Source: Candidatus Brocadiaceae bacterium
Lineage (GTDB): Bacteria > Planctomycetota > Brocadiia > Brocadiales > Brocadiaceae
DNA length: 32,421 nt
NCBI GenBank assembly: GCA_015661205.1
Contig: JACVXV010000071.1
Location: 1 to 32,421 of the forward strand
Reading direction: 5' to 3'
Positions 1-32,421 of the stretch are shown here, piece by piece. Position 1 is the stretch's first letter, and each line of letters opens with the position of its first letter. The notes beneath the pieces were generated by a model. It saw only the letters and a list, made by a program, of their open reading frames with translations, was not told the origin of the DNA and did no database searches. A program made the position numbers and the translations under genes.

Positions 1-257
1 AGTGTTTTTTTATTCAATTCATCGTGACGGAACACCTTTATCTCTATCTCGTCGCTCGGTCCAAGGATAAACTCAGATACAACCACATTCCTTTCCGCAC
101 CGGCATCCGGCTGTTCTCCACCCGTACTTTCTTTAGGCGCTTCCTGGTCAACAGCCGCAGCCGTTCCCGTTCCATCGTCATTCTGTGTTGAATTTTTAGT
201 CGTAGCACAAGACATTAACAACAAAAGTGTAAAACAAACAACTGATAGACGTTTCAT
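1..257 (-). CDS. Polysaccharide export lipoprotein, Wza-like (5' part only)
   Basis: Only the first 85 codons lie in the window; the gene runs off the left edge. Reading leftward from ATG at 257, the protein starts MKRLSVVCFTLLLLMSC, a short basic start, a hydrophobic stretch and a lipobox (LMSC) with the lipidated Cys at residue 17. A low-complexity linker rich in T, G, E and D follows. Next comes FILGPSDEIEIKVFRHDELN, which fits the start of the periplasmic polysaccharide export domain (PF02563; family signature GPGDxLxIxVxxxxEL). Family members are outer-membrane lipoproteins that form the export pore for capsule or exopolysaccharide. The usual G-P-G-D is G-P-S-D here. The rest of the domain cannot be checked. 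Confidence 0.75.
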   Translation of the reverse strand, partial: MKRLSVVCFTLLLLMSCATTKNSTQNDDGTGTAAAVDQEAPKESTGGEQPDAGAERNVVVSEFILGPSDEIEIKVFRHDELNKKT

Positions 258-902
258 TCGCTCATTACCGATTAAATGTGTGAAAAAAAAGAGGCTGCCG
301 GCTGCATCCAACAGACCACTCGCCCTTGCTGTTTTTTTTAAAAGAGTAGGCAAGAACCCGAAACAAAAGTTACGTACTATATTACAAAGTAACCATTTCA
401 ATTACTACAAAATTTTAACACCCTGTTTTATGTCAACGGCTGGCCGATTTAGGCTTGTAGACAGAGCCGAAACATTTTGCGGCTTGCAACGTTTCGAAAT
501 ATACAAGGAATTTTGTTATGCGGCAATACTAAAGACACCCCTGGGGGGTGTAACAACCGTAGCCCACTGCGTAAGCTTAAATTAGGCCTTCGGTGTTTTT
601 TGATAGTATACAAAAACAGTTGAGGTAATTGTGTCGCCCCTACGGGGCTTCAAAATATACTAACAATGATTTCCCACCGCTTGCGCAGTGGGCTACGATT
701 GTGTTGCCCCTATCGGGGCATTATGATTATTGACAAGCATACACTAAAGGACTATGATACCATCAAAGCACTGCACAGTGTTACGGACATTGCAGAAAAC
801 ATAAAAGGAGAGACTTGCCGTTTTTCAACACTGAGTCAATAATTAAGTAAGGAAGTAAAACTTTATAATCTGAAAAATCTAAGACAAAAGGAGGAAGAGA
901 AG
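258..902. repeat. Intergenic region with palindromic repeats (family 2)
   Basis: This 645-base gap carries GC-rich palindromes at about 533-722. They include CCCACCGCTTGCGCAGTGGG at 673-692, GCCCCTACGGGGC near 636, GCCCCTATCGGGGC near 706, and a partial inverse unit (GTAGCCCACTGCG) near 559. The same units recur at 14811-14960. A 39-codon ORF at 723-842 has no recognisable homology and no clear ribosome site, so I do not call it. The last 60 bases hold the likely promoter and the ribosome site of the next gene. Confidence 0.6.
864..869 (+). promoter_or_regulatory. Possible -10 box of the DUF1566 gene
   Basis: A perfect TATAAT lies 34 bases upstream of the ATG at 903, in AT-rich sequence. No good -35 hexamer is seen at 16-18 bases upstream, so this is a weak call. 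A strong ribosome binding site, AAAGGAGG, is at 887-894. Confidence 0.3.
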
Positions 903-1430
903 ATGAATAAATGTAAAATATTAGGGTTATTACTGGCGACATTTATAGGACTTGTGGGGTTCAATGAACTTACCTTTGCTGCCAGCAAGGGATTCGTCCC
1001 ACCCGCGTGGAGCCAGAAACTGCGTGCATCTGAGCGATTTCAACTGGTACTGGACAATGCTGCCGTGCTTGACAAGGAGACAGGGCTTGTGTGGGAAAAA
1101 TCCCCTGACACAACAGCGAGAAATTGGGCTGGTGCTATTTCCTACGCCTATATGAAAACGGTGGGTGGTCGTAAAGGGTGGCGGCTCCCCACGGTTGAGG
1201 AGTTGGCAAGTCTGGTAGACCCGACACAGTCAAATCCAAGCCTACCAAGTGGTCATCCATTTACCAATGTGCGGTCGGACTACTACTGGTCGTCTACTAC
1301 CCTTGCTTTCAGTACCAGTAACGCATGGGGCGTGGATTTCAGCGATGGTGGCGTGGACGGCCTCGATAAGAGCAACGACGGCTACTACGTATGGTGTGTA
1401 CGAGGCGGACAGGGCTATAATGCTCAATGA
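903..1430 (+). CDS. Secreted DUF1566 (Lcl, C-lectin-like) protein with DGR-like variable C-terminus
   Basis: The 175-residue protein begins with a Sec signal peptide (residues 1 to about 26, cut near TFAAS). It has one DUF1566/Lcl domain (PF07603), seen in LDKETGLVWEK, GWRLPTVEELASLVDP, YYWSSTT and the terminal YVWCVRGG. DUF1566 proteins adopt a C-type-lectin-like fold and are often extracellular binding proteins. Their natural ligand is unknown. The start is fixed by AAAGGAGG eight bases upstream. The segment 1302-1382 (residues 134-160) has the pattern of a diversity-generating retroelement variable repeat. Nearly all residues that are Asn in typical templates are diversified here, and every such codon ends in C or T. 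No reverse transcriptase or template repeat lies in this window. Short imperfect repeats (ATTTGGTG) follow the stop. Confidence 0.85.
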   Translation: MNKCKILGLLLATFIGLVGFNELTFAASKGFVPPAWSQKLRASERFQLVLDNAAVLDKETGLVWEKSPDTTARNWAGAISYAYMKTVGGRKGWRLPTVEELASLVDPTQSNPSLPSGHPFTNVRSDYYWSSTTLAFSTSNAWGVDFSDGGVDGLDKSNDGYYVWCVRGGQGYNAQ

Positions 1431-1470
1431 TTTGGTGATTTGGTGATTTGAGTTATTAGATTATTTGGGA

Positions 1471-1608
1471 CGTAGCGCGGGCGGTTCATCCCTCTCCACC
1501 GGTCAGTCGCAATGGATTGGTGTTACATTATGGGTATCGTATTAATAAAGACCGACCACAAGGGATCGGCGCTCACGGGAAACAATTCCGTAGCGCGGAG
1601 GTTTATCC
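1471..1608. repeat. Short dispersed repeat, two copies
   Basis: CGTAGCGCGG followed by GG(T/C)TCATCC-like sequence occurs at 1471-1491 and again at 1589-1608, in direct orientation and with a 1-base length difference. It lies in the gap between the DUF1566 gene and tRNA-Ala. No coding content is seen. Confidence 0.4.
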
Positions 1609-1669
1609 GCCACAATAGCCGATTATATGGCACATTCCAGGATGACTAATGCGTATCTGCTTAATTTAT

Positions 1670-1745
1670 TGGTGGAGCTGAGGGGAGTCGAACCCCTGAC
1701 CTTTTGAATGCCATTCAAACGCGCTCCCAACTGCGCTACAGCCCC
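1670..1745 (-). tRNA. tRNA-Ala(GGC)
   Basis: The minus strand folds as a standard cloverleaf. The acceptor arm is GGGGCTG paired with CAGCTCC, and the D-stem is GCGC/GCGC. The anticodon stem TTTGA/TCAAA holds the loop ATGGCAT, giving anticodon GGC (Ala, codon GCC). The T-arm AGGGG/CCCCT carries TTCGACT. The discriminator is A, and the 3' CCA is encoded in the genome (1670-1672), unlike the tRNA-Asp further on. Confidence 0.95.
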
Positions 1746-2268
1746 ACCTTGGTACTTTCCAGGTTTCATGACCCACGGACACCCGGAAAGTATGTGCGTT
1801 CCGTTAATGAACACAACTGCTTTCCAACTCAAACCAGCGGTTCATCTTGAAAAAAGTAACGTATGGTGAATTCCCCGCCAAAAGCCGGAAATTCTACACA
1901 CATCGGCATAAACCGTTACTCATTGCTGGATTAAAATAACATGATACATACCTATTGTCAAGGTTTTTTCAATACAAGCTTTATGTGCAGGAGGTGTTTG
2001 TGCTTAAATTATGCCTACGGCGACTTTTTCGATGTAGGGCGAAGTGCCACTTCGCCCGTGACGAAGCAATCGCTTCGTTCTACAAAAGTATTTGACCTGT
2101 CTCACGGATTCTGCTAAAATCGTTGAATTAATGGAAACCCAAAGGAGAAAGAGGGTTTGGGAGAAGTAAAGCGGTTGCAGCAGGCTTTTCCCTGCCTCTC
2201 TTTCTCCTTACTATTTTTTGGACATGGGGAATATTTTATTTATTTCGCTTTTGGAGAAAAAACAGATT
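1746..2268. other. Intergenic region with small repeats and a possible leader hairpin
   Basis: The gap contains a 21-base unit at 2008-2028 whose exact reverse complement is at 12557-12577. It also has two small hairpins, GGGCGAAGTGCCACTTCGCCC (2037-2057) and AACGAAGCGATTGCTTCGTC read on the minus strand. A perfect 12-bp inverted repeat (2142-2153 with 2198-2209) has a 44-base loop and its left arm contains AAGGAG. A 12-codon ORF (2131-2169) spans the left arm. Nothing else is recognisable. Confidence 0.5.
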
Positions 2269-3462
2269 ATGCCGGACGAATTAACCTATGCTTTGATTAC
2301 ACCTTACAGCCTTTTAAAAAGCCGTACAGGCGGTATTTTGGGACGATTGCTTTCCCTCACTGACCTTGAAATCGTTGGGGCAACCATGTTCGCCCCCAGC
2401 GATACCTTTGTCGATAAATACTGCGCAACCCTTGAAGAACAGGACACGAAGCCCGCGTGGAAGAAGGTTATGGTAAACTATGTGAACAGCAACTTCCGCA
2501 AAGAAAACAAGTTCAGGATTACCAACAGGATGTTGTTGCTCTTCTTTCGCGGAAAACGCGCTATTGAAAAGCTTAAAGACGAAGTAATTGGCCCCATTAC
2601 CAGCTTTCAGGGCCACACCATCCGGGGCAGCTTTGGTGATTACGTGGAGAGTTCTGACGGCACGGTAGAGTATTTTGAACCGGCCGTTTTATCTTCTGCC
2701 GATCCGGTAACGAACAATAAGCAACTGGCCTTGTTTGCAGAACACATAACACAAGACGGTGGGGTCATTGAAAACATCGTAAAATTCCCCGAAGGGTCAA
2801 AGCCGGAGACGACCCTGGTTATCCTGAAGCCGTTTGAAGACCGCAGCCCGCTGCCCGGAAATATCATTGATATGTTTTCAAGAACGGGTTTGTACATTGT
2901 GGGTATGAAGCTGCTGCGGCTGAGCATTGACCAGGCAAACGAGTTTTATGGACCGCTTGTTGACATTTTCAGGGAAAAACTGAAACCCAAGCCGGAAAAG
3001 ATTGCCGAAAAACTGCGTGAAGGGTTTAAAACCACCTTTTCTTTTGAGGTGCCTGCCTCTGTTGTCAGCATCCATGCCGAGCAACTGTCGGAACAGTTGA
3101 AAGATATGAATGCCAGACATGAATTTAATAAAATAGTCCAGTATATGACGGGAGTTGATCCTGATAAGGCAACTCAGGCCGATAAGGCAAAACCGGGAAC
3201 GGCGCGTTGTCTTGCCATCCTGTATCGTGGACCCGACGCAATATTAAAGATCAGAAACATCCTCGGCCCCACAAACTCAAAACAGGGCGAACCCGGCAAA
3301 ATCAGAAGGATTTATGGTGAAGACATCATGAAGAACGCCGCACACGCCTCAGACGCCGTTGAAAATGCGGAAAGGGAACGAAAGATTATCGGTCTTTATG
3401 ATAACAAGGGACGTTGCGATCTGAAGGAGTTAATCGAAAACTATCTGCATAAGTGCAAATGA
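2269..3462 (+). CDS. Tandem nucleoside-diphosphate-kinase-fold protein
   Basis: The 397-residue protein has two NDK-like halves. The first (about 5-150) has an NDK-like start (YALITPYSLLKSRTGGILG) and RGSFGDYV, but no catalytic His; that position reads EPAVLSSADP. The second (about 180-380) begins TLVILKPF, has GNIIDMFSRTGLYIVGMKLL, CLAILYRGPDAILKIRNILG, and the catalytic motif NAAHASDAVENAERE with His359. NDKs transfer phosphate between nucleoside tri- and diphosphates through this His. Single-domain NDKs are about 140-150 residues, and the second half has an insertion of about 80 residues after EFYGPL. The reading frame is open back to a TTG at 2218. I chose ATG 2269 because GGAG (2253-2256) precedes it and the NDK fold starts there. 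Whether it is an active kinase or a regulator is not known. The hydrolase gene follows by 6 bases, suggesting an operon. Confidence 0.75.
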   Translation: MPDELTYALITPYSLLKSRTGGILGRLLSLTDLEIVGATMFAPSDTFVDKYCATLEEQDTKPAWKKVMVNYVNSNFRKENKFRITNRMLLLFFRGKRAIEKLKDEVIGPITSFQGHTIRGSFGDYVESSDGTVEYFEPAVLSSADPVTNNKQLALFAEHITQDGGVIENIVKFPEGSKPETTLVILKPFEDRSPLPGNIIDMFSRTGLYIVGMKLLRLSIDQANEFYGPLVDIFREKLKPKPEKIAEKLREGFKTTFSFEVPASVVSIHAEQLSEQLKDMNARHEFNKIVQYMTGVDPDKATQADKAKPGTARCLAILYRGPDAILKIRNILGPTNSKQGEPGKIRRIYGEDIMKNAAHASDAVENAERERKIIGLYDNKGRCDLKELIENYLHKCK

Positions 3463-3468
3463 GGATGT

Positions 3469-4125
3469 ATGGTTATCCATCAGCTCAATGTTGGGCCTTT
3501 GGAGGTGTGCTGTTATATCGTTGTCGATAGCGCATCTTCCGAGACAATCGTTATCGATCCCGGCGCGGATGCGGAAGTTATCACTGCGTTTATCATGGAA
3601 CGGCGGCTGATCCCCCGGTTGGTTGTCATTACGCACGGGCATGGAGACCACATAGGCGCCAACGCGGCGCTGAAAAAGAGGTTTCCGGACGTACAGTTAT
3701 GCATTCATGAGGAAGATCAGGATATGCTGCCGTACCCGGCAAAAAATCTCTCTATCCTTGCCGCCTTTTTTGGCGGTTCTACGGTGCGCTCCCCTTTGGC
3801 AGACCGGATTTTGAAGGACGGAGACGTGGTTTCCATTAAGGGATGCGACTTTGAGGTCATCCACACACCGGGACACACCCGGGGCGGGATATGTTTGTTC
3901 AGTAAAACACGGGAGGGCGAATTGCCTCCCGTGTTGTTTTCAGGTGACACCCTTTTTAAGGATGGTATTGGAAGAACGGATTTTCCCGGCTGCAGCCAGG
4001 AACGGCTGGTTCAGGCCATCAGGGAACGGTTATTTGTGCTTAATGAAAAGACGGTTGTCTATCCGGGACATGGCCAATCCACAACTATTGCAGAAGAGAA
4101 AAGAAACAACCCTTTTTTGAGATAA
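3469..4125 (+). CDS. Metallo-beta-lactamase-fold hydrolase (glyoxalase II-like)
   Basis: This 218-residue cytosolic protein has the complete metal-binding set of the MBL superfamily: THGHGDHIG (HxHxDH, about residues 47-55), HTPGHTRGG (third His), SGDTLF (bridging Asp) and YPGHG (last His). It belongs to the YcbL/GloB-like group, which commonly hydrolyses thioesters such as S-lactoylglutathione. The real substrate cannot be told from sequence, and the C-terminal glutathione-binding domain of true GloB is absent. It starts 6 bases after the NDK-like gene, with GAGGA overlapping the upstream stop region, so the two are probably co-transcribed. Confidence 0.85.
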   Translation: MVIHQLNVGPLEVCCYIVVDSASSETIVIDPGADAEVITAFIMERRLIPRLVVITHGHGDHIGANAALKKRFPDVQLCIHEEDQDMLPYPAKNLSILAAFFGGSTVRSPLADRILKDGDVVSIKGCDFEVIHTPGHTRGGICLFSKTREGELPPVLFSGDTLFKDGIGRTDFPGCSQERLVQAIRERLFVLNEKTVVYPGHGQSTTIAEEKRNNPFLR

Positions 4126-4284
4126 AGCAACTGCTCCGGTTATACAAAACGATGAAGAAGCTACGTATTCAAAAATGTCCTCACACGAAGGCACAAAGGC
4201 ACGAAGAAATGACGGAAAACGAAACTGGTAATGATTTTTAATGTGCTTCTATTAAGGTTCTCACAGCAAGCGAGGTAAATGCGC

Positions 4285-6786
4285 ATGGGCGAAAGAAGAG
4301 AAAACATAAAAGATTTATTCATCGAAGAAGAGATGAAGGATTCATACCTCAGTTACGCAATGAGCGTTATCATGAGCCGCGCGCTTCCGGACGTACGGGA
4401 CGGCCTAAAGCCGTCGCAGCGGCGTATCCTTGTCGCCATGAACGATCTGAATTTGGGGCCCCGTACCAAGTTCAGGAAATGCGCGAAGATTGCCGGCGAT
4501 ACCACGGGAAATTATCACCCGCACGGCGAGCAGGTGGTTTACCCCACCCTTGTTCGTATGGCACAGGATTTTAATTTCCGGTATCCCCTCGTTGATGGAC
4601 AGGGAAACTTCGGCTCGATAGACGGCGACCCGCCCGCAGCCATGCGTTACACAGAGGCACGCATGACGGAGGTCACCATGATCCTTATGGAAGACCTGGA
4701 AAAGAACACGGTTGACTACGTGCCGAATTATGACGATACGCGTACGGAACCAGTCGTCCTTCCTTCTAAATTCCCCAATTTGCTTTGCAATGGATGCTCC
4801 GGTATTGCCGTCGGCATGGCCACCAGCATCCCACCCCACAACGTTAATGAAATTTGCGATGGTATGCTTATGATTATTAACAATCCGGACGTTACCGTCG
4901 ATGAATTAATGGAGGTTATCAAAGGGCCTGACTTCCCTACGGGGGCGTTAATTTGCGGGACTGCCGGAATTAAGGAAGGCTACCGCACGGGGCGCGGAAC
5001 GATTACCGTCCGCGCACGCGCACACGTGGAAACGACAAAAACCGGAAAGAAGAGCATCGTGGTGACCGAGATACCTTACCAACTCAACCGGGATAACATA
5101 CTCGAACGGCTCGCGGATCTGGTGCGTGAAGAGACGATCAAGGGCATTTCCGACATCCGCAATGAAAGCGACAGGCAAGGAAGCCGCCTGGTTGTCGATT
5201 TGAAAAAAGGGGAAGAAGAGGAGGTGGTCTTGAACCAGTTATACAAGCACACCAAACTCCAGGACAGTTTCAGCATCATCATGATCGCCCTCGTAAACAA
5301 CCGCCCGGAAACACTTAACCTGAAGCAAATGCTGGTACACTATCTCGAACACCGCAAGGTCGTTATCATCCGCAGGACAAAATATCTTCTCGATAGGGCG
5401 CAGGCCAGAGCTCACATCCTGGAGGGATTAAGGATTGCCCTTCAAAATATCGACGAAATCATCAAATTAATCAAAACCTCCGAATCGGTGGACCACGCGC
5501 GGCAGGGGCTGATAAGCCGGTTTTCCCTTACTGAACTGCAGGCAAACGCCATCCTGGATATGAAGCTCCAAAGGTTAACCGGGCTTGAGCAGGGAAAGAT
5601 TGAGGAAGAGTATAAGAAAATATGCGCCGAAATTAAAGAGTACCAGGCTATTTTGTCGCAAGACAAGCTGGTGCTGAACATCATCAAAAACGACATCATA
5701 GAAATCAAAGACCGCTTTGGCGACAAACGGCGCACCGAAATTGTAAGCGCCGTCGGCGATTTCAACCTGGAAGACCTCATTGCGGAGGAAAACGTCGTTG
5801 TTATCATCAGCCACGAGGGGTACATCAAGCGGCTGCCCCTTGATGCTTATCGCAAGCAGCACAGAGGCGGCAAAGGCGTCAGCGGATCGGAAATGAAGGA
5901 AGGGGATTTTATAGAAAACCTCTTTGTCGCTTCGACCCATGATTACATCCTTTTCTTTACCGATCAGGGACGGGTTTACTGGCAGAAGGTCTATGACATC
6001 CCTCAGATGGGTAAGGCAGCCAAGGGGCGTGCAATTATCAACCTCCTGGAACTGAAAGAAGGGGAAGGCGTAACATCCCTTATTCCCGTGCGTGACTTCG
6101 ACGAACGCCAGCTCGTGATGGCGACCGGCAATGGAACGATTAAAAAGACGGTATTACGCGCTTACGGCAACCCGAAAAAGGGCGGCATCATTGCTATTAA
6201 CCTGGATGAGGGCGATAAGCTGATCGGCGTTAAAATGACCAACGGCAAGCAGGACATCATCCTCGGCACCGAACAAGGGAAGGCCATCCGGTTTTCGGAA
6301 GAAAACGTCAGGACGATGGGACGCGTAACGCATGGAGTAAAAGGCATCACCTTAAAGGGAGACGACAGAGTAAGGGGTATGGTGGTTGTGGATGAGAACG
6401 CCACGCTGCTCACCGTCTGCGCAAATGGCTTTGGAAAGCGCACCGATTTCTCTGAGTATCCTGCCCACCACCGGGGTGGACAAGGTGTTATCAACATCAA
6501 GACGACCGACAGAAATGGAAACGTTGTTGCGCTCATTGACGTCAGGGATACGGATGAGTTGATTATGATTACCGCAAAGGGCATGGTTATCCGCACGTCG
6601 GTGAGAACCATCCGTTCCATAGGAAGAAACACCCAGGGCGTCACGCTCTTTTCTGTAGAGGAGGGAGACAAGCTTGTTTCTGTGGCTCGTGTTGTTCCTG
6701 AGGAACCAAGTTCGGAAGATGATACCGGGATTGCCGCGCCGGGAGAAGCTAACGGTAGCGCTACGCCGGAAAAAACGGAAGAGTAA
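4285..6786 (+). CDS. gyrA: DNA gyrase subunit A
   Basis: The ~833-residue protein carries the full GyrA architecture. It has the N-terminal breakage-reunion domain (LPDVRDGLKPSQRRIL) and the active-site Tyr in AMRYTEARM (Tyr122 counting from ATG 4285, as in E. coli). It also has the tower and coiled coil, and a C-terminal beta-pinwheel with a GyrA box QHRGGKG near residue 525 (canonical QRRGGKG) and a related HHRGGQG later. The GyrA box separates it from ParC. With GyrB it introduces negative supercoils using ATP. The reading frame also has an ATG at 4279, but GAGG (4272-4275) is only 3 bases from it and 9 from ATG 4285, so I prefer 4285. The quinolone-resistance region reads HPHGEQVVYPT: Glu82, Gln83, Pro87 instead of Asp, Ser, Asp. 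gyrB is not adjacent. The acidic, low-complexity tail (PEEPSSEDDTG onward) is typical. Confidence 0.97.
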   Translation: MGERRENIKDLFIEEEMKDSYLSYAMSVIMSRALPDVRDGLKPSQRRILVAMNDLNLGPRTKFRKCAKIAGDTTGNYHPHGEQVVYPTLVRMAQDFNFRYPLVDGQGNFGSIDGDPPAAMRYTEARMTEVTMILMEDLEKNTVDYVPNYDDTRTEPVVLPSKFPNLLCNGCSGIAVGMATSIPPHNVNEICDGMLMIINNPDVTVDELMEVIKGPDFPTGALICGTAGIKEGYRTGRGTITVRARAHVETTKTGKKSIVVTEIPYQLNRDNILERLADLVREETIKGISDIRNESDRQGSRLVVDLKKGEEEEVVLNQLYKHTKLQDSFSIIMIALVNNRPETLNLKQMLVHYLEHRKVVIIRRTKYLLDRAQARAHILEGLRIALQNIDEIIKLIKTSESVDHARQGLISRFSLTELQANAILDMKLQRLTGLEQGKIEEEYKKICAEIKEYQAILSQDKLVLNIIKNDIIEIKDRFGDKRRTEIVSAVGDFNLEDLIAEENVVVIISHEGYIKRLPLDAYRKQHRGGKGVSGSEMKEGDFIENLFVASTHDYILFFTDQGRVYWQKVYDIPQMGKAAKGRAIINLLELKEGEGVTSLIPVRDFDERQLVMATGNGTIKKTVLRAYGNPKKGGIIAINLDEGDKLIGVKMTNGKQDIILGTEQGKAIRFSEENVRTMGRVTHGVKGITLKGDDRVRGMVVVDENATLLTVCANGFGKRTDFSEYPAHHRGGQGVINIKTTDRNGNVVALIDVRDTDELIMITAKGMVIRTSVRTIRSIGRNTQGVTLFSVEEGDKLVSVARVVPEEPSSEDDTGIAAPGEANGSATPEKTEE

Positions 6787-7221
6787 GGATGCACACCGTG
6801 CGATAGGCATAAAACCACGGTAATGGAGCGATTCACCGCAGATGGCGCAGAGAATTACAACGCAAGAGAAAACATCATTCTGGATTTACGTGGTTTATCT
6901 TCACAAATAGGCAGAGTCTTAAAAAAATGCTATTGGAACCACAGATTACACAGATTACACAGATAAAACCACAACGGAACAAATGGTTTAAAAAGTGGTC
7001 AGGATGTAAACACCTTGCCTTTTTTTCTACGGGAGATTTTCGAAATCTTCCTTAAAATAAGGGGAAAACGGGGAGGTTGTCTTTTATCATTACCGGTATT
7101 TCATAAGTGTTACCAAAAATCTAAAATAAATTGTGGGATTCGATGGTCCACAATCTGTGTAATCTGTGAAATCTGTGGTTCCAAGCCATGTTTCTCATGA
7201 CGTTGCCAAAACGAGGTTTCC
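6787..7221. repeat. Intergenic region with 30-bp inverted repeats (ATCTGTG family)
   Basis: The 30 bases at 6935-6964 and those at 7153-7182 are inverted repeats differing at one position. They are built from ACAGATT/AATCTGT units and enclose 188 bases without a credible gene. Partial relatives occur near 19040, 22410 and 26008. The region also holds the GAGG ribosome site (7213-7216) of the next gene. Confidence 0.7.
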
Positions 7222-8247
7222 TTGACGTCCCCCGACATAAAAAACATCATCATCCGTTCACCCAACTGGGTGGGCGACGTTGTTATGGCTACGCCCGCCT
7301 TCCGGTGCATCAGGGAATCATTTCCCGCCGCCAAAATAACCGTCGCCTTGAAGCCCTACGTAATAAAGCTTATCGAAGGTTCTCCCTGGTTTGACGAAAT
7401 AATGCTCCTGGATAAAAACACCCCTTCCCTTGCCGTCATAAAACAAATCCGCTCTAAAAAATATACCCTTGGCTTTCTGCTTCCCAACTCCTTTAGCTCG
7501 GCGCTCACGTTTTGGCTGGGTGGGGTAAAGCGGCGGGTAGGATATAAACGGGACGCCCGTTCATGGCTCCTGACCGATGGCGTTCCGCGCCCGTCTGAAA
7601 ACGGGAGTTTTCTGCCCACTTACATGGGAGACTACTACCTCCGTTTGTGTGCAGAGGTGGGATGCAAGCCGCATTCGAAAGAACTGGAGTTGTTTGTTTC
7701 CCCTGAAGCGCAGCAACGCGTGGTAGATATCTTTAAAAAATACCACCTCAACAATGGGATCCCCCTCATCCTCATAAATCCAGGTGCGGCTTACGGCTCT
7801 TCGAAATGCTGGACGGCTGAAGGGTTCGCCGGAACAGCCGACCTTATAAGGGAGCAAGTGGAATGCAACGTAGCCGTTACCTGCGCGCCTCACGAACAAA
7901 AACTTGCTACAGACATTGTCTCAAAGGCAAAGTCAAGGGTGATTAATCTGGCAAGCGATATCGGGTCGCTGGACGTCCTCAAGGCGCTTGTTAAAAGGTG
8001 TGCCTTATTAATCACCGTAGACTCCGGCCCCCGGCACATCGCCGTAGCATTCAAAAGACCCGTTATAACGTTGATGGGCCCAAATGACCCGCGTTACACC
8101 GCATCCCCTGCCGAGATAGGGCAAGTAATCAGGGCGGACGTGGATTGCCTGGCGTGCCATCTAAAAACATGTCCGAAAGACCACCGCTGTATGACGCAGA
8201 TAAAACCGGAACGGGTTGCGCAGGCGGGATTGGAGATGCTTAAATAA
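7222..8247 (+). CDS. Family 9 glycosyltransferase, heptosyltransferase II-like
   Basis: This 341-residue protein fits the ADP-heptose:LPS heptosyltransferase II group (GT9). It starts IIIRSPNWVGDVVMATPAFR, the N-terminal signature of the family, and has ILINPGAAYGSSKCW at the domain boundary. The nucleotide-sugar site reads LLITVDSGPRHIAVAF, followed by LMGPNDPRYT and a Cys-rich C-terminal stretch (DCLACHLKTCPKDHRCM) often seen in WaaF. Family members add heptose to the inner core of lipopolysaccharide at the cytoplasmic face of the inner membrane. The start is a TTG with GAGG five bases upstream; no ATG lies near the fold start. It stands alone between repeats and a two-component cluster. 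The exact sugar and acceptor are inferred. Confidence 0.85.
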   Translation: MTSPDIKNIIIRSPNWVGDVVMATPAFRCIRESFPAAKITVALKPYVIKLIEGSPWFDEIMLLDKNTPSLAVIKQIRSKKYTLGFLLPNSFSSALTFWLGGVKRRVGYKRDARSWLLTDGVPRPSENGSFLPTYMGDYYLRLCAEVGCKPHSKELELFVSPEAQQRVVDIFKKYHLNNGIPLILINPGAAYGSSKCWTAEGFAGTADLIREQVECNVAVTCAPHEQKLATDIVSKAKSRVINLASDIGSLDVLKALVKRCALLITVDSGPRHIAVAFKRPVITLMGPNDPRYTASPAEIGQVIRADVDCLACHLKTCPKDHRCMTQIKPERVAQAGLEMLK

Positions 8248-8484
8248 CCGGAGAAACGTAACTACTCAGGTAGATAGGCTGAAGGCTAAATCGTATATGA
8301 TTACACAAAATTTCTGGCAGGCGAAGGCTTTTAACCTTTGGCAATTTTCTTCGGTTTTGTTACATTGACTTTTAATGAGAAAAAGCAATTTCCTGCCATC
8401 TTCAAAGGATTGGTGGTAGTATTGTAAGACATAAAATGCAACGGATATTATCATGCGCAAGCAGAAGGAGGTCTTTAGTAGGAA

Positions 8485-9954
8485 ATGAAAAAAATATTGT
8501 GGATTGAGGATAATATAGAAACTGTCGAGCCTTTGAGTTTTGCCCTGGAGGAAGAAGGTTGCAAGGTAATCTTCGCCAGGAATGGACAATCAGGGATTGA
8601 AATGGTCTCTTCGATGAAGCCGGATATCATCCTGCTTGATATTAAGCTTCCGGATATTGATGGTTTTGAGATATGCCGCATGCTGAAATCCAAACAGGAG
8701 TATAAATCAATTCCCATTATCATGATGACAGGGCTGGGTGACACAGAAAGCGCGGTACAAGGGCTTTCTGCCGGGGCAGATGACTTTGTTTCCAAACCGC
8801 CAAATTTTAAGGAATTCCTGGCACGCGTAAAATCACATCTGAAAATGAAGGAATTGTATGATGCGGTAAAAAGTGAAGAGGAAGACAAATCCGCCATCCT
8901 TGATGTATCCAAAGCCCTCTCTGCAACCATAGACCCCTATGAAACTCTTTACACTATTTGTAGAAGAATTGCCGATGTCATGGACGTCAAACGTTGTTCC
9001 ATAATCTATGTGGACAACTTTAAAAAAGAAGCATACGTTATGGCTTCACACGATTCCAGGGAAATCAAACACCTTGAAATCAATCTTGATAAATATCCCG
9101 AAATTCAAAAAGTTATGGAAACGGGAAATGCCGTGGTCATAAACGATGTGTATAACGACCCTATCCTTTTTTCCGTGCGGGGGGTACTTAGCCTGATTGA
9201 TATTAAGTCCATCATGGCCTTCCCGGTCATCTTCAAAGATACCATTATCGGCACCCTTGTTCTCCGCACCTCCAGAAGGGAAGAGCCTTTTAATAGTCGT
9301 GAGATCCGGTTCTGTGAAGTGATATCCCATCTTGCCGCCGCACCGCTTAAAAACGTTTATCTCTTTGATGTCCTCCACAAAGAAAAAGAACTGGAAAAGG
9401 AAAAACGCATTAGCGCGGAGGAAAAAATACGTAAATTATCGGTTGCTGTAGAACAAAGCCCGAGCCCAATTATCATTACGGATACCAATGGCATCATAGA
9501 ATATGTAAACTCCAGTTTCACACAATTGACCGGGTATGCAGCCAAAGAAGCTATTGGGCAAACCCCTCGCATCCTTAAATCAGGCAAGGTATCGCCGGAA
9601 GAATACGAACGGTTATGGAAGACTCTCACCTCTGGAGACAAATGGCGGGGGAGATTTTGTAATAAGAAAAAGGACGGCACAGTTTACTGGGAGGAGGCCA
9701 CTATCTCTTCTCTTAAAAACGAGGGTGGCGATATCACACATTACATTGCGGTAAAGGTAGATATTACCGACCGCAAGCGGGCCGAGGAAGAATTGATAAA
9801 AATTACCGGGGAGTTGAGAGAGAGAAATGAAGAACTTGAAAAATTCCAAAGAATAACCGTCGGCAGGGAGCTTGATATGATAAAATTGAAGAAAATGGTG
9901 AATACGCTTCTTGAAGAGTTAGGAAGGCCAACGGAATATGAAGTACCGGATTAG
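8485..9954 (+). CDS. REC-GAF-PAS signalling protein without kinase domain
   Basis: The 489-residue cytosolic protein has three domains. A receiver domain (1-120) has the acidic pair Glu8-Asp9, phospho-acceptor Asp52 in ILLDIKLPD, and the conserved Lys in SKPP. A GAF domain spans about 140-285 and a PAS/PAC domain about 325-445 (VEQSPSPIIITDTNGIIEYVN through YIAVKVDITDRKRAEEEL). The C-terminus is a coiled coil (LEKFQRITVGRELDMIKLKK), a linker normally found in front of kinase or cyclase modules, yet the protein stops there. It therefore has input domains but no recognisable output. AAGGAGG lies upstream of the ATG (about 8465-8471). It probably receives phosphate from, or docks to, the kinases downstream. 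Confidence 0.85.
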   Translation: MKKILWIEDNIETVEPLSFALEEEGCKVIFARNGQSGIEMVSSMKPDIILLDIKLPDIDGFEICRMLKSKQEYKSIPIIMMTGLGDTESAVQGLSAGADDFVSKPPNFKEFLARVKSHLKMKELYDAVKSEEEDKSAILDVSKALSATIDPYETLYTICRRIADVMDVKRCSIIYVDNFKKEAYVMASHDSREIKHLEINLDKYPEIQKVMETGNAVVINDVYNDPILFSVRGVLSLIDIKSIMAFPVIFKDTIIGTLVLRTSRREEPFNSREIRFCEVISHLAAAPLKNVYLFDVLHKEKELEKEKRISAEEKIRKLSVAVEQSPSPIIITDTNGIIEYVNSSFTQLTGYAAKEAIGQTPRILKSGKVSPEEYERLWKTLTSGDKWRGRFCNKKKDGTVYWEEATISSLKNEGGDITHYIAVKVDITDRKRAEEELIKITGELRERNEELEKFQRITVGRELDMIKLKKMVNTLLEELGRPTEYEVPD

Positions 9955-10176
9955 ATAGACAAGACATACATGGGTACATCCTCTATCCCATTTTTAATTA
10001 GCAGGTAAAATACTACGATAAACCGCACAATGGCTTTAAAGGCATTGCGATATTTGATGTAATGTACATGCTAAAGTGGGATAGAGTATTACTCTGTAAA
10101 AACATCTTTTTTTGTAACACTTTAGTTTATTGAAAAAATCTGAAAAGCTCCATGAGCCGCGGCATATAAGGCGTAG
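9955..10176. other. Intergenic stretch, nothing recognised
   Basis: This stretch between the REC-GAF-PAS gene and the palindromic repeat is AT-rich. I found no gene, no terminator and no remnant of a membrane sensor that could be the missing N-terminal part of the downstream kinase. Confidence 0.4.
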
Positions 10177-10475
10177 GTGTTAAATTAAGAAATAAAACAG
10201 CGAACAAACTCAGCCTAGCCGTATTAACAATATAGCCCCAAAGGGGCGCAATACAACAGCCCATGGCAGCGCCCTGGGTTTAGCATTTCTAGCACAACAA
10301 GCCCTGAAGGGGCGATATTGGGGATAAAACTGCGGTTCATTCCGTATTGCGCCCTTTCAGGGATTGCCGGTTTTTCCGGGTACCCAGGGCGTTGCCCTGG
10401 GCTAAGCTATTTCGCCCCTTCAGGGCTAACAAAAACAATGGTTTGGTGGTAATTATAGGTTTCTTAACTTAACAC
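10177..10475. repeat. Composite palindromic repeat, copy A, with terminal inverted repeats
   Basis: The element is bounded by GTGTTAAATTAAGAAA (10177-10192) and the inverted GTGTTAAGTTAAGAAA (10460-10475), a 16-base terminal inverted repeat with one difference. Inside is a series of GC-rich palindromes (AGCCCCAAAGGGGC, CCCAGGGCGTTGCCCTGGG, GCCCTGAAGGGGCG). The part 10234-10475 reappears in inverted orientation at 12076-12318. A related copy is at 19080-19326. No transposase is encoded. It ends five bases before the kinase ORF at 10480, and contains an in-frame stop (10465-10467). Confidence 0.8.
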
Positions 10476-10479
10476 TTCA

Positions 10480-12000
10480 ATGGCTTTTGATCAAATGACC
10501 GAAAATTTAAAGAAAACAACTGTCTCCAGAGATTATACAGATAACATTATTAAGAGCATGACCGATACTCTTATTGTCGTAGCGCCTAATGCCTTGATAC
10601 AGTCTGTTAATCAGTCCCTCTGTAATCTTTTAGGGTATCGGGAGGAAGAATTGTCCGGTCAACCAATAAGCAAAATCTTTGATGAAAGTGTAATCTTTAA
10701 GAGAACAACAAATGGAGAGGTAATTATAAACGAATCTGTCACTAGCATGGAGAGCGTTTATCTATCAAAAGACAGTAGAAAAATACCGGTACTCTTTTCA
10801 AAGTCAATAATGTGTGATAGTGAAAAAAAGCTCGTAGGAATAGTTTGTATGGCAGTAGACATCACCGAACGTAAGCAGGCAGAAGAGGCGCGAAGAAGAA
10901 TTGAAGTAAAATATAGAAATATTATCAAAGATATCTTTAAATTTATACCAGATGGACTTTTGGTTTTTACGGAACAATTAGAATTATATAGAAAAAACAA
11001 AGCCTTTCAGAACCTCATTACGGTCTCTTCTAAAAGATTAAACTATACAGAAGAAGAACTTGCGGAAAAAATTTATGAACAGGTAAAATACAAGGTAAGC
11101 AACAGGGATAGCACAGAAATAATAGTTATGGAAAAAGGCGCCAATGAAGCAGAAAAGCTTGTTTTAGAACTAAATGTAACAAGGCTGTCTTTTCCAGAAG
11201 AAGAAACCAACGTTGTCGTATCGCTTAAGGACATTACAGATCGCAATCGAGCAGAGGAAAACCTTAAAAATGCCTATAATGAACTTAAGGCAACACAAAA
11301 GGCCAGCTTGAATATTATGGAAGATCTTTGTCGTCGTCGAAGTGAATTAGCTGTCGCTCTCGAAGAAAAAGAAGTGCTTCTTAAGGAAATCCATCACCGG
11401 GTAAAAAACAATATGCAGATTGTATCCAGTTTGCTCAAGTTTCAGTCTGAAAATATCAAGGAAGCACAATATATTGAAATGTTTAATGAATGCCGAAACC
11501 GGATACAGGCGATGTCTCTCATTCATGAAAAGCTTTACAGTTCAAAAGATACTGCAAGCATTAACTTTAAGGATTATGTTGAGGACGTGGCAAATAATTT
11601 GTTTCGATTCTACAAGATAAGTTCGGCAAAGATAAAGCTGGTAATAGACGTTGCTGATATAACCTTTAATATTGAAACTTCTATACCCTGCGGATTGATC
11701 ATCAATGAATTTATCTCTAATTCCCTAAAATATGCCTTTCCTGATAACAGGGAAGGTGAAATCAAAATATCTTTACACAAAATTGAAAAGTCTAACGTGG
11801 AGTTGGTGCTGAGCGATAATGGCATTTGCATACCGGATGATATAGATTTCAGAAATACCAAATCATTAGGCCTGCGTCTCATCACCAATTTATCAGAGCG
11901 TCAGCTTGATGGGAAAATTGAGTTGGACAGGAGCCATGGTACGGAATTCAGGATCAGGTTTGAGGAGTTAAAGTATAAGGATAGGATTAAATATACTTAG
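10480..12000 (+). CDS. HisKA_2-type sensor histidine kinase, apparently 5'-truncated
   Basis: The 506-residue product has two PAS domains (about 22-135 ending AVDITERKQAEE, and 145-258 ending LKDITDRNRAEE). A coiled coil precedes a HisKA_2 dimerisation domain with EIHHRVKNNMQIV (His305/306 phospho-acceptor). The ATPase domain has the N-box NEFISNSLKYAF and the G-box DNGICIPDD, where the usual second Gly is Cys. The N-terminus AFDQMTENLKKTTVSRDY is the very end of a HAMP domain, normally preceded by membrane helices and a periplasmic sensor. Those are missing: the ORF begins five bases after a palindromic repeat, with an in-frame stop inside the repeat and no Shine-Dalgarno sequence. It is either a decaying remnant or a newly cytosolic kinase. 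It is more AT-rich than its neighbours and is flanked by inverted copies of the repeat. Confidence 0.7.
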   Translation: MAFDQMTENLKKTTVSRDYTDNIIKSMTDTLIVVAPNALIQSVNQSLCNLLGYREEELSGQPISKIFDESVIFKRTTNGEVIINESVTSMESVYLSKDSRKIPVLFSKSIMCDSEKKLVGIVCMAVDITERKQAEEARRRIEVKYRNIIKDIFKFIPDGLLVFTEQLELYRKNKAFQNLITVSSKRLNYTEEELAEKIYEQVKYKVSNRDSTEIIVMEKGANEAEKLVLELNVTRLSFPEEETNVVVSLKDITDRNRAEENLKNAYNELKATQKASLNIMEDLCRRRSELAVALEEKEVLLKEIHHRVKNNMQIVSSLLKFQSENIKEAQYIEMFNECRNRIQAMSLIHEKLYSSKDTASINFKDYVEDVANNLFRFYKISSAKIKLVIDVADITFNIETSIPCGLIINEFISNSLKYAFPDNREGEIKISLHKIEKSNVELVLSDNGICIPDDIDFRNTKSLGLRLITNLSERQLDGKIELDRSHGTEFRIRFEELKYKDRIKYT

Positions 12001-12075
12001 CGAAAAGCCTGCAAACGGGAAATTGAATGTTATGCATGAAAGGCCGATAGGATATAGCGGGGGATGAAGCCATAG

Positions 12076-12318
12076 GTGTTAAGTTAAGAAACCTGTAATT
12101 ACCACCAAACCCTTGTTTTTGTTAGCCCTGAAGGGGCGAAATAACTCAGCCCAGGGCAACGCCCTGGGGACAGCGGAACAACCAACAAGCCCTGAAAGGG
12201 CGTAATACGGAACGAACCGTTGTTTTGCGCCCAATGTCGCCCCTTCAGGGCTTGTTGTGCTCATAATGCTAAACCCAGGGCACTGCCTTGGGCTGTTGTA
12301 TTGCGCCCCTTTGGGGCT
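12076..12318. repeat. Composite palindromic repeat, copy B (inverted relative to copy A)
   Basis: The sequence from GTGTTAAGTTAAGAAA (12076-12091) to GGGGCT at 12318 is the reverse complement of 10234-10475. In the first ~92 bases only about four positions differ; the remainder has a few more. The far end lacks the outer terminal repeat seen in copy A. The kinase gene is thus enclosed in a long inverted repeat of about 242 bp per arm. An ORF here (12220-12447) is a translation of repeats and is not a gene. Confidence 0.85.
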
Positions 12319-12612
12319 GGTTATGTTATTGCATTAATCAGGGGCTTCACCCCTGGCTATATACTTTCAGCCCTTCGGGCCTGTTGTAGAGTGATCCATC
12401 AGGGTGTTGCGCAACCCCGGTGTGTGGTCAGACGTCAGCAAGGCTAAAGCCTTGCCCTACGTATTAAGCAGGCAAAAGCCACCAAAGGTATAATTTAATG
12501 TACAGGAAATTCAAATGTGCATGTAGTGGCAAGGCGCGCCTTGCCACTACGCAGTTAAAAGTCGCCGTAGGCATAATCTAAAATTATGTTTTCCAGCGAA
12601 AAGGGGTAAATT
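12319..12612. repeat. Cluster of small palindromes upstream of the hybrid kinase
   Basis: Perfect or near-perfect hairpins are CAGGGGCTTCACCCCTGG (12339-12356), GCAAGGCTAAAGCCTTGC (12438-12455) and a perfect 28-base palindrome at 12523-12550 centred on GGCGCGCC. A 21-base unit at 12557-12577 is the exact inverse of 2008-2028. The ribosome site AAAAGGGG (12599-12606) of the next gene closes the region. Confidence 0.65.
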
Positions 12613-14721
12613 ATGTCAAAAAAACGAATAATGATTGTGGAAGATGAATGGATTATCGCTGAAGATATACAGAAATGCTTAAATAAATTGGGTTATGCCG
12701 TCTCAACGATAGAATCATTCGGGGAGAAGGCAGTTCAAAAAGCAGAGGAGGACAAGCCCGATTTAATATTGATGGATATTGTGCTAAAAGGGGAGATGGA
12801 TGGAATTGAAGCGGCGCGTCAAATTTATACAAGATTCGGTATTCCCATTGTCTTTCTTACTTCCTCATACACAGGCAGTAAAGCGCTGGAACGGGCAAAG
12901 ACGTCAGAACCCTTCGGGTATTTGCTCAAACCATTTAGAGAAAGCGCATTGCACTCTACCATTGAAATTGCTCTTTACAAACACAGCGCCGAGCAAAAAT
13001 TAAAGATACTCAATGAAACACTTGAACTTCGCGTAGAAGAGCGCACAAGGGAATTATCGGATCGTTCTCTATTAGCCGAACTGAGTGCGGAAGTGGGGCT
13101 AACGGTTATTCAAAAAGGCGCCATCCCCGACATTTTACAAAAATGCACAGAAGCGCTTGTTCGGCATCTTAATGTGGCATTTGCCCGTATTTGGCTTTTT
13201 AATGAAGAAAAAAATATCCTGGAGTTACAAAGCAGCGCAGGAATCTACACCCACACGGACGGTGAACATAAAAGTATACCCATGGGAAAATACAAAATCG
13301 GCCTTATCGCTCTGGAGCGCAAACCGCATTTAACCAATAGCGTCATTGGAGATCCGGAAATACATAACCAGGAGTGGGCAAAGCGCATGGGATTGATCTC
13401 CTTCGCCGGTTATCCCATTGTCATCGGAGAGCACCTCATTGGAGTGATGGGGATGTTTGCACAAAAACCGCTTACCGATATTACTCTTAAAGCGCTTGAA
13501 TCGATAGCAGATACTATCGCACTGGGTATAGAGCGAAAGCAGATTGAAGAAGAACACGAAAAAACAAAAGAGCTACTCTACCACGCGCAAAAAATAGAAT
13601 CAATAGGAAGACTTGCGGGCGGAGTTGCCCATGACTTTAACAATGTTCTCATGGCTATCATAGGGTATGCCGATCTGATACGGACGACAATAAAAGAGGA
13701 TGATCCTATACAAAATTTCACAGAAAAAATACAGGCATCTGCTCAGAAGGCTACCCGCTTAACTCAAAGTCTCCTGGCCTTCAGCAGAAAACAGCCCATA
13801 ACTCTCGAACCGGTTAATATTAATACCATCATTAAAAACCTGGATACCCTTTCACACGGACTCCTTAACGAATCAATAGAGTATAAGTTATCACTCACCG
13901 AAAGGGATCATCTGGTGATGGCCGGCGTGGATCTTATAGAACAGGTTATAATGAACCTGGCGACAAATGCCAGAGATGCAATGCCTGACGGCGGTATTTT
14001 CACGATAAGTACGGATATCGTAGACTTGGATACTGAATGTGCAAAGCGTTATGGCCTTGCTAAAACAGGCGAACATGTTGTTTTGAAGATATCCGATACC
14101 GGAGTGGGAATGGATGAGGAAACAAAGGGAAAGGTTCTTGAACCGTTTTTCACTACCAAAGCAAAAGGAAAGGGTACCGGACTTGGCCTTTCTATTGCGT
14201 GTGGGATTATAAAACAGCATAACGGTCATTTGCAAATACTTAGTAAACCGGGCAAGGGAACAACCGTTGAGATATATCTACCCTTGGCGGATGCATCAGA
14301 GAAACAAAAAGACATTAAAAAGACGCCAGGAACAGCCGTACCCTCTGTGAGGGCATCAGAGACGATATTGCTGGCGGAAGACGATGAAGACGTGCGGTTC
14401 GTTTTGGCAAAGATATTTGAGCGTAAAGGCTACAGGGTAATTGCAGTAGCGAATGGTGATGAGGCCATACATAGATACAAGGAGATGAAGGACGATATCC
14501 ATATACTGGTATCCGATGTCATGATGCCTACTAAAAATGGAATGCAGGCCTATAATACAATAATGGAAATAAGACCCAACCTGAAAGTCCTTTTCCTTAG
14601 CGGTTATTCAGATGAAGAGGCGCTTAACAGCAAAATTCTTGCAGAAGGACTGTCCTATTTGCAGAAGCCGGTTACCCAAGAGGTGTTGTTGAAGAAAGTG
14701 AGGGAAATATTGGATAGCTGA
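12613..14721 (+). CDS. Hybrid sensor kinase, REC-GAF-HisKA-HATPase-REC
   Basis: The 702-residue cytosolic protein has an N-terminal receiver domain (1-120; Asp55 in [10 protein letters not shown], Lys106 in LLKPF). A coiled coil (RVEERTREL) leads to a GAF domain (about 155-305). The kinase core has [15 protein letters not shown] with phospho-acceptor His340. The ATPase lobe has [10 protein letters not shown] (N-box), DTGVGMDEE and GTGLGLS (G-boxes). A C-terminal receiver (about 585-702) has the acidic cluster AEDDED, Asp in [11 protein letters not shown] and Lys in LQKP. This arrangement suits a phosphorelay. With the REC-GAF-PAS protein and the HisKA_2 kinase just upstream it could form one signalling network, although repeats separate the genes and each seems to have its own promoter. 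No DNA-binding output is encoded nearby. Confidence 0.9.
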
Positions 14722-15240
14722 AACTGGAAACGACGTACTGGCTAATTACGACGTGTGCTGTCGCATGTTATCGGTTGACGGTGTTTGGTAGGTATGAATA
14801 TAACGGCAAAGGTTGTGCCGCCCCTACGGGGCTAAAACAACAGGTGTATCCCTTTACCCACCGCTTACGCAGTGGGCTACGGTTGTTACACCCCGATGGG
14901 GTGTCTTTGTCATGCCCCGTTAGGGGCAACACAATAGTAGCCCACTGCGCAAGTGGTGGGAAAACTATTGGTCGCGTAGAATTATGGAGACCTTTAGCCA
15001 AATTGCCCTTATAACTCCGCGTAATCAAAGGGTGCCATTACGCCAGGTCTCTCTTTTTCTATGCTACCCGGAGGGGCGGCACAAATTAAAACATTCAAGT
15101 ATTCTTTTGTACAACACCAAAAATAGTTGCGTAATTAATGCATAGCAAAGTTCCGTTAGGAACGATATATTGGTAGAAAATAAACGGAGAAACAGTATTA
15201 GTTCCGGCGGTTGTCTTTTATCGCCGGATCCGCCATGTCT
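14722..15240. repeat. Intergenic region with palindromic repeats (family 2)
   Basis: The block at about 14811-14960 has GCCCCTACGGGGC, CCCACCGCTTACGCAGTGGG (14857-14876), CACCCCGATGGGGTG, GCCCCGTTAGGGGC and an inverse unit CCCACTGCGCAAGTGGTGGG (14941-14960). These are the same units as at 533-722. The rest (14961-15240) shows no gene. The gap separates convergent genes, so the hairpins may also serve as transcription terminators. Confidence 0.6.
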
Positions 15241-16194
15241 TTACTTAAACAGCCAGTACACATAAACACCATACCCGCTTAGCAAAAACAGACCCTGCAG
15301 GCGGGAAATAACGAACTTCCAGGTGATGATGGGAACGAGGAAGATGCTGAAGAAGAGCATTACGGGCATATCCAAGCGAAGAGAGATGGGGTTGACCAGT
15401 ATCGGTTGAATCATTGCGGCCACCCCCAGTACGGCCAGGATATTGAAGATATTGCTGCCCACAATATTGCCGACGCTGATGTCCGCCTGCTTACGGATGC
15501 TGGCGACGACGGAAGTGGCCAACTCGGGAAGCGAGGTGCCTACGGCAATAACGGTAAGCCCGATAACCAGCTCGCTGATGCCCATGACTTTTGCAATATA
15601 AACCGCTGCATGGACAAGCAAATGCGCCCCTGCAACAAGCGCCACGAGTCCTACAATAATCAATATGACGTCCTTCATTAAACCGTCGTGTGCCGTTCTG
15701 ATTAATTCTTCAACTTCAGGATGTTCACTCGCAGCGGCCTTAGAGCCACTTATAGCAGCGATGTATACGTAAAAAGTATAAGCAACGATACCCACAAAAA
15801 GGGCAACCCCTTCCCAACGGCTAAGCACACCATCCCAACTTATGAAATAGAGGAAGCAGGCACAGCCTATCATAACAGGCATGTCACGGTTAAGGAGATT
15901 CATGTCAATTTTGAGGGGACGAACGATTGCTGAAAGGCCGAGGATAAGGGCGATATTGGCTATGTTGCTTCCTACAATATTGCCGACTGCAATGTCATTG
16001 AAATGTTTGATGCCCGCTATCACGCTGGTAACAAGTTCCGGCATGGAAGTGCCAAAGGCCACAATCGTAAGGCCGATAACGACCGGTTTGATGTGTAACG
16101 CGTGCGCAAATCTCGCCGCACCGGTAACAAGCCATTCAGCCCCATAATAGAGTCCCACAAGACCCACGAAAAGCAAAACTATTTGTAACGTCAT
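15241..16194 (-). CDS. Na+/Ca2+ antiporter, CaCA family (YrbG-like)
   Basis: The 317-residue membrane protein has about ten hydrophobic helices and two homologous halves. Each half carries the CaCA alpha-repeat: GLTIVAFGTSMPELVTSV with GNIVGSNIANI in the first, and GLTVIAVGTSLPELATSV with GNIVGSNIFNI in the second. The two Glu residues in the PEL motifs bind the transported cations. Family members exchange Na+ or H+ for Ca2+ across the inner membrane. The central loop (KAAASEHPEVEEL) is short, as in the bacterial YrbG group. The start ATG at 16194 has GGAGG five bases upstream. It is the first of a run of three minus-strand genes, but the gaps suggest separate transcripts. Confidence 0.93.
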   Translation of the reverse strand: MTLQIVLLFVGLVGLYYGAEWLVTGAARFAHALHIKPVVIGLTIVAFGTSMPELVTSVIAGIKHFNDIAVGNIVGSNIANIALILGLSAIVRPLKIDMNLLNRDMPVMIGCACFLYFISWDGVLSRWEGVALFVGIVAYTFYVYIAAISGSKAAASEHPEVEELIRTAHDGLMKDVILIIVGLVALVAGAHLLVHAAVYIAKVMGISELVIGLTVIAVGTSLPELATSVVASIRKQADISVGNIVGSNIFNILAVLGVAAMIQPILVNPISLRLDMPVMLFFSIFLVPIITWKFVISRLQGLFLLSGYGVYVYWLFK

Positions 16195-16288
16195 GAAACC
16201 TCCATACGGTTAAAATGTCATAAAAAACAAAGACTATCAAAATTTACACGGCAATGCTACTTAAATATTTGGTTTCGGATTAAGCGGT

Positions 16289-17338
16289 TTAGGCGGTTTT
16301 ATTCATAACCGTGGAAATCTCGCATGTCAGGGACATTACCCTTTCGGCCTCTTCTATGGTCAACGTCCCGGTTCCGCAACTGGGGGTGATAATGGACCTT
16401 TCTTTTATGAGGGACTTTGGTATGCCCTTATCGGACAGGAATTTGATACCGTCATCCATCCTTTTCTTCAGGTCGTCCAAAGTCACGTTGTTTATTTTAG
16501 AAGAGGTTGGGACGATGCCCCAGGCCATATAACCCCCGCGATTAATGAATGCCTTGATCTCCTGCCAATACATCAGGTATTTATCCATAAACTCATAAGC
16601 GTCGAAGCTGACGATATCAACCTTTGTTTCCATCAGCATGGCCCAGTCGGTATTGCCGCAGCAATGGGTGCCCGTCATGCCCCCTCGCGCCTGAACGGAT
16701 TCGTAAACTTCGTTCATCGCGTTAATGGCCTTTTCCCTGCTAATGTTCATAAACGCCGAGCCAAAGCTCGTAAGGTACGGCTCGTCCGCAAAGATAATGG
16801 TGGGGAATCCGTAGGAAGACAGTTTGGTAAATTGCCATTGTGCCTTCATGGACAACAATTTGATAATAACGTCAAAAAACTCCTCGCTGTACAGCGCCGT
16901 AATGCCGCTGGCCATTTTTATGGAACCAGCCAGGGTGATAGGGCCAACAATGTGTCCCTTGATTGCGCGCAGGTTGTTTTTCGATGCCTTATTAAGGTGG
17001 TCGAGCATTGCGTAAAACCCGATCGCACAATCACGGCTTATGGGAAACATATCCGGATCGTTTTTTAAATACTTGTCATAGAAATCGGCCAGTGCGGCTG
17101 ACGAGTCCCGAACGTCATCAATGAGCATAGTTTTACCGTCTGCCTGCAAAGCGGCGCAAGGCAGTCCTTCCGTGTATTGAATACACATATCTTCATTGGC
17201 GCTCATTCTTGGCATCTGCGGCCAACAAGGCATCTCTGGTAATGACGTATACATTATCTCACACGCCTTTCTGACGTCCGTATGTGGAAGGCTGCCAATG
17301 GCCGTGGCGGCAAAATTGCCTTTGAAATTCGTTGACAT
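16289..17338 (-). CDS. MetE/UROD-like (methionine synthase-like) zinc protein
   Basis: The 349-residue protein resembles the UROD/MetE-like TIM-barrel superfamily, in the group of short, stand-alone MetE C-terminal-like proteins. The N-terminus AATAIGSLPHTD is a typical start. A putative zinc site is formed by GTHCCGNTDW (about residues 225-234) and, near the C-terminus, TPSCGTGTLT. These match the His-Cys...Cys arrangement of cobalamin-independent methionine synthase. Full MetE is about 750 residues and has a folate-binding N-terminal half, absent here. Such short versions may transfer methyl groups from corrinoid or other donors to thiols; the substrates are not evident. GGAG lies upstream of the ATG at 17338. 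It could equally be an uncharacterised methyltransferase. Confidence 0.7.
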   Translation of the reverse strand: MSTNFKGNFAATAIGSLPHTDVRKACEIMYTSLPEMPCWPQMPRMSANEDMCIQYTEGLPCAALQADGKTMLIDDVRDSSAALADFYDKYLKNDPDMFPISRDCAIGFYAMLDHLNKASKNNLRAIKGHIVGPITLAGSIKMASGITALYSEEFFDVIIKLLSMKAQWQFTKLSSYGFPTIIFADEPYLTSFGSAFMNISREKAINAMNEVYESVQARGGMTGTHCCGNTDWAMLMETKVDIVSFDAYEFMDKYLMYWQEIKAFINRGGYMAWGIVPTSSKINNVTLDDLKKRMDDGIKFLSDKGIPKSLIKERSIITPSCGTGTLTIEEAERVMSLTCEISTVMNKTA

Positions 17339-17385
17339 AAGTAATTATATCTCCATAAAAATGATCAGCTTGCGTAACGTCCGGT

Positions 17386-17412
17386 GTAGCGCAGGCGTGA
17401 CGCCTGCGCTAC
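17386..17412. terminator. Perfect 12-bp hairpin overlapping the MFS gene stop
   Basis: GTAGCGCAGGCG (17386-17397), a three-base loop and CGCCTGCGCTAC (17401-17412) form a perfect hairpin. The TAG stop of the minus-strand MFS gene (17409-17411) lies in the stem. No long T-run follows on the minus strand, so it is a weak intrinsic terminator or a small dispersed repeat. Confidence 0.5.
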
Positions 17413-18596
17413 CTCTTTCTAACCAGGATAAGCAAAGGAACCGCGGCAAGCTGCGTAATGACTGAAAATGCAATAAGCGACGTTAGCGAAAAGTCGTAGA
17501 GTATCCCCATGATCGCACTGCCGAAAAACCAGAACACACCGTATCCCGTATTGAAAATGCCGTATCCGGTTCCACGCCTGTTTGCAGGCACCATTTCCGC
17601 AATGGCCGCCCGCATTACGGATTCCTGCGCCCCCATACCCATGCCCCATATCGCCATTCCTGCAAGGGCGAATGGGAAATTTCCGAGAAAAACCAACGGG
17701 GCAAAAAGCATGGAGCCAAACGCCGCGAAGATGAGTACGGAAAGGCCTTTTTTGTCAAAAAGGTATCCGAAGAAAAGGGCAGCAAGGGCGTCAACTCCCA
17801 TAGCTATCGAATAAAAGACGGGTATCCATGCATCAGAAACGTTAGAAACCTTTTTAAAATGGTATGCAATCAACGGGAAATCCGCGTAGCCGGCGGCAAT
17901 GCAAGCAACTGCAGCGAGATAAATCCAGAATTTCCGAGGGAACCCCTTCGTTTCCAATTCAGGCCGAACTATCTCTAAATTACGAGGCTGAGGGTACAGC
18001 CATCGGGCAGTCAGAAGCACGCTGATAGCCATCATTGCCGGTATAAGCAAGACGGCAAATCCCGCCTTGTAGCCATTCCTGAAATAGAGAACCGTTGCAA
18101 CAATCAGCGGGCCAAGCACTGCGCCAATCTGATCAAGCGCCTCATGCAACCCGAATCCTTTACCCCTGCCTATTTCCTTGGTTGCGTGCGAGAGCATAGC
18201 GTCACGGGCGGGGGTACGAATGGCCTTCCCTATCCGCTCCGTCACCATGAGTATAGCAGCAATCTCCCAGCGGCCTGCCAGGGCAATGGCCGGCACGGCG
18301 ATCATATTCATTGCATATCCGAACAGGGTAATAGCCCAATATCGCCCGATCCTATCAGTTATATAGCCGGAAATGAGCCGCAGGCTATGTCCGATCAACT
18401 CCCCCAATCCCGCGATAATTCCCACCGTAGTCGCGCTTGCCCCAAGCAAGGCAAGATACGGCCCATTTATGCTGCGTGCGCCTTCATACGTCATGTCTGC
18501 AAAGAGGCTTACCATACCAAGCAAAACAATGAATTTGAAGGCGTTTGACCTTGAATTATGAGAGAAGCTTCCGGTTGTTTCTGGTGGATGACTCAT
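17409..18596 (-). CDS. Major facilitator superfamily transporter
   Basis: The 395-residue protein has about 12 hydrophobic helices. The MFS loop 2-3 signature appears as SGYITDRIGRYW, with an echo in the second half at FGYLFDKKGLS. ERIGKAIRTPARDAML is shared by a family of MFS proteins of unknown substrate. The N-terminus (SHPPETTGSFSHNSRSN) is polar and cytoplasmic. A clear Shine-Dalgarno sequence is not visible before ATG 18596. The substrate cannot be predicted. The stop codon sits in a perfect 27-base hairpin. Confidence 0.85.
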   Translation of the reverse strand: MSHPPETTGSFSHNSRSNAFKFIVLLGMVSLFADMTYEGARSINGPYLALLGASATTVGIIAGLGELIGHSLRLISGYITDRIGRYWAITLFGYAMNMIAVPAIALAGRWEIAAILMVTERIGKAIRTPARDAMLSHATKEIGRGKGFGLHEALDQIGAVLGPLIVATVLYFRNGYKAGFAVLLIPAMMAISVLLTARWLYPQPRNLEIVRPELETKGFPRKFWIYLAAVACIAAGYADFPLIAYHFKKVSNVSDAWIPVFYSIAMGVDALAALFFGYLFDKKGLSVLIFAAFGSMLFAPLVFLGNFPFALAGMAIWGMGMGAQESVMRAAIAEMVPANRRGTGYGIFNTGYGVFWFFGSAIMGILYDFSLTSLIAFSVITQLAAVPLLILVRKR

Positions 18597-18701
18597 GCAA
18601 GCGTTAAACCATTATTTTGGAATTTGATACGAGAAATACGTTGGGGATGTTTTATTGGGGTGAATATTGTGATATTAGCGATTTGCATGAATAGTAAAAA
18701 A

Positions 18702-18775
18702 CGAGGCCGACGGGAATCGAACCCGCAACATCCAGATCGACAGTCTGGTACTCTAACCAATTGAGCTACGGCCCC
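18702..18775 (-). tRNA. tRNA-Asp(GTC)
   Basis: The minus strand folds as a cloverleaf. The acceptor arm is GGGGCCG with CGGCCTC (one G-U pair). The D-arm contains TTGGTTA, and the anticodon stem CCAGA/TCTGG carries the loop CTGTCGA, giving anticodon GTC (Asp). The T-arm GCGGG/CCCGT carries TTCGATT. The discriminator is G, as expected for tRNA-Asp. The 3' CCA is not encoded. Confidence 0.95.
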
Positions 18776-19368
18776 ATATAAACTTATTATTCATTAACTA
18801 CCTATTGATGGGCGAAACATTACTTAAAACTATGCCCATCACTTGCATGGAAAGCTCAAGAATATTAGCAGTTTTCTCATTTGATTTCAAGCATTTTATT
18901 TTGTTTTATTTTTAAACCCGCATAAATAAATAAAGAAATCCCCTACAACCCTGTTATTACAATATTTTCTCTGCATACGGATTGACATTCACAGAAAAAT
19001 CAGATAGCATCCGTAAATGTTACCGATTGTAATAAATCTATTCTATGAAATCTGTGGTTTAAAACTGTTTTGCAATGATAGCTCCAAAGGGGCGCTATAC
19101 TATAACCCAGGGCAACGCCCTGGGTTCTGCAATTGATAGCAAAACAAGCCCTGAAAGGGCGATATATGGGTATAAAATAACGTGTTATTCTCTATTACGC
19201 CCTTTCAGGGCTTGATGGTTTTGTTCTGTTACCCAGGGCGCTGCCCTGGGCTATGTTATTTAGCCCCTTCAGGGCTAGGAAAACAAGGATAAGGATTTTG
19301 TGGTAATTATAGTTTCTTAATTTAATAGTTACATAAAAATTCACCTTTATTTTGGCAAGGAGGAACGT
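18776..19368. repeat. Intergenic region with composite palindromic repeat, copy C
   Basis: After an AT-rich stretch, a piece of the ATCTGTGG family lies near 19043. The composite repeat spans 19080-19326 with GGGGCGC, CCCAGGGCAACGCCCTGGG, GCCCTGAAAGGGCG, CGCCCTTTCAGGGC, CCCAGGGCGCTGCCCTGGG and CCCCTTCAGGGCT in order. The right end, TTTTGTGGTAATTATAG then TTTCTTAATTTAATA, matches the right end of copy A with small changes. The left end lacks the outer terminal repeat. No gene is seen. Confidence 0.7.
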
Positions 19369-19926
19369 ATGGCGCTAAAGATCGGCACTTATAAATTGAC
19401 TTCAAGTTCGGGAAAATTGTGTGTATATACCTTTAAAGAAGGGTTTTTGAGCGCGGTTGCCCATGATTTGCTGATTGTGGCAACTCAATTTACCGTCAAT
19501 CTTACCGTTCCAGAAGCAGGCGCTCAGCCTTTTTCTGTTGACGCTGAAATTCAGGCGAATTCCCTCAAGGTCGTTTGCGCTATGAAGGATGGACAGCAAC
19601 AGCCAGACACGTTAAAAGCCAAAGACAAGGCGGACATTGATGAGGCGATCTCTAAAGACGTTCTCCATCCCGCAAAATTCCCCATAATAGGTTTCCGCTC
19701 TACGGACGTCCAGCCAAAAGCAGGCGGATATCATGTAAAAGGAGAACTAACCCTTCATGGGACTACCCGTCCTGTAGCATTTGATGTGGCGGTAGTCAAC
19801 GACAAGGAGGTAACGGGCAAAACCACCTTGTCTCAAAAAGACTTTGGCATAAAGCCCTACAAGGCGTTATTGGGGACTCTCAAGGTTAAAAACGAATTGG
19901 ACGTTGCCTTTGATTTCAATCTGTAA
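19369..19926 (+). CDS. YceI family lipid-binding protein
   Basis: The 185-residue protein matches the YceI domain: GTYKLTSSSGKLCVYTFKEG near the start, DVLHPAKFPIIGFRST in the middle and YHVKGELTLHGTTRPVAFDV near the end. YceI proteins are lipocalin-like beta-barrels that bind polyisoprenoid molecules such as quinones. Most have a signal peptide; none is visible here, so a cytosolic location is likely. AAGGAGG lies nine bases before the ATG. It is 161 bases upstream of the Rieske/cytochrome b operon. A role in quinone handling is possible but is only a guess from position. Confidence 0.9.
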   Translation: MALKIGTYKLTSSSGKLCVYTFKEGFLSAVAHDLLIVATQFTVNLTVPEAGAQPFSVDAEIQANSLKVVCAMKDGQQQPDTLKAKDKADIDEAISKDVLHPAKFPIIGFRSTDVQPKAGGYHVKGELTLHGTTRPVAFDVAVVNDKEVTGKTTLSQKDFGIKPYKALLGTLKVKNELDVAFDFNL

Positions 19927-20087
19927 TGTTTTTTTTAAAATAGACTTTATTTCCCGACAAAAAAATTATAAAATCCCCTCACTGTTTGGTAAGCACAGTC
20001 CCGCATACCGGCAGTGTCAAGGTTCAACTGCGCCGGTGAACGGGGTTAAACTTCAAATTTACATTCGAAATAGAGCGAGGTAGAAAC

Positions 20088-20579
20088 GTGGAGAATAAAA
20101 GCAGAAGAAACTTTCTGAAAATTGCGTCACATGCCCTGGGAGGCACACTGGCAGCCGGTATTGCCGTGCCTGTGGTGGGATTGGCTGTACACCCCTGGAT
20201 GAAGGAAACGGTATTCGGCACCGAGGACTTTGTTGCGATAGGCACACTGGAAGACTATCCCGTCGGCGTGCCTAAAAAAATAACCATTACTTCATCAAAA
20301 ATGGACGCATGGAACGTCTTTGACGGTCTGGTCATGGGATCCGTCTGGGTGGTTCGCACGGGCGACAATTCCTTGCGGGTATTTTCAGTTAACTGCCCAC
20401 ACCTCGGATGCGGCGTAGATTGGGGTGAAGACGTGAAGAAGTTTTTATGCCCCTGCCACGAAGGCGTTTTTGATATTAACGGGCAAAAGCTGTCAGGCCC
20501 TTCCCCTCGTGATATGTATAGCTATGAAACCAAAATTGAAAACAAAACTATTTTATTAAACTACAAGAGGATGGTATGA
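20088..20579 (+). CDS. Rieske iron-sulfur protein of a cytochrome bc complex
   Basis: The 163-residue protein has a twin-arginine type N-terminus (SRRNFLKIA followed by a hydrophobic segment to about residue 33) that also serves as a membrane anchor. The [2Fe-2S] cluster is bound by CPHLGC and CPCHEG (Cys and His of each), with the conserved GPSPRDMY (Pro loop) after it. In bc and b6f complexes this subunit takes the first electron from quinol. The start is GTG at 20088, with GAGG upstream. Its stop overlaps the start of the cytochrome b gene by four bases (ATGA), so the two are translationally coupled. Confidence 0.95.
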   Translation: MENKSRRNFLKIASHALGGTLAAGIAVPVVGLAVHPWMKETVFGTEDFVAIGTLEDYPVGVPKKITITSSKMDAWNVFDGLVMGSVWVVRTGDNSLRVFSVNCPHLGCGVDWGEDVKKFLCPCHEGVFDINGQKLSGPSPRDMYSYETKIENKTILLNYKRMV

Positions 20580-22375
20580 GCGCAATACGAAAATGGTTTG
20601 AAGATAGAACGGGGATTAGCACCCTTATAAAATTCGCTTTGGATGAACCAGTTCACGGCGGGGCAAAGTGGTCGTATATCTTTGGAAGCGGCCTAATATT
20701 TCTCTTCATCCTCCAGGCAGTTACCGGCATTATAATGACCGCATACTATTCGCCCTCTGCTACCGACGCATGGGGAAGCGTGTACTATCTCCAGCACAAA
20801 ACGTCTTTCGGCTGGTTTGTGCGCGGCATACACCACTTCGGCTCAAGCGCCATGATGATACTCGCTATCGTCCATCTATTCCAGGTGTTCATCTTTGGGG
20901 CATACAAAAAACCGCGCGAGCTTAACTGGATTTCGGGCGTTATTCTGCTCATGGTGCTTGCCGGTTTTGGGCTTACAGGTTACCTGTTGCCCTGGGATCA
21001 AAAGGGTTATTGGGCTACCCAAGTTGCAACGAACATCATGGGAACGATACCAGTAATCGGGAAATACATTAAAATCATCCATCAGGGCGGCTCTGACTAC
21101 GGCAATTTCACTATTACCCGTTTCTATACCCTTCACGTATTTTTGCTGCCCATATCACTGCTTTCCTTAGTTTTCGTTCACCTTGCGCTTTTTCGTAAGC
21201 ACGGCGTTACCCCTTATTGGAAAATGCGCGAGGAGACAATACACAAATGCGTAGACCCCTTCTGGCCGGATCAGGTGTTCAAAGACATCGTGTTCGCCAT
21301 CGGCATGTATGCAGCCCTTGCAGGGTGGGTGTTTTGGCAGGGAGGCGCAGAATTACAGGCGCCTGCGGATCCGGCGTCAAACTACCTCGCCCGGCCTGAG
21401 TGGTATTTCCTGTTTCTGTTTCAACTGCTGAAGTATTGTCAGGGACCCTTTTTAATTGTAGGCACGGTAATTGTCCCTGCCCTGGCAATTGCCTTTTTAT
21501 TTGCATTGCCATTTATCGACAGAAACCCATCAAAATGGCCGTCGAAGAGGATACCGTTTTTCTGCGGGGTGTTTTCCGGATTGGCTGGGGTTATTGCCTT
21601 AACCTTCCTTGCAATGCATCATGACAGCCAGGACTTTCACATTATTAAACAGCATGAGGAAGCGGAGATACAGGCCGCCCTGGCGGTAAAACTTGCCGCA
21701 AAAGGCATTGCGCCATCGGGTGGTTTATCTATTTTCGAGAATGACCCGCTTATCCTCGGTAAAAAAATTTATGATTCAAGCTGTCGTGTTTGTCACAAAG
21801 TACAAGGAGAAGGCGGCGACACGGGACCGGACTTTACCGATTTTGGGTCGCGGGGATGGGTGGCAGGATTATTAAAAAACCCTAAAGACGCCAGATATTT
21901 CAAAGAAGCTGCGTTAATGCCGCCAACAAGTCTTTCCGATGAAACACTTCTGGATATGTCGGAATTCCTTTTAAGCCAATCGGGTGGCCTGCTTAATCCT
22001 AACGTGGAAAGGGTTGCAAAGGGACAAGAGCTTGTGCTTAATGGTAATTGTGTTATATGCCACGCCATCGGCGATAAGGAGCTGAAAAAACTTGGCCCCA
22101 ATTTGACCACATATTTATCGAAAGGGTGGCTGAATGAGTTTATCAAGAACCCTGCCGCCCCGAAATTCTACGGCACCAGGAATAAAATGCCGCCTTTTGA
22201 CAAACTGACCGACAAGGAAATGGATGCACTGATTCAATATTTGTTCTCACTGTCAAAGGACAGCTTGATCGTTTCGCAAAGGCAGGAGGACGTGAAGGAA
22301 AAGCTCATCTGTTTTTGGACTACCCAACACAAGGATATCGACCGGTTTTGGCGACAAATATTGATGAAGGGTTAG
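20576..22375 (+). CDS. Cytochrome b fused to a diheme cytochrome c
   Basis: The 599-residue protein combines both membrane and c-type heme parts of a quinol-oxidising complex. Residues 1-350 are cytochrome b with heme ligands His86/His100 and His187/His202 and the Qo-site motif RPEWYF (about 273). The 15-residue step between His187 and His202 is as in cytochrome b6. The Cys of b6 that binds heme ci (residue 35) aligns with Ile here. Residues 385-599 form two cytochrome c modules, CRVCH (403-407) and CVICH (492-496), with probable distal Met448 and Met538 in LMPP and KMPP. Together with the Rieske subunit this is a two-gene bc complex. Such fused forms are known from anammox bacteria, where they are thought to pass electrons from quinol to c-type carriers. 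No separate c1 gene follows. Confidence 0.93.
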   Translation: MSAIRKWFEDRTGISTLIKFALDEPVHGGAKWSYIFGSGLIFLFILQAVTGIIMTAYYSPSATDAWGSVYYLQHKTSFGWFVRGIHHFGSSAMMILAIVHLFQVFIFGAYKKPRELNWISGVILLMVLAGFGLTGYLLPWDQKGYWATQVATNIMGTIPVIGKYIKIIHQGGSDYGNFTITRFYTLHVFLLPISLLSLVFVHLALFRKHGVTPYWKMREETIHKCVDPFWPDQVFKDIVFAIGMYAALAGWVFWQGGAELQAPADPASNYLARPEWYFLFLFQLLKYCQGPFLIVGTVIVPALAIAFLFALPFIDRNPSKWPSKRIPFFCGVFSGLAGVIALTFLAMHHDSQDFHIIKQHEEAEIQAALAVKLAAKGIAPSGGLSIFENDPLILGKKIYDSSCRVCHKVQGEGGDTGPDFTDFGSRGWVAGLLKNPKDARYFKEAALMPPTSLSDETLLDMSEFLLSQSGGLLNPNVERVAKGQELVLNGNCVICHAIGDKELKKLGPNLTTYLSKGWLNEFIKNPAAPKFYGTRNKMPPFDKLTDKEMDALIQYLFSLSKDSLIVSQRQEDVKEKLICFWTTQHKDIDRFWRQILMKG

Positions 22376-22461
22376 TAAGGAGAGACTTCCGGCAGGTAAA
22401 AAAGCCTGGTACCACAGATTTCTCAGGCTTTACCTATGGTGCAAATTTCTTCAACTGTATA

Positions 22462-22530
22462 TTAGGGATATGCTTGAGCTTTTGAGTTGCCACGCAATTC
22501 CCAAATTAAAACGTCAGTATCGATAATCAA
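22462..22530 (-). pseudogene. Truncated PIN-domain toxin (VapC-like) remnant
   Basis: A TTG start overlaps the antitoxin stop (TTGA), with AGGAGGG five bases upstream. It opens IIDTDVLIWELRGN, the N-terminal signature of PIN-domain RNases including the first catalytic Asp. The frame stops after 22 codons (TAA at 22462-22464). The remaining ~100 residues, with the other acidic residues, are absent. Downstream sequence is a fragment of the ATCTGTGG repeat family. Confidence 0.7.
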
Positions 22531-22823
22531 AATACCCTCCTCTTTCTTATCGTCCTGACATAATTATCGACAGACTCAATATCATCTCTTTCTTTCCATA
22601 GCCCAAATATTTCGTCTTCCAACTCAATTTCTTGATCGTTATTTTTTGCGCTTGTCTTATAGGGAATAAGTCTGGCCATTTTTTTCCCTCGCAAGGTAAT
22701 TACAACCTCAGTACCGCGGGCTGCTTGCTCTATGATTTGACCAGGTTTACCACGTAATTCCTTTGCAGATGTCAATCCAGAGTAGAATATTTGCAAAACG
22801 CCTTGATGTTTAGCTAATTCCAT
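22527..22823 (-). CDS. Phd/YefM-type antitoxin, orphaned
   Basis: The 98-residue protein carries the Phd/YefM fold: SAKELRGKPGQIIEQAARGTE (N-terminal DNA-binding part), then VVITLRGKKMARLIP. The C-terminal half is acidic (NNDQEIELEDEIFGLW), as expected for a toxin-neutralising tail. The first 16 residues do not fit the family; a TTG at 22775 opening TSAKELRG would give a standard-length protein and may be the true start. The partner PIN toxin immediately downstream is reduced to 22 codons, so this antitoxin has no intact local toxin. It may act as a transcription repressor or protect against toxins elsewhere. Confidence 0.75.
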   Translation of the reverse strand: MELAKHQGVLQIFYSGLTSAKELRGKPGQIIEQAARGTEVVITLRGKKMARLIPYKTSAKNNDQEIELEDEIFGLWKERDDIESVDNYVRTIRKRRVF

Positions 22824-22946
22824 TACGTAGGTATATGATTATCCTTCGTGGAGCGTCCGGCAAACGGCAGACATCTGTGGTTGCTTGGAGTTATCAAAGC
22901 GCCGCGTAAAGCAATCCACTACACACTTTATTGGGCAACGTTTCGG

Positions 22947-23675
22947 TCAATAATTTCCTAATAAAGCGGAAGGTATCCATTCAACAAATTGTTTGCGTGT
23001 GGGCGCGTCCGTCATCCATGAAACATCGGGTTCAGGGATATCGAAACATTCGATTACTTTTGAAAAATAGGGCACATCAACAAACATAGGCTTTCCCTTA
23101 TTACTGGCCCAAAGGATTTTCTTTGTTTCGCTTATTCTTTTTACCAGATTGATGAGTTCAACAACATCATCTTTTAGATAACTCAGTACGGCAGCATATT
23201 CCCCGTCTGCCCACATTTTAGGAGCTTTTACACCGCCCATTTCATCGTGTATGGCGCCGTTCGACATAGTAACTGATTTTCGTTTCCCCTTCAAGCCGGC
23301 GCCTAAAAGGGCTTTTTGCAAACTAAGATACCAACCTTTCGTAAATGTCACAACTAACATTAAATCAACATGCTGTAACGCAAAAGTTCCGCACTCTTTT
23401 ATTAGCCCTGATTCCTGTGCTAATACCGCAAAGTCAAAACCACAGCCATTCCACGTTACGATAGTGTAACCTGAATCGGCAATTTCTTTTAATGTGGCAA
23501 ACATATTTTGGCATTCCACTTGAGTCATTTTCGGAATACCTTGCCAAAAAACAGGCTCTTTGTTGTCGCTGAATGCGACGGCGGCGCAAGTGATTCCCAA
23601 AGGAGCAACATCTTGCCATCTTCCGCTTTCAGGTATGTCTTTAGCAATTTCAAGATCAAACGCAGCGAATTTCAC
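22947..23675 (-). CDS. DEDD-type 3'-5' exonuclease-like protein
   Basis: The 242-residue protein has the motifs of the RNase H-like DnaQ superfamily: FDLEIA near the start (D-x-E), TWNGCGFDFAVL (second Asp, about residue 81) and YLKDDVVEL (Y-x3-D, third motif). It belongs to the DEDDy branch, which degrades DNA or RNA from the 3' end with two metal ions. There is no polymerase or helicase domain. The start is GTG at 23675 with AGGAG upstream. It lies between degraded modules in an accessory region; the natural substrate is unknown. Confidence 0.75.
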   Translation of the reverse strand: MKFAAFDLEIAKDIPESGRWQDVAPLGITCAAVAFSDNKEPVFWQGIPKMTQVECQNMFATLKEIADSGYTIVTWNGCGFDFAVLAQESGLIKECGTFALQHVDLMLVVTFTKGWYLSLQKALLGAGLKGKRKSVTMSNGAIHDEMGGVKAPKMWADGEYAAVLSYLKDDVVELINLVKRISETKKILWASNKGKPMFVDVPYFSKVIECFDIPEPDVSWMTDAPTRKQFVEWIPSALLGNY

Positions 23676-23699
23676 AAAATCTCCTATTTAAGTGAGCGA

Positions 23700-24125
23700 T
23701 CATTTTACAAGCACGGTTGCGGTGGGGCCGACGCCGGACTCCTGATACATGGCCTCACCGTCTTTGGTGCGGCAGATTTGCAGGCGCGACGTAGACGCCG
23801 CCAGTCGGAATGGCAACAACTTTCGATTCGTCAAACACCTCTCCAAACCCAACGTAAATCGTGCCGGAAAGGACGGTACTGTTGCGTTCGTCCGGGTGTG
23901 TATGGGGCGTACCTTGCCTCCGGAGGCGAGCTTCACGCGGAGTAGATAAGCCCCAGGCTTTTGATCCGCTCCAAGTACCCAGGCGCCCCGCAATGCAGCG
24001 TTGTTCGGCGGGCTGAACCAGCGCAGGTTCTGCGGCAGAACAGGGGTTGGAGCCGTGCTTTGTGCAAGAGCCTGACCGAACAGGCTTGCGAGGACAAGAA
24101 CTATCGCAGCAATTATTTTTCGCAT
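23700..24125 (-). pseudogene. Secreted cupin-domain protein, broken by two frameshifts
   Basis: The start at 24125 (GGAGG upstream) gives a signal peptide MRKIIAAIVLVLASLFGQALA, then LRWFSPPNNAALRGAWVLG and YLLRVKLASGGK. Near 23917 the frame must shift to continue into the cupin motif TPHTHPDERNSTVLSGT and VYVAPANLPH. Near 23776 it shifts again to reach TKDGEAMYQESGVGPTATV. The second gap seems to lack about ten bases after the LPH codons. Joined, the pieces form one ordinary small cupin with metal-binding His residues (HTHPDE). Either the gene is dead or the assembly has errors. It is more GC-rich than the surroundings and neighbours a similar secreted small protein gene. Confidence 0.8.
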
Positions 24126-24138
24126 GGGGACCTCCAGT

Positions 24139-24174
24139 TTGCGCGACACGAAATCCGCCACCACTGTCGCGCAA
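24139..24174. promoter_or_regulatory. 10-bp inverted repeat upstream of the cupin gene
   Basis: TTGCGCGACA (24139-24148) and TGTCGCGCAA (24165-24174) are perfect inverted repeats with a 16-base spacer, ending 14 bases upstream of the cupin start on the minus strand. They could be an operator or a hairpin in the leader. No regulator gene lies next to it. Confidence 0.45.
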
Positions 24175-24242
24175 CAGCGGTAGCGCCTGTTGGTGTTGAT
24201 TCATGCCCCCCGACAATGATTAGCCCGCTTCCGGCACAGCGG

Positions 24243-24731
24243 TCACTTCTGCAGATAGGGAAGTATGTCCGTGTGATGTCCAATCATTTTCCAATTCCCA
24301 TTCTCCTTACGAAAAAGATTCGTGGCACGGATTGTAACGTTCTGAGGCTTTCCATCTGCCGTCACATTTTGACCTATCTCGTAGTTACTGACAATTGCAA
24401 TGTCCTGCCCTACGGTGATCCGCATTTCCTTAGGCTCTACCTTGCCGCCAAGTTTCAAGGCAGCTTGGGTCTCCCAGTCGGCCAATACCTGCTTCCAACC
24501 GAAACGAAAGCCACCTCCAGGTCCCATGTAGGACACATCATCCTTATGCGACCAGACCTCTTTCATTGGTACCACTTCACCGGTGAACATCGCATTGAGA
24601 GCAGAGTAGAATGTCTCTGCCGCTGCACGCACCCCTCCCGCGTCTTTTTCCGCCGCAAACGCCGTAATCCCTGAAATCAAACTGACAACGGAAAACACAA
24701 TGACCGCGACACTGATAAGCTTTTTCTTCAT
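24243..24731 (-). CDS. Secreted SnoaL-like (NTF2-fold) protein
   Basis: The 162-residue protein has a signal peptide (MKKKLISVAVIVFSVVSLIS to about residue 26, cut near AFAAE). An NTF2/SnoaL-like domain follows: AAAETFYSALNAMFTGE, WSHKDDVSYMGPGGG, and the closing ATNLFRKENGNWKMIGHHTD. Such domains form a cone-shaped pocket and are found in enzymes and binding proteins; many secreted copies have no known substrate. AGGGAGG precedes the ATG. The upstream GTTAGGC resembles an integron core site, but no attC stem is present. It lies near the cupin remnant in the same orientation. Confidence 0.8.
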   Translation of the reverse strand: MKKKLISVAVIVFSVVSLISGITAFAAEKDAGGVRAAAETFYSALNAMFTGEVVPMKEVWSHKDDVSYMGPGGGFRFGWKQVLADWETQAALKLGGKVEPKEMRITVGQDIAIVSNYEIGQNVTADGKPQNVTIRATNLFRKENGNWKMIGHHTDILPYLQK

Positions 24732-24940
24732 CTTTGACCCTCCCTGTTAGGTTTAGGTTGCGAACGGACGCCTAACTCATCCTATTCGATTCGATTCTCT
24801 TTCATCAGGAATAAGTAAATGCAAAATATCTTCATCTTTAAAATAGGCCATTTATGTTTCATCCCTATATAAACATCCCCGTTTTAAGCCGGAAAATAAT
24901 TATTGACGTATCTTTAATGAGTTTGTCAATATTTTTCAGG

Positions 24941-25007
24941 GCATAACGACAAAACTCAGCGGCGGCGAGCGCCTTTCCTCGCCGTCCGCTGGAGTAAGTT
25001 GTTAGAT
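24941..25007 (-). other. Integron attC recombination site
   Basis: Read on the minus strand, the site begins with ATCTAAC (R'', perfect RYYYAAC, 25001-25007). It ends with GTTATGC (R', 24941-24947; one mismatch to GTTRRRY). The 67 bases fold into a hairpin: AGCGG, an unpaired A, CGGCGAG on one arm, an 8-base loop GAAAGGCG, and CTCGCCGCCGCT on the other, 12 pairs in total. An extrahelical base is typical of attC. Unpaired spacers of 8-9 bases separate this stem from the R boxes. The vapC stop codon (TAA) lies inside the R'' box, as is common in gene cassettes. Confidence 0.85.
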
Positions 25008-25397
25008 TGCAATTGTCTTTAGATGTAAATATTTTTCCATTGGATCAAAATCCTTGTCATCATGTAACAGTGAGCACTGATAATGAATGCAAAAAGTGCC
25101 AATCATTACATCTATAGTCTTACGAACAGTGACGCCATTCTTTCTGAGAAACCGATAGTTCAATGCGCTTTTTATAGCCAAATCCTGACCAACCATCTCC
25201 ATGAATGGAAAGTCCAAGAGCAAATTTCTAGCTGTTCTGAAATCATTGTCGCTTTGGAATCCTTGTAGTATCTCAGCCAAAATGAGGTCGCCAACAATAA
25301 TATGTTTATTTCCTATGGCAGAATCCAACCAATCAGTTTTATCGGTTTTCCTACCATTAAAATAGTCAATCCAGACTGATGAATCTACTAATATCAT
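25002..25397 (-). CDS. vapC: VapC-type PIN-domain toxin
   Basis: The 131-residue protein is a PIN-domain RNase. It begins MILVDSSVWIDYFNG with the first catalytic Asp (residue 5), has VGDLILAEILQG (Glu), and TIDVMIGTFC plus LLHDDKDFD with the later acidic residues. VapC toxins cut tRNA or rRNA and stop translation. The start ATG overlaps the antitoxin stop by four bases. The stop codon sits in the attC site, marking the gene as part of an integron cassette. The length is normal and all key acids are present, so it should be functional. Confidence 0.92.
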   Translation of the reverse strand: MILVDSSVWIDYFNGRKTDKTDWLDSAIGNKHIIVGDLILAEILQGFQSDNDFRTARNLLLDFPFMEMVGQDLAIKSALNYRFLRKNGVTVRKTIDVMIGTFCIHYQCSLLHDDKDFDPMEKYLHLKTIAI

Positions 25398-25588
25398 TTG
25401 TCTGTCCGCATCTCGTCCAGATTACCAACCCATTTCAGTTTACCTCGAAAATCTTTAACTTTTGTTTGACGATTAAACTTCACCAACAGTTGTAACCCAG
25501 CTTCTATGGCGTCTTTTTTTGTTCTCAACCCTGAAAACTTAAGCGCTGATTTCATTAAATCATCGTCAATAACAACATTTGTTCTCAT
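25394..25588 (-). CDS. vapB: VapB-type antitoxin (DUF2191)
   Basis: From ATG 25588 the protein has 64 residues: MRTNVVIDDDLMKSALKFSG at the start, then LRTKKDAIEAGLQLLVKF. This is the DUF2191/VapB ribbon-helix-helix pattern, followed by a C-terminal tail (DFRGKLKWVGNLDEM) that binds the toxin. The frame is open farther upstream, but GGGGGG lies just before ATG 25588 and the family starts there. It overlaps vapC by four bases (ATGA). A perfect inverted repeat upstream is the likely operator for autoregulation. Confidence 0.9.
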   Translation of the reverse strand: MRTNVVIDDDLMKSALKFSGLRTKKDAIEAGLQLLVKFNRQTKVKDFRGKLKWVGNLDEMRTDK

Positions 25589-25600
25589 TTTTACCCCCCA

Positions 25601-25628
25601 TGTGTATAAATATGCCTTATTATACACA
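25601..25628 (-). promoter_or_regulatory. Promoter/operator of vapBC
   Basis: TGTGTATAA (25601-25609) and TTATACACA (25620-25628) are perfect inverted repeats with a 10-base spacer. On the minus strand TATAAT (25619-25624) could be the -10 box, so the repeat covers the promoter. This layout fits autorepression by the VapBC complex. It lies inside the cassette. Confidence 0.65.
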
Positions 25629-25668
25629 TAATAGCACAGAACGGAAATGTTATTTTTGAAAATCTAAC

Positions 25669-26061
25669 AATAATGAGACTGGTCATTGAAAATTGCAAGT
25701 ATTTTAAAATTATCAAACATAACCCGGACGAGTCAGAAATGTAAAGCAAGAAACATATCTCGGTAGGTCAACCGTTCCCGGTTGACATTATGATTTTTTC
25801 TTATCCCCCTGAATAAGGAATTTTGTTATGGCAAGCAGAGACGCTTGCCCCACCTTCAGATTTGATGGCTGTTGAGCTTGATACTGGCGCAGGCATTTTG
25901 TGTGCGGTTTCCTGCCGCGCAGTGCAATGCTGGAGTTCATCAGGGCTGAAGCCCTGAGCTACAGGGTGTATCGTGTTTACAAAAAACTGGAAATGCACTC
26001 TTTAAAATCTGTGCAATCGGTGAAATCAGTGGTTCCCGTAGTTCTATTCAAAACACGACTC
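25669..26061. other. Intergenic region with scattered small repeats
   Basis: The gap has hairpins GGCAAGCAGAGACGCTTGCC (25829-25848) and CAGGGCTGAAGCCCTG (near 25940). A degenerate ATCTGTG-family unit lies near 26008-26038. No gene and no second attC-like hairpin were found upstream of the vapBC cassette. Confidence 0.45.
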
Positions 26062-27321
26062 TTATGTTGCAGCATTGTAGCAAACAATACCCGCTACCAT
26101 AGTAAAGATATTCTTAGATGCAGGGCTGAAGAGGCGTTGGTATACGGGTTCGTTTCCGCTTGCGGTGCTTGCTTCGGCAAGTTGTTCCGGCAGACCGACG
26201 CCGCAGATATCCGCCTCGAATCCTTCACGGAGTTGGCCTACCTGCGATTCAAGCCCAATGGCCTTTGCACCATTTACCGTGGCCATAGAAATAAGGGTTT
26301 GGGGGGAAATGGTATGGATAGCGGACAGGTATTTTAATTCGTCAAGGACGCTCAGGCTGTCGTTGCTGGCAAGGCTGTCGGTGCCTATGCCCACGTTGAC
26401 GCCTGCATCCAAAAACCGATGTACCGGGTGGTTGGTGTGTCCGAAAAAACGATGGCTTCGTGGGCAAAAGGCAACGCTGGCGCCGGAGGATTGGATGAGG
26501 GCTATCTCCTCGTCGGAGACGTAATTGCAATGGATAAGCAGGGTGCGATTGTTTATTACTCCCATTTCGTTGAGATAACGGATCGGCGTTGTCTCCGGCG
26601 GCTTCCAGCCTTCAGGCAAGGCGCGTATCTGCCGCAGGAAGGCTGGAAAGATGCCTGTCCCCTTTGTCAAAAACTCGATCTCATCCAGCGTCTCCGCAAG
26701 ATGGGTACACACCGGCAACCGTGACTCTCCGGCAAATCCGCACACCGCCTGATAGAGTTCCCTTGAAACGGAGTAGGGAGCATGAGGAGACAATCCAACG
26801 CTCAATAACTCATCCGTTTTAATCTGAGGGATTTCCTCTTTGAGTTTCTTCATGATATCCGCCGCCTGCTCAGACTTCAAGCCGATAATCTCCTTGTAAA
26901 CGACCTTGCGCAGAGGGGACTTTTTTAACACGGAGAATGCGTGACCGGTGTTAGAGATGTCAGCAACCGTCGTGACGCCCGATTCTATGCTGAGCTTCGC
27001 CCCTTTCTCAATGGAAGAGACGTAATCCTCGTCATTCCACCGCATCCTTGCCCCAATCACCTGAAAAACCCAGTGAGTAAAATTACTGGTGGGCTTGATA
27101 CGGTTGTGTAAATTGCTCAAGTCAAGGTGGGTGTGCGTGTTGATAAGCCCCGGCATAATAACGGCGTTGCCTAAATCAATGACCTTTTCGACGCCGGGAA
27201 TCGCTGACATTTCGCACCAGAGTCCGACACGGTGAATCTTCGCGCCCGTAACGGCTACAGCCCCATTTTCAATACAACTCCCCGGGGTTGAGATCAGATA
27301 TTTTGCCCTTATGATTATCAT
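26062..27321 (-). CDS. Amidohydrolase, probable nucleoside deaminase (MqnX or MTA/SAH deaminase type)
   Basis: The 419-residue protein is a metal-dependent amidohydrolase of the deaminase group. It has NTHTHLDLS (metal His pair), PHAPYSVS, CTHLAET, IHCNYVSDEE and GTDSLASNDSLSVLDEL (the catalytic Asp). The short HTHLDLSNL and GTDSLASN forms look more like 6-amino-6-deoxyfutalosine deaminase (MqnX, menaquinone pathway) than the MTA/SAH deaminases, but I cannot decide by eye. These enzymes turn a 6-amino purine nucleoside into the 6-oxo form. Its ATG overlaps the stop of the phosphorylase gene by four bases, so the pair is co-translated. Confidence 0.75.
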   Translation of the reverse strand: MIIIRAKYLISTPGSCIENGAVAVTGAKIHRVGLWCEMSAIPGVEKVIDLGNAVIMPGLINTHTHLDLSNLHNRIKPTSNFTHWVFQVIGARMRWNDEDYVSSIEKGAKLSIESGVTTVADISNTGHAFSVLKKSPLRKVVYKEIIGLKSEQAADIMKKLKEEIPQIKTDELLSVGLSPHAPYSVSRELYQAVCGFAGESRLPVCTHLAETLDEIEFLTKGTGIFPAFLRQIRALPEGWKPPETTPIRYLNEMGVINNRTLLIHCNYVSDEEIALIQSSGASVAFCPRSHRFFGHTNHPVHRFLDAGVNVGIGTDSLASNDSLSVLDELKYLSAIHTISPQTLISMATVNGAKAIGLESQVGQLREGFEADICGVGLPEQLAEASTASGNEPVYQRLFSPASKNIFTMVAGIVCYNAAT

Positions 27322-28211
27322 GGTATTGTTACCCAGTCATGCCAATCAGCCCCAATATCCCCGCGCTTCTTGTAACGTTCCATTAAGGATGGACACGGGC
27401 AGTGCATGGCCTGTTGCCTTATATTCTTCGCAACCTCCGCAATAACCGCAGGGAAGCGGGAGACAGCCTGTTCTACGGCCTTACGGTCGGCGTCGCTGGA
27501 GAGTCCCTCAAACAATTCTCCGGCCTTAAAGGGCTTTTCCCAAATACCTTCGGCGTAGTTTGTTACGTAACAGATGGCCGCATAGCACATCTCCAGTTCC
27601 TTAGCCAGGAAAACCTCGGGGACAAGAGTCATGCCGACTAAGTCGCACCCGTAAGACTTGTATTTCCGTATCTCGGCAGGCGTCTCCAGGCGGGGTCCCG
27701 GCGTGCACACGTACGTGCCGCTCTCACGGAAGTCGATGCAAAGCGATTGCAGTGATTTTTTGATGCCGCCCCGTAAGGCAGGGCAAAATACGGGCGATTG
27801 GCGGACAAACCCGATGCCCTTATTCTTAAAAAACGTAGATTCCCTGCCATGCGTTTCATCCACAATATCGTCTACCAGGACGTATCCGCCAATGGGGTAG
27901 GACTCATTAATCGCCCCCGGCCCGGACCACGAAACAATCTGCTTGACGCCAAGATCCTTCAATGCGTAGATATTTGCCCGATAGTTGACAAACGGCGCCG
28001 TGAGGTTGTAGCCCGTCTCGCCGTGTCTTGAAAGAAAGAGCATCTCGCCGTCATTGTTGCGGATATGATACACGGGCTGCGAGCATCCAAAAGGCGTTTC
28101 AACCTCACCGATTCTTTCACCCTGGATAGCGCCCTTCTTAAGCAGGTCGTAGGCCTGGCTACCGCCGATAACGGCAAAAGGGACATTAATCTTGCGCTTT
28201 ACTTCTGACAA
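27318..28211 (-). CDS. PNP/MTAP-family nucleoside phosphorylase
   Basis: The 297-residue protein matches the trimeric purine nucleoside/5'-methylthioadenosine phosphorylase family: AVIGGSQAY at the start, LSRHGETGYNLTAPFVNYRANIYALK, then CTPGPRLETPAEIRKY, LVGMTLVPEVFLAKELEM and the base-site motif VTNYAEG. The Asn in TNYA is the residue that selects 6-oxopurines in PNP-type enzymes; MTAP has Asp. It should therefore split inosine-like nucleosides. The downstream deaminase would make just such substrates. It could be methylthioinosine phosphorylase or act on a futalosine-type nucleoside. The length is about that of human MTAP. Confidence 0.85.
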   Translation of the reverse strand: MSEVKRKINVPFAVIGGSQAYDLLKKGAIQGERIGEVETPFGCSQPVYHIRNNDGEMLFLSRHGETGYNLTAPFVNYRANIYALKDLGVKQIVSWSGPGAINESYPIGGYVLVDDIVDETHGRESTFFKNKGIGFVRQSPVFCPALRGGIKKSLQSLCIDFRESGTYVCTPGPRLETPAEIRKYKSYGCDLVGMTLVPEVFLAKELEMCYAAICYVTNYAEGIWEKPFKAGELFEGLSSDADRKAVEQAVSRFPAVIAEVAKNIRQQAMHCPCPSLMERYKKRGDIGADWHDWVTIP

Positions 28212-28448
28212 TTTGTGACTCCTTTGTTCAAATTAGACTTTTCGTCAATTTTCCCTTTGAATTTCCTATACGATTAAATAGTAAACCTTGTCATTTGTCA
28301 ATATGTAATGGGCAGCCATCTATAAGCCATAAACCTCTGATTTACAAAAAATCAATGGTGATCCCCCCTATTTACTGCCTTCCTCATCAAAAACCTGGTT
28401 TGTTTACCTATAGCTTCCCATTTTTTCAATTTCAATAACCATCAATAC

Positions 28449-30653
28449 ATGATAAAATCCGGTATGATTTCTTTTTTAAATCCAATCTTACTGTCCGGCA
28501 TCCTGGGGATGAGCATCCCTATCATCATCCACCTGATAAATAGGAAAAAGGCGCTTTCTCATAAATTTGCCGCCATTGACTTCATTTTACAGAGCAACAA
28601 GCGTATCTCGGTAAAATTTAAGCTGCGCCAGTTGATTCTCCTGATGCTCAGAACCGCCTTGATAGCATTCCTGGCGCTGGCCGTAGCAAAGCCCTATCTA
28701 ACCAATTTTGGCGGCAGCACCTCCGGGAAAAGCGCCCCTACCAGCAACGTCATCATCCTGGACGTCTCTTACAGCATGCAGTACGCCGGGCGCAATGAAT
28801 CTTTTTTTGCAACGGCCAGAAACGCTGCAAGGCTGATTGTCAATAACCTGACAAAAGACGATAACGCAGCGGTAATCCTTTGCTCCGATTATACCAAAAA
28901 ACCCACAAAAACCGGCGCAGAGCCGCAAGCGCTGCCGGAACTTGATTACGACAAGAGCCGGCTGTTGACCTTTTTAGAACAGTCACGGCCCCGGTTTGTC
29001 ACCACCGACGTCGCGTCAGCAATGGATGCGGCCGTGGAGATACTGATTGCCGGTGGTGAGACGTCGCTCAAGCGGATATTTTTACTGACGGACTTGACGC
29101 GGAACGGATGGGACACCGATTGGTTCAAGAGTGGAAATGAGAAATTACGGAACCATGTTTCCCGGATACACGTCGTGGACGTGTCGGAGGATAAGGCGCT
29201 TAAAAACATTGCCATAACCTCCATTGAGCCGCACGTCGAAACCTTTCAGAAAACAGAGGAAGGACGCATCAAGGTTACCGTATCCAATTTTTCACCCGAC
29301 AAGGTTAAAAACCTCCTTGCGCAGGTTTACATTAATGGGAAAAAGACCACTCAGGGGTTTTACAACATCGATCCAAACTCATCGGAGGTGAAGGAGTTTT
29401 CCTTTAGCATTGCCTCAGAGTATGCGGAGGCGAAGCCGGGCAAGAGAAAAGATATCGCCGGGTGGGTCGAAATCCCGGACGACCACCTAAACGCCGACAA
29501 TAAACGATATTTCACGATAAACGGTTCGCGTAAACTGGACATACTCCTGATCGATGGCGACCCAAAAACAAATATCTACGAGAGCGAGACGTTCTATTTG
29601 GAAAAGGCGTTGAACCCCGGACGCGACCACGCATCTTCCATCAACCCGGTCGTCTGTTCCGTGCAAGAGGTAAACGATATCAACCTTGACCGCTTCCCGA
29701 TTGTTTTTCTCTGCAACGTAGAGACCCTTCCCACGGAAAAGATCAGAGAACTTGAGAAATACGTAAGGCAGGGAGGTTCAGTCGTCTTTTCGATGGGCGG
29801 CAAGGTGGACGCCGGTTACTACAATAACTCGTTTGGCGATCTGCTCCCCTACCGCCTCCATACCGCAAGGACTTTTTCGGACAATGGCGCGTTATCGGAA
29901 GAGCAACCGCTCCATCTGAAGACCACAGAGCCACTACACCCCACGCTGCGGGCTTTTTCAGAGGCGGATAAACATGTCTTGAACACCATAAAATTTTATA
30001 GAATAATGTACGTCGATCCCACTTCCCCCGGCAACTGCAAAACCATCCTCTCCTTTTCCAACGACACACCGGCCGTTGTTGAAAGGCAGGTGGACAAGGG
30101 AAAAGCCGTATTCCTTGCCTCGTCCCTCGACAGAGACTGGACAGACCTCCCCGTAAAACCCCTCTTCCTACCCCTGATACAACAGTTGTGCAGATACCTT
30201 GCGGGCAACGTGGGAGAGGAGATGCAGCACGGGATAGAGGTTGCGGACGCCTGGCAATTACCGTCGCCTTACGACGTTAATACCTTGGAAATAATGAACC
30301 CTGAAGGCGAAAAAACCCTGTTGCAACCACAGAGCGTAAACAACGAAAAGGTCTTTTCATATAACGAGACCAGCTTGCCGGGCATCTATACCGTTACCGT
30401 AAACGGGGAGGCGCACCAAAAACTACCCCAAAGATTTGCGGTAAACCTCGACACGAAGGAGTCGAACCTCGACAAAATGGAGCAAAACAACGTCACCGCC
30501 CTCTTAGCCGGCACAAACCTCACCATCACCTCCGCACCCATAAGCACGGGCGGCGATGCGCTCATGGGCGAGGCCAAAATGACACTATGGGGACCCATCC
30601 TCTTCTTCACCCTCTGCATCCTTTTTGCAGAATCGATTATATCGAGAAAGTAG
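28449..30653 (+). CDS. BatA/VWA-domain membrane protein
   Basis: The 734-residue protein starts with the BatA N-terminal region (ISFLNPILLSGILGMSIPIIIHLINRK, one helix), then a second helix near residues 61-82. A von Willebrand factor A domain follows with the metal-site motif DVSYS (Asp105, Ser107, Ser109). The central part resembles a GATase1-like fold with the VFSMGGKVDAG loop. A third helix lies at the C-terminus (708-731). Proteins of this class are often linked to MoxR ATPases and cell-envelope functions. No MoxR gene is beside it; the nearest neighbours are a divergent nucleoside operon and an RHS fragment. The start could be the second Met (28464); no clear Shine-Dalgarno sequence was found. 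Confidence 0.85.
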   Translation: MIKSGMISFLNPILLSGILGMSIPIIIHLINRKKALSHKFAAIDFILQSNKRISVKFKLRQLILLMLRTALIAFLALAVAKPYLTNFGGSTSGKSAPTSNVIILDVSYSMQYAGRNESFFATARNAARLIVNNLTKDDNAAVILCSDYTKKPTKTGAEPQALPELDYDKSRLLTFLEQSRPRFVTTDVASAMDAAVEILIAGGETSLKRIFLLTDLTRNGWDTDWFKSGNEKLRNHVSRIHVVDVSEDKALKNIAITSIEPHVETFQKTEEGRIKVTVSNFSPDKVKNLLAQVYINGKKTTQGFYNIDPNSSEVKEFSFSIASEYAEAKPGKRKDIAGWVEIPDDHLNADNKRYFTINGSRKLDILLIDGDPKTNIYESETFYLEKALNPGRDHASSINPVVCSVQEVNDINLDRFPIVFLCNVETLPTEKIRELEKYVRQGGSVVFSMGGKVDAGYYNNSFGDLLPYRLHTARTFSDNGALSEEQPLHLKTTEPLHPTLRAFSEADKHVLNTIKFYRIMYVDPTSPGNCKTILSFSNDTPAVVERQVDKGKAVFLASSLDRDWTDLPVKPLFLPLIQQLCRYLAGNVGEEMQHGIEVADAWQLPSPYDVNTLEIMNPEGEKTLLQPQSVNNEKVFSYNETSLPGIYTVTVNGEAHQKLPQRFAVNLDTKESNLDKMEQNNVTALLAGTNLTITSAPISTGGDALMGEAKMTLWGPILFFTLCILFAESIISRK

Positions 30654-30661
30654 CGAAATAC

Positions 30662-30865
30662 TTACATAACGATTTCTTTCTGTTGTTTGAGGTTCCCATT
30701 AGCCCAATACGAGTATGTCCATGCACCCATATTAGGCTCTGTCATGGAAGTTTTTCTGCCGAGGGTATCGTAAACCATCGTGGTTTGGTTGTTGAGGGCG
30801 TCTTTCGCAATTAAGGAGGTTGCCCAATACACGTTGTGACTGCGTAGAGGGTGTATTAGTGTCAT
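30662..30865 (-). pseudogene. RHS/YD-repeat protein fragment
   Basis: The minus-strand reading frame contains DALNNQTTMVYDTLGRKTSM then GAWTYSYWANGNL, a single unit of an RHS repeat (YD...LGR...G..Y.Y...GNL). RHS proteins are usually over 1000 residues, so this 67-codon piece is a remnant with neither a proper start nor the C-terminal toxin. The flanking residues (MTLIHPLRSH, QQKEIVM) do not fit the family. Confidence 0.7.
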
Positions 30866-30913
30866 CCTGTATTGCTTAGCTCAAATGGGGAAGGATTAAA
30901 ACGTTGCACAATG

Positions 30914-30938
30914 TAACACAAAGTGTTATCATGTGTTA
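30914..30938. promoter_or_regulatory. Likely operator of the CopG/ParE operon
   Basis: TAACAC (30914-30919) and GTGTTA (30923-30928) form a perfect inverted repeat with a 3-base spacer. A third half-site GTGTTA is at 30933-30938, just before the ribosome site AAAGGAGG (30939-30946). Ribbon-helix-helix antitoxins bind such repeated short half-sites to repress their own operon. Confidence 0.5.
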
Positions 30939-30953
30939 AAAGGAGGCGTTGAA

Positions 30954-31217
30954 ATGAACACTACATTAACCATAAGGATAGATGACAAGACAAAGCAAAA
31001 ACTGGAACGTCTTGCCTCCGCTACGGCAAGGTCCAAGTCCTATCTTGTGTCCACCGCAATCAATGAATTTATTGAGGCTAACGAATGGCAGATACAGGAG
31101 ATAATAAAAGCTGTTAAGAAGGCAGACCTGCCCGATGCAAAATTCATTGACCACGAAGATGTTGCAGCGTGGCTTGACTCATGGGGCACAAAAAATGCAA
31201 AGAAACCCCCAAAATGA
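30954..31217 (+). CDS. Ribbon-helix-helix (CopG-type) antitoxin
   Basis: From ATG 30954 the protein has 87 residues. LTIRIDDKTKQKLERLA is the beta-strand and first helix of the ribbon-helix-helix fold, and RSKSYLVSTAINEFIEANEWQ is the second helix with its loop. The acidic tail (FIDHEDVAAWLDSWG) is the usual toxin-binding part. AAAGGAGG (30939-30946) supports this start rather than GTG 30933. The stop overlaps the toxin start by four bases (ATGA). Confidence 0.9.
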   Translation: MNTTLTIRIDDKTKQKLERLASATARSKSYLVSTAINEFIEANEWQIQEIIKAVKKADLPDAKFIDHEDVAAWLDSWGTKNAKKPPK

Positions 31218-31498
31218 AAATACGATGGTTGAGTGACGCGGTTGACGATCTGATAGAGATATCGGATTACATTGCAAATGATAACCCAAACGCAGCCAGG
31301 GATATTGCAGTACGTATTAAGCATAGTATCGACAGTCTTAAAGAATATCAGTCCATAGGAAGACCTGGACGGGTAGAAGGAACACGTGAGCTTGTTGTTT
31401 CAGGTCTTCCCTACATCATCCCCTACCGTGTAAAAAACAATGTGGTAGAAATTTTGCGTGTGCTGCATGGAGCAATGCAATGGCCGGAGAAGTTATGA
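31214..31498 (+). CDS. ParE/RelE-family toxin
   Basis: The 94-residue protein begins MKIRWLSDAVDDLIEISDYI and has IGRPGRVEGTRELVVSGLPYIIPYRV then VEILRVLHGAMQWP, the pattern of ParE/RelE-fold toxins. ParE proteins inhibit gyrase and RelE cleaves mRNA; the group cannot be settled from sequence alone. The start ATG overlaps the antitoxin stop by four bases, and the antitoxin lies upstream as expected. A 23-codon frame follows by another four-base overlap (31495-31566, MNDLPKEWAITLQSW) and may be the remnant of a further gene. Confidence 0.88.
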   Translation: MKIRWLSDAVDDLIEISDYIANDNPNAARDIAVRIKHSIDSLKEYQSIGRPGRVEGTRELVVSGLPYIIPYRVKNNVVEILRVLHGAMQWPEKL

Positions 31499-31577
31499 AT
31501 GATTTGCCGAAGGAATGGGCAATAACATTGCAAAGTTGGGTTGAGCAAGCAGACTGGGTCAAATGAACAATTTTACA

Positions 31578-31955
31578 CTATTTTTGATGCTTCTTCCCCA
31601 CTTTCAAGAATCCAGCCCTGAAGTTCGCTAAGCAGTTGAAGCTTTTCATCCGGTTTGTTTGAATACAGGAAGGCCACAAGCGCCAGAAACGGAAATGGCA
31701 AGCATGGCCTCGTCTGAGTACTTGCTTACCCAGTGGCGGCACAAATATAGTTTCAGCTTTCAGGCATTTCAGCGCCTTTTTTACAGCTAAAATATTTTTT
31801 GTATCAATTCCAATAGAAAAATCTATATCACGACTGAACTCAGCTCCGCCGTATAAAATGCACGCCTGACCTCCCATGAGCAGGTATCGAACGTCGCAAT
31901 TCTGGAAAGTCAAAAGGGCTTTGTGAATCGGGTTCTGGATCAAAACTCCCTCCAA
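31578..31955 (-). pseudogene. Broken nucleotidyltransferase (MNT/AbiEii-like)
   Basis: The first ~90 codons encode a minimal-nucleotidyltransferase-like domain: YLLMGGQACILYGGAEFSRD then IDFSI (the GG...D-x-D core), and LKAETIFVPP, RRGHACHFR. At about 31689 the family similarity ends. Homologues continue for at least another 70 residues, but here the frame goes on with unrelated sequence (FWRLWPSCIQTNRMKS). In another frame a coding-like piece (KPDEKLQLLSELQGWILESG) runs to a stop at 31573. This looks like a fusion of two gene fragments. Intact enzymes of this class transfer NMPs and often form toxin-antitoxin or defence modules. Confidence 0.6.
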
Positions 31956-32073
31956 ATTCTAAATATATCGGCCAAAGTTTAGCGCTTTCAAGGTATCTCT
32001 GTTCAGGCGTCAATTTCGCCCAATCTTCTTGTTCTTCATTAAAAAATAGTTTTACGTTTATATTTATTTGCAT
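31840..32073 (-). CDS. Small protein usually placed before nucleotidyltransferase genes
   Basis: From ATG 32073 the protein has 77 residues: MQININVKLFFNEEQEDWAK, then RYLESAKLWPIYLEFGGSFD, PEPDSQSPFDF and a basic end. I recall similar small proteins upstream of nucleotidyltransferases of this kind; the function is unknown. It overlaps the start of the nucleotidyltransferase reading frame by 116 bases in a different frame, an overlap seen in such pairs. A longer frame back to TTG 32133 exists, but its extra residues do not look like part of the fold. Confidence 0.6.
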   Translation of the reverse strand: MQININVKLFFNEEQEDWAKLTPEQRYLESAKLWPIYLEFGGSFDPEPDSQSPFDFPELRRSIPAHGRSGVHFIRRS

Positions 32074-32134
32074 GTCAATGTCTCTATAGTCGCCAACTTG
32101 CCTGAATAATTCGTTTATTATGATTAAAAACAAC

Positions 32135-32362
32135 CTATAAATGCAAGATATTATATTTGTCCAACAAAAAAACTATTTTATCTTTCAATCGGCCCCACCA
32201 AGTGATCTTGTAGTCGCTGTCATACATCCCTTTTCTCAAAAGCTCAATTTGTCTGTCAAATGATTCGCTTTGTCCCGCGTATTTTTGAATCATTTCTTCA
32301 CCGAGAGATTTATCTAAATAGCTGACAACGTTCAGGACATCGTTCACAAAAATTATGGTCAC
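32135..32362 (-). CDS. Hypothetical protein
   Basis: A 75-residue frame begins with GTG 32362 (a later GTG at 32347 is possible) and contains YLDKSLGEEMIQKYAGQSES and DYKITWWGRLKDKIVFLLDK. I do not recognise the family. The stop is next to the following gene, so the genes may form a small operon. Two direct copies of GACATCGTTCA (32336-32346, 32363-32373) overlap its start and could be regulator sites. Confidence 0.45.
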   Translation of the reverse strand: MTIIFVNDVLNVVSYLDKSLGEEMIQKYAGQSESFDRQIELLRKGMYDSDYKITWWGRLKDKIVFLLDKYNILHL

Positions 32363-32421
32363 GACATCGTTCAGTAAAAACGATGAGACAGTGTAATATC
32401 ACGATGCCGTGACCAAAAGAT

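Follow-up and report, generated by a model that had tools for sequence, protein, structure and literature searches.

A very probable DGR variable repeat in a DUF1566 lectin gene of Brocadiaceae, with the matching cassette absent from the assembly

The window analysed here, a stretch of 32,421 nucleotides, is the entire contig C219 of a Brocadiaceae (anammox-family) MAG with a genome of 3.9 Mb in 292 contigs and a completeness of 96.7%. Near the start of the contig there is a gene coding for an Lcl_C/DUF1566 C-type-lectin protein, and we consider it very probable that positions 1263–1409, located at the 3′ end of this gene, are the variable repeat of a DGR target. The cassette matching it is absent from the assembly and hence would be either unassembled, acting in trans, or lost, leaving the repeat frozen. 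The features referred to below are as follows.

903..1430, plus strand: target gene, an ORF coding for an Lcl_C/DUF1566 C-type-lectin protein of 175 aa
903..986, plus strand: hydrophobic N-terminus, a probable signal peptide with an approximate end (by-eye reading of MNKCKILGLLLATFIGLVGFNELTFAAS)
1062..1403, plus strand: Lcl_C domain with the C-type lectin fold (Pfam, AlphaFold and structure matches)
1263..1409, plus strand: variable repeat (very probable), matched to the template of contig C227 in the relative G032, with 23/53 adenines and 3/91 other bases changed
1302..1382, plus strand: core segment of the original prediction, in which 14 of the 17 codons listed correspond to template Asn and three are constant
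1377..1385, plus strand: site of the codon that is extra compared to the G032 template, within an AAC run, the exact placement in the run being ambiguous
1386..1409, plus strand: conserved 3′ block TACGTATGGTGTGTACGAGGCGGA closing the repeat, common to the template and the targets
1428..1466, plus strand: conserved 3′ flank (TGATTTGGTGATTTG...), common to homologues of other genomes
1467..1496, plus strand: site at which most close relatives have a GC-rich hairpin, degraded in the window according to the fold z

The target gene and its product

The Pfam profile Lcl_C (DUF1566, PF07603) matches aa 54–167 of the product with an E value of 7.8e-29 and a score of 100.8 bits, thus passing the profile threshold (curated cut-off 34.9). 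The AlphaFold model has a mean pLDDT of 84 and is confident except for the N-terminus, with the blocks from aa 41 to 170 averaging more than 90. The top PDB match of the model is the C-terminal domain of Legionella Lcl (8q4e), followed by a Bdellovibrio domain and then by C-type lectins, with Mtd variants matching weakly. Judging by its N-terminal sequence the protein is probably secreted, and it may function as a secreted ligand binder.

About 240 bases past the target gene, the minus strand carries a tRNA-Ala (GGC) gene (1670–1745). Further along the window, two small gene pairs at 25002–25627 and 30933–31498 resemble, by eye, toxin-antitoxin modules of the VapBC-like and RelE/ParE-like kinds.

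A template in a relative and the adenine bias of the repeat

A family-wide search with the RT of contig C193 of the window's own genome as a query led to an RT in the relative G032 (contig C227, 685–1640), which is 51–60% identical to the query and has a broken frame. Immediately upstream of this DGR RT, at 539–682, there is an Asn-rich near-copy of the window repeat. Its translation, NVQSNNYWSSTTNVNNTSNAWNVNFNNGNVNNNDKSNNNYVWCVRGGA, is an Asn-rich DUF1566 tail, which is the kind of template postulated by the original prediction. The broken RT frame in G032 is followed by an ORF with a match to MutS domain I (locus L188, 1729–2238), possibly fused to the RT C-terminus.

Compared to this template, the window repeat is changed at 23 of 53 adenines and at 3 of 91 other bases (Fisher p = 2.7e-9). 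The adenine changes comprise 14 to G, six to T and three to C, and the three remaining ones, from template to window, are GTT>GCT, the third base of AAC>GAT, and GTG>GTA. The third base is retained in 17 out of 18 AAY codons. Such a bias relative to a template lying beside an RT bears out what had been proposed from the window alone, namely a DGR variable repeat in a DUF1566 lectin arising by adenine mutagenesis of AAC/AAT codons. DUF1566 proteins had also been named there as known DGR targets, and in the literature they are indeed among the commonest ones (PMC4159848, PMC6642488).

The codon alignment underlying these counts permits adenine mismatches by design; an ungapped adenine-tolerant scan of 548 loci, which covered the part of the repeat preceding the extra codon, is independent of it. 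The G032 template alone was close to the repeat, with mismatches at 2 of 69 non-adenine and 21 of 45 adenine positions, while the runner-up, L066, a copy of the target from a MAG bearing the label Nitrospirae, had 16 non-adenine mismatches out of 89. As a positive control of method and domain, a template with zero or one non-adenine mismatch was recovered on the same stretch in 26 further, independent loci whose target is an Lcl_C protein, in most cases with an RT match adjoining the template. When L066 is itself compared to the G032 template, 23/53 adenines and 2/91 other sites are changed, and for the more diverged Lcl_C homologues L062 and L178 the p values are 0.07 and 0.06, respectively.

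The reading of the ORF, its residues and its codons in the original prediction was accurate, and all 17 codons listed as diversified Asn do end in C or T. Fourteen of them correspond to AAC/AAT in the template (13 aligned and one being the extra codon), and the other three, S at 1317–1319 (AGT), D at 1365–1367 (GAT) and S at 1371–1373 (AGC), are constant template codons. The span of 1302–1382 assigned to the repeat was too narrow, as the repeat occupies 1263–1409 and diversified codons beyond that span include R at 1272–1274 (from CAG), D at 1278–1280, Y at 1281–1283 and Y at 1383–1385. The framework DNA of the repeat is TGGTCGTCTACTACC...ACCAGTAACGCATGG. Homology to the G032 template stops at the conserved 3′ block (1386–1409), which, judging by the position of the IMH in known DGRs, is a putative IMH that may function as such.

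Inside an AAC run, the window repeat has one codon more than the G032 template. The C193 repeat likewise exceeds its own template by one codon in an AAC run (L014, 5330–5400), as does the repeat of L144 with respect to the template it was compared with, and a template remnant in the genome G014 has four Asn codons at the extra-codon site. The simplest reading is that the true template of the window had four Asn codons at this site, like the G014 remnant. The excess in L014, L144 and the window (1377–1385) could come from template slippage or from different templates. That AAC runs generally undergo slippage was rejected, a gap being present in only one of the 26 control pairs. It is conceivable, though rather unlikely, that AAC runs change in length and so add loop-length diversity to residue diversity.

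Ca. Brocadia sapporoensis and Brocadia sp. WS118 were each found to have three homologues of the target, and Brocadiaceae S40-1 two. The framework and the gene body are kept in them, and the differences fall at the same positions as in the window. The three B. sapporoensis copies differ pairwise at 43–55% of the template-adenine sites, at 7–13% of the other repeat sites and at 5–8% of the body. The relatives are hypervariable at exactly the type of codon singled out in the original prediction. For the window and L066 the corresponding differences are 42%, 3% and 27%. At the template-Asn codons the residue entropy amounts to 2.27 bits, compared with 0.57 bits for the remainder of the repeat and 0.62 bits for the gene body.

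As for the way in which such a repeat would arise, an error-prone DGR RT would copy an Asn-codon-rich template RNA, misreading adenines, and the cDNA would replace the 3′ end of the lectin gene, thereby renewing some 18 residues of the lectin domain and leaving the framework as it was. The window repeat was presumably produced by retrohoming of this kind.

Cassettes in the window's genome and in the family, and the state of the repeat

Two RTs of the window's genome, on contigs C193 and C153, carry the DGR-type motif IGNLTSQ...YCDD, and each is accompanied by Avd or a piece of it and by a template, neither cassette being cognate to the window repeat. In the C153 cassette, a Metallophos-NACHT-FGE-sulfatase target is combined with an RT, a template and Avd (NCBIfam E = 5e-34), and over a 60-base stretch there are 12 adenine differences and none at other bases between template and repeat. 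This cassette lies on the minus strand at 4560–9587 of the locus L021 (C153 bases 4000–16000), and beyond the 60 bases an AAC-run indel shifts the register between its template and repeat. On C193, the RT and a DUF1566-type template are accompanied by an N-terminal piece of Avd and by a repeat that is truncated and has 15 adenine mismatches to the template over 60 bases and zero at other bases. In this cassette, which lies at 4495–5400 on the minus strand of the locus L014 (C193), the repeat has lost the 5′ part of its gene. The Avd ORF of C193 is truncated and reads into the template in another frame; a weak Avd match at 1244–1381 of the window was discarded as a counterpart of the tail of this ORF.

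No RT or Avd remnants were found in the window. Both BLASTN of the window repeat against its own genome and an adenine-tolerant pattern for 1300–1414 with up to three mismatches returned the self match only. An ungapped pattern would miss a template shorter by one codon, and the main basis for this negative finding is therefore a BLASTN search that used the G032 template as the query and at E ≤ 0.1 revealed no template in the window's own genome besides that of C193. The original prediction had placed the template and the RT outside the window and proposed a genome-wide search for a near-copy. The two DGR RTs of the genome and the template of a relative agree with the former, and a near-copy beside an RT does exist in G032, but the searches of the window's own genome did not bring up a template that matches, so what was called a remote variable repeat may in fact be an orphaned one. 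A missing template in a fragmented MAG is not proof, and it weakens the claim of a working system rather than the claim of a DGR origin for the repeat. An exact copy of the 3′ block was absent from the viral contigs searched, phage records contained no match, and plasmids contained distant DUF1566 proteins only. No intact cassette carrying a G032-type template was seen, the RT frame in G032 being broken.

Just downstream of the repeat, most close relatives have a GC-rich hairpin; it is present in the loci L057, L058, L060 and L066 and, with a different sequence, in L061. At the corresponding site the fold z is +1.58 in the window and from −1.9 to −3.4 in the relatives. The hairpin is listed among the elements that appear critical for efficient retrohoming (PMC4372165). 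The hairpin repeat GTAGCGCGGGGGTTCATCCCCCGC, located 3′ of the target in the genome G007, has no match in the window with three mismatches allowed.

In the family, the genomes G005, G007, G011 and G031 possess targets without a DGR RT match at E ≤ 1e-20, one of the G005 targets being followed by a hairpin, an Avd piece and then sequence without an RT. In G014, Avd is followed by the template remnant. Taken together with the broken RT of G032, these observations make the Brocadiaceae DGR cassettes look worn. Several nearly complete genomes contain one to three diversified copies and no detected DGR RT. It is conceivable, though we would rate it as rather unlikely, that Brocadiaceae keep dispersed DGR-written lectins which outlive their cassettes, the repertoires being frozen or else renewed by a visiting mobile cassette.

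The template and RT of the repeat might be present in the cell, missed by the 292-contig assembly, and diversify the gene in trans today. The fragmentation of the assembly and its incomplete state agree with such an active remote repeat, as do the low number of non-adenine differences, which suggests recent writing, and the trans-acting DGR loci described elsewhere (PMC10907252). We nevertheless regard it as the less probable state, considering the BLASTN search with the G032 template, the degraded hairpin of the window and several relatives in which an RT went undetected as well. As the cassettes of the own genome mismatch the repeat and the hairpin is degraded, the repeat is to be viewed as remote or orphaned, and, the cassettes of relatives being worn as well, we lean towards an orphaned repeat that would have been diversified not long ago, a reading which a missing contig could overturn.

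The C193 cassette could be considered as the source, as it is in the same genome, has an RT and an Asn-rich DUF1566-type template, and its template shares 79% DNA identity with that of G032. Its 16 non-adenine mismatches to the window out of 69 in the aligned part, as against 3/91 for the G032 template, rule it out as the parent of the window repeat, and its 3′ block is different (CCGGTTCGCGCAGGA), which makes this origin highly improbable. An ordinary Lcl_C protein with loops varying by normal divergence and selection, without any DGR, is hardly credible. The constant residues do partly belong to a general family pattern, W.SST...AW.V.F..G being common to distant Lcl_C homologues, but the differences from an RT-adjoining template are restricted to adenines, the framework DNA is far better conserved than the body with adenine sites near saturation, and the diverged homologues L062 and L178 do not show the adenine bias.

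Relation to known systems

DGR targets with a DUF1566 domain are already known, as are DGR loci that are remote or incomplete, and the window repeat adds one more such case. Like other DGRs with DUF1566/Lcl_C targets, it has a C-terminal position, an Asn-rich template and adenine-only differences, and relatives have Avd and an RT in their cassettes; unlike them, the window target stands alone, with RT, Avd and template absent nearby and the assembly lacking a template that matches. A literature search yielded no paper naming both DGRs and Brocadia, although two DGR papers mention anammox. The present data extend DGR diversification to probably secreted lectins of the anammox family. They also represent a case in which a variable repeat was recognised from a single sequence without its template, the template type being found later in a relative. 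As the cassettes of these dispersed targets are missing or broken, it becomes testable whether binders made by a DGR persist as fixed genes once the mutator is lost.

In the founding system, the DGR of Bordetella phage BPP-1, the variable repeat is likewise borne by a C-type lectin fold. Its target Mtd, a tail protein of the phage, belongs to another sequence family and has its cassette in cis, and the window differs from BPP-1 in its degraded hairpin. The C-terminal domain of Legionella Lcl (8q4e) has the same domain family and fold as the window protein, the identity in the structural alignment being 23%.

For Thiohalocapsa PB-PSB1, DGR loci that are remote or incomplete have been reported (PMC10907252), and structural variants with an intact RT/TR were visible in long reads only. 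That genome and the window's genome both have targets away from the RT and several DGRs each. Some of the PB-PSB1 targets match a template of the same genome perfectly at non-adenine positions and vary in the population, whereas for the window repeat no matching template was found in the same genome. The Metallophos-NACHT-FGE-sulfatase target of C153 resembles the putative antigen sensors described in the same work (PMC10907252).
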